Below the pieces are notes generated by a model. It was not told where the DNA came from and did no database searches. It worked only from the letters and a program-made list of their open reading frames with translations. This document shows positions 1 to 64,000 of a DNA stretch of 64,000 bases, piece after piece. Origin of the DNA: Psychroserpens sp. SPM9 (GTDB taxonomy: Bacteria; Bacteroidota; Bacteroidia; Flavobacteriales; Flavobacteriaceae); assembly GCF_025153525.1 (NCBI RefSeq), contig NZ_JANZNR010000002.1, positions 248,001-312,000 of the forward strand, written 5' to 3'. Position 1 is the first letter of the stretch. Every line of letters begins with the position of its first letter. A program made the translations under genes and the position numbers.

Positions 1-445
1 CTTCATTGGCTGATTTTCTAACGGCTGGCATGATATTGTCTAACATCGCTGTAATATTTCCTAATTCTACACCATCACAGGCTGCTTTAACAGCTCCACA
101 GCTTTCGTGACCTAAAACTAAGATCAACTTACTACCTGCGACATTGCAAGAGTATTCTAAGCTTCCTAAGATATCTGTATTTTCAAAATTCCCAGCAACT
201 CTTGCGACGAATACATCACCTATAGCTTGGTCTAATACTGTTTCTACAGGTACGCGAGAGTCGATACATGATAATACAACAGCTTTTGGAAATTGCCCTC
301 CAATCGTTTGATTCACTAATGCTGAATTATCTGTGGCTTGAGAATTTCCGTTTACAAAACGGTTATTTCCTTCTAATAAATCTTGTAATACACCGTTTGG
401 TGTTAATGCGCTTTGTGCGTCTTTTGTTATTGCAATATTCTTCAT
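1..445 (-). CDS. Beta-class carbonic anhydrase (partial, C-terminus beyond window)
   Basis: Catalyses interconversion of CO2 and bicarbonate, probably in the cytoplasm (no signal peptide). Reading the minus strand from the ATG at 443-445 gives 148 codons that run off the left edge of the window. The zinc-site motifs of beta carbonic anhydrases are visible: Cys60-x-Asp62-x-Arg64 in VLSCIDSRV, and His113-x-x-Cys116 in LGHESCG. It starts 11 bp after the stop of the upstream SulP transporter, so the two are very likely co-transcribed. This pairing fits bicarbonate supply or pH control. The family call is secure from the motifs; the physiological role is inferred from context. The missing 3' part is a window effect, not a truncation. 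Confidence 0.95.
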   Translation of the reverse strand, partial: MKNIAITKDAQSALTPNGVLQDLLEGNNRFVNGNSQATDNSALVNQTIGGQFPKAVVLSCIDSRVPVETVLDQAIGDVFVARVAGNFENTDILGSLEYSCNVAGSKLILVLGHESCGAVKAACDGVELGNITAMLDNIMPAVRKSANE

Positions 446-456
446 TTTAAATTTTA

Positions 457-2319
457 TTAATATTCATCTTTTACATTTAACTTAATCCATCTTAAACATT
501 CCTTAAAGGAGTTAAAAATATGGTCTTCAGAAATAAAATCTGGTATAATATCGATACGTTCCATCATATATCGAGGTTGTTTTAACAGATTTACAAATAC
601 GACATCGATACCTTTAGCTTTTAATTCTTGAAGCATGTCTTCCATAGCATACAACCCTGATTGATCCATATACTGCATTCTACCTAGACGTAAAATAACC
701 ATAGATGCCGTATCTGGAATTTGTAAGGTCAATTGCTGGAAATCTGATGTTGAACCAAAAAACAATGGTCCTTTTAGGTGTTTAATAAACACTTCTTCTT
801 TTAATTTATCTGGAAATTCAGACTCATCAGCCCAGGCTTCTTCTTTTAAGGGTTTCACGTCAGAGCGTTCGGCAGTGAGGTCACCAATTTTCTTCATGAA
901 CATTAACGACGCAATTACGAGTCCGATACCCACTGCATAAACCAAATCCCAAAAAGAAGAAAGTACCAAAACAACGAGCATAATAAGTACTTCTGAACTC
1001 AATTTAAGTGGTCCGAATTTAATATCTTTAGGTAATGCTGGTATGGCACGTAAGCCTTTATAATCCATCACACCAATACCAACGGTAATTAATATTCCTG
1101 CTAAAACTGCTGCTGGAATTTGTGATGCAACTGGTGCTAATGCTAATAAGATAAAAAACAACAAAACACCAGCAATCATTCCTGAGAGCTTGGTTTTTCC
1201 TCCTGAATTGATATTCACTACCGTACGAATCGTTGCTCCAGCTCCAGGAATACCTCCAAATAACGCTGCGATACTATTACCTATACCTTGCCCAACCAGT
1301 TCTTTGTTTGGCTGATGCTTGGTTTTTGTCATATTATCGGCAACAACACTCGTTAATAGCGAATCGATAGCGCCTAATAAGGATAAGGTAAGTGCCGTAA
1401 AAATATAGGGCGTAATACTACCCAGACTAAAATTGGTAAAGATTTCGGTCTTTAGTTCAGGAAGTCCTTGTGGGATTTCAGGAATAGGACGATAATCTAA
1501 GTTAAAGAGTATGGCTACTGCCGACATGACAATGAGGGCGACTAGTGTACTCGGAATCTTAGTTGTAATCCGTTTAAATCCGTAGATAATAAAGATGGTT
1601 CCAAGAGCTAATAGTAATTCTAACCAGTTAATATTTTTAATGGCTCTTGGCAATACTTTTAAGGCTCCCAAAACACCTGAGGCTTCTTTAGCTGCTAATG
1701 TTTGAGATTCTTTTAAAATATCATCTTGGCTGATTTTCTCTGCTCTAGTAATGGTTTCTTTAAAATTTTCAAGAACTAAAATACCTTCACCTGCTTCTTC
1801 TTTAAGAATGTTTTCCAGAATAACTTCTTCGGCTTGTGGTTTGTATTGATTTACAAAGTCGACATCCTCTTTAGGATAATAACCTATAGATGGCAAAATT
1901 TGTGTCACCAAAATAATCACACCAATAGCGGTCATAAATCCAGAGACTACAGGATAAGGAATATACCGAATGTATTTTCCTAAACCAATGGCACCCAAAC
2001 CAATTTGCATCAAACCTGCCAGTAAGAAAACTGTTAAAATTGCCGGAAGTGCTTTTTCAATACTTCCGTCATTAGCAGCTATAATCCCAGCAATAACAAC
2101 CATACTTACGGCTGTCATAGGTGCTGTTGGTCCCGATATTTGTGTGTTAGTCCCGCCAAAGAGTGCGGCAAAGAAACTAATAAAAATAGCTCCGTATAGT
2201 CCAGCACTAGGGCCCAAACCTGAAGATACTCCAAATGCTAATGCCAATGGTAATGCAACAATTCCTGCGGTGATCCCACCAAAAGCATCGCCTTTGATAT
2301 TTGAAAATAAGTTCTTCAT
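457..2319 (-). CDS. SulP family anion (bicarbonate/sulfate) transporter with STAS domain
   Basis: A 620-residue integral inner-membrane protein of the SulP/SLC26 family. Hydrophobic segments fill residues 10-500, starting with a GDAFGGITAGIVALPLALAF segment typical of the first SulP helix. A cytoplasmic STAS domain follows at about residues 515-610, with RLGRMQYMDQSGLYAMEDML as its anti-sigma-antagonist-like core. A charged insert of about 75 residues (about 150-235) separates two membrane blocks and is absent from the second SulP in this window. The gene is followed after 11 bp by a carbonic anhydrase, so bicarbonate is the most likely substrate, but SulP proteins also move sulfate and other anions and the substrate cannot be read from sequence. 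The ATG at 2319 is directly at the first helix. Confidence 0.93.
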   Translation of the reverse strand: MKNLFSNIKGDAFGGITAGIVALPLALAFGVSSGLGPSAGLYGAIFISFFAALFGGTNTQISGPTAPMTAVSMVVIAGIIAANDGSIEKALPAILTVFLLAGLMQIGLGAIGLGKYIRYIPYPVVSGFMTAIGVIILVTQILPSIGYYPKEDVDFVNQYKPQAEEVILENILKEEAGEGILVLENFKETITRAEKISQDDILKESQTLAAKEASGVLGALKVLPRAIKNINWLELLLALGTIFIIYGFKRITTKIPSTLVALIVMSAVAILFNLDYRPIPEIPQGLPELKTEIFTNFSLGSITPYIFTALTLSLLGAIDSLLTSVVADNMTKTKHQPNKELVGQGIGNSIAALFGGIPGAGATIRTVVNINSGGKTKLSGMIAGVLLFFILLALAPVASQIPAAVLAGILITVGIGVMDYKGLRAIPALPKDIKFGPLKLSSEVLIMLVVLVLSSFWDLVYAVGIGLVIASLMFMKKIGDLTAERSDVKPLKEEAWADESEFPDKLKEEVFIKHLKGPLFFGSTSDFQQLTLQIPDTASMVILRLGRMQYMDQSGLYAMEDMLQELKAKGIDVVFVNLLKQPRYMMERIDIIPDFISEDHIFNSFKECLRWIKLNVKDEY

Positions 2320-2404
2320 AGTTTGAATGTTATTCGTTTAAATTTACGATTTTTAATAGTAAATCAATCAGTATTTGTCTATTTCGCCAAATAAATAAAG
2401 TTTA

Positions 2405-3211
2405 TCATTGGCTTACAGACAATTGCCCTTCTGATATTAACATCGATACGTTGACAGTATTGATTACATCCTTTAAGGCAGTTTTACTTTTTGCATTTTG
2501 CTTATTTAAATACAATAGATTCACATTACTTTTTGTAAGGTAATTAGACAAACTCTTGATTGAATTGTCTCCATAATCAAAATGTAATTCTACTGTTTTT
2601 TTATCTGAAACTACAGATGGGCTTTCGTTTTGCTTATCGGCAGTATTAATTTTAAACAATTTTAATGGCTTTTGCGTGTGTTTTAATATAGACGTCGCAA
2701 ATTCCATAGGACTTGTTGAGTTCGTACCATCAATAACCCCTAAAGATAATTCTGTATTAGGTTCTAATACTTTATCATCTGAAGCAATCATTATAGCGCC
2801 TTTGAAGTTTTTAATAATATAAGCTGTGATATTATCTCCTAAAAAACTAAGAGGCTTAGATTTTTGCTTTCCAAGTACAATCACATCTGGCTTATAAGAA
2901 GAAATACAACTTTGGATCTCATTTTTAAGATTTCCAACTGCATAACTATAACTCATTTTAACGTCATAATCGTTAGAAATGGTCGTTGCTAAATCCTGAA
3001 TATCATTACTGATAGATACATAGGATTTGTTTATGGTTCGCATGGCAGATAGCTGACTCTCTTTTTCAACAAGTTCTGTTGGTTTTTTTCCATGGAAAAA
3101 GTGAAGGTCTGCATCAATCATTTTAGCTAGGCTAACCCCATTTTTTATGATATTAAGGGTCTTGTCATTCATATCTGAAAGGACAAGTATTTTATATTTA
3201 TTACTTTTCAT
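2405..3211 (-). CDS. Universal stress protein (UspA) family protein
   Basis: A 268-residue cytoplasmic protein with a Usp fold. The N-terminal half begins KYKILVLSDMNDKTLNIIKN, and DVIVLGKQKSKPLSFLGDN near residue 150 corresponds to the Usp nucleotide-binding loop. The C-terminal half looks like a degenerate second Usp domain. I use the ATG at 3211: the open frame extends upstream to 3364, but those 51 codons overlap the end of the SulP gene in another frame and resemble nothing. The chosen start lies 10 bp after the SulP stop at 3222. Its position between two SulP genes suggests a regulatory or accessory role in ion or bicarbonate transport, which is inference. Confidence 0.85.
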   Translation of the reverse strand: MKSNKYKILVLSDMNDKTLNIIKNGVSLAKMIDADLHFFHGKKPTELVEKESQLSAMRTINKSYVSISNDIQDLATTISNDYDVKMSYSYAVGNLKNEIQSCISSYKPDVIVLGKQKSKPLSFLGDNITAYIIKNFKGAIMIASDDKVLEPNTELSLGVIDGTNSTSPMEFATSILKHTQKPLKLFKINTADKQNESPSVVSDKKTVELHFDYGDNSIKSLSNYLTKSNVNLLYLNKQNAKSKTALKDVINTVNVSMLISEGQLSVSQ

Positions 3212-3221
3212 TGGTTCTGAT

Positions 3222-4802
3222 TTAAGCTGATTTTGGTCTGAGTTTAAAAAACTCAATAAAACTTTCTGGGTTTTTAACAATCCCTCGTTCTGAAACAAGT
3301 TGAATATCAATATTGCGTTCTTTAGCTTTAAAAGCAAAATCATCAAGAATTTCAATAATATCATTATCGAGATATCTTGTTTTTCTTACATCCAATTCTA
3401 AAAACGTATCTCTAGGTAAGCTATCTAACTCTTTAAGAATGGCTCCTTTATTAAAAAACGTAACTTCTTCGGCAAGTGTCATTTTAATTTTATGCTTACC
3501 GTTACTTTCATCTACGATGTGTAAAAAGTGTGAGTTTTGGTAGCTCTTAAGTAGTATCACAACAATACCAACAGCTAAGCCTAGACCAATTCCCCAAAGC
3601 AAATCAATAAAAACAATACCAGCAACCGTTACAACAAAAGGCACAAATTGTTTCCATCCCATTTGATACATCTGCTTAAATAATTTAGGTTTAGCTAATT
3701 TGAAACCTACAATAAATAATATGGCAGCTAAAACAGATAACGGAATCATGTTCAATAACCTCGGAATGAGAATTACGGAGATCAATAATAAAAATCCGTG
3801 GATAATAGCTGAAGCTTTGCTTCGACCTCCCGATTGGATATTAGCAGAACTTCTCACAATTACCTGTGTAATTGGTAAACCTCCGACCATTCCAGAAAAA
3901 ATATTCCCTGTACCTTGAGCTAATAATTCTCTATTGGTTGGAGTCACATTTTTTTCAGGATCTAGCTTATCTGTTGCTTCAACACAAAGTAAGGTTTCTA
4001 AACTTGCGACGAGTGCAATAGTAAATGCAACGATCCATACATCAGGATTTGTAATCGCTGAAAAGTTTGGAAAACTAAATTGACCTAAGAACGATTCGAC
4101 ATCATCAGGAATTGGGACACTCACTAAATGTGATTGACTAATTGCTAAAGATTCACTAGACTGAGTTAATGAAAAGAAAATAATTCCAATCACTACAGCC
4201 ACTAATGGGCCTTGAATAAGTTGAAAAATCTTTCCTTTTTTAGACAGCACTTTATCCCATAATAATAAAATGGCCAATCCAATCATACCAATTACCATTG
4301 ATCCTACTGTTATATTATCAACGATATTTAAAATTGCTGAAAAGGTATTTTCTCCTGAAGCTCCTAAAAAGCTATCAGCGCCTTCAGGTTCAGAATCATA
4401 ACCAAAGAAGTGAGGTATTTGTTTTAGGATAATGATAATACCAATTCCTGTAAGCATTCCTTTAATAACTGATGACGGGAAATAATACCCAATAACTCCA
4501 GCTTTAAGAAACCCAAAGATTAATTGAATAATTCCACCCAATACTACAGCTACTAAAAAATTCTCATAACCACCAAGTGTACCAATAGCAGATAATACAA
4601 TGGCTGCTAATCCAGCTGCTGGACCACTCACTCCAATTTTAGACCCACTTAAGGCTCCAACAACAACACCTCCAATAATACCAGCAATAAGTCCTGAAAA
4701 TAAAGGCGCTCCACTGGCTAATGCAATACCTAAACATAAAGGTAATGCAACAAAAAATACGACTATACTCGCTGGTAAGTCACTTTTAATAGTTTTAAAC
4801 AT
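3222..4802 (-). CDS. SulP family inorganic anion transporter with STAS domain
   Basis: A 526-residue SulP/SLC26 membrane protein. The first helix region reads DLPASIVVFFVALPLCLGIA, and the fourth region has GMLTGIGIIIILKQIPHFFG, both characteristic of this family. A C-terminal STAS-like domain occupies about residues 430-520 (EEVTFFNKGAILKELDSLP). It is shorter than the neighbouring 620-residue SulP because it lacks the charged insert. It is the first gene of an apparent minus-strand operon SulP - Usp - SulP - carbonic anhydrase. Family assignment is secure. Substrate is inferred to be bicarbonate or sulfate from the carbonic anhydrase neighbour. Confidence 0.93.
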   Translation of the reverse strand: MFKTIKSDLPASIVVFFVALPLCLGIALASGAPLFSGLIAGIIGGVVVGALSGSKIGVSGPAAGLAAIVLSAIGTLGGYENFLVAVVLGGIIQLIFGFLKAGVIGYYFPSSVIKGMLTGIGIIIILKQIPHFFGYDSEPEGADSFLGASGENTFSAILNIVDNITVGSMVIGMIGLAILLLWDKVLSKKGKIFQLIQGPLVAVVIGIIFFSLTQSSESLAISQSHLVSVPIPDDVESFLGQFSFPNFSAITNPDVWIVAFTIALVASLETLLCVEATDKLDPEKNVTPTNRELLAQGTGNIFSGMVGGLPITQVIVRSSANIQSGGRSKASAIIHGFLLLISVILIPRLLNMIPLSVLAAILFIVGFKLAKPKLFKQMYQMGWKQFVPFVVTVAGIVFIDLLWGIGLGLAVGIVVILLKSYQNSHFLHIVDESNGKHKIKMTLAEEVTFFNKGAILKELDSLPRDTFLELDVRKTRYLDNDIIEILDDFAFKAKERNIDIQLVSERGIVKNPESFIEFFKLRPKSA

Positions 4803-4841
4803 ATGCGTAATTCATTTGCGCTATAGCGTTTAATTCTATAG

Positions 4842-4895
4842 CTAATTTTTAATAATTTGTTTTTAGACAAAAACTTGTCTAGCCTTAAAAATTAG
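4842..4895. repeat. Nested inverted repeat between two minus-strand genes
   Basis: Outer arms CTAATTTTTAA (4842-4852) and TTAAAAATTAG (4885-4895) are perfect complements. Inside lie AGACAA (4865-4870) and TTGTCT (4875-4880). The structure covers the stop codon of the small gene at 4892 and sits 40 bp upstream of the SulP gene start. On the minus strand there is no clear T-run directly after the stem, so it is not a textbook terminator. It could be an mRNA 3' end, an operator or an attenuator. Confidence 0.5.
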
Positions 4896-5194
4896 AAAAT
4901 GAATTCTGGAGGGGGAGAAATTAAATTAAGATGTGGTTTGGGATAGTTTTTAAAAAAATAAGCAAACTTCCTTTTTTTGTCAAAGCCTTTAACGTAATCT
5001 AACATATGCATAGATTCATGATAAAAGACTTTTCCTTGTTTGTTAACCTGAGGGCCTTTTTCTTCTTCTTCTTCGTTAATCGTATAGAAGCAAGAAATAT
5101 CAATTGTGTTATCAATGGCCATAACAACAGAAGGCGCTGTAATAAGCGCTGTGAAAATCAGTAAAAAAAATAAAGCTGATAACTTCTGTTTCAT
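4892..5194 (-). CDS. Small secreted or membrane-anchored protein of unknown function
   Basis: A 100-residue protein I do not recognise. It starts with a hydrophobic signal segment (KLSALFFLLIFTALITAPSV, residues 3-22) ending near VVMA, so it is probably exported. The mature part is short, with an acidic run INEEEEEKG and an aromatic, proline-containing tail ending PPPEFIF. A near-consensus TAnnTTTG box (TATCTTTG at 5212-5219) lies 17 bp upstream of the ATG, which supports the start and suggests its own transcript. It sits between the Bat operon and the SulP cluster without an obvious link to either. Confidence 0.6.
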   Translation of the reverse strand: MKQKLSALFFLLIFTALITAPSVVMAIDNTIDISCFYTINEEEEEKGPQVNKQGKVFYHESMHMLDYVKGFDKKRKFAYFFKNYPKPHLNLISPPPEFIF

Positions 5195-5211
5195 ATTTTT
5201 CTTAAAGTTGA

Positions 5212-5219
5212 CAAAGATA
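5212..5219 (-). promoter_or_regulatory. Candidate -7 promoter box of the small secreted protein
   Basis: On the minus strand the sequence reads TATCTTTG, a full match to the Bacteroidota -7 consensus TAnnTTTG. The ATG lies 17 bp downstream. No convincing -33 TTG is seen at the usual spacing, so this rests on the -7 match alone. Confidence 0.45.
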
Positions 5220-5252
5220 AGCTAAGAAATTCAATTCTTTGTTAAAGAATGT

Positions 5253-6011
5253 TTAAAAAACCTTCAACATTTTGATGGCATCGCTTGAAATCCAACCAGT
5301 TTTGCCATCAGAAAGTTCAATTCTCTTCCAATTAGAAACCGTATCTAACACTTGCACCTTTGTACCTTCATGAAGTTTGAAAGATTCAGGACTTCGTAAG
5401 TTAGGTTCACTTTTAATAGGTGTTTCTACAGCAAAAACAATGGCTGGTTGATTTTTTTCCACTAATTCATACTTGTGAAAAGCAAAGCCTAAAGCCAAGA
5501 AGGCTATAAGTATGCTAAGCATACTAGAGACAAATGCAAACCGTTTTTTGGACGTGCTTTCAGAAAAATAATAGATTAAAAATAAGACAATGAAAAGCAC
5601 AACCATCCCAATGGCTGTTTTCGCCCAATTGTCAAAACTCATTAGGTTTGTAGTATTGGTAACGAGTCTGGAAAACCCAACTTCAGGAATATCGTCAATA
5701 TCATCAATCGTCATATTTCTCGCATACACAATATTGTTCTTGATCTCTTTATCATTCGGTTTTAAGAGTAATGCTTTTTCAAAATAATAAATACTAGGTG
5801 CGATATGATTTAACCTGTAATGGGCATTTGCTATATTAAAATACAAGGCAGCCGAATGTTGCCCAGACTCTAAAATGGTATTGTACTTTCCTAAGGCAGC
5901 TTCGTAATTGCCTTCATTGTACAAAGCATTGGCTTGGTCAAAAATAGCCTCATTTTGTGCCAACGACAAGCTGCTTATAAAAAGTGTAATGATATAAATG
6001 AGCTGTTTCAT
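5253..6011 (-). CDS. batE: BatE-like TPR and SH3 membrane protein
   Basis: A 252-residue envelope protein and the last gene of the Bat operon. It has a signal peptide (MKQLIYIITLFISSLSLAQ), TPR repeats at about residues 20-100 (ALYNEGNYEAALGKYNTILE and AHYRLNHIAPSIYYFEKALL), two hydrophobic segments around residues 130-180, and a C-terminal bacterial SH3 domain ending GKTGWISSDAIKMLKVF. TPR plus SH3 at the end of a moxR-bat locus is the BatE arrangement. The ATG at 6011 is preferred over a GTG one codon upstream because it opens the signal peptide and lies 2 bp after the batD stop. SH3 domains of this kind often bind peptidoglycan or peptides; the partner is unknown. Confidence 0.88.
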   Translation of the reverse strand: MKQLIYIITLFISSLSLAQNEAIFDQANALYNEGNYEAALGKYNTILESGQHSAALYFNIANAHYRLNHIAPSIYYFEKALLLKPNDKEIKNNIVYARNMTIDDIDDIPEVGFSRLVTNTTNLMSFDNWAKTAIGMVVLFIVLFLIYYFSESTSKKRFAFVSSMLSILIAFLALGFAFHKYELVEKNQPAIVFAVETPIKSEPNLRSPESFKLHEGTKVQVLDTVSNWKRIELSDGKTGWISSDAIKMLKVF

Positions 6012-6013
6012 CA

Positions 6014-7792
6014 CTAGTTTATTTCTTTATCTATAATTGAAATGGTCGATGCTGCTTTGTCGTAATCTTGCTGCATTTCTACATTGGTAATTGGTGTATA
6101 TCTTGCCAATTCGCAATGCTCTAAAATATTAATAAACTCTTTTACTGTCGCTTCATTAACCTGACGATTCATTAGAATTTCTTCAATTTTATCTTTACTG
6201 AATTCACTCGTCTCGATATGAAGTTTTGCTTTTAAATAATTATGTAATGCTTTTTCAAGAGCTACATAAAAAGCTTCTTTATCACCTAAAGATTTCTTAG
6301 CTTCACTGAGGTAGCGTTTGGCTAATTTATCTGCTTTTCTAATCTTATTTCCAAAGACATCAGCGTTGCGCTCTTCACGTTTCTTACGGTAAAATATCGC
6401 CAAAGGAATAACCAAAAGCGGCAATAATAGCGAGGTCCAAAAACCGGTAGATTTAAAGAACGGTGTATGTATGATAGGTTTGAGATTGGCCTCTGTTTTG
6501 ATAAAGGCAAACTGGTTACTATTTGGCGTCGTTTCGGTTGAAGTCCCATCAGTTGTTGTCGCTAAGTTATCATCGCCAGTTGAATTGTTTATTGGGCCTT
6601 CAATCACATCTATAATAATCTCTCCAGAAGACACGCGTTTATAGGTTTCGGTTTCGAGATCAAAATATGAAAACGATACTGTAGGAATTGGGTATTTGCC
6701 CTTGTACTGAGGCACAATGGTATAGCTATCAGATATAGACCCTTGCATACCACTTAAATTGGTGCGCACATTTTCATGATGTTCTGGCTCATACACTTCT
6801 AAAGAACTAGGAAGCGTCAATTTTGGTAATTCAAACAGTTTTAAGTTTCCTTTTCCGTTCACCTCAACAGTTGCTTGTAAAGATTCGGAAGCGTTTAATT
6901 CTGATTTTGACGTAATCACATTAAATTTAAAATCTCCAACGGCTCCTGTAAAATCTTCAGGTCGGCCTTCTTCTGGTAATGCTTTTACATTGATTTTACG
7001 GCTTCCTGCCGAAACCGTTCTGTTGACTTCAGCCATATGTCTTCCGCCGAAAATATTTTTACGACGTGTTGGTACTTCAACGGTTATATCTAAGGTTAAA
7101 GGTTCTATTTCTAGTTCGCCTGTTTTTTGCGGATATAATACTGCTTTCCGAAGCACCACATATCTATAATCTTTACCTTGGTAACTTCCGTTTTGAATCC
7201 GCAAGCCTTTGACATCAATTTTCTGACTCCAAAAATCATTATATCTCGGATTTTCAACTTCGCGCCAATTGCTCACACCAATATCGGTAGACACATAAAG
7301 CTTGTAAACAACCGTTATCGCTTCATTAAGATAAGGATCGGCTTTAGAAACTTCGGCTACCAAATGAATACTTTCTGAAGCAACACCTTCTACATTATCG
7401 GGATCATTAGGTCGTTTTACAGCATTTGTCACATTTACAGTTAATGCTTTTGTTGTAAAAACTTCGTTGTCAATTTCTATAGAAGCTTCTCCAATGGTAA
7501 TATTCCCTTTGCGTTTTGGCGCTAAAAAATAACTGTAGGTTTTGGTATAGGAATGTTTCCCATTGTACCATGAATTGCTCACGGATGTATTTGGACCTGC
7601 AACAACTGTAAACTCGTTAAAGTCGGGCGGATTAAAATTATCACCATCTTTATTCATTACAAAATCGATTCGCAAACGTTCATTAACGCCCAATTTGGTC
7701 TTGCTCACTTTAGCTTCAAATTTTACTTGAGCCGATGTTATGCTCGTCACAAGCAATACAAAAATTACGGTTATGTGTTTAAGGGTATTCAT
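6014..7792 (-). CDS. batD: BatD (aerotolerance operon oxygen-stress membrane protein)
   Basis: A 592-residue secreted, membrane-anchored protein. It has an N-terminal signal peptide (ITVIFVLLVTSITSAQ), a large beta-rich extracytoplasmic region with the BatD hallmark VEVPTRRKNIFGGRHMAEVN at about residues 238-257, and a transmembrane segment near residue 445 (SLLLPLLVIPLAIFYRKKRE). A cytoplasmic helical tail follows. Length and topology fit the BatD family (DUF/oxygen tolerance). It lies 2 bp upstream of batE and about 180 bp downstream of batC. A short remnant resembling its residues 230-275 lies in that gap. Assembly with BatA/BatB is known for the family; the exact function remains unclear. 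Confidence 0.92.
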   Translation of the reverse strand: MNTLKHITVIFVLLVTSITSAQVKFEAKVSKTKLGVNERLRIDFVMNKDGDNFNPPDFNEFTVVAGPNTSVSNSWYNGKHSYTKTYSYFLAPKRKGNITIGEASIEIDNEVFTTKALTVNVTNAVKRPNDPDNVEGVASESIHLVAEVSKADPYLNEAITVVYKLYVSTDIGVSNWREVENPRYNDFWSQKIDVKGLRIQNGSYQGKDYRYVVLRKAVLYPQKTGELEIEPLTLDITVEVPTRRKNIFGGRHMAEVNRTVSAGSRKINVKALPEEGRPEDFTGAVGDFKFNVITSKSELNASESLQATVEVNGKGNLKLFELPKLTLPSSLEVYEPEHHENVRTNLSGMQGSISDSYTIVPQYKGKYPIPTVSFSYFDLETETYKRVSSGEIIIDVIEGPINNSTGDDNLATTTDGTSTETTPNSNQFAFIKTEANLKPIIHTPFFKSTGFWTSLLLPLLVIPLAIFYRKKREERNADVFGNKIRKADKLAKRYLSEAKKSLGDKEAFYVALEKALHNYLKAKLHIETSEFSKDKIEEILMNRQVNEATVKEFINILEHCELARYTPITNVEMQQDYDKAASTISIIDKEIN

Positions 7793-7811
7793 GTATCGAT
7801 CTCCTGATATA

Positions 7812-7946
7812 TTATTTAACAGTAAGTGAAATTTGGTCGGATGTTAAGGTTCTACTTATGGTTTTCATGATGCGACCTCCAAAAATATCTTTCTTTTCTG
7901 AAGGCACCTCAACCACATTAAGTTTTAAGGGTTGAATTGATTTCAT
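7812..7946 (-). pseudogene. 44-codon remnant or mini-gene homologous to the middle of BatD
   Basis: The gap between batC and batD holds an intact minus-strand ORF (ATG at 7944-7946, TAA at 7812-7814). Its translation contains VEVPSEKKDIFGGRIMKTIS, matching VEVPTRRKNIFGGRHMAEVN in BatD, flanked by PLKLN against PLTLD and by ISLTVK against RKINVK. The match covers about 40 of 44 residues and ends where the ORF ends. At DNA level the copies are clearly diverged, so it is not a recent duplication. It may be the leftover of a second batD gene deleted on both sides, or a short peptide kept for a purpose. The frame stays open upstream into the end of batC. Confidence 0.65.
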
Positions 7947-7974
7947 ATGATTTAGATTTAAAATTGCAATACGA

Positions 7975-8805
7975 TTACCAATCTTTTTCTGGCTTTACTT
8001 TGGCGCCTTTTTGTTTTTCAGCATTAATTTTTTGCTGTACTTTTTGTTCTTGGTTATTCATTGCTTCTAGCAAATTTTTGATTTGCTGAGGAGATAATTG
8101 ACCTTCTTTAGGTTTTGGTTCTCCTTTTTGTTTTTGATCTTCTTTCTTATCGCCTTTACCTTGATCTTTATCGTCTTTAGGCTTGCCTTCATCATCCTTT
8201 TGATCATCACCTTCCTTTTTATCTTGGTCACCTTGATCTTTAGGGTCTTCTTTTTTCTCGTCTTCCTTTTTATCTTCTTTTTTGTCTTCGTCCTCTTTAT
8301 CCTCGTCTTTTTTATCTTCTTCTTTATCTTTTTCTTGTTGCTGTTGCGCTGCGCACTCTTTAGCTATGGCCAAATTGTAACGCGTTTCATCGTCTGAAGG
8401 ATCATTACGCAAGGCATTTTTATAGGCTTCAACTGCTTCTTTACACAGTTCTTCTTTCATTAAAATATTGCCAATATTGTGATATGCTTTGTGTTTTTCT
8501 GATTTAGAGCTTGCTTGTTCTGCAGCTTGTGTATGTCGGTATAAGGCTTCTTCATAATTGCCTTTTTCGTAATAGGTATTTCCTAAATTATAGGCACCTG
8601 CAACTACTGAAGGTGCTTTTGAAATGGCTTTTCTATATTCCTTTTCGGCATAGATATAATTATCTGCTTCTGCCAGTTCATTGCCTTGATAGACATAATC
8701 TTTAGCTTTTTGTAATGACACTTGTTGCGCCTTTTCTTTGTCTTTATCCTGAGCAAAACCAAAGTTGGTAAGCAACATCAAAACAAGTATACCTGTGATT
8801 CTCAT
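7975..8805 (-). CDS. batC: BatC-like TPR protein with long charged linker
   Basis: A 276-residue exported protein. A signal peptide (MRITGILVLMLLTNFGFAQ) is followed by about three TPR repeats (residues 40-155: AEKEYRKAISKAPSVVAGAY, LGNTYYEKGNYEEALYRHTQ, AVEAYKNALRNDPSDDETRY). Then comes a strongly low-complexity Lys/Glu/Asp tract (about 160-235) and a helical C-terminus with GQLSPQQIKNLLEAMNNQEQ. This TPR-plus-charged-linker layout is typical of Bacteroidota BatC. The charged tract creates a long antisense open frame that should not be annotated. It starts 1 bp after the stop of the preceding hypothetical gene, so they are translationally close. It presumably scaffolds the vWA proteins BatA and BatB. 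Confidence 0.88.
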   Translation of the reverse strand: MRITGILVLMLLTNFGFAQDKDKEKAQQVSLQKAKDYVYQGNELAEADNYIYAEKEYRKAISKAPSVVAGAYNLGNTYYEKGNYEEALYRHTQAAEQASSKSEKHKAYHNIGNILMKEELCKEAVEAYKNALRNDPSDDETRYNLAIAKECAAQQQQEKDKEEDKKDEDKEDEDKKEDKKEDEKKEDPKDQGDQDKKEGDDQKDDEGKPKDDKDQGKGDKKEDQKQKGEPKPKEGQLSPQQIKNLLEAMNNQEQKVQQKINAEKQKGAKVKPEKDW

Positions 8806-8806
8806 A

Positions 8807-9304
8807 TTATTTTTTTGCTTTAAAAACGGTATTGAGATAATATTGTTCCCAGTTTCCGTTAGCGTAAATTCCTACTTTAAAGTTATAGATAGATTCGTCT
8901 ACATATTCCCACATATCTGTCATCATTAGATCACCATATTTATAGTGATACAAGATATTTTTTCCTTGAAAAACAACAGTGCCAGTAGTTACATTTCCGA
9001 AGACATCAAACTCCCAAAACTTAAAACTTTTACTCGCTTTATCATACTGTCGCACCCCATGATTTCTAGGACCATATTTAGTTTGTTCCTGATTGACAAA
9101 GCCTTTTGAATTTGCGATAACAATACTATTATCCAAATCATAGTGAAAGTTCACCTCTTGCTTGAACTCTGTCCCATTTTCCCATTTACCTTCAGCAACC
9201 CAAGTTTTATCAACGAGAGGTCTAAAAGCCGACAAATCTCTGTCTTGACCAATGGTGATGATGGGCAGGATTAAAAACAGTACTAAAAATTTAGTTTGGT
9301 TCAT
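8807..9304 (-). CDS. Secreted beta-rich protein of unknown function inside the Bat operon
   Basis: A 165-residue protein not belonging to the usual Bat set. It has a signal peptide (FLVLFLILPIITIGQ) and an alternating aromatic/polar mature region (LVDKTWVAEGKWENGTEFKQ, SFKFWEFDVFGNVTTGTVVF) that suggests a lipocalin-like or DUF1579-like beta barrel. That fold is a guess from pattern only. It sits between batB and batC, with 122 bp upstream and only 1 bp before batC. A TAnnTTTG-like sequence (TAACTTGC) lies upstream, so batC-D-E may also be driven from here. Function unknown. Confidence 0.7.
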   Translation of the reverse strand: MNQTKFLVLFLILPIITIGQDRDLSAFRPLVDKTWVAEGKWENGTEFKQEVNFHYDLDNSIVIANSKGFVNQEQTKYGPRNHGVRQYDKASKSFKFWEFDVFGNVTTGTVVFQGKNILYHYKYGDLMMTDMWEYVDESIYNFKVGIYANGNWEQYYLNTVFKAKK

Positions 9305-9426
9305 TGTTTTAATATCTAACTCGCAAGTTAAAAAAGACTTAGACTTGTTATAGTTAAAGAATTTATAAAATATTTAGCCTTAAAAGCTTTCTTTAACCGC
9401 TATTTTCTGTTATTTATGAAGTGGTA

Positions 9427-10470
9427 TTAGAAATTTTCATTAAACAGATTGAGGCGTTTTAACCAAGCTGTTTTTCGTTCTAAAAAGAAAATATCCAAAA
9501 ATAAAAAGAAGATTCCGAAGCCTAAAAACCATTGAAATTGATCTTTATAATCTGCAAATTCTTTGGCTTCAAATTCGGTTTTATCCATACGGTTTAAGAT
9601 GTCTTTAATCTCTTCAATCACTTCAGCTGTATTATTTCCTTTAATATAAGCGCCTTTGGCTTCTTCGGCAATATCTTTTAGTGTTTCTTCATTGAGTTTG
9701 GTAATAACGGTTTCGCCATTTCCATCCTTTTTATAATTCAATAATACGCCATTTCGTTTGATTGGAATTGGACCACCTTTGACATCACCAACACCAATTG
9801 TAAAAATTCGAATGCCTTCATCGCTAGCTTCTTCAGCAACATTACTCGCCACATCGCTATGATCTTCTCCATCGGAAATAATAATGAGCACGCGATTGGT
9901 TTGTTCTTCATCATCAAAATAAGTTTTAGCCAATTCTATTGCTTCATTGATTGCCGTACCTTGAGAAGACAGCATGTCTGTATTCATTTGGTTTAAAAAC
10001 ATCTTTGCCGAGGCATAATCTGTAGTAATTGGCAATTGCGGAAAAGCCTTTCCTGCGTAAGCAATAATTCCGACACGATCACTGGCAAGGTTATTTATAA
10101 TCTGATTGACCAATTGCTTCGATTTTTCTAATCGGTTTGGCGCCACATCTTCGGCAAGCATACTTTTAGAAACGTCTAAAGCAAATACAATATCTACGCC
10201 TTGACGCTTTACTGTTTCTAGTTTTGTACCAATTTTAGGATTCACTAATGCTATAGCGAGACATCCAAAAGCCAAACACAATACAGCAATTTTTAGTATG
10301 GATTTAAACAAAGATTGGTTCGGACTTAAACGTTTTAATAAAGTCGTATTGGCAAAACGTTTTTGGGTTCGGTACTTCCAAATTTGAAGGATTACAAATA
10401 GCAGGATGATTACCGGAATAACCAGTAATATCCAAAACCATACTTTTTCTTCTAATTGAAAATCAAACAT
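9427..10470 (-). CDS. batB: BatB von Willebrand factor A domain membrane protein
   Basis: A 347-residue inner-membrane protein. Two hydrophobic segments lie near the N-terminus (WFWILLVIPVIILLFVILQI and ILKIAVLCLAFGCLAIALV). A vWA domain at about residues 85-290 carries the MIDAS motif DVSKS in FALDVSKSMLAEDVAPNRLE and the second metal loop IISDGEDHSD. A C-terminal membrane segment (FQWFLGFGIFFLFLDIFFLE) follows. The double-span plus vWA plus tail-span layout, directly after a similar vWA gene, identifies the BatA/BatB pair. It is separated from batA by 5 bp. Metal-ion-dependent protein binding on the periplasmic face is the known property of this fold. Confidence 0.93.
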   Translation of the reverse strand: MFDFQLEEKVWFWILLVIPVIILLFVILQIWKYRTQKRFANTTLLKRLSPNQSLFKSILKIAVLCLAFGCLAIALVNPKIGTKLETVKRQGVDIVFALDVSKSMLAEDVAPNRLEKSKQLVNQIINNLASDRVGIIAYAGKAFPQLPITTDYASAKMFLNQMNTDMLSSQGTAINEAIELAKTYFDDEEQTNRVLIIISDGEDHSDVASNVAEEASDEGIRIFTIGVGDVKGGPIPIKRNGVLLNYKKDGNGETVITKLNEETLKDIAEEAKGAYIKGNNTAEVIEEIKDILNRMDKTEFEAKEFADYKDQFQWFLGFGIFFLFLDIFFLERKTAWLKRLNLFNENF

Positions 10471-10475
10471 ATTAG

Positions 10476-11480
10476 CTATACAAAACTTCTAAAAACAGTT
10501 AAACGAAGAAGTGCTTCTAAGAGTAATAATCCTATAGCAATAAGTAACAACGGACGATATTTTTCATCGTAAGTAGTGTACTTGATTTCTTCGATTTCAG
10601 TTTTTTCCAGTTTATTTATTTCGTTATAAATTTCTTTTAACTTCTTATTATCGGTTGCTCTAAAATAAGCGCCTCCGGTAACGTCTGCAATTTCGTTGAG
10701 CAGTTCTTCATCAATCTCTACTTGTACTCTTCGGTATTGAAAGTTGCCATTAGGTAAAATATGGTAAGGGGAAAGAGCCATACCGTTTGTACCCAGACCA
10801 ATGGTATAAACTTTAATACCATATTCTACAGCCAATTCGCTGGCAATCGTTGGATCAATAAATCCCGAATTATTGACACCATCAGTAAGCAAGATGATAA
10901 TTTTACTTTTGGCTTTACTGTCTTTTAAGCGGTTTACAGCGGTTGCTAATCCCATTCCTATAGCCGTTCCACTTTCTATAATTTCATTGTATTTAATATC
11001 TCTGAGTGAGCGCAACACAATACCTTTATCACTTGTAATTGGTGTTTTTGTATAACTTTCTCCAGCGTATTCTACAAGGCCAATTCTGTCATTAGGACGT
11101 CCTTGAATAAACTCTGCTGCCACTTTTTTTAAGGCTTCTAATCGGTTAGGAAGTAAGTCTTTGGCCAACATACTTGCCGATACATCTATAGCCATGACAA
11201 TATCAATACCTTTGGTCGTTTTGGTTTTGGTTGTTTCGTCTGAAGTTCGTGGTCTCGCCAGCGCTACAATTAGAAATGCCAATGCCAACAAGCGTAACAC
11301 AAATAATAATGGACGTAATTTAGGCAGTAAAGAATTCCCTGCTTGAAAGCCTTTAATGCTCGACATCTTAAGCTCGGCGGTTTGGTATTTTCGTTTAAAA
11401 ATATACCATAGAATAGCTAATGGCAGTAGTAAAAACAACCAGAAAAATTCTTTATTTAAAAACTCAATTCCTTCAAACAT
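10476..11480 (-). CDS. batA: BatA von Willebrand factor A domain membrane protein
   Basis: A 334-residue inner-membrane protein with the same topology as its neighbour: N-terminal spans (FFWLFLLLPLAILWYIFKRK, LRPLLFVLRLLALAFLIVAL), a vWA domain at about residues 90-290 with MIDAS DVSAS in MAIDVSASMLAKDLLPNRLE and ILLTDGVNNSG, and a C-terminal span (LLLIAIGLLLLEALLRLTVF). The start ATG overlaps the stop of the upstream gene (TAATG at 11478-11482), implying translational coupling. It is the first of the two vWA genes after MoxR and DUF58, the standard order in Bacteroidota, so it is called BatA. Confidence 0.93.
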   Translation of the reverse strand: MFEGIEFLNKEFFWLFLLLPLAILWYIFKRKYQTAELKMSSIKGFQAGNSLLPKLRPLLFVLRLLALAFLIVALARPRTSDETTKTKTTKGIDIVMAIDVSASMLAKDLLPNRLEALKKVAAEFIQGRPNDRIGLVEYAGESYTKTPITSDKGIVLRSLRDIKYNEIIESGTAIGMGLATAVNRLKDSKAKSKIIILLTDGVNNSGFIDPTIASELAVEYGIKVYTIGLGTNGMALSPYHILPNGNFQYRRVQVEIDEELLNEIADVTGGAYFRATDNKKLKEIYNEINKLEKTEIEEIKYTTYDEKYRPLLLIAIGLLLLEALLRLTVFRSFV

Positions 11481-13198
11481 TACTCTTCAATTTTTTTGAG
11501 TTCTACAGATGCTATCACACGATCCATAATTTGATTGGCATAATCGTTTTCATTATTCCAGATTAATGCAATTTTTTGTAATACCGATTTATCAGTAGAC
11601 ACAAAAACGAGAATAACATATTCTCCTGTTCTGTAGTCATCTTTAGCATTGTTGGCAGGAAACTCTCCGGTTCCGTAGACTTTAAACCCTTCAGCAGCAT
11701 TAGGCGTTATAAATTGTTCTTCTTTAACTAATAAATTTCTGGCGCCATTATTTTCTAATAATTTAATGGTCTCTTCAATCGCAGCCTTGACATCAATATC
11801 TTCTCCTTCTTTAAGCTGATAACGTGTTGTTCCAACAGCAATATTGAAGTCGCTATCAATCGTTCCGTAAGAAAAAGCCGTGCGATTTACAGTTTGTGTG
11901 CTATCAATAGCTTGAACTTCGGTACGCTCTAAAACCTCAGGCGTTGAAATCATTATTGGAGGAATGCCGTAATCACTTCGTACCCAGTCGCCTTCAAGTA
12001 ATTCTTTGGTTTCGTTTCCAACGATGGTATCTGTCACATAACCAAAGCCGTATTTGAGTCCGAAACCAACATAAGTTGCAATCAAAATCAATATACTGGC
12101 ACATACAGTTAATAAGATTTTCTCTTTTTTCTTCTTGCGCTCCTGTTCTTCTTTGTATTGGCGATCGAGCAATTTTTCCTCTTCCGAAGGTTCTGGCAAG
12201 GCTTCACGTACCTGATCAATTTCGACATCAATAGTGTTTCGGTCTAATTTAGCCAGTTCAATATCTGGAGCAGATTTAGCAAATTTTACCAGATCGGCAC
12301 GCTTTAATATGGTTTCAATATTGCTGATATCTTCCTTGCTCAACTCAATTTTATTAGCATCCCGAAGCAAATTAAGGCGGTCAATGAGTTCATCGGTAGT
12401 ACTTTCCAGCGCTCTATCATAAACTTTTTCATCGAGGTATTTTCTGATGATAAAGGTCAATTCGGAATAATAATCTTTGAGTTCAGATTTTTGCAAATAG
12501 TCACGCTCGTCTAATTTCTGCAAGGCTAATTTTGCTCTGTGATATGGCGGAAGTAAAGCAATCTCCTCTTCTTCTGTTAACGGTTTTTTTCGCCATATAA
12601 ACCAATACAATACAAAGGCAGCAATCAACAAAGGCAACAATATGTACAGCACATATTTCCACCAATTGCTTGAGGCTTTTTCTACTGCTATCATGGGTTT
12701 AATGTCGTACAACTTTTGCTTGGTTGTATCTACTGCAACCGTATGAACCTCAACGCTGAGCGAATCGGTATAGAAGGTTTGGTTTCCAACGACAATTTTT
12801 TGCTTCGGAATACTGTAAGATCCCGAGTCAAACTGAGTTAATCCATAGGTTTTTATCAGTTTAAATTTTGCCTTATTCTTGGTCGTATCTACTTTGTAAG
12901 ACTCGATCATCTCTAAAGGCATAAACGTCTGTCCTTCAGGAAACACCACGATATCTGTTGTATCTGCTTCGACCTGAATTTTGTAGGTAATTTGTTCGCC
13001 TATTTTGATTTTTGTTGTATCAATTGAAGAGGTTACTTGTGCAAAAGCAAAGAAAGATGCAAAACAAAAGACAAAAGACAACACACCCTTTAAGGTATTT
13101 GAATAGGGTCTTGAGCCTTGATGTTTACTACTATTACTATTTAAGTTGTTTCTCTTCATTGTACAATAGGTCTCGACGGTGCCTGACCAAACATTCAT
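11480..13198 (-). CDS. BatD-like two-span envelope protein of the MoxR locus
   Basis: A 572-residue protein between DUF58 and batA. An unusually long polar N-terminus precedes the signal/hydrophobic segment (GVLSFVFCFASFFAFAQ, about residues 38-54). An extracytoplasmic beta-rich domain follows (55-178), then a membrane span at 181-202, a long charged helical region with EEEIALLPPYHRAKLALQKL, a second span near 352-376 (ILLTVCASILILIATYVGFG), and a C-terminal domain to the end. The stalk between spans resembles the DUF4381-type proteins found in moxR-DUF58-vWA loci. Two ATGs are possible, 13198 and 13159; neither sits at the signal peptide, and 13159 opens MKRNN, so the first 13 residues are doubtful. 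It overlaps batA by one base. Confidence 0.8.
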   Translation of the reverse strand: MNVWSGTVETYCTMKRNNLNSNSSKHQGSRPYSNTLKGVLSFVFCFASFFAFAQVTSSIDTTKIKIGEQITYKIQVEADTTDIVVFPEGQTFMPLEMIESYKVDTTKNKAKFKLIKTYGLTQFDSGSYSIPKQKIVVGNQTFYTDSLSVEVHTVAVDTTKQKLYDIKPMIAVEKASSNWWKYVLYILLPLLIAAFVLYWFIWRKKPLTEEEEIALLPPYHRAKLALQKLDERDYLQKSELKDYYSELTFIIRKYLDEKVYDRALESTTDELIDRLNLLRDANKIELSKEDISNIETILKRADLVKFAKSAPDIELAKLDRNTIDVEIDQVREALPEPSEEEKLLDRQYKEEQERKKKKEKILLTVCASILILIATYVGFGLKYGFGYVTDTIVGNETKELLEGDWVRSDYGIPPIMISTPEVLERTEVQAIDSTQTVNRTAFSYGTIDSDFNIAVGTTRYQLKEGEDIDVKAAIEETIKLLENNGARNLLVKEEQFITPNAAEGFKVYGTGEFPANNAKDDYRTGEYVILVFVSTDKSVLQKIALIWNNENDYANQIMDRVIASVELKKIEE

Positions 13199-13202
13199 TT
13201 AA

Positions 13203-14069
13203 TTAACCTCTTCTTTTAAAATAGCCTAAGAGTTTTTTTACATAACTTTCATCGACACGGCAATCAATAGTGCCAGAGCCGGATTTTGTAAATGTATCTT
13301 TAAAATAATCTACTTTTTCGTTGTAGTATTTACTATAGTTTTGTCTTACCGATTTTGATGCCGTATTCACTAACACCAGTTCACCAGACTCTTCATCTTG
13401 CATTTGAACCATTCCTAAGTTTGGGATAGATTCTTCATGTTTATCATAAACTCTAATTCCGGTAATATCATGACGTCCAGCCGAAATTTTTAAGGTTTGT
13501 TTATAGTCATCAGCAATAAAGTCACTCAATACAAAAACGATAGCTTTCTTTTTCATCACATTAGACAAAAACTTAAGAGCTTCAGAAATATTGGTAAGTT
13601 TACTTTTAGGCTTAAACTCAATAAGTTCTCTAATGATACGCAAGACATGCGATCGTCCTTTTTTAGGCGGAATATAAAGTTCAATATCATCTGAAAATAA
13701 GATGAGCCCAATTTTGTCGTTATTTTGTGTTGCTGAAAAGGCTAAGGTTGCTGCGATTTCGGTAACGATTTCATTTTTAAATTGTTCTTCGGTACCAAAC
13801 AATTCTGATCCGGAAATATCAACCATTAACATCATGGTTAATTCGCGTTCTTCTTCAAAAACCTTGATATAAGGCTCATTATATCTCGCGGTTACATTCC
13901 AGTCAATATTACGAACATCATCACCAAATTGATACTGACGGACTTCAGAAAAAGTCATACCACGACCTTTGAATGTCGAATGGTATTCGCCTCCAAATAT
14001 ATGATCAGACAAACGGCGTGTCTTAATCTCAATTTTTCGTACTTTTTTTAGTAATTCCTTGGTATCCAT
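13203..14069 (-). CDS. DUF58 domain protein (vWA-like partner of MoxR)
   Basis: A 288-residue cytoplasmic protein of the DUF58 family. It shows the family signature near residues 35-65 (GMTFSEVRQYQFGDDVRNID followed by WNVTARYNEPYIKVFEEERE) and a vWA-like core with MIDAS-like DISGS in MMLMVDISGSELFGT. It has no signal peptide or obvious membrane span, unlike some DUF58 members. It lies directly downstream of the MoxR ATPase gene, with a 108-bp spacer rich in CAGT-type repeats, and 4 bp upstream of the BatD-like gene. DUF58 proteins are regular partners of MoxR AAA+ ATPases; the client is not known. Confidence 0.93.
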   Translation of the reverse strand: MDTKELLKKVRKIEIKTRRLSDHIFGGEYHSTFKGRGMTFSEVRQYQFGDDVRNIDWNVTARYNEPYIKVFEEERELTMMLMVDISGSELFGTEEQFKNEIVTEIAATLAFSATQNNDKIGLILFSDDIELYIPPKKGRSHVLRIIRELIEFKPKSKLTNISEALKFLSNVMKKKAIVFVLSDFIADDYKQTLKISAGRHDITGIRVYDKHEESIPNLGMVQMQDEESGELVLVNTASKSVRQNYSKYYNEKVDYFKDTFTKSGSGTIDCRVDESYVKKLLGYFKRRG

Positions 14070-14177
14070 TTCTTTTAGTATGCAGTAGTCTCAGTTTTCA
14101 CTCTCAATCTTCAGTGACAAATATTCAGTATTTTAGTAAACAGGTAATGCCTACTACAACTGAATACTGCGAACTAA
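14070..14177. repeat. CAGT/ACTG-rich degenerate intergenic tract
   Basis: The spacer between the MoxR and DUF58 genes is made of scattered short units related to CAGT and its complement (for example GCAGTAGTCTCAGTTT, CTTCAGTGACAAATATTCAG, AACTGAATACTGCGAAC). It has no coding potential. Similar CAGT-type intergenic filler occurs in other Flavobacteriaceae as I recall them. The tract would be transcribed within the operon. Confidence 0.4.
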
Positions 14178-15179
14178 TTAAGGTACTTCAATTTCGTTAA
14201 CTATCTTGTTGATGATATCTTCTGATGTCACATTTTCGGCTTCGGCTTCATAAGTGATTCCAATACGGTGACGCAAAACATCATGAACAACGGCACGAAC
14301 ATCTTCTGGGATAACATAGCCTCTTCGTTTGATAAACGCGAAGCATTTTGCAGCATTAGCTAAATTGATACTACCACGAGGAGAAGCTCCAAATGAAATA
14401 AGCGGTTTTAAATCGGCTAAACGATATTGATCGGGATAACGTGTCGCGAAAATTATATCGAGAATGTATTTTTCAATTTTTTCATCCATATAAACCTCTC
14501 GCACCACTTTTTGTGCTTTCAAAATCTGATCAACAGAAACGACAGGATTAACCTTTTCCCAACTTCCTTTAAGATTGGCTCTCATGATGAGTTGTTCTTC
14601 GGCATGCTTAGGATAATCAATAACTGTTTTAAGCATAAAACGGTCAACCTGAGCTTCAGGTAGCGGATAAGTTCCTTCTTGTTCTACTGGGTTTTGAGTG
14701 GCCATTACTAAAAATGGTTTATCCAGTATAAATGTTTCATCACCTATAGTGACCTGCTTTTCTTGCATGGCTTCTAATAAAGCCGACTGCACTTTAGCTG
14801 GTGCCCTGTTGATCTCATCGGCCAACACGAAATTGGCAAAAATTGGTCCTTTTTTAATAGAGAAATCATTAAGCTTCATGTTATAGATTAGGGTACCAAC
14901 AACATCGGCTGGTAATAAATCTGGTGTAAACTGAATTCTGCTAAAGCTACCATCTACCGCTTGTGACAAGGTATTGATGGCTAATGTTTTTGCCAGACCA
15001 GGAACTCCTTCTAATAAAATATGTCCTTGTCCTAACAACCCAATTAGCAATCGTTCTACCATGTGTTTTTGTCCAACGATGACTTTATTCATTTCCATCA
15101 TTAACAAATCAACAAAAGCACTTTCTTTTTCAATCTTTTCATTGATGCTTTTAATGTCAATTGTTCCAGTTTCTTCCAT
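14178..15179 (-). CDS. moxR: MoxR family AAA+ ATPase
   Basis: A 333-residue cytoplasmic AAA+ ATPase at the head of the Bat locus. Walker A is GVPGLAKTLA at about residues 59-68, Walker B is VLADEINRAPAKVQSALLEA, and sensor 1 is MATQNPVEQEGTYPLPEAQ. The C-terminal lid has the typical SFGASPRGSINLANAAK motif. MoxR ATPases act as chaperone-like motors that work with vWA proteins; here DUF58, BatA and BatB follow on the same strand. The ATG at 15179 gives a normal family length. Its upstream region is bounded by a terminator belonging to the preceding lipoprotein gene, so transcription of the whole Bat operon should begin between 15180 and 15305. Confidence 0.96.
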   Translation of the reverse strand: MEETGTIDIKSINEKIEKESAFVDLLMMEMNKVIVGQKHMVERLLIGLLGQGHILLEGVPGLAKTLAINTLSQAVDGSFSRIQFTPDLLPADVVGTLIYNMKLNDFSIKKGPIFANFVLADEINRAPAKVQSALLEAMQEKQVTIGDETFILDKPFLVMATQNPVEQEGTYPLPEAQVDRFMLKTVIDYPKHAEEQLIMRANLKGSWEKVNPVVSVDQILKAQKVVREVYMDEKIEKYILDIIFATRYPDQYRLADLKPLISFGASPRGSINLANAAKCFAFIKRRGYVIPEDVRAVVHDVLRHRIGITYEAEAENVTSEDIINKIVNEIEVP

Positions 15180-15305
15180 TATATATAGGTTTTAACGTTG
15201 AGATTACCTCGTATTAATTTAGGTACGCAAATTGTTAAAATTTTTGCTGTAATGCTGTTAAGAATTGGTTAAAAGTTAGATATATACTAGACTTTTTGAA
15301 AGGTC

Positions 15306-15340
15306 AAAAAAAAAGCAACGCCAATGGCATTGCTTTTTTA
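15306..15340 (-). terminator. Rho-independent terminator of the DUF4382 lipoprotein gene
   Basis: Arms at 15309-15322 and 15326-15339 pair over 14 positions with one G-T wobble and a 3-nt AAT loop. On the minus strand the stem runs into a long T tract. It lies 18 bp after the stop of the gene at 15358 and insulates the MoxR operon. Confidence 0.85.
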
Positions 15341-15357
15341 AGAGTATGTTATTTATT

Positions 15358-16164
15358 TTATTGCAAAATAATGGTTTCTATAATTGTATTTTGACCGACA
15401 ATAACTTCGACATTTTCGATATTGGTTTCAGAGAAATTAGAATCAGGATTAGGTGCTACAAAAACATCATAAATTCCTTGAGGTAAGCCTACTAATAAAA
15501 AATCACCATTTTCGTCAGCGTAAGTAGAAACAATCTCATCGCCTACAGTGACACTAATTTGAGTTTGTACATCAATTGGAGAAATACTTCCGCTAATGGT
15601 ACCTGTAGACACTTCGGTCGTAGCTCTAATAACTGGTTTTAAAATAATATTTCCAGAATTTCCAGCAGTAACGATTGATTCATCAACATTGAAATCAAGC
15701 CAGAATATATATTCAAAATTAGGCTCTAAAGTTTGATTTACCTGAATCTTTAGACCTGATTGCTGTGCGCTAGGTGTTGTGAGTTCGTTTGTGACACCAT
15801 CAATAACAATGGTGTTATCGTCGCCTAAAACTAATCTAATTTGATTTAAAGTTCCTGAAGGAATTTCATAGGCATCAGCTAATAGCACATTAACGCCTCC
15901 TGTTAAATCGAGTAAATCATAAACACCTGTGTTAATAGCTTCAATACTTTGCCAGTTATCATCATCACTATCATTATTAACTTTGACCATGACATCAATA
16001 ACCTCTACATATACGTGCTCAAAATCTCCAGGTTCATCAACAAGCTTTATGGATAATTTTGAAGTTCCTTCAACTGTTTGAGGTGTGTCATCATTGTTAC
16101 AACTGATTAAACTGATTGAGAAAAGAAGTAATAAAAAAAGACTTTTTATTTTAATGGGATTCAT
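15358..16164 (-). CDS. DUF4382 lipoprotein with carboxypeptidase-regulatory-like domain
   Basis: A 268-residue lipoprotein. The signal peptide MNPIKIKSLFLLLLFSISLI ends in a lipobox (LISC, Cys at about residue 22) followed by NND. A DUF4382 domain spans about residues 35-175 (KLSIKLVDEPGDFEHVYVEV, GVYDLLDLTGGVNVLLADAY, QIRLVLGDDNTIVI). A carboxypeptidase-D-regulatory-like Ig domain lies at 190-268 (GTISGSISPIDVQTQISVTV, ADENGDFLLVGLPQGIYDVF). I use the ATG at 16164; a longer frame to 16257 begins at TTG and lacks any matching signal sequence. It follows a second, shorter DUF4382 gene. Function of DUF4382 is unknown; location is the outer or inner membrane surface. Confidence 0.88.
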   Translation of the reverse strand: MNPIKIKSLFLLLLFSISLISCNNDDTPQTVEGTSKLSIKLVDEPGDFEHVYVEVIDVMVKVNNDSDDDNWQSIEAINTGVYDLLDLTGGVNVLLADAYEIPSGTLNQIRLVLGDDNTIVIDGVTNELTTPSAQQSGLKIQVNQTLEPNFEYIFWLDFNVDESIVTAGNSGNIILKPVIRATTEVSTGTISGSISPIDVQTQISVTVGDEIVSTYADENGDFLLVGLPQGIYDVFVAPNPDSNFSETNIENVEVIVGQNTIIETIILQ

Positions 16165-16243
16165 AACTATTATTTTGAGTTTATATACTTTAGATACGCA
16201 GCAAATTAATAGTTGGATGTTTCGATTAACTAAAGAATAGTGA

Positions 16244-16816
16244 TTAAAACAACTCAAATCGCCTTAAAAGTGTATTCATTTTAGGGTCGAGTTTTGCGTT
16301 GCCTTCAGTAGAAATTTCAATGGATTCATCCAGATCAAGCTCCATCACAAACTCATATAATGAATTAGAAATCAATTGTTTTTCAACAATATTAGCAGAA
16401 GCATTTTCGGTTTCGGCATCTAAAAGCAGTGTGTATTCGACACCATTTTTCTTAGCAGAGTTTTGATCACCTAATACCAATTTAATGCTATAAATAAATT
16501 CTGATGGAACTTCATCAAAATCAACTAAAGTCACAACTTGATTGTCTGTAATAGAACTTAAATCATGAATTCCGGTATTAATAGTATTAAGAGTTACCCA
16601 TGCATAAGGATCATTTTCATCTTCTAAAACTCTAAATTGAACCTCAAGCACTTCTATATTAACCTTACTAAAAACACTTTGTGTTCCTTGAAGTTTTACC
16701 GTAACTAAACTTGTATTTTCAAAAGTTTCTGTATCGTATTCTTTAGAACATCCGGTTGCAAAAACCAGAAGGAAAAAGCTGCAAACTAAGAGCTTGTATG
16801 AAGTAATAGAGTTCAT
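16244..16816 (-). CDS. DUF4382 lipoprotein (paralogue of downstream gene)
   Basis: A 190-residue lipoprotein with signal peptide LLVCSFFLLVFATGC and lipobox Cys at about residue 23. A single DUF4382-type domain follows (VTVKLQGTQSVFSKVNIEVL, GIHDLSSITDNQVVTLVDFD, SIKLVLGDQNSAKKNGVEYT). It lacks the C-terminal regulatory-like Ig domain of the neighbour at 15358. The shared phrases INTGVYDL/INTGIHDL and RLVLGD/KLVLGD show that the two are tandem paralogues. They are 79 bp apart and probably co-transcribed. Function unknown. Confidence 0.85.
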   Translation of the reverse strand: MNSITSYKLLVCSFFLLVFATGCSKEYDTETFENTSLVTVKLQGTQSVFSKVNIEVLEVQFRVLEDENDPYAWVTLNTINTGIHDLSSITDNQVVTLVDFDEVPSEFIYSIKLVLGDQNSAKKNGVEYTLLLDAETENASANIVEKQLISNSLYEFVMELDLDESIEISTEGNAKLDPKMNTLLRRFELF

Positions 16817-16920
16817 GATTGGGACATTGAATTAATTATAAAACAATAATACCCTATTCTTCAATATTTGACTATTTTTATACATGAATTACAAAAAAAA
16901 CCTTATAAACTGAAAAAAAA

Positions 16921-17784
16921 GTGAAATATTCTCGATTAATTGCAGGTGCAATGACATGGGGACATTGGGGAAAGCAACTTTCAAAAGCAGAGATGATATC
17001 CTTGATGCAACATTGTATCGATGAAGGCATTAGTACGTTTGATCATGCCGACATTTATGGTGGCTATACAACTGAAGCTGAGTTTGGATCTGCCTTTGCT
17101 GAAAGTGGTATTAAACGAGAAGATATTGAGTTAATTAGTAAATGTGGTATTCAATATGAAAGTGAAAACAGAGCGAATACTATAAAACATTACGATTATA
17201 GTAAAGACTATATTATTTGGTCTGCCGAAACTTCTTTAAAGCATTTAAAAACCGATTACTTAGACCTATTACTGCTTCATAGACCAAGTCCGTTAATGCA
17301 ACCTGATGAAATTGCTGAAGCAGTTTCAGATTTAAAAAAAAGAGGCCTCATTAAACAGTTTGGTGTTTCCAATTTTACACCTTCCCAAATGGAGCTTCTT
17401 AATACATCTGTTGCTATTTCGGTCAATCAAATAGAATTTTCTCTCACCCAACATACAGCCATGCATGATGGTCATTTAGATGCTATGATGACTCATGCAA
17501 TTACACCTATGGCCTGGTCGCCTTTAGGAAGTGTTTTTAGAGAAGACACCCAACAAACCAGACGCATTCACAAACAATTAGGCCTGCTGCTAGAGAAGTA
17601 CGATGCTACCGAAGATCAATTGCTCTTAGCTTGGATTTTAAAACATCCTTCACAAATTCATCCAGTGATAGGTACAACGACAAAAAAACGAATTACCGAT
17701 GCCGTAAAAGCTGTAACCATAGATTTAGAATTAGAAGACTGGTTTAAACTATTAGTCGCTTGTCAAGGTCATAAAGTTCCTTAA
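16921..17784 (+). CDS. Aldo/keto reductase (YdhF-like)
   Basis: A 287-residue cytoplasmic NAD(P)H-dependent oxidoreductase. The AKR catalytic tetrad is visible: Asp and Tyr in FDHADIYGGYTTEAEF, Lys in ELISKCGIQ, and His in LDLLLLHRPSPLM. The C-terminal part holds WILKHPSQIHPVIGTTTKKR, the cofactor-binding region of the YdhF-type branch. The start is a GTG; no in-frame ATG gives a better N-terminus, and KYSRLIAGAMTWG directly after it matches the usual start of this family. It opens a four-gene plus-strand operon. The substrate cannot be predicted. Confidence 0.92.
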   Translation: MKYSRLIAGAMTWGHWGKQLSKAEMISLMQHCIDEGISTFDHADIYGGYTTEAEFGSAFAESGIKREDIELISKCGIQYESENRANTIKHYDYSKDYIIWSAETSLKHLKTDYLDLLLLHRPSPLMQPDEIAEAVSDLKKRGLIKQFGVSNFTPSQMELLNTSVAISVNQIEFSLTQHTAMHDGHLDAMMTHAITPMAWSPLGSVFREDTQQTRRIHKQLGLLLEKYDATEDQLLLAWILKHPSQIHPVIGTTTKKRITDAVKAVTIDLELEDWFKLLVACQGHKVP

Positions 17785-17800
17785 ATACAATTGAAGATTT

Positions 17801-18430
17801 ATGACAACCTGGTTGCAACAAGAGTGGACCTTATTAACTTCAAAGTATTCTACTGATGCGGGATTAGTTTCTCGTTACTGGAAAGAAATCAAAACCTATT
17901 ATACCTCAAAAAACAGACATTATCACAGTTTAACTCATATTTATGAGATGCTTAAACAAGCTGAAACTATTAAAGCAGATATCGTTAATTATGATAGTTT
18001 TAGGTTTGCTATTTGGTATCATGATATCATTTACAAGGCCACAAAAAAGAACAACGAACTTAAAAGTGCTGAATTTGCCCAAAAACGTTTAAAATCATTC
18101 GATTTTGATGAAAAACACCTTAAAAAAGTCGAAATTTTAATCAAATCGACTCAAAACCACGTTAATATTCTAGGAGAGAATAAGGATAATGCATACCTTT
18201 TGGACATTGATTTATCCATTTTAGGAAGCGCTTGGAATACCTATAAAACTTATATTGAAAACATAAGAAAAGAATATGCCATATATCCTGATTTTATTTA
18301 TAATTCGGGACGAAAAAAAGCGATGCAACATTTTTTAGAGAGGGAATCAATTTATTTAACCGATGTCTATCAAAAGCAATTTGAAACCCAAGCGCGAGAA
18401 AATATTAAAAGAGAAATCAGTCTGTTATAA
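17801..18430 (+). CDS. Predicted metal-dependent HD-superfamily hydrolase
   Basis: A 209-residue soluble protein resembling the COG4339 group of predicted HD phosphohydrolases. The metal-binding elements are His in RHYHSLTHIYEML (about residue 47), the HD pair in FAIWYHDIIYKATKKNNELK (about residue 74) and a downstream Asp in LLDIDLSILGS. The C-terminus contains YPDFIYNSGRKKAMQHFLER, another conserved patch of the group. It starts 16 bp after the reductase gene and its stop is immediately followed by the next ATG. Substrate unknown. Confidence 0.85.
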   Translation: MTTWLQQEWTLLTSKYSTDAGLVSRYWKEIKTYYTSKNRHYHSLTHIYEMLKQAETIKADIVNYDSFRFAIWYHDIIYKATKKNNELKSAEFAQKRLKSFDFDEKHLKKVEILIKSTQNHVNILGENKDNAYLLDIDLSILGSAWNTYKTYIENIRKEYAIYPDFIYNSGRKKAMQHFLERESIYLTDVYQKQFETQARENIKREISLL

Positions 18431-19162
18431 ATGAAAAAAGTCGCAGTAATAAGCCTTTTAGGAGCTATAATTTTAATTATTAGTTTATCTGCTTTCAGAA
18501 GTAAGCAAGAAATTAATGACCCAAGGTTTATAATTCATACTCTAGATTTAAAAAAGCAAACCTTAAAATTTTACCTTCAAAATAAACAGGGGATTAATTA
18601 TGGAAATCATTATGCCTTAAAACAAGCTCTTGAAAAGCAGCATCAAAATTTGGTGTTTGCAATGAATGGAGGTATGTATTTAAGAGATGGTTCGCCACAA
18701 GGTTTATATATTGAAAATGGAATAACCAAGACTAAAATAGATACGATTAAAAAAGGCTATGGTAATTTCTACTTACAGCCAAATGGTGTTTTTTATATTA
18801 CAAAAGCGCAAAAGGGTGTTGTTTGTAAAACATCCGATTTTCTTCCAGATGCTAGCATTACTTACGCGACACAATCGGGACCTATGCTGGTAATTGACAA
18901 TAACATACATCCTGTTTTTGTAAAAGATTCTAAACATTATAATATACGAAATGGTGTTGGTATTTTGCCCAATGGCAATCTGCTATTTGCGATGTCTAAA
19001 GACACCATCACATTGTATGATTTTGCCGACTTCTTTAAAAGTAATGGTTGTAAAAATGCATTATATCTGGATGGTAAAATTTCTAAAACCTATCTTCCAA
19101 ATAAAAACTGGGAACAATTAGATGGTAATTTTGGAGTTATAATTGCTGAAACTAAACCATGA
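18431..19162 (+). CDS. Phosphodiester glycosidase (NAGPA/DUF2233) family protein
   Basis: A 243-residue exported protein. An N-terminal hydrophobic segment (VISLLGAIILIISLSAF) acts as signal or anchor. The NAGPA/DUF2233 domain shows its hallmarks: FAMNGGMYLRDGSPQGLYIE, a TQSGPMLV motif in ATQSGPMLVIDNN, RNGVGILPNGNLLFAMS, and NALYLDGKIS near the end. Family members remove exposed N-acetylglucosamine or cleave related phosphodiester glycosides; the bacterial substrate is uncertain. It begins at the base after the upstream stop, and its own stop overlaps the next start (ATGA at 19159). Confidence 0.88.
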   Translation: MKKVAVISLLGAIILIISLSAFRSKQEINDPRFIIHTLDLKKQTLKFYLQNKQGINYGNHYALKQALEKQHQNLVFAMNGGMYLRDGSPQGLYIENGITKTKIDTIKKGYGNFYLQPNGVFYITKAQKGVVCKTSDFLPDASITYATQSGPMLVIDNNIHPVFVKDSKHYNIRNGVGILPNGNLLFAMSKDTITLYDFADFFKSNGCKNALYLDGKISKTYLPNKNWEQLDGNFGVIIAETKP

Positions 19163-20292
19163 TAAACAAACGCCTTCTTATCAAAAACCTACTTGCTCAC
19201 AATGATGAGAATAGCTTTTATGATAAAAAACGAAAAGTCGATATCACGCACAAAGAAGGTAAAGCCAAGTTTTTAAAACACATTTGTGCACTTTCTAATA
19301 GCAATCCTAAAAACAATTCCTTTATTGTTATTGGTGTTGAAGATGAAGATAATAAGATTATAGGTGTTCATTTTTTTGATGACAGCAAAATTCAAAACCT
19401 CATCAATGCTTATCTCACTAATCCGCCTATAGTCCAGTATGAAAATATTCCTTTTCCACATTTACCTGATGATAAAGTTGTAGGATTAGTTACTATTAGA
19501 CCCATTGATAAAATTACTTCTCTCCGAAAAAATATCTGGAAATATTATGGCGGTTCGGTGTTTTTTAGAGACGGAAGCATGAGCATGCCTAAAGTATTTG
19601 ATATTGAAATTAAAGATGTTAATTCCAAAATTGTAAACGCTATAGAAGCGCATGCACAAAACAATATTGAATATACATTAGACGGTGTTTTCGATTTTAT
19701 GAATAAACGTAAAGATTACAATCCGCAGTATAAAGTGTTTAAAGAGTATTTTGTTTTATGTTGGTCTGGTCAGAAAAAAGTAATCAAAAATGATGTTTTT
19801 TTCTCTAGAGTTGATATCGAATTAATCAATGAACAAGTTCGTTTATTTTTTTCAACGCTCGATGAAGTTTCTATAACTTACGACAGTAATACATTCAAAA
19901 TAATAGAATATGTGAGCTTAGGACTTCAAAATCAAAACAAGTATTATAAGTTAGAAGAAACCCTAATTCACTTTGAAGACAATGCGCACTACACCATTGA
20001 AACCAAACTTCTATTTGAGCCACCACAATTTGATAAAAAAGTACTCCATCATATCTACAATTCTAATAATGCCATTTTAGAAAAAATAAAAAAAGGCTTT
20101 ACACTCAATAAAAATGAAGTCTTGGATCTTAAAAACCTTCCAGCAACCTACCTTATATGCTATTTTAACGCATTTCATGAAGCCTTAGATAAATTAAATG
20201 AAGCTAAACCTTATTTAAAGGCTTACAGCAAAACTATTTACAATTCGTATCAAGAGGCGATTCGAATTTTACGCAAAGTAAAGTACAGTTAA
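19159..20292 (+). CDS. AlbA_2 (Schlafen-like) domain protein
   Basis: A 377-residue cytoplasmic protein. Residues 1-150 fit the AlbA_2 or Schlafen-like putative nucleic-acid-binding domain, with FLKHICALSNSNPKNNSFIV leading into VIGVEDEDNKIIGV, and KYYGGSVFFRDGSMSMP closing the domain. The C-terminal 220 residues are lysine- and aromatic-rich and I recognise no catalytic motif. The ATG overlaps the preceding stop by 4 bases, indicating translational coupling. A 15-bp perfect inverted repeat covers its stop codon and ends the operon. Automatic pipelines tend to call such proteins ATP-binding; the sequence shows no Walker motif. Confidence 0.75.
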   Translation: MINKRLLIKNLLAHNDENSFYDKKRKVDITHKEGKAKFLKHICALSNSNPKNNSFIVIGVEDEDNKIIGVHFFDDSKIQNLINAYLTNPPIVQYENIPFPHLPDDKVVGLVTIRPIDKITSLRKNIWKYYGGSVFFRDGSMSMPKVFDIEIKDVNSKIVNAIEAHAQNNIEYTLDGVFDFMNKRKDYNPQYKVFKEYFVLCWSGQKKVIKNDVFFSRVDIELINEQVRLFFSTLDEVSITYDSNTFKIIEYVSLGLQNQNKYYKLEETLIHFEDNAHYTIETKLLFEPPQFDKKVLHHIYNSNNAILEKIKKGFTLNKNEVLDLKNLPATYLICYFNAFHEALDKLNEAKPYLKAYSKTIYNSYQEAIRILRKVKYS

Positions 20293-20324
20293 TAGTGATT
20301 TAAAACTTTAATCACTATTAACTG
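20286..20324. terminator. Bidirectional terminator hairpin between convergent genes
   Basis: Arms 20286-20300 and 20310-20324 are perfect 15-bp complements with a 9-nt loop. The left arm contains the stop codon of the AlbA_2 gene. The converging lipoprotein gene ends 18 bp further. T-rich sequence follows on the plus strand but no long pure T-run, so efficiency is uncertain. Confidence 0.7.
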
Positions 20325-20341
20325 CAATTTGAAATTTTAAT

Positions 20342-20917
20342 TTAGAATTTCTCATCTTTTTTGAAAGGACACACTACAGCATGAGCAATAACATATATAT
20401 CTCCATCAACATCATCGATTTTATAACTATCGTCTAATGCTCCATCAGAAATATTATGCCCTTCTGTATATTGGCCAGGAGCAACAGTAAATTGCCCATT
20501 TCTCTTTCTCGGGTATTTTTCATTTCCTACAAATAGATGAGTTTCAAAAAAACCATAACCTTCATGAGCAACAAAATCTACTAAAACATAATCAGACTCA
20601 TAAACGATAGTTAGCGTCCCTATTTCTTCTCCATTATCAAGGTTGCAGCCTCCTGCAGCTTGATATATTGGATATGATTGGTTATGATAAGCAGAAATAG
20701 GCCCAATTGTCCAACCCCATTTATTTGAGTTTAAATCATCATCATCTAAAAAGCAGATTGCTTCATCTTTTTTACCATAAGCATAAGCGGTCTCACATAG
20801 GCTTTTTTCATCTTTTGGCTCTCTATCCAAAGCGTTTTCAGAAGTAATTTCTTCATTTTCACAAGACGAAAGTGAAACAAAAAAAGAAAGCATAATTAAT
20901 TTAAGTAATGTTTTCAT
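20342..20917 (-). CDS. Lipoprotein with flavobacterial ETAYAY-type domain, function unknown
   Basis: A 191-residue lipoprotein with signal peptide LLKLIMLSFFVSLSSC and lipobox Cys at about residue 19, followed by acidic ENEE. The mature domain begins LCETAYAYGKKDEAICFLDD and continues with KWGWTIGPI, AAGGCN, VAHEGYGFFETHLFVGNEKY and FTVAPGQYTEG. Similar ETAFAYG...GWTNGP...TAPGQYP stretches recur in secreted Flavobacteriia proteins, but no function is known to me. A TAACTTTA box lies upstream at 20945-20952. Its leader shares a 13-nt segment (GCTATTAATCAAT) with the two plus-strand RNA-like repeats at 21141 and 21354. Confidence 0.75.
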   Translation of the reverse strand: MKTLLKLIMLSFFVSLSSCENEEITSENALDREPKDEKSLCETAYAYGKKDEAICFLDDDDLNSNKWGWTIGPISAYHNQSYPIYQAAGGCNLDNGEEIGTLTIVYESDYVLVDFVAHEGYGFFETHLFVGNEKYPRKRNGQFTVAPGQYTEGHNISDGALDDSYKIDDVDGDIYVIAHAVVCPFKKDEKF

Positions 20918-20944
20918 AATAATATGTATTGATTAATAGCGACT

Positions 20945-20952
20945 TAAAGTTA
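20945..20952 (-). promoter_or_regulatory. Candidate -7 box and leader of the ETAYAY lipoprotein gene
   Basis: The minus strand reads TAACTTTA, one base off TAnnTTTG. The 27 nt between it and the ATG include GCTATTAATCAATACATA. The same segment with one inserted T follows the box-like TACGATTTTA in both plus-strand repeats of this intergenic region. Confidence 0.5.
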
Positions 20953-21079
20953 CATAAATTTAATTAAAAAAAACACATTAAATTACTGATAGTCTATTAG
21001 TTAAGAAAAATCTCACACCGCCACAAGTGTCAATTATTTTTCCTCAATTAGGCATTTAATCCAAGAAATTTTCAAAACG

Positions 21080-21229
21080 TTACCATTCATAGAGTTTTTT
21101 TAACCACTTACAGTTTTTTTTGCTAAGTGACTTCCTTTTTTACGATTTTAGCAGTGCTATTAATCAATTACATACAACCTTATTTCAACATCGGTTAGCC
21201 GAAAGCGAGATAAGGTTTTTGTTTTTTAC
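21080..21229 (+). repeat. First copy of a 150-bp duplicated intergenic element
   Basis: Aligns without indels, at an offset of 213, to 21293-21440. The first 40 bp (21081-21120) differ at 3 positions from copy 2. The next 20 bp diverge freely. The following 40 bp (21141-21180) differ at only 1 position. The rest is a hairpin with paired changes. Conserved - variable - conserved blocks of this size look like promoter elements, spacer, and transcript start. The 5' block itself holds two similar units (ACCATTCATAGAGTTTTTTT and ACCACTTACAGTTTTTTTT). Confidence 0.75.
21151..21228 (+). ncRNA. Candidate small structured RNA, copy 1
   Basis: Proposed transcript on the plus strand, starting just after the TACGATTTTA box at 21141. 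It has a conserved single-stranded 5' segment (GCTATTAATCAATTACATA) and then a terminator-like hairpin. CCTTATTTC (21178-21186) pairs with GAGATAAGG (21207-21215), with an inner stem TCGG/CCGA around a TTAG loop, followed by GTTTTTGTTTTTT-type T-rich sequence. There is no plus-strand ORF nearby. It is either a short independent sRNA or a terminated leader. Evidence is comparative, from two copies only; expression is not shown. Confidence 0.5.
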
Positions 21230-21292
21230 GCCATTAGATTTCTAGTCAAATTGACTAAAATTCGAATTTTTTAATTCAGAAAAATCGTATAA

Positions 21293-21440
21293 TTACCATT
21301 CATACAGTTTTTTTTACCACTTATAGTTTTTTTTAGAAAACACACTTAATTTTTACGATTTTAGCAGTGCTATTAATCAATTACATATAACCTTGTTTCA
21401 ATGTCGACGTGTCGAATGTGAAACAGGGTTTTTGTTTTTA
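21293..21440 (+). repeat. Second copy of the 150-bp duplicated intergenic element
   Basis: Partner of 21080-21229 with the same internal order and spacing. Upstream units ACCATTCATACAGTTTTTTT and ACCACTTATAGTTTTTTTT are followed by a divergent 20-bp spacer, the TACGATTTTA box at 21354 and the shared 5' segment. It ends 6 bp before the stop of the convergent DUF1501 gene, so the T-run may also serve as a boundary there. Confidence 0.75.
21364..21440 (+). ncRNA. Candidate small structured RNA, copy 2
   Basis: Same layout as copy 1. CCTTGTTTCA (21391-21400) pairs with TGAAACAGGG (21419-21428), with an inner stem TCGA/TCGA (21404-21407 and 21412-21415) and a T-rich tail. Relative to copy 1, the A-T pair 21182/21211 becomes G-C at 21395/21424, and the inner G-C pair 21194/21199 becomes A-T at 21407/21412. 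These two double substitutions keep the pairing, which supports a conserved RNA fold rather than chance repetition. Confidence 0.55.
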
Positions 21441-21445
21441 TAGCT

Positions 21446-22636
21446 TTAAACAAACTTTAGTTTTGGAAAAGAGGCATTCAAAATTGCATCGTCTTGCACA
21501 GCTAACCATCGGTCTAAAATAGTAGCATAAACAGATCTAAAATCTACTGTATATTTTAAATCACCATTGTCATCTAAGTCTGATAAACTTGCGAGTTCAT
21601 TATAAAATCCAGGTTTTTTTAACTGATTCCCAATAATAAAAAGATTATTTGCTGCTCCGTGATCTGTTCCATTAGCAGCATTTTGTTTTACACGCCTTCC
21701 AAATTCTGAAAAGGTTACAATAAGTGTATCATCAAATGTCCCTTGCTGTTTCAAATCTCTAACAAAAGCTTCAATGCTTTCGGCATAAATCTTCAATAAT
21801 CGCGCTTGACTATTTACTTGTCCCGCGTGCGTATCAAATCCATTAAGTGAGGCATAAAAGACTTTAGTTTCAATGCCAGAGTTAATAAGTTTAGCAGAGG
21901 TCTTGAGCTGATGGGCAAACCCGTTATTTGGATAGGTTTGTGTATTAGACGTCGTTTTGTACTTTTCAAAAATGTATTTTGCCGAAGACTCAGCAGAAAT
22001 CATAGTTTTATACAAATACCCTAAATTATGCTCACTTAAATGTTCATCTTGGTAATAGTTTAAAACATTCTTAAAATAGGGATCTTGAGAGGTTCTAAAC
22101 AAAACAGCTGGATTTGTTGTTGCAATTCCATTGATATGCTCTCCTTTTAAAACTAACGATAAACTATCATCAATTTCAATGGCATTGTAAGGTTTTTTTC
22201 CATAGCTATCTAAATAACGTCCAATCCAACCTGTTTTTAAATACTGTTCTGCACTACTTCCTGTTTGCCATATATCTGTGGCTCTAAAATGTGAGCGATT
22301 AGGGTTTGGGTAGCCCACGTTATTAATGATGGTAAGATAACCTTCGTCATATAACTTTTTTAGCGGACGTAAATTGGGGTGAAACCCAAGTTCGTCGGTA
22401 ACCTTAATAGCTTCTTTTTTTTGAATTGCAATTTTAGGGCGATTGCGATAATAATCATCATTATGAAACGGAATAATGGTGTTTAAACCGTCATTTCCTC
22501 CAGATAATTGTATTATAACAAGTCGTTTGTAGCCCAAACTAGAAGCTGATACGTTTTCAAATGCTTTTATAAAACTAGGCACAAAAAATAAGCTACTTGC
22601 TAGCGTTGATTGTTTTAAAAATTGTCTTCTGTCCAT
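21446..22636 (-). CDS. DUF1501 domain protein with Tat-type signal
   Basis: A 396-residue exported protein of the DUF1501 family. The N-terminus MDRRQFLKQSTLASSLFFVP carries a twin-arginine motif (RRQFLK), consistent with Tat export of a folded protein. Family landmarks are VIIQLSGGNDGLNTIIPFHN near the start, SHFRATDIWQTGS, LNGFDTHAGQVNSQARLLKI, and FSEFGRRVKQNAANGTDHGA. These resemble the alkaline-phosphatase/sulfatase-like fold proposed for the group. The chosen ATG at 22636 lies 2 bp after the DUF1800 stop; a longer frame starts at TTG and would overlap that gene. DUF1501 and DUF1800 genes are found together across many bacteria; the activity is not established. Confidence 0.92.
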   Translation of the reverse strand: MDRRQFLKQSTLASSLFFVPSFIKAFENVSASSLGYKRLVIIQLSGGNDGLNTIIPFHNDDYYRNRPKIAIQKKEAIKVTDELGFHPNLRPLKKLYDEGYLTIINNVGYPNPNRSHFRATDIWQTGSSAEQYLKTGWIGRYLDSYGKKPYNAIEIDDSLSLVLKGEHINGIATTNPAVLFRTSQDPYFKNVLNYYQDEHLSEHNLGYLYKTMISAESSAKYIFEKYKTTSNTQTYPNNGFAHQLKTSAKLINSGIETKVFYASLNGFDTHAGQVNSQARLLKIYAESIEAFVRDLKQQGTFDDTLIVTFSEFGRRVKQNAANGTDHGAANNLFIIGNQLKKPGFYNELASLSDLDDNGDLKYTVDFRSVYATILDRWLAVQDDAILNASFPKLKFV

Positions 22637-22638
22637 AA

Positions 22639-24012
22639 TTAACACATTTGATATTCTGGTAATGACATTAACTGAACACAATAATCTTGTTTTGACGATT
22701 GACTTAATGTCTGTAAATAGGTTTCGGTCCCAGCACTAAGCTCAGGAATAATTAGCAAGGTTTTTAAATCATTTACCTTTACATTTTTGAACTGGTAATT
22801 AAAGGTTTCCCAGTCGACCTCAACAGATACAAATTCATTTTTCTTTTTGTTTGAACGGTACTTATCAAAAGTATCTTCAAACTCACCTTTTTCTCTTAGA
22901 GATATTTCGGCATTAGCTAAAATAATCGAAGGTAATTTTAATCGCAGCATCAATGTGTTACTGTCAATCCAGCTTTTTCCACCTTTCCATCCAGCTACAT
23001 TTGGTGGATTTAATAACATTTGCCCTAGCAATTTCTGAATTTTAAAAACGTCCTTTTCTTTTTTAAATGTCACGGGAACCGTTTTTCTCAAGCCGACTAA
23101 AAATTCAATTGGAGATTTTATCTTTATTCCTATATTGGCTTCCTCGTAAAACCAATCAGACATAAACAAATAACGCATTAAACGTTCAATATTATAGTCT
23201 TCAAAAAAGATATTGGTTAATTCTTCAACTCGTTTTTCATTTATAGTGTCATTAACAAAATACCTATAAATCTTTCCGCAGACAAAACGAGCACATTGCT
23301 TTTGCTTTAAAATAATATCTATAATATCATCACCATCATAACGACCAGAATGACCAAAAAAAGTTTTAAAATCATAATCATGATGAAACCTTCTAAGCAT
23401 AAAATCGCCTTCAAAATTATTATTATATCCCGTAAAAGCTCTTGCGCTTTCTTTAATATCTTCTTCAGTGTAATGGCCTTCACCTAAAGTAAATAACTCC
23501 ATTAGTTCTCTGGCAAAATTCTCGTTGGGTTTTTGCTTTCGATTTTGCTTATTATTTAAAAATTTAAGCATGGCTGCTTCTTTAGAAATCGCTTTAACAA
23601 AATCTCCAAAGTGACCTAATGCATGATTCCGTAAAGTGTTATTGTATTGCTGAACATGATAAATATGTTCATCGCGACATACAAAATGGTTCGCCCAAAA
23701 CAAGGTCATTTTTTCTCTTAAAGTTTCTTTTGAAGTCACTAATCGATTGACCCATGCCACATTATAGGTCTTGAGTTTTTCTCTACTTATTTTTCTAAAC
23801 TCGGGTAGCTGTGTTTTATTTTTTAAGATATATGCTGTGGAAAAATGATCAATTTCAGAAGTGTCTACCTTAAGAGGTGTTGCACTAGAAGATGCTTTAA
23901 ACAACATATCAACAACCTGCTCTTTGCTTTTTTGAGATACGGTATTAAGTTGTTTTGGCCTTATTCCAAAACCTGCTCTCCAGAATAAATGTTGCACATG
24001 ACGTTGTTTCAT
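22639..24012 (-). CDS. DUF1800 domain protein
   Basis: A 457-residue protein of the DUF1800 family, upstream partner of DUF1501. Typical landmarks are HLFWRAGFGIRPKQLN at the N-terminus, LREKMTLFWANHFVC, NHALGHFGDFVKAISKEAAM, NENFARELMELFTLGEGHYT, ARAFTGYN, and LLNPPNVAGWKGGKSWIDS. No clear signal peptide is visible, so location is uncertain. The gene opens a two-gene operon and is insulated on its upstream side by the terminator of the dehydrogenase gene. Biochemical role unknown. Confidence 0.92.
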   Translation of the reverse strand: MKQRHVQHLFWRAGFGIRPKQLNTVSQKSKEQVVDMLFKASSSATPLKVDTSEIDHFSTAYILKNKTQLPEFRKISREKLKTYNVAWVNRLVTSKETLREKMTLFWANHFVCRDEHIYHVQQYNNTLRNHALGHFGDFVKAISKEAAMLKFLNNKQNRKQKPNENFARELMELFTLGEGHYTEEDIKESARAFTGYNNNFEGDFMLRRFHHDYDFKTFFGHSGRYDGDDIIDIILKQKQCARFVCGKIYRYFVNDTINEKRVEELTNIFFEDYNIERLMRYLFMSDWFYEEANIGIKIKSPIEFLVGLRKTVPVTFKKEKDVFKIQKLLGQMLLNPPNVAGWKGGKSWIDSNTLMLRLKLPSIILANAEISLREKGEFEDTFDKYRSNKKKNEFVSVEVDWETFNYQFKNVKVNDLKTLLIIPELSAGTETYLQTLSQSSKQDYCVQLMSLPEYQMC

Positions 24013-24083
24013 AGTTATTAGGACTAAAAAATAAGCACTAGGTTTAATTATATACGTTCAAAAATGATTCCAAAGTTTATCAC

Positions 24084-24116
24084 ACAAAAAAACCGTCTCA
24101 TAATGAAACGGTTTTT
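24084..24116 (-). terminator. Rho-independent terminator of the aldehyde dehydrogenase gene
   Basis: Arms around 24089-24099 and 24105-24115 pair (AAAACCGTCTC with GAAACGGTTTT, one wobble) and the minus strand continues in a run of T. It sits 40 bp after the dehydrogenase stop and 72 bp before the DUF1800 start. Confidence 0.85.
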
Positions 24117-24155
24117 AGACCTTGATTTGTATGTTGATACAGAAAAATGTTCTAA

Positions 24156-25709
24156 TTAAAGATCAAATTTAATTCCTTGTGCTAACGGCAATTCATCAGA
24201 ATAGTTTATGGTATTAGTTTGGCGTCTCATATACACTTTCCATGCATCTGATCCAGACTCGCGACCACCACCTGTTTCTTTTTCGCCTCCAAAGGCTCCT
24301 CCAATTTCAGCACCCGAAGTTCCTATATTAACATTTGCAATTCCACAATCGGAACCTGCATACGATAAGAATTTTTCGGCTTCTTTCATTTCATTGGTCA
24401 TAATTGCCGAAGATAAACCTTGCGCAACACCATTTTGCTTTTCAATTGCATTGTCGATATCACCAGAATACTTCATCAAATATAAAATAGGTGCAAATGT
24501 TTCGTGTTGTACAATTTCAAAATGATTTTCAGCTTCAATAATCGCTGGTTTTACGTAGCATCCCGACTCATAACCTTCGCCTTCTAAAACACCACCTTCA
24601 ACCAAAACGTTTCCGCCTTCAGCTTTTGCTTTTTCAATAGCTGCTAAGTACATGTTTACAGCATCTTTATCAATTAAGGGTCCAATATGATTTTTTTCAT
24701 CCAGAGGATTACCAATAGTTAATTGACCATAAGCGCCAACAATAGCATCTCTCACTTTATCGTAAACAGACTCATGAATAATTAAACGACGTGTTGATGT
24801 ACAACGTTGCCCGCAAGTTCCAACAGCTCCAAATACAGCACCTGGAACCACCACTTTTAAATCGGCAGTTGGAGTAATAATAATGGCATTATTTCCTCCC
24901 AATTCTAACAACGACTTCCCAAAACGTTCAGCAACTGTTTTTCCGACAATACGTCCCATTCTGGTAGAACCTGTAGCCGATACTAAAGGAATTCTAGTAT
25001 CTGTAGTCATAAACTCACCAACTTTATAATCGCCATTGATGATACAAGAGATTCCTTCTGGCAAATTATTTTCTTTTAAAATTTCTGCAATAATATTTTG
25101 ACATGCTACAGAACATAGAGGGGCTTTTTCCGAAGCTTTCCACACACATACATCACCACAAATCCATGCCAATGCTGTATTCCAAGCCCAAACGGCCACA
25201 GGAAAGTTAAAGGCCGAAATGATTCCTACCACACCAATTGGGTGCCATTGTTCTCTCATGACATGACCAGGACGTTCCGAAGGAATTGTTTGACCATTAA
25301 GTTGTCTTGATAATCCCACTGCAAAATCACAGATGTCAATCATTTCCTGAACTTCACCATAACCTTCTTGTAATGATTTTCCCATTTCATAAGACACTAA
25401 CTTACCGAGTGGTTCTTTTAAATCTCTTAATTTATTTCCAAACTGACGTACAATTTCTCCACGCTGTGGCGCAGGAACATCTCTCCAGGATTTAAATGCT
25501 TTAGTAGCAACATCCATGACTTTATCGTAATCTGCTCGTGTTGTCGTTCTTACTTTTCCTATCAATTGACCATCAACAGGAGAATAAGATTCAATGATAT
25601 CTCCATTAGAAAAATTATTAGAACCTGTAGATGTTCCATCATTTATCTCATTAACACCTAATTGTTTTAAGGCTTCTTTTATTCCGAAATCGGTAGCAAT
25701 AGCTTCCAT
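24156..25709 (-). CDS. ALDH7-type aldehyde dehydrogenase (alpha-aminoadipic semialdehyde dehydrogenase-like)
   Basis: A 517-residue cytoplasmic NAD-dependent dehydrogenase. Catalytic residues are in place: Asn168 in SAFNFP, Glu269 in LLELGGNNA and the nucleophile Cys303 in GTCGQRCTSTRR. The C-terminus GGAFGGEKETGGGRESGSDA is the pattern of the ALDH7/antiquitin branch, which oxidises alpha-aminoadipic semialdehyde (piperideine-6-carboxylate) in lysine breakdown. No other lysine-degradation gene is nearby, so the substrate is inferred from the family only. It is divergently transcribed from the isoaspartyl peptidase gene and followed by its own terminator, so it appears monocistronic. Confidence 0.92.
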   Translation of the reverse strand: MEAIATDFGIKEALKQLGVNEINDGTSTGSNNFSNGDIIESYSPVDGQLIGKVRTTTRADYDKVMDVATKAFKSWRDVPAPQRGEIVRQFGNKLRDLKEPLGKLVSYEMGKSLQEGYGEVQEMIDICDFAVGLSRQLNGQTIPSERPGHVMREQWHPIGVVGIISAFNFPVAVWAWNTALAWICGDVCVWKASEKAPLCSVACQNIIAEILKENNLPEGISCIINGDYKVGEFMTTDTRIPLVSATGSTRMGRIVGKTVAERFGKSLLELGGNNAIIITPTADLKVVVPGAVFGAVGTCGQRCTSTRRLIIHESVYDKVRDAIVGAYGQLTIGNPLDEKNHIGPLIDKDAVNMYLAAIEKAKAEGGNVLVEGGVLEGEGYESGCYVKPAIIEAENHFEIVQHETFAPILYLMKYSGDIDNAIEKQNGVAQGLSSAIMTNEMKEAEKFLSYAGSDCGIANVNIGTSGAEIGGAFGGEKETGGGRESGSDAWKVYMRRQTNTINYSDELPLAQGIKFDL

Positions 25710-25774
25710 ATATGCTTGTTTTTTAAGAATTATTAAATTTTGAGGCGAAGTTACTAATAAATTGTCAGTTTTGC

Positions 25775-25805
25775 TTGATGATAGGTACTGAAAAATGTAA
25801 CTTTA
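25775..25805 (+). promoter_or_regulatory. Candidate promoter of the isoaspartyl peptidase gene
   Basis: TTG at 25775-25777 and TAACTTTA at 25798-25805 are separated by 20 bp, the spacing expected for Bacteroidota -33/-7 elements. The -7 box differs from TAnnTTTG only at its last base. The ATG is 25 bp downstream. Confidence 0.5.
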
Positions 25806-25830
25806 ATGCACTTAAAAATCACACCTAATC

Positions 25831-26907
25831 ATGAGATATTCTTTCTGTTTTACTTTACTATTTTTCATCTGTTTTAACTGTGCTGAAACCACTAAAACTT
25901 CAGAAAACGAAAACACCACAACCAATGACTTCAAAACAAATACAGAAACAAAAGCCGAGTTTGCCATAATCATTCATGGTGGTGCAGGTACTATTCTGAA
26001 AAAAAATATGACTCCTGAAAAAGAAGCGGCCTATAAAGCAAAATTAGAGGAAGCCATCAGAGTAGGTTATGAGATTTTAAAACAAGGCGGAAGCAGTATT
26101 GATGCTGTACAATTAGCCATCAATGTGATGGAAGATTCGCCACTCTTTAACGCCGGAAAAGGTGCCGTATACACTAATGCTGAAACCAATGAGTTAGACG
26201 CTTCCATTATGGACGGAAAAACCTTAAATGCTGGTGCTTCTGCAGGAACAACCACAGTAAGAAACCCGATTAATTTGGCGCGAATTATTATGGATAAATC
26301 ACCACACGTTATGATGGCTGGTGTTGGTGCCGAAACCTATGCAAAAGAACAAAATCTAGCCATCGTTGAACCGTCTTATTTTTATACTGAAAACCGCCTA
26401 AATTCAGTAAAACGAGCAAAAGAGCGCGAAAAAATAGAATTAGACCATGATGATAAGACCGCCTTTTTTGATGCTGAGATTCAAAATTATAAATTCGGAA
26501 CTGTGGGTTGTGCTGCACTTGATAAAGATGGAAATTTAGCCGCTGGCACCTCAACTGGTGGTATGACCAACAAGCGCTATGGTCGTGTTGGTGATGCGCC
26601 AATCATTGGAGCTGGTACTTATGCCAACAATAATTCTTGTGCGGTGTCTAGCACAGGTTGGGGCGAATATTTTATAAGGGCTATGGTAGCTCATGATATT
26701 TCGGCCTTGATGCAATACAAAGGCTTATCACTTAAAGAAGCTGCCCAAGAGGTGATTCAAAAGAAAGTTCCAGAACTTGGTGGTGATGGTGGTATTGTTG
26801 CTGTTGATAAACATGGCAACATGGTGGCCGAGTTTAATACCTCTGGAATGTATCGGGCTTCTATGAATGCAAAAGGCGAATTAACGATAGGGATTTATAA
26901 GGAGTAA
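25831..26907 (+). CDS. Isoaspartyl peptidase/L-asparaginase (Ntn hydrolase), lipoprotein
   Basis: A 358-residue enzyme precursor of the plant-type asparaginase family. IIHGGAGTI at about residue 50 is the N-terminal hallmark. The autocatalytic cleavage site is before Thr224 in KFGTVGCAALDKDG, and the substrate-binding loops SSTGWGEYFIR and GGDGGIVAVDKHGN follow. The N-terminus (FCFTLLFFICFNCAETTK) ends in a lipobox-like NC, so the enzyme is probably lipid-anchored in the envelope, as in several Bacteroidota. It removes isoaspartyl residues from damaged peptides and can hydrolyse asparagine. It stands between the divergent dehydrogenase and the alpha-2-macroglobulin gene. Confidence 0.93.
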   Translation: MRYSFCFTLLFFICFNCAETTKTSENENTTTNDFKTNTETKAEFAIIIHGGAGTILKKNMTPEKEAAYKAKLEEAIRVGYEILKQGGSSIDAVQLAINVMEDSPLFNAGKGAVYTNAETNELDASIMDGKTLNAGASAGTTTVRNPINLARIIMDKSPHVMMAGVGAETYAKEQNLAIVEPSYFYTENRLNSVKRAKEREKIELDHDDKTAFFDAEIQNYKFGTVGCAALDKDGNLAAGTSTGGMTNKRYGRVGDAPIIGAGTYANNNSCAVSSTGWGEYFIRAMVAHDISALMQYKGLSLKEAAQEVIQKKVPELGGDGGIVAVDKHGNMVAEFNTSGMYRASMNAKGELTIGIYKE

Positions 26908-27067
26908 AAACGAATACTCTCAGATTAACAACGAATTCTATTTTATTTGTAACACATAACAAAACACAACTCGTAAATCCCTTTGATTGCCCTAGTTTTA
27001 TAGTATTCAACGATTCTTTTGATGGTTTGAATAGTAAGCACATAAACCAATAAACATATCCGAAGCC

Positions 27068-30000
27068 ATGACACTTAAACATCTATTTGCTCTTATTATT
27101 TGCCTTGCATTTGCTGTTTCCTGTAAAAAAAAGGACAGTATCACTCAAGAAACCGATAACCTCTTCAAGTTTAGAGATTATATTAGCTATACCTCTTCAG
27201 GCTTACAATCGGTGACAGAACCCATTACCATTAATCTGTCCAATGATGTGGAAGGTTGGGGCATTGACACTGTTATTGATGATGCCATTATTAAAATTTC
27301 TCCGCATGTTGACGGCACCTTAAAAGCTTCTAATAAACATACCCTCCTTTTTATACCTGATGAGCATTTAGACCCAGCAACAGAATATACGGTAGCCGTA
27401 AAACTCGACAAGATTTACAAGGACATGCCTAAAGATTATGAAGACTACGTATTTCAGTTTAAAACCATAACACCCAACTTTAATATTGTAACAAACAGCT
27501 TGCAATCGTACAGTAAAAAATGGCAATACATCGAAGCTGTAATTAAATCAGCAGATATCATATCACTTACAGATGCTAAAAAACTGGTGGAAGCAACTCA
27601 AAAAGGAAAATCGCTAAAATTAGCCTTTGATGAAGTAGAGCAACATTCTAATTATTTTAAGTTTAAAATTGATAGTATCAACCGTTTTGTTGAAGATTCT
27701 GAAATTACCATAACATGGAATGGAAAAGCGATAAAAGCAGAAAACAAAGGCGAAAACAAAGTCCAGATTCCTGGGATTAATAATTTTAAAATCGTAAATG
27801 TTGAAGCGTATAAAAGTCCGGAACAATTCCTATACATCAACTTCTCTGATCCTATTAAAAATCAGCAAAATTTTGATGGTTTGGTAACCATTCAGAATGT
27901 CAAAAACCCAAAATTTGTGGTTGTTGGGAATGTGCTAAAAGTTTATCCAGACACCAAACTGGTTGGTAATATCCAGGTCGATGTGTTTCAGGGTATCAAA
28001 AATACGGATGGTTACAAACTTAAAACGGCATTTTCTGAAGCCATCTCTTTTGAAGAAATAAAACCTCAGGTTCGCCTCATAAGTAACGGCACAATTTTAC
28101 CTAATTCTAATGAGCTTAAATTTAATTTTGAAGCGGTTAACTTAAGTGCTGTAGATGTAAGGGTTATTAAAATATTTGAAGATAATGTCTTACAGTTTCT
28201 TCAAGACAACCCAATGAACAGCAACAATCAAAACGAAATTAAACGTGTTGGTCGTCGTATAGCAAAGCAAACTATTCCGTTGCAATCTGCTGCTGAAAAT
28301 TCAGGAAAATGGAAAGCTTACAGTATCGATTTATCCAAGTTTTTCAAAGCCGATCCAGGTGCCATTTACAGAGTCGAACTGAGTTATTCCAGAAACTATT
28401 CTTTGTATGATTGCGAGGCAAATCCGCAAGGTGCTTTAAACGACAACGATGAGTATGACGATTACTATTATGAAGAGGATTATTATTACGATGATTTTGC
28501 GGATACAACTACCGAAGACGAAGAACTTAAAGAACAAGAATACTGGGACAATCGTACGTACCGTTACCGAAACTACACCTATAACTGGAGACAACGCGAT
28601 AACCCATGTGACGATGCCTATTACAATGAAAACCGCATTGTATCCCAAAATCTATTAGCATCCAACTTAGGTGTCATCGTAAAGCAAGGCGTTAATAACA
28701 ATTATTATTTTGCGGTTACCAATATTTTAAATACCAATCCGGAAGCAGGAGCCACAATCAAATTGTATAATTTTCAGCAACAGGAAATTGGTTCGACCTC
28801 AACCAATAGTGAAGGTTTAGCGGTTTTCGAATCTAATAAATATGCCACTTTTGCTATTGTAACTAAAGGCAATAATACTAGTTATCTCCGACTAACAGAT
28901 GGGAATTCACTTTCCTTAAGTAAGTTTGATGTTTCGGGGAATCGTTTACAACGCGGACTCAAAGGCTACATCTACGGAGAGCGTGGTGTTTGGCGACCAG
29001 GTGACTCACTTTTCCTGACATTTATGCTAAATGATAAAGCCAACGAACTTCCTAAAGGCCATCCAGTAAAACTTGAAGTTACCGATCCCAATGGAAAACT
29101 GGTGTACAAACACGTGACAACTGATAATGTCAACAACTTCTTTAAGTTTATTGTACCTACGTCTTCCGAAGGAAAAACAGGAAACTACAATGCTAAAGTT
29201 TCTGTTGGAGGTGCCCAATTTTATAAATCTTTAAAGGTGGAAACGGTCAAACCGAACCGCCTGAAAATTAAAGTAGATTTTGATAAAGACGTATTGTCAA
29301 GCAACGAACCTCTCAACGGAACACTTGATGTAAAATGGTTACATGGTGCGCCTGCTAAACAAATCAAGGCAGAAATTAAGGCTAAATTCAGCAGTTCTTA
29401 TACAAGTTTTAAAAACTTTAAAGACTATACGTTTACCGATCCTGCGCGTCAATTTAATTCGGAAGAACTCAATGTTTTTGAAGGACATCTTGATGAAGAA
29501 GGAACAGCAACCATCACGACCAATTTAGATGTTGGAAAGAATGCACCAGGAATGCTCAATGCACAGTTTTTAGTTCGAGCTTTTGAAAATGGTGGCGATT
29601 TTTCTTTAGATGCATTTACGAAAACCTATTCGCCTTATGCATCTTATGTCGGACTCAAATCTCCGAAGGGTAATTATTATGGTTCTTATTTTACAGACAC
29701 TAACCAAACCTTTGATTTAGCCGTTGTTGATAAAGACGGAAAGCCTGTACAACGAAACGACCTGGAAATAAAAGTGTATAAAATTGAATGGCGCTGGTGG
29801 TGGAACTCCTCGTATGACAACCTTTCCAATTATGTATCGAGTAGTTACCACAGACCCATTTTAAACCAAAAAGCATCAACAGGTGCCAACGGAAAAACCT
29901 CATTTAATATCAAAATCCCTGAAAATGAAAGAGGCCGTTACCTCATTAGAGTGTATGATCCTGTGAGTGGCCATGCGACGGGACGAACTGCCTATTTCTA

Positions 30001-32650
30001 TAAAAACTGGTCTGGTATGTCAACAGGAAATGACAAAGAAGCGGCAAAAATGCTGGTATTTGCTTCAGATAAAGACAATTATAATGTTGGTGAAACCGCG
30101 ACCATTAAATTCCCTTCCGGAAGTGAAGGTCGTGCTTTAATAAGTATTGAAAATGGCTCGGACGTGATAGAACACAAATGGGTGAAAACTAACAAAGGAG
30201 AAACCACTGTTGACATTCCGATTACTTCGGAAATGGCGCCCAATGTATTTGTCAACATCTCCTTATTACAACCACATGCCATCACAAGTAACGATTTACC
30301 AATACGACTCTATGGTGTTATTCCAATTTTGGTAGAAGATCCAAAAACCATTCTCGAACCAGAATTACGAATGGCCAGTGTACTTAGACCAGAACAAGAA
30401 TTTGAAGTCTTTGTTTCCGAAAAAAATAAAAAATCAATGACCTATACCATTGCGATGGTCGAAGAAGGCTTATTAGATTTAACACGATTTAAAACCCCAA
30501 ATGCATGGAACGATTTTTATTCGCGTGAAGCATTAGGTGTGAAAACCTGGGATATTTTTGATGATGTGATTGGTGCTTATTCTGGAAGTATCGATCAGGT
30601 CTTAGCTATTGGTGGAGATGGTAGTGCTGCCAAAGGCAAGAATAAAAAAGCAAATCGCTTTAAGCCGGTTGTCACTTATTTAGGTCCATTTGAGTTAGAA
30701 GCCGGAAAGTCTAAATCGCATAAAATCAAAATGCCAAATTATGTTGGTGCAGTACGAACCATGGTTGTTGCTGGAAATAACCAAATGGAAGCCTACGGAA
30801 GTACCGACAAATCTGTAGAAGTAAAAAAACCATTAATGGTCTTAGCGACTTTACCCAGAAAGTTAAGTCCGGGAGAAAAAGTAACACTTCCTGTGACCGT
30901 ATTTGCGATGGAACCTAAGGTCAAAAATGTGAACTTAAGCTTGAAATTAAGTGAGGGAATTTCAGTTGTAGGAAACAGTAGTCAGCAAATGACTTTTGCA
31001 AAACCTGACGAGCAAATGGCTTACTTCGAGTTAGATGTGAGCAAAGCCAAAGGCATTAATACGGTTGAAGTTATAGCCACTGGAAATGGTGAAAAGTCAA
31101 GCTATAAAGTTGAATTGGATGTGGTAAATCCGAATCCGATAACCTCATTATACGAAAATGCAAAGCTGGAAGCCAATGCTTCAGAGCGTTTAGAGTTTAG
31201 AACCTTCGGCGTGCCTGGAACCAATACAGCAACAGTGGAATTCTCCACGCTTCCACCTATGGATTTCTCAAAACGCTTACAATACCTGATTCAATATCCA
31301 CATGGCTGTGTAGAGCAAACGACCTCAAGTGTCTTTCCGCAGTTATACTTGAGTGATATATTCGATTTAAAATATGAGAAAAAACAAGAAATTCAGTCGA
31401 ACATAGAAAACGGCATCAGACGCTTAGGAAATTTCCAACGTCCAAATGGTGGCATGAGTTACTGGATTGGAGAAAATACAGCTAATGACTGGGGAACGAG
31501 CTATGCTGGGCATTTCTTAATTGAAGCCGAAAAGAAAGGTTTTGTATTACCACTTACTTTTAAAAGCAACTGGTTAAGCTACCAAAAGCAAGCGGCTCGA
31601 GATTGGAGACCAAGTTACAGAAACTATAATTCCGATTTAGCACAAGCCTATAGGTTATACACGTTGGCTTTAGCGGGTAGCCCAGATCTTGCGTCTATGA
31701 ATCGCTTACGCGAGTTTAGTGAAATTTCGAACGAAGCCAAATGGCGATTGGCTGCGGCTTATGCTTTAGCCGGACAAAAAGAAGCGAGTGCACAATTGTC
31801 GCAATCGGCTAATATCGATTTTAAACCACCAAAGTATAATTATTATACCTATGGTTCGGTAGATCGTAATCGCGCTATGGCTTTAGAAACCATGATTATT
31901 ACACAAAATCCAAAAGCCCGAGCACTTTCAGAACAAATTGCAAAAGATTTGTCGAGTACTAATTGGATGAGTACACAAACGACCGCTTACAGCTTATTGG
32001 CTATGGCGAAAATGGTGGAAGCCAATGGTGGGAAAGACATGAATTTCACCTATACTTTTGGAGGCAAAACGGAAACCATAACCACCAAAAGTACCATTGC
32101 ACAGCGTGAGTTGGCTGTAGTGGATGGTGCCAACACCTTACAACTTAAAAATGAAGCCGGGAATCTTGTTTATGTAAGAGTTTTAAACTCTGGTAAGTTA
32201 CCATTAGGAGAAGAACTCGCCGAACAACGCGGTTTAAGTGTTTCGGTAATTTATACCGATTTAAAAGGAAATCGTATCGATGTAAAAAGCTTACAACAAG
32301 GACAAGATATTGTGGCTAGAGTGAGCGTAAGCAATTTAAAGAATGAAAACCTTCGGGATGTCGCCCTGACTCAAATTTTTCCATCGGGATGGGAAATAGT
32401 GAATACGCGTTTTACAGATTATGGAGATACCACAACGAGTGCAGCCCGATATACAGATATTAGAGACGACCGTGTGAATTTCTATTTCGATTTACCATCA
32501 AAGGGGAAACACGGGACCAAAGTCTTTACAGTCATGCTGAATGCTTCGTATTTAGGAACTTATTATTTACCAGGAACTCAAGTTGAAGCCATGTATGATA
32601 ATGATTTCTTTGTGCGAAATAAGGGAAGTTGGATTGAGGTAAAGAAATAA
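27068..32650 (+). CDS. Bacterial alpha-2-macroglobulin family lipoprotein
   Basis: An 1860-residue lipoprotein. The signal peptide MTLKHLFALIICLAFAVSC puts the lipid on Cys19. Many macroglobulin-like beta domains follow, including GYIYGERGVWRPGDSLFLTF (an MG domain typical of the family) around residue 640. Near residue 1410, YPHGCVEQTTSSVFPQLYLS holds the thioester motif Cys1414-Val-Glu-Gln1417, followed by the helical thioester domain. Such proteins trap proteases in the periplasm. A D/E/Y-rich tract at about residues 458-510 (28440-28640) is unusual. In enterobacteria the homologue yfhM neighbours pbpC; here PBP1C follows after one small gene. Length is normal for the long bacterial type. 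Confidence 0.94.
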   Translation: MTLKHLFALIICLAFAVSCKKKDSITQETDNLFKFRDYISYTSSGLQSVTEPITINLSNDVEGWGIDTVIDDAIIKISPHVDGTLKASNKHTLLFIPDEHLDPATEYTVAVKLDKIYKDMPKDYEDYVFQFKTITPNFNIVTNSLQSYSKKWQYIEAVIKSADIISLTDAKKLVEATQKGKSLKLAFDEVEQHSNYFKFKIDSINRFVEDSEITITWNGKAIKAENKGENKVQIPGINNFKIVNVEAYKSPEQFLYINFSDPIKNQQNFDGLVTIQNVKNPKFVVVGNVLKVYPDTKLVGNIQVDVFQGIKNTDGYKLKTAFSEAISFEEIKPQVRLISNGTILPNSNELKFNFEAVNLSAVDVRVIKIFEDNVLQFLQDNPMNSNNQNEIKRVGRRIAKQTIPLQSAAENSGKWKAYSIDLSKFFKADPGAIYRVELSYSRNYSLYDCEANPQGALNDNDEYDDYYYEEDYYYDDFADTTTEDEELKEQEYWDNRTYRYRNYTYNWRQRDNPCDDAYYNENRIVSQNLLASNLGVIVKQGVNNNYYFAVTNILNTNPEAGATIKLYNFQQQEIGSTSTNSEGLAVFESNKYATFAIVTKGNNTSYLRLTDGNSLSLSKFDVSGNRLQRGLKGYIYGERGVWRPGDSLFLTFMLNDKANELPKGHPVKLEVTDPNGKLVYKHVTTDNVNNFFKFIVPTSSEGKTGNYNAKVSVGGAQFYKSLKVETVKPNRLKIKVDFDKDVLSSNEPLNGTLDVKWLHGAPAKQIKAEIKAKFSSSYTSFKNFKDYTFTDPARQFNSEELNVFEGHLDEEGTATITTNLDVGKNAPGMLNAQFLVRAFENGGDFSLDAFTKTYSPYASYVGLKSPKGNYYGSYFTDTNQTFDLAVVDKDGKPVQRNDLEIKVYKIEWRWWWNSSYDNLSNYVSSSYHRPILNQKASTGANGKTSFNIKIPENERGRYLIRVYDPVSGHATGRTAYFYKNWSGMSTGNDKEAAKMLVFASDKDNYNVGETATIKFPSGSEGRALISIENGSDVIEHKWVKTNKGETTVDIPITSEMAPNVFVNISLLQPHAITSNDLPIRLYGVIPILVEDPKTILEPELRMASVLRPEQEFEVFVSEKNKKSMTYTIAMVEEGLLDLTRFKTPNAWNDFYSREALGVKTWDIFDDVIGAYSGSIDQVLAIGGDGSAAKGKNKKANRFKPVVTYLGPFELEAGKSKSHKIKMPNYVGAVRTMVVAGNNQMEAYGSTDKSVEVKKPLMVLATLPRKLSPGEKVTLPVTVFAMEPKVKNVNLSLKLSEGISVVGNSSQQMTFAKPDEQMAYFELDVSKAKGINTVEVIATGNGEKSSYKVELDVVNPNPITSLYENAKLEANASERLEFRTFGVPGTNTATVEFSTLPPMDFSKRLQYLIQYPHGCVEQTTSSVFPQLYLSDIFDLKYEKKQEIQSNIENGIRRLGNFQRPNGGMSYWIGENTANDWGTSYAGHFLIEAEKKGFVLPLTFKSNWLSYQKQAARDWRPSYRNYNSDLAQAYRLYTLALAGSPDLASMNRLREFSEISNEAKWRLAAAYALAGQKEASAQLSQSANIDFKPPKYNYYTYGSVDRNRAMALETMIITQNPKARALSEQIAKDLSSTNWMSTQTTAYSLLAMAKMVEANGGKDMNFTYTFGGKTETITTKSTIAQRELAVVDGANTLQLKNEAGNLVYVRVLNSGKLPLGEELAEQRGLSVSVIYTDLKGNRIDVKSLQQGQDIVARVSVSNLKNENLRDVALTQIFPSGWEIVNTRFTDYGDTTTSAARYTDIRDDRVNFYFDLPSKGKHGTKVFTVMLNASYLGTYYLPGTQVEAMYDNDFFVRNKGSWIEVKK

Positions 32651-32685
32651 AAAAACGCTTGTTTACAAGGTGTTTAGTCAAAGAT

Positions 32686-32719
32686 GTGAGATTCTGAAAC
32701 GAGTTCAGAATGACGAAAT
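32686..32719. repeat. Dispersed REP-like palindrome, copy 1
   Basis: TTCTGAA and TTCAGAA arms around ACGAG form a small hairpin (TTCTGAAACGAGTTCAGAA). The flank GAATGACG matches the flank in the copy at 33093. A decayed partial copy (GAGTTCAAAATGTCGAAAT) follows at 32745-32763. Palindromes of the type CTGAAACAAGTTCAG are common intergenic repeats in Flavobacteriaceae as I recall them. Confidence 0.6.
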
Positions 32720-32776
32720 TTACAATTAATAGTAATGAGTAATCGAGTTCAAAATGTCGAAATAAGATGATTTAAG

Positions 32777-33091
32777 ATGAAAAACACTAAACCTTACTAC
32801 GCCGTCATATTTACTTCATTGCAGTCTGAAAACACTGAAGGCTATTCAGAAATGGCCAATCAGATGGAAGTATTAGCAAAACAACAAGAGGGTTTTTTAG
32901 GGATAGAAAGCGCTAGAAGCGATCTCGGAATCACAGTAAGTTACTGGGAAAGTCTCGATGCTATTAAAAATTGGAAGCAACACAATGATCATCTTATCGC
33001 GCAACAAAAAGGGCGTAAAGACTGGTACACTTACTATAAAGTACGCATCTGTAAAGTGGAGCGTGAATACGAATTCACAAAAGATAACTAA
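32777..33091 (+). CDS. Antibiotic biosynthesis monooxygenase (ABM) domain protein
   Basis: A 104-residue small cytoplasmic protein with a dimeric ferredoxin-like ABM fold. The pattern YYAVIFTSLQSENTEGYSEM, then EVLAKQQEGFLGIESARSD, then GITVSYWESLDAIKNWKQHN is that of the YbaP-like/ABM group. Members include quinol monooxygenases and heme-degrading enzymes; the substrate here is not predictable. It lies between the alpha-2-macroglobulin and PBP1C genes and is flanked on both sides by REP-like palindromes, suggesting it arrived as an insertion between two normally adjacent genes. Confidence 0.88.
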   Translation: MKNTKPYYAVIFTSLQSENTEGYSEMANQMEVLAKQQEGFLGIESARSDLGITVSYWESLDAIKNWKQHNDHLIAQQKGRKDWYTYYKVRICKVEREYEFTKDN

Positions 33092-33092
33092 T

Positions 33093-33123
33093 GAGATCCT
33101 GAAACAAGTTCAGAATAACGCAA
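33093..33123. repeat. Dispersed REP-like palindrome, copy 2, abutting the pbpC start
   Basis: CTGAA and TTCAG arms (CCTGAAACAAGTTCAGAATA) with the same GAGAT prefix and AAYGACG-like suffix as copy 1. It begins 2 bp after the monooxygenase stop and ends at the PBP1C ATG, so a hairpin here would sit over the ribosome entry region of pbpC. Confidence 0.6.
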
Positions 33124-35472
33124 ATGAAACTCATACACTACATAAAAAAACATAAAAGGAAGTCTGTCGTTTTTGGAATACTTCTTATCGTGTATGCTTT
33201 TTGTTTACCTACGGAGTTATTTAAAGACCCAACAGCCACAGTCATTACGAGTAAAAACAAGGAGCTTTTAGGAGCTCAAATTGCTACAGATGGCCAATGG
33301 CGTTTTCCTCATAATGATAGTATTCCTGAGAAATTTAAAACCTGTATCATTCAGTTTGAAGATGAATATTTTTATGAGCATCCAGGATTTAATCCTATTT
33401 CGATTTTTAAGGCCTTAAAAGACAATATAAGTTCTGGTGAAGTCAAACGTGGTGGTAGTACTTTAACTCAGCAAGTCATTCGTTTATCCCGAAAAGGACA
33501 AGCGCGAACTTATCTTGAAAAAATCAAAGAAATAGTGCTCGCCACACGCTTAGAACTCCGCGATTCAAAATCTGAAATCCTGGCTTACTATGCCAGTAAT
33601 GCTCCATTTGGTGGCAATGTTGTTGGGTTGGATGCGGCTTCATGGCGCTATTTTAATAGAGATGCGCATCAATTATCCTGGGCGGAAAGTGCAACACTGG
33701 CTGTTTTGCCCAATGCCCCAAGTTTAATTTATCCTGGAAAAAATCAAGAGCGTTTATTAGCAAAACGAAACCGTTTACTCAAAAAATTATTAGACAATGA
33801 CATTATAGACGACTTAACCTACCAGTTATCCATTTCCGAAGCACTTCCTCAGAAGCCTTATGCATTACCTCAAATAGCGCCACATCTTTTACAAAAAGTT
33901 GCGCAATCACATCGTGGCGAACGCGTTCAAACCACTTTGGATACCAGGCTTCAGGAACGTATTAATCACGTGGTTAAAAACCAGTATAACATTTTAAAAC
34001 AAAACGAAATCCATAATGCCGCAGTACTTGTTCTCAATGTACATACCCGAGAAGTACTCGCTTATGTTGGTAATACACCAACCGATAGAGCGCATCAAAA
34101 AGATGTTGATATTATTGACAAACCTCGAAGCACAGGAAGCATTTTAAAACCCTTTTTGTACGCTTCAATGTTAGATGCAGGTGATTTGTTGCCCAATACT
34201 TTAGTAGCCGATATTCCAAGTCAGTTTGGGAGTTATAATCCCGTAAACTTTAATAAAGATTATGATGGTGTTGTTCCTGCAAGTCGTGCTTTATCACGTT
34301 CGTTAAACGTTCCTGCGGTTCGTATGTTACAAGACTTTGGATTGGATCGGTTTCATCAATATTTAAAACAACTCAATCTTAAAGATTTAAAATACAATGC
34401 CAACCATTATGGATTATCCCTTATTTTGGGAGGCGCAGAAAGTAATCTTTGGGATTTGTGTAAAAGCTATGCATCGCTCTCGTCTACACTCAATCATTTT
34501 TCAGAAACCTCGAGCGAATATTACACCAACGAATTTGTAGAGCCCACTTTTATGGCTTCGGAAAGCGTCGATTTTGGAACAACATCAACTGACAAAACGT
34601 TGTTTGATGCTGCATCAATTTATTTAACCTACGAGAGTTTAAAAAAAGTCAATCGTCCTGAAGGTGATGAAAGCTGGGAATTTTTTGACGATTCGAAACA
34701 AATCGCCTGGAAAACAGGAACGAGTTTTGGTTTTCGGGATGCCTGGGCAATTGGTACCACCAAAGATTATGTTGTAGGTGTTTGGGTTGGTAATGCCGAT
34801 GGCGAAGGACGTCCAGGTTTGGTTGGCGTACAAACTGCAGCACCTATTTTATTTGATGTGTTTGATATCTTACCTCATAGTGATTGGTTTGTAAAACCTT
34901 ATGACGAGATGCAAGAGGTAAACATCTGTTTAAAAAGTGGCCATCGTGCCTCACCTGTTTGTGATGACGTGGAGCCTACGTTTATTCAGAATAGTGGTTT
35001 AAAGACAGAACCTTGTCCGTATCATATTTTAGCACATGTGGATCGCACTGAAACCTATCAGGTCAATTCGTCCTGCGAAGATTTAAATGCCATCAAGCAT
35101 AAGTCTTGGTTTGTATTATCGCCTTTAAAAGCGCATTATTACAAGTCTAAAAATCCGTTTTATAAACCGCTTCCAAAATTGCGACTGGATTGTGCTGGAG
35201 AAGTTCAGGAAACTATGAATTTTATTTATCCGAAACGAAACAATTCGATTTTTCTTCCGAAGGATTTTAACGGCGAAACGAATGATTTAATTCTAAAAAT
35301 TGCACATTCAAAACCCGAAACTCAGGTCTACTGGTATCTGGATGAAACCTATGTGGGTTCTACGAAAGACATTCATGAATTGGCGATAATTCCGAAGAAA
35401 GGCAAACACATTATTACGGTTGTTGATGCATTTGGAAACGAAACAAAACGACAGATTTCTATTTCAGAATAA
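33124..35472 (+). CDS. pbpC: Penicillin-binding protein 1C (bifunctional glycosyltransferase/transpeptidase)
   Basis: A 782-residue class A PBP. A short cytoplasmic tail and one membrane span (residues 13-30) precede a GT51 glycosyltransferase domain with catalytic Glu79 in QFEDEYFYEHPGFN and RGGSTLTQQVIRL. The transpeptidase domain has Ser339-x-x-Lys342 in STGSILKPF, SLNVP as the SxN-type motif, and KTGTS at residue 530. A C-terminal BiPBP_C beta domain (about 690-782) marks the PBP1C subclass. It polymerises and crosslinks peptidoglycan in the periplasm. Placement near the alpha-2-macroglobulin gene follows the widespread yfhM-pbpC association, thought to couple protease defence to wall repair. 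Confidence 0.95.
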   Translation: MKLIHYIKKHKRKSVVFGILLIVYAFCLPTELFKDPTATVITSKNKELLGAQIATDGQWRFPHNDSIPEKFKTCIIQFEDEYFYEHPGFNPISIFKALKDNISSGEVKRGGSTLTQQVIRLSRKGQARTYLEKIKEIVLATRLELRDSKSEILAYYASNAPFGGNVVGLDAASWRYFNRDAHQLSWAESATLAVLPNAPSLIYPGKNQERLLAKRNRLLKKLLDNDIIDDLTYQLSISEALPQKPYALPQIAPHLLQKVAQSHRGERVQTTLDTRLQERINHVVKNQYNILKQNEIHNAAVLVLNVHTREVLAYVGNTPTDRAHQKDVDIIDKPRSTGSILKPFLYASMLDAGDLLPNTLVADIPSQFGSYNPVNFNKDYDGVVPASRALSRSLNVPAVRMLQDFGLDRFHQYLKQLNLKDLKYNANHYGLSLILGGAESNLWDLCKSYASLSSTLNHFSETSSEYYTNEFVEPTFMASESVDFGTTSTDKTLFDAASIYLTYESLKKVNRPEGDESWEFFDDSKQIAWKTGTSFGFRDAWAIGTTKDYVVGVWVGNADGEGRPGLVGVQTAAPILFDVFDILPHSDWFVKPYDEMQEVNICLKSGHRASPVCDDVEPTFIQNSGLKTEPCPYHILAHVDRTETYQVNSSCEDLNAIKHKSWFVLSPLKAHYYKSKNPFYKPLPKLRLDCAGEVQETMNFIYPKRNNSIFLPKDFNGETNDLILKIAHSKPETQVYWYLDETYVGSTKDIHELAIIPKKGKHIITVVDAFGNETKRQISISE

Positions 35473-35528
35473 CACATAAGGTGTATTAAATTATTACATT
35501 TGTTTATCTAATTTCTAAACTTTAAAAC

Positions 35529-35972
35529 ATGTACGACGTTGTTAAAATGCTCCATTCTTATTGGGCATATCTGGCTTTACTAATGATTGTTATTGCATCA
35601 TTGAATGCACTATTTAAATTTTTTGGAAACAAAGAATTTCAAGCTGTCGATTTTAGAATTTCGCTGTTTACATTGATTGTGATGCATATTCAACTCTTAA
35701 TAGGTTTTGTATTGTACTTCACATCGCCTTTCGGATTTAAAAACCTAAATGCCAATGGTGTTAGCGGTTTAGATTCTTTATCTCGATTGTTAGCCGTAGA
35801 CCATCCTTTTGTTGGAATTTTAGCTGTAACTTTGATTACGATTGGCTATTCTAAACACAAAAAGAAATTAACTTCTAAACCAAAATTTAAGATGCTAGCC
35901 ATATTTTATACCTTAGGTTTAGTTCTTGTACTTTCAAGGATTCCTTGGTCAAACTGGATGAGTTGGATGTAA
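35529..35972 (+). CDS. Four-span membrane protein, function unknown
   Basis: A 147-residue integral membrane protein with about four hydrophobic segments (YLALLMIVIASLNALFKF, SLFTLIVMHIQLLIGFVLYF, PFVGILAVTLITIGYSKH, LAIFYTLGLVLVLSRIPWS). Conserved-looking His residues at MLHSYW, VMHIQ and DHPF could bind heme as in small cytochrome b-type proteins, but no clear motif proves it. Such proteins are frequent in Flavobacteriaceae and are often mislabelled as ribosomal protein L27. It lies 56 bp after pbpC and ends in a strong terminator. Confidence 0.7.
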   Translation: MYDVVKMLHSYWAYLALLMIVIASLNALFKFFGNKEFQAVDFRISLFTLIVMHIQLLIGFVLYFTSPFGFKNLNANGVSGLDSLSRLLAVDHPFVGILAVTLITIGYSKHKKKLTSKPKFKMLAIFYTLGLVLVLSRIPWSNWMSWM

Positions 35973-36008
35973 AAAAAATGCGCTATGAATTCATAGCGCA
36001 TTTTTTTT
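35971..36008. terminator. Bidirectional terminator, 38-bp perfect palindrome
   Basis: Eight A, then ATGCGCTATGAATTCATAGC-type GC-containing stem, then eight T: the whole 38 bp is self-complementary. It overlaps the stop codon of the membrane-protein gene and lies 17 bp from the stop of the convergent hydrolase gene, serving both strands. Confidence 0.93.
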
Positions 36009-36025
36009 ATAATGATAATTTGTTC

Positions 36026-37093
36026 TTAGTCTACTTGTTTAATTAGATAAACATAAACAGGAAAGTGATCACTAAATCCGTTAGTAAATCCGCCATCAGC
36101 AAAACTTCTAAACGGGTAACCTCTGTAACGTCCACGTTTATTTGTAAGGTAAGTTTTATTGTAAATCCCTGCTTTATAAAATTTAAACGACGAATAATCG
36201 TCCGTTTCAATTAAAGGTTTGGTCATCATAATTTGATCAAACAAACTCCAGGCATCTCTATAGGCTGTTGTTCCGTAGCCTTTTTCAGTAAACATTTTTT
36301 CAAACGGGTTATAAATTCCTTTTAACTCAACATCGTCTTTATCGGCTTTAGCTTTTAAAACATCTTTTACACTGGCATTAGTTGGGTCGTCATTTAAATC
36401 GCCCATCGTAAATATTTTAGCGTAGGGATCTTTGGTTTGAATAGAATCGATAATGCGTTTATTTAATTTAGCGGCACCAACACGTTTAGATCGGCTTCTC
36501 GCTTCTCCACCACTTCTGGATGGCCAGTGATTTACGATCACATGAATAGGATCGCCATCTAATTCGCCACTAACCAATAACTGATCTCTGGTAATGACTC
36601 TATCGCGACTCACATCATCATAGATGAGCAATTCATAAGACTCATGACTTGTAGGTTTAAATAGTTTCTTTTGGTATAATAATGCCACATCAATACCTCT
36701 AACATCTGGAGACTCATAATGAATAATACCATAATCTTTAGACAACAATAAAGGGTGATTCACGACATCGACCAAAACTTGGCGGTTTTCAACTTCACAA
36801 ACCCCAATAATAGCAGGCGTATTTCCTGTAATATCGGCACCAATATCGGCAATAACTCTAGCCATATTGTTGACTTTCTTCTTATAAATACCTGCTCTAT
36901 CTGCTTTTATCTCCATGATAGGGCTTCGTTCATCAAACTTAGTGGTATCGTTTATGGTATCAAATAAATTTTCTAAATTGTAAAATGCTACAGTGTGAAT
37001 TTTAAATCGTTTTTCTTTTTTTTCATCTTGTGAGAAGCCATTAAATGTCATTAAAAAACAGATAATCGCTAAAGAAAAATGTAATGGTTTCAT
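36026..37093 (-). CDS. Secreted endonuclease/exonuclease/phosphatase family protein
   Basis: A 355-residue exported member of the EEP superfamily (DNase I-like). The signal peptide is LHFSLAIICFLMTFNGFSQ. Catalytic motifs are visible: VAFYNLENLFD (Asn, metal site), GVCEVENRQVL (catalytic Glu), VNHWPSRSGGEARSRSKR (His and basic loop), TMGDLNDDPTN (Asp, Asn) and GFSDHFPVYV (Asp-His). It probably hydrolyses phosphodiester or phosphate esters outside the cytoplasm. It is divergent from a TonB receptor and DUF5689 lipoprotein, which suggests uptake of nucleic-acid or phosphate-containing material. A second EEP gene without a signal peptide is at 55313. Confidence 0.92.
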   Translation of the reverse strand: MKPLHFSLAIICFLMTFNGFSQDEKKEKRFKIHTVAFYNLENLFDTINDTTKFDERSPIMEIKADRAGIYKKKVNNMARVIADIGADITGNTPAIIGVCEVENRQVLVDVVNHPLLLSKDYGIIHYESPDVRGIDVALLYQKKLFKPTSHESYELLIYDDVSRDRVITRDQLLVSGELDGDPIHVIVNHWPSRSGGEARSRSKRVGAAKLNKRIIDSIQTKDPYAKIFTMGDLNDDPTNASVKDVLKAKADKDDVELKGIYNPFEKMFTEKGYGTTAYRDAWSLFDQIMMTKPLIETDDYSSFKFYKAGIYNKTYLTNKRGRYRGYPFRSFADGGFTNGFSDHFPVYVYLIKQVD

Positions 37094-37166
37094 AGTTTAT
37101 ATATTATGTTATCGTTATGATGTTTACAAATGTCGAGCCAAAAGTATGTATTTATTATAAATAATG

Positions 37167-37174
37167 TAAATTTG
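37167..37174 (+). promoter_or_regulatory. Candidate -7 promoter box of the TonB receptor gene
   Basis: TAAATTTG matches the Bacteroidota TAnnTTTG box exactly. The predicted start site would leave a leader of about 50 nt before the ATG at 37231. A clear -33 TTG is not visible at the expected spacing. Confidence 0.5.
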
Positions 37175-37230
37175 CACGCTTTAAATAACTATTATTTAAT
37201 GCACAAGAACTATTAATCTTAAAATAAGGC

Positions 37231-40077
37231 ATGAAAAAAAGTTTTTTTATTTTTTTATTCGGAATTTTTTCCGTGTTGACATCCTTCTCTCAAGAGACTA
37301 TTGTTAAAGGTAGTGTTTTAGATGGAACAACAGGAGAACCTATTCCCGATGTAACAATTACAATTGAAGAAACCTCACAATCTGTTAAAACTAACGCGAA
37401 TGGTGAGTTTCAATTTAAAACCATTGTTCCTCTAGGAGAACAAGTACTTAGAGTTGAAAAGCAAGGTTATGTTACTAAACGTTATCCTATTGTTGTTAAT
37501 GAAGGCCAAACCGTAGATATTAGCGGTATGACTCTTAGCTTTGATAGTGATAAATCTGATTCTTTCGTTATTTCAATTTCTGACGATAACCTGAATAGTG
37601 AAGATGACGGTCTAACCGATAACATCTCTGGATTACTTCAGGCATCTAGAGATCAATTTTTAAGTGCAGCTGCTTATGATTTTAGCGCCACGTTTTTTAG
37701 ACCAAGAGGTTTAGATAACGCCAATGGTAAGGTACTTATTAATGGTATCGAAATGAACAAACAATTTAACGGTAGACCTCAATGGGGAAACTGGGGCGGA
37801 CTTAATGATGTTCAAAGAAACCAGGAATTCTCTATGGGTATGACTGCTAATGATTACACCTTTGGTGATCTTGCTGGTACCAATAATATTGTGATGAGAG
37901 CTTCAAGATACCGTGAAGGTGGAAGAGTTTCTTATGCTTCGGCAAACAGAAGTTATACAGGCCGAATCATGGCGAGCTACAATTCAGGAATCCTTGAAGG
38001 TGGTTGGTCGTATTCTGTATTAGCATCTAGACGTTTTGGTGATGAAGGTTACGTTGATGGTACACTTTATGACTCTAACTCCTTTTTTGCTGCAGTTGAA
38101 AAGAAAATCAATGATAAGCACAGTATTAACTTCACAGGTATTTATGCGCAAAACAGACGTGGTCGTTCTACAGCTATTACCGACGAAATTCTAAATTTAA
38201 AAGGAAGACAATACAATCCGTTTTGGGGTGAATTAGATGGCGAAAGCAGAAACTCTAGAGTTAGAGAAATTGAAGAGCCTATCTTAATGTTAAACCACTA
38301 CTGGAATATTTCATCTAAATCAAGATTAAATACCAATGTTGCTTACCAATTTGGAAAAATAGGAAATACAAGAATTGACAACGGTGGAACCCGTTTAGTA
38401 TCTTTAAATGGACAAAGTAGTTATGTAGGTGGTGCAAGAAACCCAGATCCTTCCTACTACCAAAATTTACCAAGCTACCATTTGAGAGATGAAAACCCTT
38501 CAGCTTACGATTACGAACAAGCGTATTTAGCCGAACAGAGTTTTATTAACGATGGTCAATTAGACTGGAATGCTTTGTACAGTGCTAATGCTACTTTAAG
38601 AGCTCAAGGTGGTAATTCAATTTATGCCATTCAGGAAGATCGTAATGACGATTCTCAATTTACAGTCAATACCATTTTTGATACCGAATTATCAGAACGT
38701 ATACGATTAAATGCAATGGTAAGCTATAGAAATCTTAAAAGTGAAAACTTTGCAAACCTTAAAGACCTTTTAGGAGGTACTGGATATTTAGATGTTGATT
38801 TCTTTGCTGAAGAAGATGCTAATGTTATTCAATCTTTAGAAGATATTGCACAAAGTGATTTAAACAATCCAAACCGAATTGTACAAGAAGGAGATCGTTA
38901 TAAATACAACTATGAAATTGATGCTAATGTCCTTACAGGATTTGCACAAGCGCAATTCAAATACAACAAAGTAGATTTCTATGTTGGAGCCAATATTTCA
39001 ACAACAACCTACCAAAGAAATGGTTTGTTTAACAACGGTAACTTTGCAGGTTCACGTTCATTTGGAAAAAGTGAAAAATTAGACTTTTCTAACTATGGCG
39101 TAAAAGTTGGTGGTACTTATAAAATCACTGGTCGTCACCTTGTTGATGTTAATGCAAGTTACTTTACGAAAGCACCTTCTATTAGAAATTCTTTTAGCAA
39201 TGCTAGACAAAATAACGATGTTGTTATCGGACTAGAAAGTGAAAAAATACAATCTGTTGATGTGAGTTATATTTTTAGATCTCCAATCGTAAAAGCTAGA
39301 CTTACTGGTTTTTATTCTGGTTTTGAAGATGGTACAGATATCGGCTTCTACTTCACCGAAGACCTTGCAGGTTTAGGTTTAGATACTGGAGATGCGTTTG
39401 TACAAGAAGTACTTACCAATGTTGAAAAAAGACATATTGGAGCAGAATTAGGTATTGAAGCACAAGTTACCCCAACAATTAAATTAAAAGCTGCGGCTTC
39501 TGTTGGTCAATACACGTATAATAACAATCCAAACTTATATTTAACTAGTGATGATTTTGACGGCCCATTAACTTTTGGTGATGGTACAACAAATATCAAA
39601 GATTACCATGTTGCTGGTGGACCAGAACGTGCCTATCAAATCGGATTTGAATACCGCGATCCAGACTTCTGGAATGTTGGTGTGACTACAAACTACTTTT
39701 CAAATGCTTATATCGATGTTAGTAATTTAGCGAGATCAGCTAACTTTACTACAGACTTTGACGGTCAAGCTTTTGTTGATTATGATGAAAATGTTGCCAG
39801 AGAATTACTAAAACAAGAAGAATTTGATGATTATGTACTAGTGAATGTTGTTGGTGGTAAATCATGGCGAGTAGGCGATTACTTTATCGGATTCTTTGCG
39901 ACTATCAATAATATATTCGATCAAGAATACAAAACAGGTGGTTTTGAGCAATCAAGATTAGCTAAATTTGATAGATTAGCCGAAGACCAAACGCGAAGTA
40001 CTGGTCCTGTTTTTGGTTCACGTTATTTTAACGGAAACGGAACAACTTACTATTTAAATGTTTACCTCAGATTCTAA
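37231..40077 (+). CDS. TonB-dependent outer-membrane receptor with N-terminal regulatory-like domain
   Basis: A 948-residue outer-membrane receptor. A signal peptide (FFIFLFGIFSVLTSFSQ) is followed by a carboxypeptidase-D-regulatory-like domain (VKGSVLDGTTGEPIPDVTIT, residues about 23-105), a plug domain (about 110-230, with RPRGLDNANGKVLINGIEMN) and a beta barrel to the C-terminal aromatic YYLNVYLRF. It has no SusD partner; instead a DUF5689 lipoprotein gene follows after 64 bp. This differs from SusCD polysaccharide loci. The divergent secreted EEP hydrolase suggests a phosphate- or nucleotide-containing substrate, which is inference. Confidence 0.93.
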   Translation: MKKSFFIFLFGIFSVLTSFSQETIVKGSVLDGTTGEPIPDVTITIEETSQSVKTNANGEFQFKTIVPLGEQVLRVEKQGYVTKRYPIVVNEGQTVDISGMTLSFDSDKSDSFVISISDDNLNSEDDGLTDNISGLLQASRDQFLSAAAYDFSATFFRPRGLDNANGKVLINGIEMNKQFNGRPQWGNWGGLNDVQRNQEFSMGMTANDYTFGDLAGTNNIVMRASRYREGGRVSYASANRSYTGRIMASYNSGILEGGWSYSVLASRRFGDEGYVDGTLYDSNSFFAAVEKKINDKHSINFTGIYAQNRRGRSTAITDEILNLKGRQYNPFWGELDGESRNSRVREIEEPILMLNHYWNISSKSRLNTNVAYQFGKIGNTRIDNGGTRLVSLNGQSSYVGGARNPDPSYYQNLPSYHLRDENPSAYDYEQAYLAEQSFINDGQLDWNALYSANATLRAQGGNSIYAIQEDRNDDSQFTVNTIFDTELSERIRLNAMVSYRNLKSENFANLKDLLGGTGYLDVDFFAEEDANVIQSLEDIAQSDLNNPNRIVQEGDRYKYNYEIDANVLTGFAQAQFKYNKVDFYVGANISTTTYQRNGLFNNGNFAGSRSFGKSEKLDFSNYGVKVGGTYKITGRHLVDVNASYFTKAPSIRNSFSNARQNNDVVIGLESEKIQSVDVSYIFRSPIVKARLTGFYSGFEDGTDIGFYFTEDLAGLGLDTGDAFVQEVLTNVEKRHIGAELGIEAQVTPTIKLKAAASVGQYTYNNNPNLYLTSDDFDGPLTFGDGTTNIKDYHVAGGPERAYQIGFEYRDPDFWNVGVTTNYFSNAYIDVSNLARSANFTTDFDGQAFVDYDENVARELLKQEEFDDYVLVNVVGGKSWRVGDYFIGFFATINNIFDQEYKTGGFEQSRLAKFDRLAEDQTRSTGPVFGSRYFNGNGTTYYLNVYLRF

Positions 40078-40106
40078 AATCTAAAAAAATAAATTTCAAA
40101 AATAAT

Positions 40107-40123
40107 ATCCTCTTAATGAGGAT
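40107..40123 (+). other. Small intergenic hairpin between receptor and DUF5689 gene
   Basis: ATCCTC (40107-40112) pairs with GAGGAT (40118-40123) around TTAAT. It is followed by A-rich sequence, not a T-run, so it is more likely an mRNA stability or differential-expression element than a terminator. Confidence 0.4.
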
Positions 40124-40141
40124 GAGATAAAAAAGAAAAAA

Positions 40142-41524
40142 ATGAAAACAATTAATTTAAACAAAATCATACTACTTGCCTTAAGTTTAGTGGTATTTAA
40201 TGCTTGTGTTCAGGATGATGATTTTGACACGCCAAATGTTGAAGTTACAGATCCTGTTATAACTGGTAATATTATAGATATTGATGCTGTACTTGGTAAC
40301 TTAGCACAATCTGATGATGATATCGTTACTTTTGAAGGCACAAATAACTTTATGGAAGGTTATGTGATTTCTAGTGATGAAGGCGGAAACTTCTTTGAAG
40401 AAATCGTCCTTCAGGATAAGCCAGAAAATCCAACTGCTGGTATCGTGGTTCAAGTTGATGTAAATCCTTTATTTACAATCTATGACTTCGGAAGAAAAGT
40501 ATACGTAAAGCTTGACGGTTTATCGGTTGCTGTTGATAACGGTGTGGTACAATTAGGAAGAAGAGACGGAAATGAATTAGCTAAAATAGCTGGTTCTGAA
40601 ATGTCTGAATACATTCTTCGTACCTCTGAAGTGGCTACTATTGTACCTTTAGAAGTGAACATCTCTGATTTCTCAGAAGATCTTGAAAGCTTATACATTC
40701 GTTTAAGTGATGTTCAATTCAATAGAAATGATGTTCTTGGAGACAATCCAAAAACATTTGCTGCTGAAGATAATGACGATTTTGATGGTGAGCGCCAATT
40801 AGAGAGCTGTGCAGAAGGTTCTTCTGTGATATTAAGCACAAGTACCTTTTCAGATTTTAAATCGCTCTTATTGCCTGCAAATAGAGGAACTTTAGATGGA
40901 ATCTTAACTAGAGACTTCTTTGATGAATTCTATACGATTTATATCAACTCTCCAGAAGACATTAACTTTGATAATGCTGAGCGTTGTGATCCAGACTTTT
41001 TAGAATGTACAACACCATCAGGTGGAGGCGCTAACATCTTTGATGAAGACTTTGAAGGTTTTGGTACTTTTGCTTCTGAAGGTTGGGATAACATCAACAT
41101 TAGTGGCACAGATACCGATTGGTTTACTGAAAGTTTCTCAGGAAACAACTATGCTAGAATTTCTGCATTTAGTTCAGGAAACGCCGAAGCTAACGTATGG
41201 TTAGTAACACCTGCTATCGATTTTGATACTACAACTGGTGAAGAATTATCTTTTGATATCCAATCAAATTTTGATAACGGAACGATTCTTTCAGTTTGGA
41301 TTTCTACCGATTATGCTGGAGATCCTGAAACCGCAACATGGCAAGCTTTAGATGCGTCAATTCCTGTTGGACCATCTGGAGGTTTTGGTTCTTTTGAGCC
41401 TGTTGGACCAATAAACGTGTCTTGTATCGACGGAACTGTTAATATTGGATTCTTCTATGAAGGTTCAGATCCAAATGCGACAACTAGATACCACTTAGAT
41501 AACGTAGAAGTATCGGGTAACTAA
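40142..41524 (+). CDS. DUF5689 domain lipoprotein with C-terminal choice-of-anchor-like domain
   Basis: A 460-residue lipoprotein. The signal peptide ends in LVVFNAC (lipobox Cys near residue 22) followed by an acidic VQDDDFD. A DUF5689 domain spans about residues 30-280 (FEGTNNFMEGYVISSDEGGN, YVKLDGLSVAVDNGVVQLGR). A beta-sandwich of the choice-of-anchor J / MAM-like type follows (FDEDFEGFGTFASEGWDNIN to RYHLDNVEVSGN). It is surface-exposed by expectation and encoded directly after the TonB receptor, so it probably helps capture the ligand. The family has no proven function known to me. A terminator follows at 41543. Confidence 0.87.
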   Translation: MKTINLNKIILLALSLVVFNACVQDDDFDTPNVEVTDPVITGNIIDIDAVLGNLAQSDDDIVTFEGTNNFMEGYVISSDEGGNFFEEIVLQDKPENPTAGIVVQVDVNPLFTIYDFGRKVYVKLDGLSVAVDNGVVQLGRRDGNELAKIAGSEMSEYILRTSEVATIVPLEVNISDFSEDLESLYIRLSDVQFNRNDVLGDNPKTFAAEDNDDFDGERQLESCAEGSSVILSTSTFSDFKSLLLPANRGTLDGILTRDFFDEFYTIYINSPEDINFDNAERCDPDFLECTTPSGGGANIFDEDFEGFGTFASEGWDNINISGTDTDWFTESFSGNNYARISAFSSGNAEANVWLVTPAIDFDTTTGEELSFDIQSNFDNGTILSVWISTDYAGDPETATWQALDASIPVGPSGGFGSFEPVGPINVSCIDGTVNIGFFYEGSDPNATTRYHLDNVEVSGN

Positions 41525-41542
41525 ATTTAATTATAGATTAAA

Positions 41543-41580
41543 GGAGAAGCCGCATCTTCAAAAGATGTGGCTTTTCTTTT
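41543..41580 (+). terminator. Rho-independent terminator after the DUF5689 gene
   Basis: AAGCCGCATCTT (41547-41558) pairs with AAGATGTGGCTT (41562-41573, one wobble), then TTCTTTT. It ends the receptor operon and lies immediately before the next small gene. Confidence 0.88.
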
Positions 41581-41583
41581 ACA

Positions 41584-41976
41584 ATGCTTTTTGTTATGAA
41601 CACTTTTGATATTTTGTTTTTTAATGTTTTTAAGCATTATAAACCGACGCATAAGAAAAAAGCAAACACCATTGCTTTATTTTATATTTCTGCACTCCAA
41701 TGTAGTTTACTACTGTTATCTGGTATATTACTATCTGTCTTCTTAAATGAAATGAATACGGCCACGATGTCTTCAGGTAAAGCTTGGATGCTTTTTATTA
41801 TGGCCAGCCTCTTTATTTATTTTAAAAACTGGATTCAGTATAGTGGAAAAAAGAGAAAAGTGCTTAACGCTAAAAATAATAGTAAATTAAAACCTCAACA
41901 CTATAACATCTGGCTATTATGGGCATTACTTTTGGGCTGTATTGTATTATCTGTAATACTTCTTAGTGCACTTTAA
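41584..41976 (+). CDS. Small three-span membrane protein, function unknown
   Basis: A 130-residue membrane protein with three hydrophobic segments (about residues 29-53, 67-80 and 107-129) separated by a basic loop (YSGKKRKVLNAKNNSKLKPQ). The true start may be the second ATG at 41596 (MNTFDILFFNVFKHYK); the first lies just 3 bp after the upstream terminator T-run. No promoter-like sequence is evident between the terminator and the gene, so expression may depend on read-through. I do not recognise the family. Confidence 0.6.
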   Translation: MLFVMNTFDILFFNVFKHYKPTHKKKANTIALFYISALQCSLLLLSGILLSVFLNEMNTATMSSGKAWMLFIMASLFIYFKNWIQYSGKKRKVLNAKNNSKLKPQHYNIWLLWALLLGCIVLSVILLSAL

Positions 41977-41992
41977 AGCAAATAAGCCGTAT

Positions 41993-42029
41993 AAAAAAAG
42001 CCTCTAGCGATATTTGCTAGAGGCTTTTC
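41993..42029. terminator. Bidirectional terminator between convergent genes
   Basis: AAAAGCCTCTAGC (41996-42008) and GCTAGAGGCTTTT (42015-42027) are perfect complements with a 6-nt loop, A-rich on one side and T-rich on the other. It serves the small membrane protein gene and the giant adhesin-like gene. Confidence 0.93.
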
Positions 42030-42045
42030 TTTTATATAGAAGGTA

Positions 42046-45000
42046 TTAATTTAAGCGTTGAATATATACCCAAGCACTTCTTTGTTTACCATCTTCATAT
42101 TCCATAGTATAGAAATAAGTTCCTACTGGTAACTCTTCTCCATCGTTGGTTTGCCCATACCATTCGTCTACATAGTTCGTTTTAGAATACACTAAAGTAC
42201 CTAGTCTATTAAATATCTCTAGCTTACTAACTCTGTAACTACTCAAATCAAAAGTATCGTTCATACCATCTCCATTTGGCGAAATCCCTTGAGGAATCAC
42301 ACAACTTTCTAACTCTATAACCGTTTGACTTGCAATACTAGAACAACCCGTGTCATTAAAAATAACTTCTATCTCATAATCACCTGCAATAAGTACAGGG
42401 AAAGTCAATCCATTTTCACCAGTTTGTAAGACCCCATCTAAATACCAGTTAATGGTAACTTCTTCAGCGGTGTAGTTTACAGGTGTTGCTGTAATAATCA
42501 CAGGAACCGTTGCATTAGGACATACTTCATAATCAAAATCTTGAGTAAAAGTCGTCTCTGGCTCAATACCTAATACTAAGTCAAAGCTTGTTGTATTGGT
42601 ACAGCCTGTCGTATTATTAGTCACTTGAGCATAAACCGTTTGTGGATCAGAAACACTTGTGTATGGACTCACTAACGGACTAACACCATCAATGGCATCC
42701 TGTTCTGTTAAATGATAGGTTACTGTAAAATCATCCGGACTTTGAGTATCTCCCAAAATTGCAAGATCATTATCTGGTAAATTGAATACTGCTGTATCAT
42801 TTCCAATAGAACAACCCACTAAATCTGGTGGCATATTAGCAATTGGTAATGGTAAAAATTCAACCAAGATGTCATCAGATATAATACATGTTGGTGAGAA
42901 TATAATTTGTGTCGTATAAGATCCTGGCTCTTCAACGATTAGTGTATTTGTTGTTTCACCTTCAATTACAAATCCATCTTTAAACCAAACGTGATCTACT
43001 GCAGGTGCTTGTGTTTCTAAAGTTATTTGTTGTCCAAGACAAGCAGCCGTTCCAGATGCAATCGTAATATCGGCACCTAACTCTACTTCTCCAATATCAA
43101 AACTTCCTGCTTTTAAGAAAACTCCTGAATCAAAATTACTATCACCTTCATCAGCAATAACTAATTTGATATGATAGGTTTCTCCTATATTCACTTCAGA
43201 AAATGCTGTAAATACTTCGGTTCTACCATCAAAAGACATTGGAGGAAGGTTATCTGGTACATAACCGCCAAAATATTCTTCATTTATAGCATCACAACCA
43301 GGGTTTTCTGGGTGAATATTTGTAACTAAAATTGGAGTATTGGTTCCTGGTAAAACGGCTAAGTTAGTCGTTACACCATTCTCATCTGTTAATAAAAAGG
43401 CAAAGGCATCAGAGAAATTACATTCAAATGTTCCACCTGTGTTTCCGTTATATTCTTCGGAAGCCATTAAGAAATCAAAGCTAATTTCATCTGATAATGG
43501 CACAAAATCAAATTCTATGATTGAAGCATTATTTGTAATATCACCTCCAATAATAGCACTCAAGTCATCATCACCTGGCCATGCAAAAGTCCCATCACCC
43601 ATATCATTAATATTTGGACCAGCAGCTAAGGCTGCATTACCACTAGTAAGTAAAAGTCCTTCTTCAAATGGGAACCCTCCATCAAAAGCAGAAAAGTATC
43701 CAATACCATTAACATCGCCAAAATTAGTTCCTGTAGAAAAAGTAATATTTGAAATCTGAGCACACGGACTGTCAATTAAAATATCGACAACAAGTTCTTC
43801 AATAGTGTAAGTGTCTTGGTCTACCATGACATTTCCAGCGCCTGGTCTAATACATAAATCAAATGTATAATCAACAGGATCATTTCCTGCAGAAAACGCT
43901 CTGATATAGTAAGTATTCCCAACCGTTAAAGACGGTGTGATACTCGCATCAGCATCAGAACAATACAACTCTACAAGACCATCACAGGTTCCTTCATAGA
44001 CGCCATGATCTAAATCCAGGAAGAAATCACTTCCATCGATATTAGTAAATTGTATAATTTGGAATTCGTCTAAAGCCGTAAACTCAAACCACACATCATT
44101 GCCTGGATCACCATTACAACTTCCAGATGGAACTCCAGAATCGGTAGCTTCCACTAAGGTTCCTGATGTAATAATGTCACAGCTTTCATCGGCATTTACA
44201 CCAGCTACTGTAGCGTTACATGGGTTATCATTATCTGGAGGACATGCTAACAACTGGAAGGCACTACTGTTAATATCACAACTAGCATCTTGATCGTTTG
44301 TAACAGTTATCACAACATCTACAAAGAATGGAAATGGTCCAATTTCGTAGGTTCCTACTGCTGTAGCTGGAACTGTATTAGCATCAATATTACTAGAAAT
44401 AGTAAGTGATGTTGCATCACCCATACTCGTGACATTCACATTAATCAAGAATTGTTCACCATTATCACAATCATCTACAATTTGATAGGTTGCAGCAGGA
44501 TTGATACATGTTGCACAAGAAACTGTAACGTCAAATGGCGTAAATCCAGTTGAAGAGTCACAACTTACAGAGAAATCAGAATTTATATACCAAGAAATAG
44601 TATCACCACTAGATTGGAAACTAAGACCTGACACATCTGCCAAACCAGCATTATTTAAAGTTGAATTAAACAATTCTGTTCCGTCTGAATCTATAACAAC
44701 TAATTCGTCACAACAACCTTCTAAATCTCCCGCATTAAAATCTAAATTTAATGGCAAGCCATTTGAACTTGTATAGGTAAAAGTTGCTACTGAAGGATCA
44801 TCATCGATATCATCAAAGTAACAGAAGTTAGTATTTACAGGACCAACAGCACAATCTACAATATAATCAAGCAATAAATCGGTCTCAAAAATTACTGGTC
44901 CCGTCCAAGCACTAAAACCATTGACATCACAATCTGCTCTTACCCAAACCTCATAGTCTGTATCATAATCTAATCCCGTTTCATTTACGGTCATAGTTGT

Positions 45001-47301
45001 TACTGGAGTTCCTGCTCCAGTTGGCTCTCCTGAACCTTCAGGTTGAACAACATACTCCCAGTCGGTTTCTGAAGCACCTGCTTCCCAGCTAAAATCGGCT
45101 GTAGTTCCAGTAACATTTTCTACTATTAATCCTGTTGGTTCTGGACAATCTGGAATAGCTCTTACTCTAAAATTATCAACAAAAATATCGTTATCTGCAG
45201 TATCATCTACTGTACCTTCAGATCCTAAGATTCCAAACTGAACTGTTTGACCAGAGTAAGCTGATAAATCATAGACGACAAGTGTTCCTGACGCAGGCAC
45301 CACACTTGTATTATCCCAAGTAAGTAAATTGGTCCATGTAGCACCATTATCTGTACTTATTAATAATTCTACAGTATCATCAGACCCTAGAGTTCCTGCT
45401 TCGGTAGGACTACCAAATTGCATGATTCCAAAATCAAAATCGACTTGAAAAGGCCCACCAGTTAAATCAAATTGAGGAGATAATATCCAATCACTCTTAA
45501 AAGCTTGCCATAAGTTAATCTTGTATGCACCCGTAAAGCCATTATTTAAAAAGCCATCTGGGCCCCAATCTCCAGCGCCTAAATTTGTTGGTCCAGATAC
45601 GGCATCTCCATCTCCAGCTTCATCCCAACAGTCTGGTATAATGGTTGTGAAATCTTCTAAATAATCGGGTACAAATACAGCACAAGCCGTTTGAAAGTTC
45701 ACTGGACCTATCCAACTACTCAAACCATCTGTACCGCCACAATCGGCTCTAACATAAATTTCATAATCGGTTATTGCGTCTAAACCAGTTACTGTATAAG
45801 GGTTATTTGCTGTGGCTGTCCCAGGTCCAGTTGGCAATCCTGTACCAACAGGTTGAACGACGACTTCCCAATTGGTTTCAGTTCCTCCGGGAGTCCAACT
45901 AATATCTGCTGTAAATGCGGTAATATTATCTACAGTTATACCTGTTGGTTCTTGACAAGTTGGAACCAAACGTACTCTAAAATTATCTACAAAAACATCA
46001 TTGTCTTCAGTATCATCTACTGTGCCTTCTGACGCTAGGATACCAAACTGAACTGTTTGCCCAGAGTAAGCTGTTAAATCAGCTACAACCTGTGTTCCAG
46101 TAGCAGGAACAACACTTGTATTATCCCAGGTCATTAAATTAGTCCAACTAACTCCATTATCTGTACTAATTAATAATTCTACGGTATCATCAGAACCTAA
46201 TGTTCCTGCTTCAGTAGGACTACCAAATTCCATGATTCCAAAATCAAAATCGACTTGAAAAGGACCACCAGTTAAATCAAACTGAGGCGTTAATATCCAA
46301 TCGCTCTTAAAATTTTGCCATAAGTTTACTTTGTATGCGCCTGTAAAACCATTGTTTAGAAAGCCATCAGCAACCCAAGCGCCTTCACCTAATCCAACAG
46401 GACCCGTAGTGGCGTCACCATCTGTAGCTTCATCCCAGCAGTCTGGTACAATAGTTTCAAAATTTTCTACGTATTCTGGTATAAATACATCACAAGCTGA
46501 CTGAAAGTTTACAGGTCCAACCCAAGGGCTAAATCCATCAGTTCCACAATTTGCTCTAATGTATACTTCATAATCTGTTAAGGCAGTTAAATCGGTCACA
46601 CTGTAAGGGTTATCCGTTGTAGGAGTTCCAGATCCTGATGGTTCTCCTGATCCTGCAGGTTGTATTACAATTTCCCAATCAGTTTCTGTGCCTCCAGCAG
46701 TCCAGCTAATATCTGCAGAATTAGCAGTAATGGCTGTTACCTCAAGTGCTGATGGAAAATTACAAGTTGAATTATAAACCTCTACATTATCAACGAGCCA
46801 GTACCATGCCCAAATATTTCCATCATTATAAATAAATCGAATCTGCATACTAGCGTTAGAATACGCTGTTATATCAATATGTTGCTGATCGGGGTTATCA
46901 AAACCACCAGCATCAGCATTTTGATTTAAAACTTCAATCCAATTGGTGCCATCAAAGACTTCTACAATTGCAGAATCTCCACCACCATTATTATAAAATT
47001 GATCAAAATCAAGGAATAAAGCTGTCGCTCCAGTAGTATCAAAAACCGGAGATGTTAAAGTTTCAATGAGTTCAACTCCATTTCCATTGGCATCACTGTT
47101 CACAATAGCACAGTTGGTGCCATTAAGAGCATTCCCAGCACCTTGTTGCCCTGAAATCCAGGAATCGCCTGTAGCGCCTCCTTCATCAGTAACCGTCCAA
47201 GTAGCTGGTATCTCTGTGTCAAAATTTTCTTGTAAATACGTTTGTGCCTCTACCAGTGAAAAGGTAAATAAGAGCACAATAAGTAAGATTATTTTTTTCA
47301 T
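42046..47301 (-). CDS. Giant T9SS type-B cargo protein with FN3, CUB-like and choice-of-anchor L domains
   Basis: A 1751-residue secreted protein. After a signal peptide (IILLIVLLFTFSLVEAQ) come three MAM/choice-of-anchor-J-like modules alternating with fibronectin III repeats (to about residue 810). Two of the J-FN3 units are close copies (about 45690-46500 and 44880-45690). Then follow a CUB-like domain (YTSSNGLPLNLDFNAGDLEG), a pre-peptidase-like domain (GTLVEATDSGVPSGSC) and a choice-of-anchor L domain (about 1180-1420). Ig-like modules precede the C-terminal type-B sorting domain IPQGISPNGDGMNDTFDLSS to SAWVYIQRLN. It is expected on the cell surface or released, as an adhesin or motility-type protein. 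No catalytic domain is seen. Confidence 0.92.
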   Translation of the reverse strand: MKKIILLIVLLFTFSLVEAQTYLQENFDTEIPATWTVTDEGGATGDSWISGQQGAGNALNGTNCAIVNSDANGNGVELIETLTSPVFDTTGATALFLDFDQFYNNGGGDSAIVEVFDGTNWIEVLNQNADAGGFDNPDQQHIDITAYSNASMQIRFIYNDGNIWAWYWLVDNVEVYNSTCNFPSALEVTAITANSADISWTAGGTETDWEIVIQPAGSGEPSGSGTPTTDNPYSVTDLTALTDYEVYIRANCGTDGFSPWVGPVNFQSACDVFIPEYVENFETIVPDCWDEATDGDATTGPVGLGEGAWVADGFLNNGFTGAYKVNLWQNFKSDWILTPQFDLTGGPFQVDFDFGIMEFGSPTEAGTLGSDDTVELLISTDNGVSWTNLMTWDNTSVVPATGTQVVADLTAYSGQTVQFGILASEGTVDDTEDNDVFVDNFRVRLVPTCQEPTGITVDNITAFTADISWTPGGTETNWEVVVQPVGTGLPTGPGTATANNPYTVTGLDAITDYEIYVRADCGGTDGLSSWIGPVNFQTACAVFVPDYLEDFTTIIPDCWDEAGDGDAVSGPTNLGAGDWGPDGFLNNGFTGAYKINLWQAFKSDWILSPQFDLTGGPFQVDFDFGIMQFGSPTEAGTLGSDDTVELLISTDNGATWTNLLTWDNTSVVPASGTLVVYDLSAYSGQTVQFGILGSEGTVDDTADNDIFVDNFRVRAIPDCPEPTGLIVENVTGTTADFSWEAGASETDWEYVVQPEGSGEPTGAGTPVTTMTVNETGLDYDTDYEVWVRADCDVNGFSAWTGPVIFETDLLLDYIVDCAVGPVNTNFCYFDDIDDDPSVATFTYTSSNGLPLNLDFNAGDLEGCCDELVVIDSDGTELFNSTLNNAGLADVSGLSFQSSGDTISWYINSDFSVSCDSSTGFTPFDVTVSCATCINPAATYQIVDDCDNGEQFLINVNVTSMGDATSLTISSNIDANTVPATAVGTYEIGPFPFFVDVVITVTNDQDASCDINSSAFQLLACPPDNDNPCNATVAGVNADESCDIITSGTLVEATDSGVPSGSCNGDPGNDVWFEFTALDEFQIIQFTNIDGSDFFLDLDHGVYEGTCDGLVELYCSDADASITPSLTVGNTYYIRAFSAGNDPVDYTFDLCIRPGAGNVMVDQDTYTIEELVVDILIDSPCAQISNITFSTGTNFGDVNGIGYFSAFDGGFPFEEGLLLTSGNAALAAGPNINDMGDGTFAWPGDDDLSAIIGGDITNNASIIEFDFVPLSDEISFDFLMASEEYNGNTGGTFECNFSDAFAFLLTDENGVTTNLAVLPGTNTPILVTNIHPENPGCDAINEEYFGGYVPDNLPPMSFDGRTEVFTAFSEVNIGETYHIKLVIADEGDSNFDSGVFLKAGSFDIGEVELGADITIASGTAACLGQQITLETQAPAVDHVWFKDGFVIEGETTNTLIVEEPGSYTTQIIFSPTCIISDDILVEFLPLPIANMPPDLVGCSIGNDTAVFNLPDNDLAILGDTQSPDDFTVTYHLTEQDAIDGVSPLVSPYTSVSDPQTVYAQVTNNTTGCTNTTSFDLVLGIEPETTFTQDFDYEVCPNATVPVIITATPVNYTAEEVTINWYLDGVLQTGENGLTFPVLIAGDYEIEVIFNDTGCSSIASQTVIELESCVIPQGISPNGDGMNDTFDLSSYRVSKLEIFNRLGTLVYSKTNYVDEWYGQTNDGEELPVGTYFYTMEYEDGKQRSAWVYIQRLN
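43850..44865 (-). repeat. Long module shared with the second adhesin gene (copy A)
   Basis: Encodes CUB-like plus pre-peptidase-like domains that are near-identical to those encoded at 52170-53177 in the other giant gene, for example SGLSFQSSGDTISWYINSDF and GTLVEATDSGVPSGSC in both. DNA identity is visibly high over most of the 1-kb block, so duplication or gene conversion is likely. Confidence 0.75.
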
Positions 47302-47370
47302 TTGTGTCGGTTGTTTTTTAAACTTTTCTTTTACATGTTAGTTCATGTAGCAATTTTTTAGATATAACCA

Positions 47371-47405
47371 ATAAAAGCCCTGTTTGATTAATTCAGGGCT
47401 TTATA
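47371..47405 (-). terminator. Terminator after the PorE-like gene
   Basis: AAAGCCCTG (47374-47382) and CAGGGCTTT (47394-47402) pair perfectly with an 11-nt loop. On the minus strand a short T tract follows. It separates the adhesin-PorP-PorE operon from the next giant gene. Confidence 0.8.
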
Positions 47406-47437
47406 TAGGTTAGTTAGTCATTTTATTTTTTTATTTT

Positions 47438-49351
47438 TTATTGAGCTTGTGGTCCTCCACTTACAATAATAAACTCTGATCTTCTGTTCATTTGGTGTTC
47501 TTCATCAGTACAGTTAGAACCACAATCAACTTTAGGTTCATTTTCTCCTTTACCCATTCCAGAAATTCTGGCTTTATCAATCCCTTTAGAAATCACATAT
47601 TGAACCGTTGTTTTAGCTCTTCTATCTGATAATCTTTCATTATAAGATGCAGAGCCTCTACTATCGGTATGAGACGTCGCATTAATGACCATTTCTGGAT
47701 ATTTATTCATGATTTGAACTAGTTTATCTAATTCAAAAGCGGCTTGAGCTGTTATGTTTGATTTGTCAAACTCGAAAAAGATTGGATTTAAATTAACAAC
47801 TTCAGGCCCAACAATAACTTCAATTGGGTCTAACATGATACTAACTTCTTCCTCTTCTTCTTCGGAAGCTGAAACGGTTACCTTCTGACTTTCATAGCCA
47901 TCCATAACCACTTCTAATTCTGATTGTTTTCCACATTCAACTATAAATTCTACGGTCCCATCTGAATTGGTCACTTTAGATAAAATCATATTTCCTTGAT
48001 CGTCATATAATGTTACATTAGCAGCATTTATTGGGTTTCCTGTTTTTGAATCTGTAACAATTCCTGAAATTAAAACATCACATAAAGGTTGTAATTTTTT
48101 AATAGCATAGACGTCATCGCCTCCTAATCCACCTTCTCTGTTAGAAGACACAAAACCTTCTTCGGTTTCTTCATCTAAATGAAAGGCAAAATCATCAGCA
48201 TTACTATTTACAGGAACACCTACATTTCGAACTGGTCCCATTTTTCCATCAACTACTTTTGAATAAAAGACATCGAGATTTCCTAAACCTAAATGCCCAT
48301 TTGAAGAAAAGTATAAGGTATTATTGCTACTAATAAAAGGGAACATTTCTTGACCCTGAGTGTTTACTTTTTGTCCTAAATTTTCAGGCTCACCTAAAGT
48401 ACCATCGTCATTAATACTAGCTTTATAAATATCAAATAATCCAAATCCTCCAGGCATATTAGATGCAAAGTAAAGTGTTTTTCCGTCGGCACTTACCGAA
48501 GGGTTTTTAACCGAATAATTCTCACTGTTTATTGGGAAGCCTTCAACATTGCTCCAACCATCACTAGTTTTTGTTGCCTTATATAAATGTAACTGGCTTA
48601 TTCTATAATTAGTTATAGAATCTCTTTCGTATTCTTTTTCAAAATAGCTCTCACGAGAAAAATACATCGTCTTACCATCTGGAGCAAATGAAACAACACC
48701 TTCATGATATTTGGTATTTACTTTATTTCCAGCTAAAGCTGCTGCTTGATAAGTCCCATCATCATTTTTGGTTAATTCGTAAATATCTAAAAATGGCTCT
48801 TCATTCCATCCATAAGTTTTACGAGACGTATTTCTTGCTGATGTAATATATAGCTTCCCATCTTGAAGTGTTCCTCCAAAATCAGAATACTCGGTATTAA
48901 AGCCTAAGTTTTGAATATTAAACTTTTTACCTTTTTCTAAAATCTTAGGTAAATAATCTGGATTCTTTTTAAAAGCTATTGCGCGATCATCACTAGGTCT
49001 CATTTCAGCAAATTTTGCCATTTGCACATTAGACTCTTCATACTTACCATTAGCTTTAAGCATTTGTGAATATTTGAAAAGCATTTCTGGGCTATCAGAC
49101 GATTCTAAGGCTTTAGCATACCATCTTTCGGCTTCCTGCGTATTAAATACGTTATAATAGGACTCTGCTAATTGGCTGTATACGTAAGGACTACCTTTAC
49201 CGTTTTCAACTAATTTAGAATAATCTTCAGCAGCTTCAACAAACTCAAATCTATTGAAATGTTTATCTGCTTTTTTGGTGTCTTTATTTTGAGCAATTAA
49301 GCTGAAACTACTTAATGCTACTATTGTAAAAAGTGTTAATATTTTTTTCAT
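47438..49351 (-). CDS. PorE-like OmpA family protein (TPR, beta-propeller, regulatory-like domain)
   Basis: A 637-residue envelope protein with the domain order of the T9SS component PorE. It has a signal peptide, TPR repeats at about 25-125 (ADKHFNRFEFVEAAEDYSKL, AERWYAKALESS), a PD40/WD40-like propeller at about 150-430 (GVVSFAPDGKTMYFSRESYF, VSADGKTLYFASNMPGGFGL), a carboxypeptidase-regulatory-like domain (438-515) and a C-terminal OmpA peptidoglycan-binding domain (FEFDKSNITAQAAFELDKLV, ATSHTDSRGSASYNERLSDR). It lies 19 bp after the PorP/SprF gene and is likely one of several paralogues in this genome. It would tether the PorP-type pore to peptidoglycan. Confidence 0.92.
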   Translation of the reverse strand: MKKILTLFTIVALSSFSLIAQNKDTKKADKHFNRFEFVEAAEDYSKLVENGKGSPYVYSQLAESYYNVFNTQEAERWYAKALESSDSPEMLFKYSQMLKANGKYEESNVQMAKFAEMRPSDDRAIAFKKNPDYLPKILEKGKKFNIQNLGFNTEYSDFGGTLQDGKLYITSARNTSRKTYGWNEEPFLDIYELTKNDDGTYQAAALAGNKVNTKYHEGVVSFAPDGKTMYFSRESYFEKEYERDSITNYRISQLHLYKATKTSDGWSNVEGFPINSENYSVKNPSVSADGKTLYFASNMPGGFGLFDIYKASINDDGTLGEPENLGQKVNTQGQEMFPFISSNNTLYFSSNGHLGLGNLDVFYSKVVDGKMGPVRNVGVPVNSNADDFAFHLDEETEEGFVSSNREGGLGGDDVYAIKKLQPLCDVLISGIVTDSKTGNPINAANVTLYDDQGNMILSKVTNSDGTVEFIVECGKQSELEVVMDGYESQKVTVSASEEEEEEVSIMLDPIEVIVGPEVVNLNPIFFEFDKSNITAQAAFELDKLVQIMNKYPEMVINATSHTDSRGSASYNERLSDRRAKTTVQYVISKGIDKARISGMGKGENEPKVDCGSNCTDEEHQMNRRSEFIIVSGGPQAQ

Positions 49352-49370
49352 AATGTTTTAGCTTAACTGT

Positions 49371-50273
49371 TTAGAAATATCTTGGTGAACGTGACACTTT
49401 CTTCGGAAAGTTTAAATCAAATAACAGCAAAAATTCATGTGATGCTGGTGCATATTTTTTAATATCTGAAGTAACACTATCATAAGCATATCCAATTCTC
49501 ACTGAAGGTGTAATTGCAAAATTAATCAACCCAGAGAATGAATCGTCTAATCGATAGGATGCACCAATTTCAAGCTTTTCAAAGAACAAGGCATTAAGGT
49601 TTGCATCAAAAGATGTAGGAGCACTAAATGCTGATTTAACTAAAAATGATGGTTTTAACTTTGTATTTGGTGATAGCTGAAAAACATAACCACCAGTTAC
49701 AAAATAGTGTGCTTCTTCTGAGCCTAATTTATTACCATTAGCATCTAAGTGAACAGAGTTTAAAATGTTAGGAACAGATGCCGCTAAATAATAATTATCG
49801 GTGTAATAAAAGAATCCAGCACCAATGTTTGGTGTGGTTGTATTAATGTTTTGAAAGAACGGATCATTAGGATCGATAAGATCTATATCGGCTAAGCCAA
49901 TATCATGAAATGTCGCTCCTGCTTTTAATCCGAAAGCTAATCTATGCTCACCTCCTAATTGTAACGTATAAGAGAAATCGGCATACACATTAGTTTCTTT
50001 TATTGGACCTACTTCATCAGAAATAATAGAAAGCCCTAACCCTACTTTTTCTCCTACAGGTAGGTGACCAAAAAAGGTACCTGTTTGTGGAGCTCCATCA
50101 ATACCTGCCCATTGTGATCGATACAGTAATCCGAAAGACAAATTTTCTTTAGAACCTGCGTAAGCTGGATTGATGACATTCATATTATACATGTACTGTG
50201 TATATTGAGGGTCTTGCTGCCCATACACTTGCGTTGCAATTAGCAATACAATAATGATATAAAATTTTTTCAT
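49371..50273 (-). CDS. PorP/SprF family T9SS outer-membrane protein
   Basis: A 300-residue outer-membrane beta-barrel protein. The signal peptide is followed by QDPQYTQYMYNMNVINPAYA, the unmistakable start of mature PorP/SprF proteins, and LSFGLLYRSQWAGIDGAPQT. In Flavobacterium johnsoniae, SprF is needed for export of the adhesin SprB, and type-B cargo in general tends to be encoded next to a PorP/SprF gene. Here it lies 48 bp downstream of a 1591-residue type-B cargo gene and upstream of a PorE-like gene. That argues for a dedicated cargo-partner unit. Confidence 0.95.
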   Translation of the reverse strand: MKKFYIIIVLLIATQVYGQQDPQYTQYMYNMNVINPAYAGSKENLSFGLLYRSQWAGIDGAPQTGTFFGHLPVGEKVGLGLSIISDEVGPIKETNVYADFSYTLQLGGEHRLAFGLKAGATFHDIGLADIDLIDPNDPFFQNINTTTPNIGAGFFYYTDNYYLAASVPNILNSVHLDANGNKLGSEEAHYFVTGGYVFQLSPNTKLKPSFLVKSAFSAPTSFDANLNALFFEKLEIGASYRLDDSFSGLINFAITPSVRIGYAYDSVTSDIKKYAPASHEFLLLFDLNFPKKVSRSPRYF

Positions 50274-50321
50274 TTGTTAGTTATTTGATTTTAGTTGTTT
50301 AGTTGATATTTTAATTGATTT

Positions 50322-53300
50322 TTAATTGAGTCGCTGAATATAAACCCAAGCACTTCTTCGCTTGCCGTCTTCATATTCCATCGTATAGAAATACGTTCCT
50401 ACTGGTAACTCGTCTCCATCGTTCGTTTGACCATACCATTCATCAGTATAGTTAGCTTTAGAGTAGACAAGTGTTCCGTTACGGTTGAAAATTTCAAGTT
50501 TACTAACGTCATAGCTACTTAAATCAAAGGTGTCATTCATTCCGTCTCCATTTGGAGAAATTCCTTGAGGAATTACACAACTTTCAAGTTCAATGATGGT
50601 TTGTTCGGTTATGCTTGAACACATTGTAGCATCGTTATAAGTTACTTCAATTTCATAAAGTCCTGCTTCAAGTACTGGTAATGTTAGTCCGTTTTCCCCA
50701 GCAATAACACCTCCATCCTGATACCATACGATGGTAACTTCGCTTTCAGTATAATTATTAGCTGTAGCAGTGACCAAAATTGGAACAGTTGCATTAGGAC
50801 AAACTTCATAATCAAAATCTGTTGTGAATGTTGTACTTGGCAATGGCTTCACTATTAAATCTATTGGCACAACAGAATAGCAATCGAAAGCAGAATTATT
50901 CTCAACTCTAGCCCAAATAGTTTGCGATACACTTGTATATAATAAGGCAACAGAACTTGTAGCTGTTTCTGCGTTTGCTTCAGAAGAATAGTAGCTAACC
51001 GTAAAGTCATCAGGGTTTTGACCATTGAGGATATTTATACTATGTGCTGCTAAATCAAAATCGGCGATTCCGTCTGTATCATCATCACAGACTTCTAATG
51101 GCACACTAGTAGCATCTGGCGTTGGTCCAGAAATGATTAAATCAAAACTCGTTGTAGCAAAACAGAATTCGGCATCAGCATCTTCAACTCTCACAAAAAT
51201 AGTTTGCGGGTTAGAGATGTTGGTATAATTTAAAGGTAAAGAGTTTTCATCAGCTTGAGCATCGGCTAAAGTTAAATGATAACTCACATTAAAATCTGTA
51301 TCAGATTGACCTCCTAAAATACCTGAGGTTTGAATACTTAAATCAAAATCTTCTATTTCATCGGCTGAGATATCATCACAAGTCACAATATCATCTACTT
51401 CGTTAGCCGTTGGCTCTTGACCAAATGTTACAGTTACAGAATCTTGCGCTTGAGCATCACATTGCTCATCATAAGCAATTACTGTATAGGTGTTTGAGTT
51501 TGAAACCGTTAATGTTGGTCCTGTTTCTCCTTCAATAATAAAGCCATTTTCATACCATTCATAAGTATCTGCGAATGGTGAATCTGCATTTAACGTATAA
51601 TCTGGGAAACCACAAAATTCTTGATCGACTCCTAAATCTACTTCAATTTCGGCAGTTATATTACCATCATCTTCGCCTCCAGCATTGGTTTGACTAATAG
51701 AAATAGTTCCAGGATCATCTGAGAAATTGGTCACTAAAAGTAAGTAAATCTCTCCTGTTTGAGCGTTATCAATTGTGAGGTTCTCTGTTGAAACAAAGGA
51801 ATAACTACAATCAACTATATTTCCAAATGGATAAAAGTCTGGACTCGTTGTATTGTTAGGGCAATTAGTAGGATCTGGACAACCTAAGTCTAAATTTCCA
51901 CAAGCATTTTCTACAGACTCAAATGGTCCCCAAAGAACAAAATCAACGTCTAATCCATTACCATCAGCATCGACTTGAGAAATTTCTATTTCAATAAGTC
52001 CAGGTTCGCCAATTTGAATGATATTCCATGTTGGGTTTGGCGCAGAGCCTAAACAGGCAATATCTGTTGGGTCTGGAATACCTATAATGTTTGGTGTTGT
52101 TAATGCTCCGCCGGCTTCAGCACAGAAATTTTCAGCGTTTTCACAGATTATGTTTGTTGGTGCTTCTTTAATACACAAATCGAATGTTGTTGTTACACTA
52201 TCATTTCCTCCAGAGAAAACTCTAATAAAGTATGTGTTTCCTATAACCAGTTGAGGCGATACCATAGCGTCGGCATCAGCACATTCAAGTTCTATTAATC
52301 CGTCACAAGTTCCTTCATACAAAGCAATATCTGTATTAAAGCCTTGGTTGACATTTATTAATGATATCAGTTGCACTTCACTGAGTGCTGTAAATTCAAA
52401 CCAAACATCATCATTTGGATTACCACCACAAGATCCAGATGGCACTCCAGAATCGGTAGCTTCAACTAAAGTCCCAGACGTTACCAAATCACAAGATTGG
52501 TCATCGTTAACAACTGCAACAGTTGCTCCACATGGATTGTCGTTTTCAGGCGGACAAGCCAATAATTGAATCGCATTACTATTAATAACACAATTGACGT
52601 CTTGGTCATTACTTAATGTTATTACAACATCCTGTAAGAATGGAAATGGACCAACTTGATAGATTCCTTCTGTAGTTACTGATACTGTTGTAGCGTCAAT
52701 ATTATTAGATATGGTTAATGAAGTCGCATCACCTAATGTTGTGACATTCACATCAATCAAGAATTGTTCTCCATTTTCACAATCATCAATAACTTGATAA
52801 GTAGCTGCTGGATTAATACATGTCGCACAAGCCACTGTAACATCAATTGGCGTAAATCCAGTTGAAGAGTCACAACTTACTGAGAAATCAGAATTTATAT
52901 ACCAAGAAATAGTATCACCACTAGATTGAAAACTAAGGCCTGAAACATCTGCTAAGCCAGCAGCGTTTAAGGTTGAATTAAATAGTTCTGTTCCGTCAGA
53001 GTCTATAACAACTAATTCGTCACAACAACCTTCTAAATCTCCTGCATTAAAATTCAAATTTAAAGGCAATCCGTTTGAACTGGTATAGGTGAAAGTTGCT
53101 ACAGATGGATCGTCATCTATATCATTAAAGTAACAAAACGCAGTATTTACTGGTCCAACAGCACAATCTACTAAACTATCAAGACAAAATTCTTGATTAA
53201 GAATTGGACTGGTTAGCGTACAATTAGCATCATCATCATTAGCTACAGTAATTTCTACTGGAGTATTATTAGCATAAGGCCCAAAAGTAACAATACCTAC

Positions 53301-55097
53301 TGCACTTACTGTTTGTGGTGCACTGCCTTGGTCATCGCTAATAGTAATTGATGTAGCTGAGCCTAAATCGGATAAGTCTACATCGACAAAAAACTCAGGT
53401 CCTACTAAACAATTAGAAACAACAGCATAAGTTGCTTCTGGCTGAACGCAAGTTGCACAAGCGACTGTGAAATCCCATTCTGTTGTACAACAAGTACTTC
53501 CAGAACCACAACTTACAGAACCATCAGCATCAATTTCTAAATACATAGAATCTCCTGTAGAATCAAATTGTAAGCCTGCAAGATTTCCTCCATTATTTCC
53601 TTGATAAATTAATGGCGCCGTATTATCTGCTCCATCATATACTAATATGTCGTCACAACACGATTCGATACCACCTGCGTTGAAGGTGAGTCTCACCGGA
53701 CTTCCGTCGGTTGATTCAAATAACCAAGCTGTATCATCATTATTACCATAGCAGTAATTAAACTGTAAAGGTGGTTGTGTACAATCGACTATATTTAATT
53801 CACATTGATCTTGAGTTAATGCACTACTTGTAACAGTACAATTAGCATCATCATCGTTTACTGCAGTTATAACTACTGGAGTATTATTTGTAAAAGGTCC
53901 AAAGGAAAAAACTCCTGTAACACTTGTTGTTTGCGGCGCACTACCTTGGTCATCTGATAGTGTCATTGAGGTTGCCGAACCTAAATCGGTTAAATCAACA
54001 TCGACAAAAAATTGTGGTCCATTAATACAATCTTGTCTTACAGCAAAATCTACTTCAGGAACCACACAAGTTGCACAAGCAACTGTAAAATCCCATTCTG
54101 TAGTACAACAAGTACTTCCAGAGCCACAACTTACAGAACCATCAGCATCAATTTCTAAATACATAGAATCTCCTGTAGAATCAAATTGTAAGCCCGAAAG
54201 ATTTCCTCCATTATTACCTTGATAAATTAATGGTGCTGTATTATCTGCTCCATCATATACTAATATGTCGTCACAACACGATTCGATGCCACCTGCGTTA
54301 AAGGTGAGTCTCACCGGACTTCCGTCGGTTGATTCAAATAACCAAGCTGTATCATCATTATTACCATAGCAGTAATTAAACTGTAATGGTGGTTGCGTAC
54401 AATCGACTATATTTAATTCACATTGATCTTGAGTTAATGCACTACTTGTAACATTACAATTAGCGTCGTCGTCATTTTCAACAGTAATAATAACTGGAGT
54501 ATTATTAGTAAAAGGCCCAAAAGAAAAGACACCTGCAACACTTGTTGTTTGCGGTGCACTGCCTTGGTCATCTGAAAGTGTCATTGAGGTTGCCGAACCT
54601 AAATCGGTTAAATCGACATCGACAAAAAATTGTGGTCCATTGATACAATCTTGTCTTACAGCAAAATCTACATCAGGAACCACACAAGTTGCACAAGCAA
54701 CTGTAAAATCCCATTCTGTTGTACAACACGTGCTTCCAGCACCACAACTTACAGAACCATCAGCATCAATTTCTAAAAACAAAGAATCTCCTGTAGAATC
54801 AAATTGTAAACCAGAAAGATCGCCTCCGTTATTACCTTGATAAATTAAAGGCGCCGTATTATCTACGCCATCATAGACTAAAATATCATCACAACACGAT
54901 TCTATACCACCAGCAATAAAGGTTAATCTTAATGGACTTGAATCTGAGGAAGTAAATACCCAGTTCGTTGTATCATTATTGCCATAACAATGATTAATCT
55001 GAGTAGGTGCCTGAGTACAATCTATTGTAATCTGTGCATCTACAGACCACATTGAAAAAGCAAAAAGGAATGATAACGAGAGTAAAATTTTTTTCAT
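50322..55097 (-). CDS. Giant T9SS type-B cargo protein with repeated CUB-like domains
   Basis: A 1591-residue secreted protein. After the signal peptide (LLSLSFLFAFSMWSVDAQ), three near-identical units of about 206 residues (25-230, 231-436, 437-640) each combine a Cys-rich CUB-like domain (GGIESCCDDILVYDG, GSTCCTTEWDFTVACATC) and an Ig-like domain (FFVDVDLTDLGSATSMTLSD). A fourth diverged unit and a pre-peptidase-like domain shared with the gene at 42046 follow. Further modules lead to the type-B sorting domain (IPQGISPNGDGMNDTFDLSS). It leads the operon with PorP/SprF and PorE-like genes. Probable surface adhesin; ligand unknown. Confidence 0.92.
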   Translation of the reverse strand: MKKILLSLSFLFAFSMWSVDAQITIDCTQAPTQINHCYGNNDTTNWVFTSSDSSPLRLTFIAGGIESCCDDILVYDGVDNTAPLIYQGNNGGDLSGLQFDSTGDSLFLEIDADGSVSCGAGSTCCTTEWDFTVACATCVVPDVDFAVRQDCINGPQFFVDVDLTDLGSATSMTLSDDQGSAPQTTSVAGVFSFGPFTNNTPVIITVENDDDANCNVTSSALTQDQCELNIVDCTQPPLQFNYCYGNNDDTAWLFESTDGSPVRLTFNAGGIESCCDDILVYDGADNTAPLIYQGNNGGNLSGLQFDSTGDSMYLEIDADGSVSCGSGSTCCTTEWDFTVACATCVVPEVDFAVRQDCINGPQFFVDVDLTDLGSATSMTLSDDQGSAPQTTSVTGVFSFGPFTNNTPVVITAVNDDDANCTVTSSALTQDQCELNIVDCTQPPLQFNYCYGNNDDTAWLFESTDGSPVRLTFNAGGIESCCDDILVYDGADNTAPLIYQGNNGGNLAGLQFDSTGDSMYLEIDADGSVSCGSGSTCCTTEWDFTVACATCVQPEATYAVVSNCLVGPEFFVDVDLSDLGSATSITISDDQGSAPQTVSAVGIVTFGPYANNTPVEITVANDDDANCTLTSPILNQEFCLDSLVDCAVGPVNTAFCYFNDIDDDPSVATFTYTSSNGLPLNLNFNAGDLEGCCDELVVIDSDGTELFNSTLNAAGLADVSGLSFQSSGDTISWYINSDFSVSCDSSTGFTPIDVTVACATCINPAATYQVIDDCENGEQFLIDVNVTTLGDATSLTISNNIDATTVSVTTEGIYQVGPFPFLQDVVITLSNDQDVNCVINSNAIQLLACPPENDNPCGATVAVVNDDQSCDLVTSGTLVEATDSGVPSGSCGGNPNDDVWFEFTALSEVQLISLINVNQGFNTDIALYEGTCDGLIELECADADAMVSPQLVIGNTYFIRVFSGGNDSVTTTFDLCIKEAPTNIICENAENFCAEAGGALTTPNIIGIPDPTDIACLGSAPNPTWNIIQIGEPGLIEIEISQVDADGNGLDVDFVLWGPFESVENACGNLDLGCPDPTNCPNNTTSPDFYPFGNIVDCSYSFVSTENLTIDNAQTGEIYLLLVTNFSDDPGTISISQTNAGGEDDGNITAEIEVDLGVDQEFCGFPDYTLNADSPFADTYEWYENGFIIEGETGPTLTVSNSNTYTVIAYDEQCDAQAQDSVTVTFGQEPTANEVDDIVTCDDISADEIEDFDLSIQTSGILGGQSDTDFNVSYHLTLADAQADENSLPLNYTNISNPQTIFVRVEDADAEFCFATTSFDLIISGPTPDATSVPLEVCDDDTDGIADFDLAAHSINILNGQNPDDFTVSYYSSEANAETATSSVALLYTSVSQTIWARVENNSAFDCYSVVPIDLIVKPLPSTTFTTDFDYEVCPNATVPILVTATANNYTESEVTIVWYQDGGVIAGENGLTLPVLEAGLYEIEVTYNDATMCSSITEQTIIELESCVIPQGISPNGDGMNDTFDLSSYDVSKLEIFNRNGTLVYSKANYTDEWYGQTNDGDELPVGTYFYTMEYEDGKRRSAWVYIQRLN
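52170..53177 (-). repeat. Long module shared with the first adhesin gene (copy B)
   Basis: Partner of 43850-44865. Both copies lie between different domains in their hosts, so the block behaves as a shuffled cassette. Differences cluster in the pre-peptidase-like half, while the CUB-like half is almost identical. Confidence 0.75.
53178..55025 (-). repeat. Three tandem in-frame repeats of about 615 bp
   Basis: Units 54408-55025, 53790-54407 and 53178-53789 encode the CUB-like/Ig-like pairs. Units 1-2 share the Ig-like half almost exactly and units 2-3 share the CUB-like half almost exactly. That chequered pattern points to recombination between units. Copy number may vary between strains. Confidence 0.85.
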
Positions 55098-55221
55098 ATC
55101 AATGAATGCTATTAAATTATTTAATCAATTGATTATTAGTGTTTTAAATATTTTCTGTAGGGCAAAAAGAAAATTTATTGACAAACGAGCCTTAAAAACG
55201 ACTCACAATAAGTAACCGAAG

Positions 55222-55250
55222 ATAAAAAAAATGACAGTTAACAAACTGTT
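55222..55250 (-). terminator. Probable terminator of the cytoplasmic EEP gene
   Basis: On the minus strand ACAGTT and AACTGT pair around TGTT, followed after CA by a run of eight T (plus-strand A-run 55224-55231). It lies 63 bp downstream of the EEP stop. The stem is short, so strength is uncertain. Confidence 0.6.
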
Positions 55251-55312
55251 AAGAATGTTATAATAGATAAAACGCAATTATAATCGACAAAAAGAAAACA
55301 ACCTTAAAAAAC

Positions 55313-56278
55313 TTAAATTTCAGTCCGATTTAATAACACGTAAACGGGAAAGTGATCACTAAAGCCTCCTTTGTATTTTTTTCCGACATAGGTTCGAAAT
55401 GGTTGTCCTTTAAACTTACCATTATATTGTGTCAAAAACTTTTCGTCAAAAATATTCGCTTCATCAAATTTTAGTCTGTTTTTTTGAGTTTCAAAAAAAT
55501 TGGTAGACATCATAATTTGATCGAATAAATTCCATTTAAAATTATGATTTAAACTCCCTCGCGTATAAGACAACATGGTTTCCATTGGATTATAAAGTCC
55601 GCCATTAGCAGTAAGAAATTTAATGCTCTCATTACTTGGATTATCATTAAAATCTCCCATTACTAAGATCTTGGCATTAGGATCTTCGGCTTTAATATTT
55701 GTCATGATTTCAATAACCTTTTCTGCAGCTTTTAAGCGTTTATACATAGATTCTTCGACACCTTCTCTTCTCGATGGCCAATGGTTGACAATACAGTATA
55801 CTTTTTCAGAATGCAGATGACCAGATACCAATAAAATGTCTCTTGTATAATCTTGTTCACCAAGCGCATCTTCCAAATAAACTGCAAAGGTTTTAGAGTA
55901 TTCGACTGAAAACACAGACTTATCGTAAATCATACCGACATCAATACCTCTTTCATCTTGAGAATTATAATGTATAATACCGTAATCATAGGGCTCTAAA
56001 TCCTTACTTTCAATTAAGTCTCTAAGCACATTTTTATTTTCAACTTCGGCTAAACCAACAATAGCAGGCGGTTTTTGAGTGTGTTCAAAACCAATTTTTG
56101 AAATGACCTGACCTAGTTTGTAGAGTTTTCGGTCGTAACGTTTTTTAGTCCATCGCTTATCTGTACCTGGCAAAAAATCATTATCGTGTTTGGTCGCATC
56201 ATTATAGATATCGAAAAGATTTTCGAGATTATAAAATGCAATAGTATATGTCGTTGTTTTTAAATCTTGGGAATTCAC
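55313..56278 (-). CDS. Endonuclease/exonuclease/phosphatase family protein without signal peptide
   Basis: A 321-residue EEP-superfamily protein, paralogue of the secreted one at 36026. Motifs match: IAFYNLENLFDIYND, VGLAEVENKNV, VNHWPSRREGVEESMYKRLK, VMGDFNDNPSN and GGFSDHFPVYV. No signal peptide precedes the domain, so it is probably cytoplasmic. The start is GTG at 56278; a perfect TAAATTTG box at 56283-56290 ends only 4 nt upstream, so the message may be leaderless or nearly so. It is divergent from hflX. Substrate could be nucleic acid, phosphoinositide-like or nucleotide; not decidable here. Confidence 0.9.
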   Translation of the reverse strand: MNSQDLKTTTYTIAFYNLENLFDIYNDATKHDNDFLPGTDKRWTKKRYDRKLYKLGQVISKIGFEHTQKPPAIVGLAEVENKNVLRDLIESKDLEPYDYGIIHYNSQDERGIDVGMIYDKSVFSVEYSKTFAVYLEDALGEQDYTRDILLVSGHLHSEKVYCIVNHWPSRREGVEESMYKRLKAAEKVIEIMTNIKAEDPNAKILVMGDFNDNPSNESIKFLTANGGLYNPMETMLSYTRGSLNHNFKWNLFDQIMMSTNFFETQKNRLKFDEANIFDEKFLTQYNGKFKGQPFRTYVGKKYKGGFSDHFPVYVLLNRTEI

Positions 56279-56282
56279 TTCA

Positions 56283-56290
56283 CAAATTTA
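56283..56290 (-). promoter_or_regulatory. Candidate -7 box of the cytoplasmic EEP gene
   Basis: Minus strand TAAATTTG, exact TAnnTTTG match, 4 nt before the GTG start. A transcription start 5-7 nt downstream would coincide with the initiation codon. Confidence 0.5.
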
Positions 56291-56325
56291 AGTTTTAAAA
56301 TGCAATGGACGAACATTCAATTATG

Positions 56326-56333
56326 TAACTTTG
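56326..56333 (+). promoter_or_regulatory. Candidate -7 box of hflX
   Basis: TAACTTTG is an exact TAnnTTTG match 15 bp before the ATG at 56349. It overlaps a TTG at 56331 that could be mistaken for an upstream start, which helps fix the true start at 56349. Confidence 0.6.
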
Positions 56334-56348
56334 TGTTTTATTACAAAT

Positions 56349-57572
56349 ATGATTGAAAAAAAAGACATAGAGTTAGAAAAGGCAGTCCTTATTGGTGTGG
56401 TTACCAGAGAACAAAACGAAGAACAATCTAAAGAATATTTAGATGAATTAGAATTTTTGACTTATACTGCTGGTGGCGACGTATTGAAACGCTTTACTCA
56501 AAAAATGGATATGCCAAATCCCAAAACCTTTATTGGTTCTGGTAAAATGCAAGAAGTGCAGAATTATATCGAAGAACATGAGGTGGGAACTGCCATATTT
56601 GATGACGAATTATCTGCTGCTCAAGAACGAAATATTAGTAAGATATTAGGCTGTAAGGTTTTAGACCGAACCAACCTCATCTTAGATATTTTCGCTCAAC
56701 GTGCTACAACAAGCTATGCACGTACTCAAGTTGAATTAGCGCAGTGTGAATATTTACTTCCTAGACTTAAAGGAATGTGGACTCACCTTGAGCGTCAAAA
56801 AGGTGGTATTGGAATGCGTGGTCCTGGTGAAACCGAGATTGAAACCGATAGACGAATTGTTCGTGATAAGATTGCCTTATTAAAAGCCAAGATTAAAACT
56901 ATTGATAAGCAAATGGCTGTTCAACGTGGTAATCGAGGGAAAATGGTTCGTGTAGCTTTGGTTGGTTATACCAATGTTGGCAAATCGACCTTAATGAATG
57001 TGATTAGTAAAAGTGATGTTTTTGCTGAAAATAAATTATTTGCAACCTTAGATACGACTGTTAGAAAAGTGGTGATTCAAAACCTTCCTTTTTTACTAAC
57101 CGATACTGTTGGGTTTATACGAAAATTACCAACGCAGCTTGTTGAGTCATTTAAAAGTACGCTTGACGAAGTTAGAGAAGCCGATTTATTACTACATGTG
57201 GTTGATATTTCCCATCCTAATTTTGAAGAACATATCGAATCGGTCAATAAAATTCTTGGTGAAATTGACAGTTCAGATAAGCCTACAATAATGGTCTTCA
57301 ATAAAATTGATGCCTATAAAGCTGAACCTTTTGATGAAGATGATTTAATTACCGAAAGAACTTCATCACATTACTCTTTAGACGAATGGAAAAATACATG
57401 GATGAATCGCGTTGGAAAAAATGCTTTATTTATTTCGGCGTTGAACAAAAAGAATATCGATACGTTTAAAAAGCGTGTTTATGATGAAGTACGAGAAATT
57501 CATGTGACGCGTTTTCCGTATAATCATTTCTTATATCCTGATTACACTGAAGATATTGAAGACAGCGAATAA
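56349..57572 (+). CDS. hflX: GTPase HflX
   Basis: A 407-residue cytoplasmic GTPase that binds the ribosome and, in known cases, splits stalled ribosomes. The N-terminal HflX domain (residues 1-195) contains FIGSGKMQEV and ARTQVELAQCEYLLPRLKGM, plus GGIGMRGPGETEIETDRRI. The G domain has G1 GYTNVGKS (206-213), G3 DTVG (252-255) and G4 NKID (318-321). I start at the ATG at 56349: the frame is open from a TTG at 56331, but that lies inside the promoter box. It appears monocistronic with a terminator shared with the convergent DUF3078 gene. Confidence 0.96.
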   Translation: MIEKKDIELEKAVLIGVVTREQNEEQSKEYLDELEFLTYTAGGDVLKRFTQKMDMPNPKTFIGSGKMQEVQNYIEEHEVGTAIFDDELSAAQERNISKILGCKVLDRTNLILDIFAQRATTSYARTQVELAQCEYLLPRLKGMWTHLERQKGGIGMRGPGETEIETDRRIVRDKIALLKAKIKTIDKQMAVQRGNRGKMVRVALVGYTNVGKSTLMNVISKSDVFAENKLFATLDTTVRKVVIQNLPFLLTDTVGFIRKLPTQLVESFKSTLDEVREADLLLHVVDISHPNFEEHIESVNKILGEIDSSDKPTIMVFNKIDAYKAEPFDEDDLITERTSSHYSLDEWKNTWMNRVGKNALFISALNKKNIDTFKKRVYDEVREIHVTRFPYNHFLYPDYTEDIEDSE

Positions 57573-57591
57573 AACATAAGCCTTTAAAAAA

Positions 57592-57627
57592 CAAAAAAGC
57601 ATCCTAAAATATTAGGATGCTTTTTTT
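57592..57627. terminator. Bidirectional terminator between hflX and the DUF3078 gene
   Basis: AAAAAAGCATCCTAA (57593-57607) pairs with TTAGGATGCTTTTTT (57612-57626) around a short AT-rich loop. It lies 20 bp from each stop codon. Confidence 0.93.
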
Positions 57628-57647
57628 ATGGTATTAAACCCTATTGT

Positions 57648-58586
57648 TTAGAATTTGTAAGTCAATCCTAAAGTATAGTAAGTTTGTAATTCGTTATCTA
57701 CATTATCAAATGTTGGCGCATCTGCAGCATCACCATCAAAATTAGCCAATGCAAAATTTAATGCTTCTTGTTTGTTACTTCTCAATCCGAAGTCAAAACC
57801 AACACCAATCATTTTCCATAGCGTATAGCTAAAAGAGTTCGTCCAAGTTACGTTAGATAAATCTCCGCTTTTATAACTTTGAAACATTGATAGGTTTGAT
57901 TTAAAAGCGACAGCACCTATTTGACGTGTATAATCGGCCACAATTTTAGCACCTAATGACGATTCAAAAACAGTGTCATTTTCAGCAAAAACAAAGTTGT
58001 AGTTTAAAGGGTGAATAACAACAATAAGATTATCGATAGGTGTCCAAGTGGCACCAACACCAAGATCTAAATATCCTGGATCATTAAAGTTATTTAAAAT
58101 CGTCGTTCTGTATTCCATTAATCCAGAAATCGCAAATTTTTCACTTAATTTTCTACCATATAAAGATGAAATATTAAATACGTCTGTAGTTGGCTCAAAA
58201 TCGTCGCTATCTAAGTCGGTATCTTTATTATCTAATTTCACCCAACTTAAGTTGGTATTTAATGAGTTTCTCCAGAAAAATTTATCCTCAATTAAATTAG
58301 CAAATCCGTTCACAGTAAACCCAATATTACCTGAAGAGTTATTAGGAACACCTTGCGAATACCAGTTGTTAAAGTTTGATAAGCTTCCACCAATAACACC
58401 AAAAGCGCCCACTCTCCAACCTGGCAAAGCGTCTATTTGAGCTTGTAATGCATTAGCTTCTGCTTGAGCAGCATCGGCTTCTGCTTGTTTTTCTGCTTTT
58501 TGAGCTTGTAACTCTTCTTTAGTTTGAGAAAAACCAAAAGATATTGATACCATCAATATTGCAGTTAAAAGTAATTTTTTAGTCAT
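57648..58586 (-). CDS. DUF3078 domain protein (outer-membrane beta-barrel-like)
   Basis: A 312-residue exported protein. The signal peptide MTKKLLLTAILMVSISFGFS is followed by an Ala/Gln/Glu coiled coil (about residues 22-56, EELQAQKAEKQAEADAAQAE) and then a beta-rich domain with alternating aromatic strands ending YTLGLTYKF, as in outer-membrane barrels. I use the ATG at 58586; the upstream ATG at 58616 would add ten residues in front of a complete signal peptide. A strong promoter (TTG, 20-bp spacer, TATATTTG) lies at 58627-58657. DUF3078 often ends SUF loci in this family, and here it follows DUF2480. Function unknown. Confidence 0.87.
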   Translation of the reverse strand: MTKKLLLTAILMVSISFGFSQTKEELQAQKAEKQAEADAAQAEANALQAQIDALPGWRVGAFGVIGGSLSNFNNWYSQGVPNNSSGNIGFTVNGFANLIEDKFFWRNSLNTNLSWVKLDNKDTDLDSDDFEPTTDVFNISSLYGRKLSEKFAISGLMEYRTTILNNFNDPGYLDLGVGATWTPIDNLIVVIHPLNYNFVFAENDTVFESSLGAKIVADYTRQIGAVAFKSNLSMFQSYKSGDLSNVTWTNSFSYTLWKMIGVGFDFGLRSNKQEALNFALANFDGDAADAPTFDNVDNELQTYYTLGLTYKF

Positions 58587-58626
58587 AATTTTAGTTTTAA
58601 TAATTTTCAACTTCATTAATTAAGTG

Positions 58627-58657
58627 CAAATATATTCATTAGTCATTTGAACACCAA
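58627..58657 (-). promoter_or_regulatory. Promoter of the DUF3078 gene
   Basis: On the minus strand TTG (58655-58657) is followed after 20 bp by TATATTTG (58627-58634), matching both Bacteroidota elements and their spacing. This is the clearest promoter in the window. Confidence 0.7.
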
Positions 58658-58731
58658 TAAATTGAAATAAAATGAATATATAAACTCCTTGTATTAGACG
58701 CAAACTTTAATTGAAAGTCACAGGAGTACCA

Positions 58732-59238
58732 TTATTTTTTTTTGAAAAGTGGTACCGACGAACAAGCTTCGCCATACATAATTGATTTGGCCACTGGTTT
58801 TAGTTTGCTTGACAACATGATATAAGCATTTGAAGGCACTGGTTTGTGGGCACAACCTTTTATAATAAGCGGCTTGTCTTTATAAGGTGCAACATCAAGT
58901 GCAGTAATAATATCTTGATAGATTGAAGTTTCAAGTGTTTCTAAATCACCTACACATACTTTACGAACATAAGGTTGTAACTCTATGGTTAATAACATAT
59001 AGGCCCACGCAGGAATTATTGCATCGGTAGAACAGGTTAAAGCTACAAACTGATTTTGATGAACAGACCAGTCATAATCCTTAACCAACTGTCTGAACTC
59101 TTTTTCACGAAGTACAAAGCCTTCAAATAGCCAGTCTTTAATATCAAAAACAAAGCGTTCACCTTCTGGGTAGTAATCTTCAAGATCTACAACCATCAAT
59201 TTACTTTGTGCTACTCTATTTATGATTTCTTCAGCCAT
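58732..59238 (-). CDS. DUF2480 family protein
   Basis: A 168-residue soluble protein of the DUF2480 family, found almost only in Bacteroidota and usually next to SUF genes. Its features are VVDLEDYYPEGERFVFDIKD, LREKEFRQLVKDYDWSVHQN, STDAIIPAWAYMLLT and a Cys in IKGCAHKPVPSNAYIMLSSK. Conserved His and Cys suggest a possible metal or Fe-S link, which is inference. A TAAATTTG box at 59243-59250 ends 4 nt before the ATG, implying an additional, nearly leaderless transcript. Confidence 0.88.
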   Translation of the reverse strand: MAEEIINRVAQSKLMVVDLEDYYPEGERFVFDIKDWLFEGFVLREKEFRQLVKDYDWSVHQNQFVALTCSTDAIIPAWAYMLLTIELQPYVRKVCVGDLETLETSIYQDIITALDVAPYKDKPLIIKGCAHKPVPSNAYIMLSSKLKPVAKSIMYGEACSSVPLFKKK

Positions 59239-59242
59239 ACTA

Positions 59243-59250
59243 CAAATTTA
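59243..59250 (-). promoter_or_regulatory. Candidate -7 box directly upstream of the DUF2480 gene
   Basis: Minus strand TAAATTTG, exact consensus, 4 nt before the ATG and within the 21-bp gap behind the ABC transporter gene. It would let DUF2480 be transcribed independently of the inserted transporter. Confidence 0.45.
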
Positions 59251-59259
59251 ATATTTTAT

Positions 59260-61095
59260 TTATTGGTAACCTTCAGCTTGTAAAGCAAATAACTGCGCAT
59301 ACAATGACTGGTTACTCATAAGTTCTTGATGTGTTCCTAGTTCAAGAACTTTTCCATCTTTCAGAACCAAAATTCTATCTGCCTGTCTCACCGTACTAAA
59401 TCGATGTGAAATAATAATACTGGTCTTATCTTTTGTTAAACCAATAAAGTGTTCAAATACGTCGCTTTCGGCTTTGGCATCTAATGCTGACGTTGGTTCG
59501 TCTAAAATCATCACCTTGGCATCTTTCATATAGGCCCTTGCTAATGCCACTTTTTGCCATTGGCCTCCAGAAAGTTCTTGTCCTTTGTAAAAACGTTTCC
59601 CTAATTGTTGGTTATAGCCAAGTTTTAATTCTGAAACCACTTCATCTGCTAAACTTAAGGCAGCTGCTTTTTCAATTTTTTCCTGATTGTCTAGTTCTTC
59701 AATATTGCCAATAGCAATATTCTCTCTAACCGTAAATTCGTATTTGAAAAAGTCTTGAAAAATAACACCGAAAAATTCTTGGTACTCGGCTTTTTTAAAT
59801 CGGTTGATATTAATACCGTCTAAGAGAATTTCTCCCGAAGTCGGCTCATAAAAACGCAATAACAGTTTTGTTAATGTAGTTTTTCCTGCACCATTTTGAC
59901 CAACAAAAGCCATTTTTTCGCCAGCATTGATTTTAAAACTCACGCCTTTTAAAATTTCGACATCAGCATCAGGATAAGAAAAATGTACATTTTTAAACTC
60001 AAAACCCAAACTAATGGTTGTTGGTAGAGTTTGATCTTCGGCATGAGTTGGTTCAATAGAAATATCTAGAAACTCAAAATAATCTTTTAGGTACAAGGCG
60101 CTTTCGGTAATTCTGGTAAATTTAGAAAAGAAGTCTTGAAGGTTTCGCGTGAGTCTATTAAATGCTCCTGATAAAAACGTCAGTTCGCCTAAAGTAATCA
60201 TCCCAGAAATGACTCTATAAATAATAAAAACGTAAGCCCCATAATAGCTTAAGGTTCCAAGAACATTAAATAAAAAACCTAAGGCCGAACGTTTAACAGC
60301 TAACTTTTTATTCAGTTCATAGTATTCGTCAGATAAGTTTTTAAAGCGATCTACAACGAAGTCGGTTAAACCAAATAATTTTATCTCTTTAGCGGTTTGG
60401 TTGTTCGCGCCAATAAAACGTAGGTAATCGAGTTCACGCCTTTCGGCTGTCCAACCTCGCGCCAATGAATACTGTTTCTGGCTAAACCAGATTTCGTTAA
60501 TAAACGACGGAATAATACTCAATATCAACAAAATAATGAGGTAAGGTTCAAAATAAATAAGTCCGGCAACCAAGGTGGCAATAGAAATTAAACTTTGCAC
60601 TTCACCTAAAGCATTAGACATCAAACCAACCCGACCTGTCGTTTGGGTTCTGGCACGTTCTAGTTTATCGTAAAATTCAGAGTCTTCAAGCAGACTGATA
60701 TTAATTTGATTGGTTTTTTTAATGATGCTTACCGATGAACTTATAGAATAGGCATCACCCAATAAACTATCGGTTAATGCAATGGCTCTGCTAATTAAAT
60801 CGGAAAGTATAATGAGCGCAAACTCTATACCTACATAAGTCCAAAGGTTTGTTAAGTCGGCCGTTTCGGCTTTAGACTGAAGAATAATCTCGTCAATAAT
60901 GATTTTACCAACCCATAAAATGACAACGGGTAAAACCGCTCCAATGAGTCGACAAAAAGCAGATAAAAGGAATTTCTTTTTATTGGTAATCCAAATTTCT
61001 TTGAAAAACCTCGGAATAAAAATTAAGGCACTAAACGATCTTTTTAAGCTTGTTTTATTAGTGTCCTTAAGAGACTTAGGCGTTTGTCTTGGCAT
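59260..61095 (-). CDS. ABC transporter, fused permease and ATP-binding protein
   Basis: A 611-residue half-transporter of the exporter type. Six membrane helices occupy about residues 40-310. The nucleotide-binding domain has Walker A GQNGAGKTT (399-407), signature LSGGQ (508-512), Walker B VMILDEPTSALD (528-539) and His564 in IISHRFSTV. It would work as a homodimer or with an unseen partner. It starts 15 bp after the DUF59 gene and ends 21 bp before DUF2480, splitting a pair that is usually adjacent. Substrate unknown; lipid, peptide or drug export are all possible. Confidence 0.93.
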   Translation of the reverse strand: MPRQTPKSLKDTNKTSLKRSFSALIFIPRFFKEIWITNKKKFLLSAFCRLIGAVLPVVILWVGKIIIDEIILQSKAETADLTNLWTYVGIEFALIILSDLISRAIALTDSLLGDAYSISSSVSIIKKTNQINISLLEDSEFYDKLERARTQTTGRVGLMSNALGEVQSLISIATLVAGLIYFEPYLIILLILSIIPSFINEIWFSQKQYSLARGWTAERRELDYLRFIGANNQTAKEIKLFGLTDFVVDRFKNLSDEYYELNKKLAVKRSALGFLFNVLGTLSYYGAYVFIIYRVISGMITLGELTFLSGAFNRLTRNLQDFFSKFTRITESALYLKDYFEFLDISIEPTHAEDQTLPTTISLGFEFKNVHFSYPDADVEILKGVSFKINAGEKMAFVGQNGAGKTTLTKLLLRFYEPTSGEILLDGININRFKKAEYQEFFGVIFQDFFKYEFTVRENIAIGNIEELDNQEKIEKAAALSLADEVVSELKLGYNQQLGKRFYKGQELSGGQWQKVALARAYMKDAKVMILDEPTSALDAKAESDVFEHFIGLTKDKTSIIISHRFSTVRQADRILVLKDGKVLELGTHQELMSNQSLYAQLFALQAEGYQ

Positions 61096-61110
61096 TAAAT
61101 ATTTTAATTG

Positions 61111-61437
61111 TTACAGCATTCCAAGCTCTAATTTAGCTTCTTCGCTCATTAAATCTTGGCTCCAAGGCGGATCGAAGGTGATTTCTACTTCAGCAGATTT
61201 TACATCATTTAACGACTTCACTTTTTCTTCAACCTCTAGAGGTAAAGTCTCTGCCACAGGACAGTTTGGTGTGGTTAAAGTCATTAATATTTTTACGTCG
61301 TAATCTTCATTTACGAACACATCATAAATAAGACCTAACTCGTATATATCTACAGGGATTTCTGGATCATAAATGGTTTTTAAAACCCTTACAATTTTTT
61401 CACCTAAAACGTTTGTATCTATTGTTGTTTCGCTCAT
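61111..61437 (-). CDS. DUF59 (MIP18/SufT-like) iron-sulfur assembly factor
   Basis: A 108-residue cytoplasmic protein of the DUF59 family. Diagnostic stretches are KTIYDPEIPVDIYELGLIYD and MTLTTPNCPVAETLPLEVEE, with the conserved Cys in TPNCP, and FDPPWSQDLMSEEAKLELG at the end. Members assist Fe-S cluster maturation or delivery. It begins 6 bp after sufE, clearly in the same operon, and is followed by the inserted ABC transporter. Confidence 0.93.
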   Translation of the reverse strand: MSETTIDTNVLGEKIVRVLKTIYDPEIPVDIYELGLIYDVFVNEDYDVKILMTLTTPNCPVAETLPLEVEEKVKSLNDVKSAEVEITFDPPWSQDLMSEEAKLELGML

Positions 61438-61443
61438 ATCGAA

Positions 61444-61866
61444 CTAGTTTAACTGTGTTTGGTATGCAATGGCATACATTTTAATTTGTTTTATCATACT
61501 CACCAATCCATTTGCTCGTGTTGGTGATAAATGTTCTTTCAGACCAATTTGGTCGATAAAATCGGTATTACTTTCAATAATAGCTTTGGGATGCTGATTA
61601 GAAAAGGCTCTAATTAAAATTGCAATAATGCCTTTAGTGATAATCGCATCACTATCGGCTGTAAATTCAACTTTATCGTCGTTCATTTGCGCATGTAACC
61701 AGACTTTACTCTGGCATCCTTTAATAATATGATCTTCTGTTTTGTATTGCGCATCAATTAAGGGCAAAGTCTTACCAAGATCTATCATGTATTGATAGCG
61801 TTCTTCCCAATCATCAAACATTGAAAACTCGTCTATAATATCTTCTTGTATTTCTGCAATGGTCAT
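61444..61866 (-). CDS. sufE: Cysteine desulfuration protein SufE
   Basis: A 140-residue sulfur acceptor that takes persulfide sulfur from SufS and boosts its activity. The SufE pattern is clear: IIDEFSMFDDWEERYQYMID, LGKTLPLIDAQYKTEDHIIK, then the active Cys in GCQSKVWLHAQ. The start is uncertain: ATGs at 61866, 61872 and 61890 are in frame, and 61866 (MTIAEIQEDI) matches the family N-terminus best. A longer frame from a TTG at 61908 is rejected because that codon lies inside a TAnnTTTG box. Confidence 0.93.
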   Translation of the reverse strand: MTIAEIQEDIIDEFSMFDDWEERYQYMIDLGKTLPLIDAQYKTEDHIIKGCQSKVWLHAQMNDDKVEFTADSDAIITKGIIAILIRAFSNQHPKAIIESNTDFIDQIGLKEHLSPTRANGLVSMIKQIKMYAIAYQTQLN

Positions 61867-61905
61867 CTTCATTTTTTTTGATTTCAACATCGGTTTCCGG
61901 AGACA

Positions 61906-61913
61906 CAAAGATA
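61906..61913 (-). promoter_or_regulatory. Candidate -7 box upstream of sufE
   Basis: Minus strand TATCTTTG, exact TAnnTTTG match, in the short gap between the preceding lipoprotein-like gene and sufE. It suggests an internal promoter for sufE and downstream genes. Confidence 0.45.
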
Positions 61914-61921
61914 AGACTTAT

Positions 61922-62416
61922 CTACTGCTTCTCAACGATATCTTTGATATATAGTATTTTTTCAACTATATCAAGAATTGCTTTCGGAGGTTTTCCGTGA
62001 TCAAAGCTTTTGCTTCTATAGATTTCGCCGCCTTTTGAAATTTCTAAAAAGGCCGCAGGAGCAGCATCATGATGATGTGTTTTAGAAGGCGCTTCATAAT
62101 CTGAAAGAGCGGTTTCGTCTATGGCACTCAACAATTGGATAAATGCCTCTTTTTCTTCCTTCGGAATTAAACGCGTTGTGATAGCCTTTAAGTTATAATC
62201 GTTCGTATATTTTATAGAATCACCTTCTATCCATATTTGCAAATAAAAGCCTCTTGTGGACGCACGATAACTAGTGATTTCATGGTCTTGAAGTCTCATT
62301 TCTGAAGCTTGTAGCGTCAATTCTGAAGATGCCTCATGAGTTCCCATCTGTGCTTTCTTTTGATCACATTCCTTTGCCGAAATTAGCATAACGAATAAAC
62401 ATATTATGAGTTTCAT
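61922..62416 (-). CDS. Exported protein of unknown function between sufS and sufE
   Basis: A 164-residue protein with a short signal segment (KLIICLFVMLISAKEC). The Cys at residue 17 might be lipidated, though the preceding residues are not a canonical lipobox. The mature part has a beta-rich region (GFYLQIWIEGDSIKY) and a His cluster (SKTHHHDAAPAAFLEISKGG) that could bind metal. It lies 51 bp after sufS and 55 bp before the preferred sufE start. Comparable small hypothetical genes occur in flavobacterial suf loci. Role unknown. Confidence 0.68.
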   Translation of the reverse strand: MKLIICLFVMLISAKECDQKKAQMGTHEASSELTLQASEMRLQDHEITSYRASTRGFYLQIWIEGDSIKYTNDYNLKAITTRLIPKEEKEAFIQLLSAIDETALSDYEAPSKTHHHDAAPAAFLEISKGGEIYRSKSFDHGKPPKAILDIVEKILYIKDIVEKQ

Positions 62417-62467
62417 ACCTTTTAGCTTTTAGTGTTTACAGTAATATTACAAAAAAGAAGCCAAACT

Positions 62468-63688
62468 TTAAGACAGCATCATTTTTGCTTTCTTAACACC
62501 TGAAATTAAAGCGTCTATTTCGGCTTTAGTATTGTAAAATGCAAAGGAGGCTCTAACGGTTCCTGGAATATTGAAAAAATCCATAATAGGTTGAGCACAA
62601 TGGTGTCCTGTTCGAACCGCAATACCCATTTTGTCCAATATGGTTCCTACATCGTATGGATGAATATCTTTCAGATTAAAAGAAATTACCGATGTTTTGT
62701 TTTTTAAATCTTTTGGACCAATAATCTCCAAGCCTTCAATTTCTAGCAACTGTGCTGTGGCATATTCTAAAAGTTCATGCTCATAGCGTGAAATTGCATC
62801 AAAGCCAATGGCATTCATATAATCTACAGCAGCTCCAAAGGCAATTCCGCCACAAATATTAGGCGTTCCTGCTTCAAATTTATGAGGCAAACCAGCATAG
62901 GTCGTTTTTTCAAAAGACACCTGATCTATCATTTCGCCACCACCTTGATAAGGTGGTAATTTATCGAGCCATTCTTCTTTTCCGTACAGAACACCAACAC
63001 CTGTTGGTCCACACATTTTATGAGCAGAAGCTACATAAAAATCAACATCGAGCGCCTGAACATCGGGTTTGATGTGCGGACACGATTGTGCGCCATCAAT
63101 AAGAACAGCGGCACCAACTTCATGGGCTTTTTGAATGATGGTTTCAATAGGATTAATGGTACCTAAGGCATTCGAAATATGGTTGACAAACACTAGTTTT
63201 GTACGTTCTGAGAGCAGTGCTTCATAAGCATTCATTATTAACTCACCATCAGTAGTCATAGGAATGACTTTTAAAGTCGCTCCTGTTCGCTCACATAACA
63301 TTTGCCAAGGCACAATATTACTATGGTGTTCTAATGCCGATACTATAACCTCATCATGCGCATCTAACAAGCTGGTAAAACCATTAGCCACTAAATTAAT
63401 ACCATGTGTTGTCCCAGAGGTTAGTAGTATTTCATAGCTATGCTTGGCATTAAAATGCTGTTGAATTTTAAGTCGGGCATCTTCGTATAAATCGGTGGCC
63501 TCCTGACTTAAAGTATGAACACCTCTATGAATATTAGCATTGTAATTTGAATAATAATCTACAATCACATCAATCACTTGTTGTGGTGTTTGTGAGGTTG
63601 CGGCATTATCAAAATATACTAAAGGCTTTCCGTTGACCTGTCTGTTAAGGATAGGAAAATCTGCTCTAATGTTATCAATATTTATCAT
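62468..63688 (-). CDS. sufS: Cysteine desulfurase SufS
   Basis: A 406-residue PLP-dependent enzyme that removes sulfur from cysteine for Fe-S cluster assembly. The PLP lysine is Lys224 in SAHKMCGPTGVG, the PLP-phosphate/His region is ALEHHSNIVPWQ, and the catalytic persulfide Cys is Cys364 in RTGHHCAQP, which is the group II (SufS-type) motif. Length is standard. A TAATTTTG box lies 5 nt upstream of the ATG. The scaffold genes sufBCD are not seen; the next gene upstream is a divergent PadR regulator, so the SUF locus is split or rearranged here. Confidence 0.96.
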   Translation of the reverse strand: MINIDNIRADFPILNRQVNGKPLVYFDNAATSQTPQQVIDVIVDYYSNYNANIHRGVHTLSQEATDLYEDARLKIQQHFNAKHSYEILLTSGTTHGINLVANGFTSLLDAHDEVIVSALEHHSNIVPWQMLCERTGATLKVIPMTTDGELIMNAYEALLSERTKLVFVNHISNALGTINPIETIIQKAHEVGAAVLIDGAQSCPHIKPDVQALDVDFYVASAHKMCGPTGVGVLYGKEEWLDKLPPYQGGGEMIDQVSFEKTTYAGLPHKFEAGTPNICGGIAFGAAVDYMNAIGFDAISRYEHELLEYATAQLLEIEGLEIIGPKDLKNKTSVISFNLKDIHPYDVGTILDKMGIAVRTGHHCAQPIMDFFNIPGTVRASFAFYNTKAEIDALISGVKKAKMMLS

Positions 63689-63693
63689 AGATA

Positions 63694-63701
63694 CAAAATT
63701 A
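63694..63701 (-). promoter_or_regulatory. Candidate -7 box of sufS
   Basis: Minus strand TAATTTTG, exact TAnnTTTG match, ending 5 nt before the ATG. The transcript would be leaderless or have a very short leader. Confidence 0.5.
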
Positions 63702-63766
63702 CAAGATGTTTATCTAATATGTCATTTATAAAAAAAAACTTATAAAATTTTTAGCATTTTGTTTGT

Positions 63767-63787
63767 ATACATTTAAATAAAATGTAT
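63767..63787. promoter_or_regulatory. Candidate PadR operator overlapping its promoter
   Basis: ATACATTT (63767-63774) and AAATGTAT (63780-63787) are perfect complements with a 5-bp spacer. The palindrome fills the spacer between TTTG (63762-63765) and TATTTTTA (63785-63792), a plausible -33/-7 pair for the PadR gene. The position fits autorepression; this is inference from symmetry and placement. Confidence 0.5.
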
Positions 63788-63796
63788 TTTTATCAC

Positions 63797-64000
63797 ATGT
63801 ATAGCAAAGAACTCACCAAAGGAACCTTACAACCTATTATATTAAAACTCGTAAACAGTCGAGATAAAATGTATGGTTACGAGATTACACAAGAAGTAAA
63901 AAAATTAACGTCTGGAAAAATAGATATTTCAGAAGGTGCTCTGTATCCAATTCTGCATAAACTAGAAGCTAAAGGTGTTTTAGATACAGAAAAAGTATAT
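63797..64000 (+). CDS. PadR family transcriptional regulator (partial, cut by window end)
   Basis: The first 68 codons of a winged-helix regulator. MYSKELTKGTLQPIILKLVN, MYGYEITQEVKKLTSGKIDI and SEGALYPILHKLEAKGVLDT are the typical PadR N-terminal elements. An in-frame ATG at 63782 lies inside the operator-like palindrome, so the start at 63797 is preferred; with the proposed promoter the message would be near-leaderless. PadR genes in Bacteroidota often precede a small membrane protein with PspC or DUF-type domains; that part is outside the window. It is divergent from sufS. Confidence 0.9.
   Translation, partial: MYSKELTKGTLQPIILKLVNSRDKMYGYEITQEVKKLTSGKIDISEGALYPILHKLEAKGVLDTEKVY

Follow-up and report, generated by a model that had tools for sequence, protein, structure and literature searches.

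Candidate small RNAs with a shared 5' seed downstream of a DUF5929 gene in Psychroserpens and other Flavobacteriaceae

What two closely similar elements, each ending in a hairpin and a T-run, are doing in the space between two minus-strand genes is the question raised by this region of the genome of Psychroserpens sp. SPM9. The window analysed here is a stretch of 64,000 nucleotides (contig NZ_JANZNR010000002.1, positions 248,001 to 312,000 of the forward strand), and all coordinates are those of the window. Numbers beginning with G and L are our own labels for genomes and loci.

The two elements and their neighbours

The genes, the candidate small RNAs (sRNAs) and their seeds are arranged as follows:

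19159..20292, plus strand: 377-aa DUF5929/SLFN_AlbA_2 gene (Pfam), the syntenic anchor upstream of the sRNAs, present in 22 of 22 genus loci
20342..20917, minus strand: gene for a 191-aa lipoprotein-like protein, the leader of which begins with the seed
20928..20940, minus strand: the 13-mer of the sRNA seeds, here opening the leader of the lipoprotein-like gene; TAACTTTA precedes it at a distance of 4 nt, and the ATG follows after 10 nt
21156..21226, plus strand: candidate sRNA copy 1, about 71 nt, with seed GCUAUUAAUCAAUUAC, hairpin and T-run (folds, covariation, model matches)
21156..21168, plus strand: 13-nt 5' seed of copy 1, a 13-mer enriched genome-wide
21369..21439, plus strand: candidate sRNA copy 2, about 71 nt (folds, covariation, covariance-model matches)
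21369..21381, plus strand: 5' seed of copy 2 (13 nt), which like that of copy 1 is found in each of the 41 distinct genus copies
21446..22681, minus strand: DUF1501 gene (Pfam), on the far side of the sRNAs

A homologue of the DUF1501 gene is found in 20 of the 22 genus loci. The lipoprotein-like protein gave no match in a Pfam search, and a homologue of its gene lies between the anchor and the sRNAs in 8 of the 22 (the window and seven others).

A sequence-only reading of this region had described two plus-strand elements in a gene-free interval, aligned without gaps at an offset of 213 bp, with a 40-bp upstream block containing three differences, a 40-bp block from 21141/21354 containing one, a hairpin and T-run at the end of each element, and two pairs of compensatory changes. 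This description held up on reanalysis. The 90-nt parts from 21137 and 21350 are 84% identical, identity between the copies beginning already at 21137, and the 42-nt blocks upstream (from 21080 and 21293) are 93% identical, which corresponds to the three differences. No ORF of at least 60 aa is present between the flanking minus-strand genes. The outer stem pair A21182-T21211 of copy 1 is G21395-C21424 in copy 2, and the inner pair G21194-C21199 is A21407-T21412, pairing being kept in both cases. Both copies are predicted to fold into an unpaired 5' segment followed by a long hairpin and the T-run, with energies of -17.3 (copy 1) and -20.5 kcal/mol (copy 2) and z scores of -4.25 and -3.44; none of 200 shuffled sequences was as stable.

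Conservation of the family and its promoter region

BLASTN with copy 1 gave matches in all 23 Psychroserpens genomes. Since the G008 match covers just 41 bp and falls within an ORF of 563 aa, the element is effectively carried by 22 of the 23, in which exact seed positions indicate one copy in three genomes, two in 16 and three in three. The genus alignment, from which copies below E 1e-8 had been dropped beforehand, retained 59 rows, 41 of them distinct, and the 13-nt seed is present in all 41. Regions downstream of the 377-aa gene were also sampled in other genera. In 17 of 20 a start resembling the seed can be seen, by eye, ahead of a hairpin and T-run; the exceptions are L175, L188 and L180, the last from G058, which has a model match further downstream.

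The hairpin covaries. In an alignment of 58 sequences 10 of its 15 pairs show double-sided changes, compared with 4.9 after shuffling, and there are 45 double-sided cells versus 15.1, a number reached in none of 500 shuffles; pairing is poorer in the inner part, at 64% of alignment cells. A covariance model built from this alignment gave matches in 72 of 299 genomes of the Flavobacteriaceae, representing 58 of 236 genera, under stricter filters that may have missed weak copies. Every one of the 72 genomes has a match on the strand of the 377-aa gene and no more than 2 kb downstream of it, and 78 of the 82 model matches are so placed. The first ten letters vary in only two of 56 fetched matches, a figure biased by the fact that the model contains the seed and that the seed was found by fuzzy matching (up to three changes); the 100% identity of the 13-mer in loci picked for the 13-mer is by construction and is not evidence.

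A recurrent inner sequence, UCUCC..GGCAYUG, was observed in 21 of 110 distinct sRNA sequences of other genera (L171, L184, L166 and L390, for example), and may be an internal loop to which a protein binds.

Rfam gave no match within the window at the gathering cut-off. When ten related loci were searched at E<=5, 19 matches were obtained, none of them to Flavo-1, FopS or GibS, and all were rejected since they fell below the family cut-offs. The link to the Flavo-1 motif raised by the sequence-only reading was thus not supported. The same reading had proposed a covariance-model search of the Flavobacteriaceae, and had named loss of pairing, or a 5' block that is not conserved in relatives, as what would speak against it; the comparisons described above revealed a covarying hairpin and a conserved 5' segment.

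Upstream of each copy the following elements can be recognized:

21082..21111, plus strand: upstream direct repeat of copy 1, ACCATTCAT-12 bp-ACCACTTAC, ending at -45; candidate LytTR-type operator
21144..21151, plus strand: weak -7 box of copy 1 (GATTTTAG, four of six consensus letters), ending 4 nt before +1
21295..21324, plus strand: upstream direct repeat of copy 2, ACCATTCAT-12 bp-ACCACTTAT, ending at -45; candidate LytTR-type operator
21357..21364, plus strand: weak -7 box of copy 2 (GATTTTAG), at the position of a sigma-A box

The sigma-A box of Flavobacterium psychrophilum is given as TAnnTTTG at -12 to -5 (PMC9723704). In 42 of 52 distant copies the end of a box of this type (at least five of six letters) is separated from the seed by exactly 4 nt. 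Each of the 59 other offsets tested gives 0-7 of the 52, and the box formed no part of the covariance model. A box at this fixed spacing therefore points to the G of GCTATTAATC as +1 (21156 and 21369), with 5'-GCUAUUAAUC at the start of the RNA. The paralogous plus-strand RNAs of about 70 nt which the sequence-only reading had placed near 21155 and 21368 fit this predicted start, the copy number of one to three per genome, and the presence in every distinct genus copy of a 5' segment that is unpaired in the predicted folds and would be available for pairing. Within the genus the box is weaker, with four of six letters in 22, five in 17 and three in two of the 41 copies; boxes in other genera tend to be stronger, 46 of 56 model matches having at least five of the six letters.

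The first half-site of the direct repeat is found in 38 of the 41 genus copies, and the second (8/9 letters) at an offset of 21 in 34 of these 38, while each of the remaining offsets between 9 and 35 gives 0-6 of 38; the half-site patterns used in this spacing count were taken from the same genus sequences. LytTR operators are described as two 9-bp repeats with a 12-bp spacer (PMC6193735; PMC11347149). The window repeat resembles them in consisting of a 9-bp pair with a 12-bp spacer, in that the half-sites ACCACTTAC and ACCACTTAT occur among the sites tabulated in PMC6193735, and in ending at -45, that is, 10 bp above position -35. It differs from them in that the first half-site, ACCATTCAT, was not encountered among the sites consulted (PMC6193735) and in that no -33 element was identified. 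Two 9-bp direct repeats with a spacer of about 12 bp upstream of -35 are thus present in 34 of the 38 copies. Scores against a general LytTR consensus were 13-17 for the observed sequences and 13-16 for shuffled ones, hardly a difference. There are 13 LytTR matches in the genome, and a LytTR-type activator, one of these 13, probably drives the window copies; an activator-like direct repeat would also explain the conserved upstream block. By eye, 9 of 17 loci of other genera are without the direct repeat, and since the boxes there also tend to be stronger, the regulatory input seems to differ between lineages.

At L174, L177, L179 and L189 the sequence upstream of the sRNA has TTAA(C/T) repeats in place of the ACC direct repeat, which we take to be reminiscent of OmpR/PhoB-type sites.

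With a promoter of their own, no ORF of at least 60 aa, an intrinsic terminator and a conserved unpaired region available for pairing, the window copies have the predicted features of trans-acting sRNAs, and we consider it nearly certain, judging from sequence, that both elements are sRNA genes.

Seed sites and their complements

The 13-mer occurs 14 times in its own genome. Across the 23 genus genomes there are 270 exact occurrences of GCTATTAATCAAT (the sRNAs of this family included) versus two of the reversed pattern; sites were listed individually for genomes up to G013. From eight of the 23 genomes (G002 in part) 74 sites were read, the sRNA copies themselves being left out except in G000. 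Sorted by hand, and bearing in mind that sites are related by descent and that orthologous ones are not independent, 19 lie at the 5' ends of sRNA-like units (two of them the window's copies), 14 open mRNA leaders, the ATG following after 10-14 nt, 13 are complements in stand-alone RNAs (the purE and murB RNAs discussed below), 13 are complements in 3' UTRs or before terminators, three are complements in a 5' UTR, four lie in a hairpin near a DCC-like gene, and five inside ORFs; three were left unclassified. An automatic scan for features, in which nine of the 74 sites were dropped as lying inside called ORFs (five by hand sorting), was carried out on the other 65. The counts at these sites and at 296 control positions are 29 and 31 for a sense promoter box, 18 and 29 for a sense terminator no more than 90 nt away, and 26 and 25 for an antisense terminator no more than 45 nt away. 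An ATG in the 45 nt downstream shows no enrichment (16 of 65 sites, 76 of 296 controls). The automatic features agree in part with the hand sorting.

The other seed-bearing sRNA-like units have differing promoters. One class, found at L032, L092, L112, L115, L133, L135, L149 and L358, lies near a gene of the size of a response regulator; at L032, where Pfam was consulted, the neighbour is a LuxR-type response regulator. Most units of this class are preceded by the palindrome TACGTAGnnCTACGTA (TACGTAG-CTACGTA), and they are perhaps controlled by the adjacent regulator. The 5' seed of a related unit at L340 reads GCTATTAATCATT. Seed-bearing leaders include those of the lipoprotein-like gene and of an OmpA-family gene. 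Among the leaders, a recurrent one (L040, L095, L106, L117, L128, L142, L341) starts with the seed and precedes a short conserved ORF, which in L040 comprises 46 aa, begins MKKLLLSVAALMFATLLFSQ and perhaps specifies a small exported protein. In the DCC-like class (L037, L094, L108, L130) the seed is followed by its own partial complement, TTGATTAA, and has no sigma-A box at the usual spacing; the seed may here be hidden in a hairpin. L360 belongs to the same class and is without a perfect complement of the seed.

Downstream of purE, on the opposite strand, there is a predicted sRNA gene of about 80 nt in which the anti-seed is situated close before the terminator. It was surveyed at 30 loci, 10 from the genus and 20 from other genera, purE being recognized by Pfam AIRC (the purE-downstream loci are L039, L098, L105, L122, L127, L143, L147 and L221-L250). 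A perfect TAnnTTTG box is found on its own strand in 27 of the 30 loci, compared with two in the reversed control, and the predicted lengths (n=26) are 65-90 nt, 24 of them falling between 78 and 85. The complement of GCTATTAA, that is of seed nucleotides 1-8, is carried by this RNA in 28 of the 30 genomes, and that of GCTATTAATC in 19. Such extended predicted complementarity between two conserved non-coding RNAs is what would be looked for in an sRNA and its sponge.

The second stand-alone RNA lies downstream of murB and is structured, the anti-seed being presented within a covarying outer stem. Among 19 sequences picked for containing the motif (L043, L100, L102, L116, L124, L141 and 13 of L251-L277), 7 of the 11 pairs of this stem have changed on both sides and there are 16 double-sided cells versus 6.9 in shuffles; the count of pair types does not beat the shuffles (116/500), and two of the 19 sequences fit the stem poorly, with three and six of the 11 pairs. 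In many folds the anti-seed adjoins a small UUGA/UCAA hairpin. The region could be placed at 28 of the 30 loci, G058 and G080 being the two in which the end of murB was not placed. The site is present in 9 of the 10 genus genomes and in G162, G051, G118 and G151, and G062 has a variant of it; 13 other loci of the 28 lack the site, among them those of all seven CTTT-seed genera and of CAAT-seed G184.

Anti-seeds also lie between the stop codon and the terminator of protein genes, in their 3' UTRs; the domains encoded by such genes include CAP, cupin, META-like (below the Pfam cut-off), GH28, fasciclin, pirin, YceI and ferritin-like ones. Duplexes of seed and anti-seed have calculated energies of -14.1 to -19.0 kcal/mol, versus means of -2.9 to -7.1 for shuffled sequences. 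The presence of these sites genome-wide, like the conservation, structure and promoter geometry of the family, is established by sequence comparison.

A proposed pairing circuit, its alternatives and known systems

The most likely arrangement, as judged from these sequences, is a base-pairing hub made up of the sibling sRNAs, the mRNA leaders and the anti-seed RNAs; expression, pairing in the cell, the direction of regulation and the identity of the activator are what we infer. The two window elements would be sibling trans-acting sRNAs, each beginning at +1 with the unstructured seed 5'-GCUAUUAAUCAAU and ending in a hairpin terminator. A LytTR-type activator, bound to the direct repeat centred about 60 bp upstream, would compensate for the weak -7 box. 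The seed would pair over 8 to 14 nt with the purE sRNA of about 80 nt, with the structured murB RNA and with the 3' UTRs of several envelope and stress genes. The seed also opens some mRNA leaders, the translation start of which the anti-seed RNAs could therefore mask as well, and these RNAs would repress the seed-bearing mRNAs, several of which are for envelope proteins; the sibling sRNAs would then act as decoys by titrating the anti-seed RNAs. That base pairing is the working principle we hold with reasonable confidence; the explanation as a whole, activator and decoy logic included, we favour almost as firmly, and the direction implied by the decoys is less secure than the pairing.

A different use of the same pairing, in which the sibling sRNAs directly repress or stabilize the mRNAs with a 3' UTR anti-seed, would suit the placement of that sequence between stop and terminator of the CAP, fasciclin, META-like, cupin, pirin, YceI and ferritin-like genes, but it leaves both the sense seed on mRNA leaders and the stand-alone anti-seed RNAs unexplained, and we regard it as unlikely, if still worth weighing.

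More doubtful is the proposal that the sRNAs are real and the 13-mer is the DNA site of a transcription factor at gene starts and near gene ends, its RNA copies being incidental. The motif does occur in both orientations relative to genes, and G008, the genome without a clear sRNA, has only three exact sites. Strict compensation between seed and anti-seed, in its turn, was not seen, which weighs against the pairing circuit as well: no clean compensatory change was found in the lineages compared, and those with changed seed letters 11-13 show no matching changes in the anti-seed. Of seven genera with GCTATTAATCTTT seeds, six have a purE site like GCTATTAACAA, in one case with the second letter changed, and the seventh has GCTATTAGTG; these sites pair with only about 7-9 nt of the seed. 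For GCTATTAACAAWW, five genomes with the matching complement in the purE RNA have 3-8 sites versus 1-2 for the reversed sequence, which is barely an enrichment and was rejected as proof of strict compensation; three other genomes have 1-4 versus 1-4. Individual cases, too few to count, are G027, with matching changes at position 13 of the sRNA seed and in the purE RNA, G006 and G036, with changes that keep G-U pairs, and G080, which does not fit and has a terminal mismatch between seed and purE RNA. Likewise at odds with the pairing circuit, the purE anti-seed is kept in G103 and G230, and no sRNA was found in the region examined, nor a match to the covariance model. Set against a role as a DNA site, the motif in the sRNAs follows the -7 box at a constant distance of 4 nt, which is the geometry of an RNA 5' end, the anti-seed is built into the covarying structure of the murB RNA, and the sense box and antisense terminator are both enriched, mostly at different sites; it is on these grounds improbable.

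That the elements are merely conserved terminators or 3' UTRs of the 377-aa gene, with no function in trans, is hardly credible: 63 of the 78 syntenic model matches do have their start 54-145 nt beyond that gene and in its orientation, but there is a promoter box at exact spacing, a tandem duplication and a conserved upstream repeat, a minus-strand gene intervenes in the window and seven other genus loci, and a terminator has no need of a conserved unpaired 5' segment.

To return to the pairing circuit, the sibling sRNAs can be compared with several described systems. They are like FopS/GibS of Bacteroides thetaiotaomicron in the architecture of a 5' unpaired seed and a terminator, found here in the predicted folds, and FopS/GibS control mRNAs for outer-membrane proteins as is proposed here for envelope genes (PMC11697453). 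They differ in being present in one to three copies at one syntenic locus, compared with the 14 paralogues described there (PMC11697453), in having the seed at +1 and in common with unrelated sRNA-like units and mRNA leaders, and in having perfect complements in partner RNAs. FopS is reported to have been deposited in Rfam (PMC11697453). Release 15 of Rfam, which may hold it, gave no match at the cut-off and thus no support for membership of that family. The SisA-D/CrfA sponge system of Caulobacter crescentus, likened here by its description, also sets sibling sRNAs against an RNA that inactivates all of them (PMC12559287); it belongs to another phylum, and in our case there are many anti-seeds, 3' UTRs included, and the leaders are seeded too. 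Rfp18 of F. psychrophilum is, like the window RNAs, a conserved flavobacterial sRNA thought to pair with mRNAs, but it is described as having several stem-loops and pairing via the third (PMC9723704), whereas the window sRNAs have one hairpin with an inner part and a 5' seed; on that description it was rejected as the same RNA.

A literature search with the letters of the seed, judged by titles and the beginnings of abstracts, returned nothing on a flavobacterial sRNA; the recurrence of the seed and of its complement suggests a base-pairing network of RNAs not described before. Post-transcriptional control in marine Flavobacteriaceae seems to be little charted, and if the proposal is correct several signal-controlled sRNAs would be tied to envelope mRNAs and 3' UTRs by a single conserved 5' code. 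With their small size and exact positions, these RNAs would then lend themselves to direct tests of the circuit in culturable strains. More tentatively, and with somewhat less than even confidence, a 10-13-nt tag, 5'-GCUAUUAAUC(AAU), may stand exactly at +1 both in mRNA leaders and in unrelated sRNAs that answer to different regulators, and be read by anti-tags in dedicated sRNAs and 3' UTRs as a many-to-many circuit of the Flavobacteriaceae, in which case distinct signals would converge on one shared pairing code.

Lastly, G027 contains five similar stretches ending in GTTGTTCGCTATTAATCATT (L342, L343, L346, L348 and L361), perhaps a small mobile repeat that has spread the motif.
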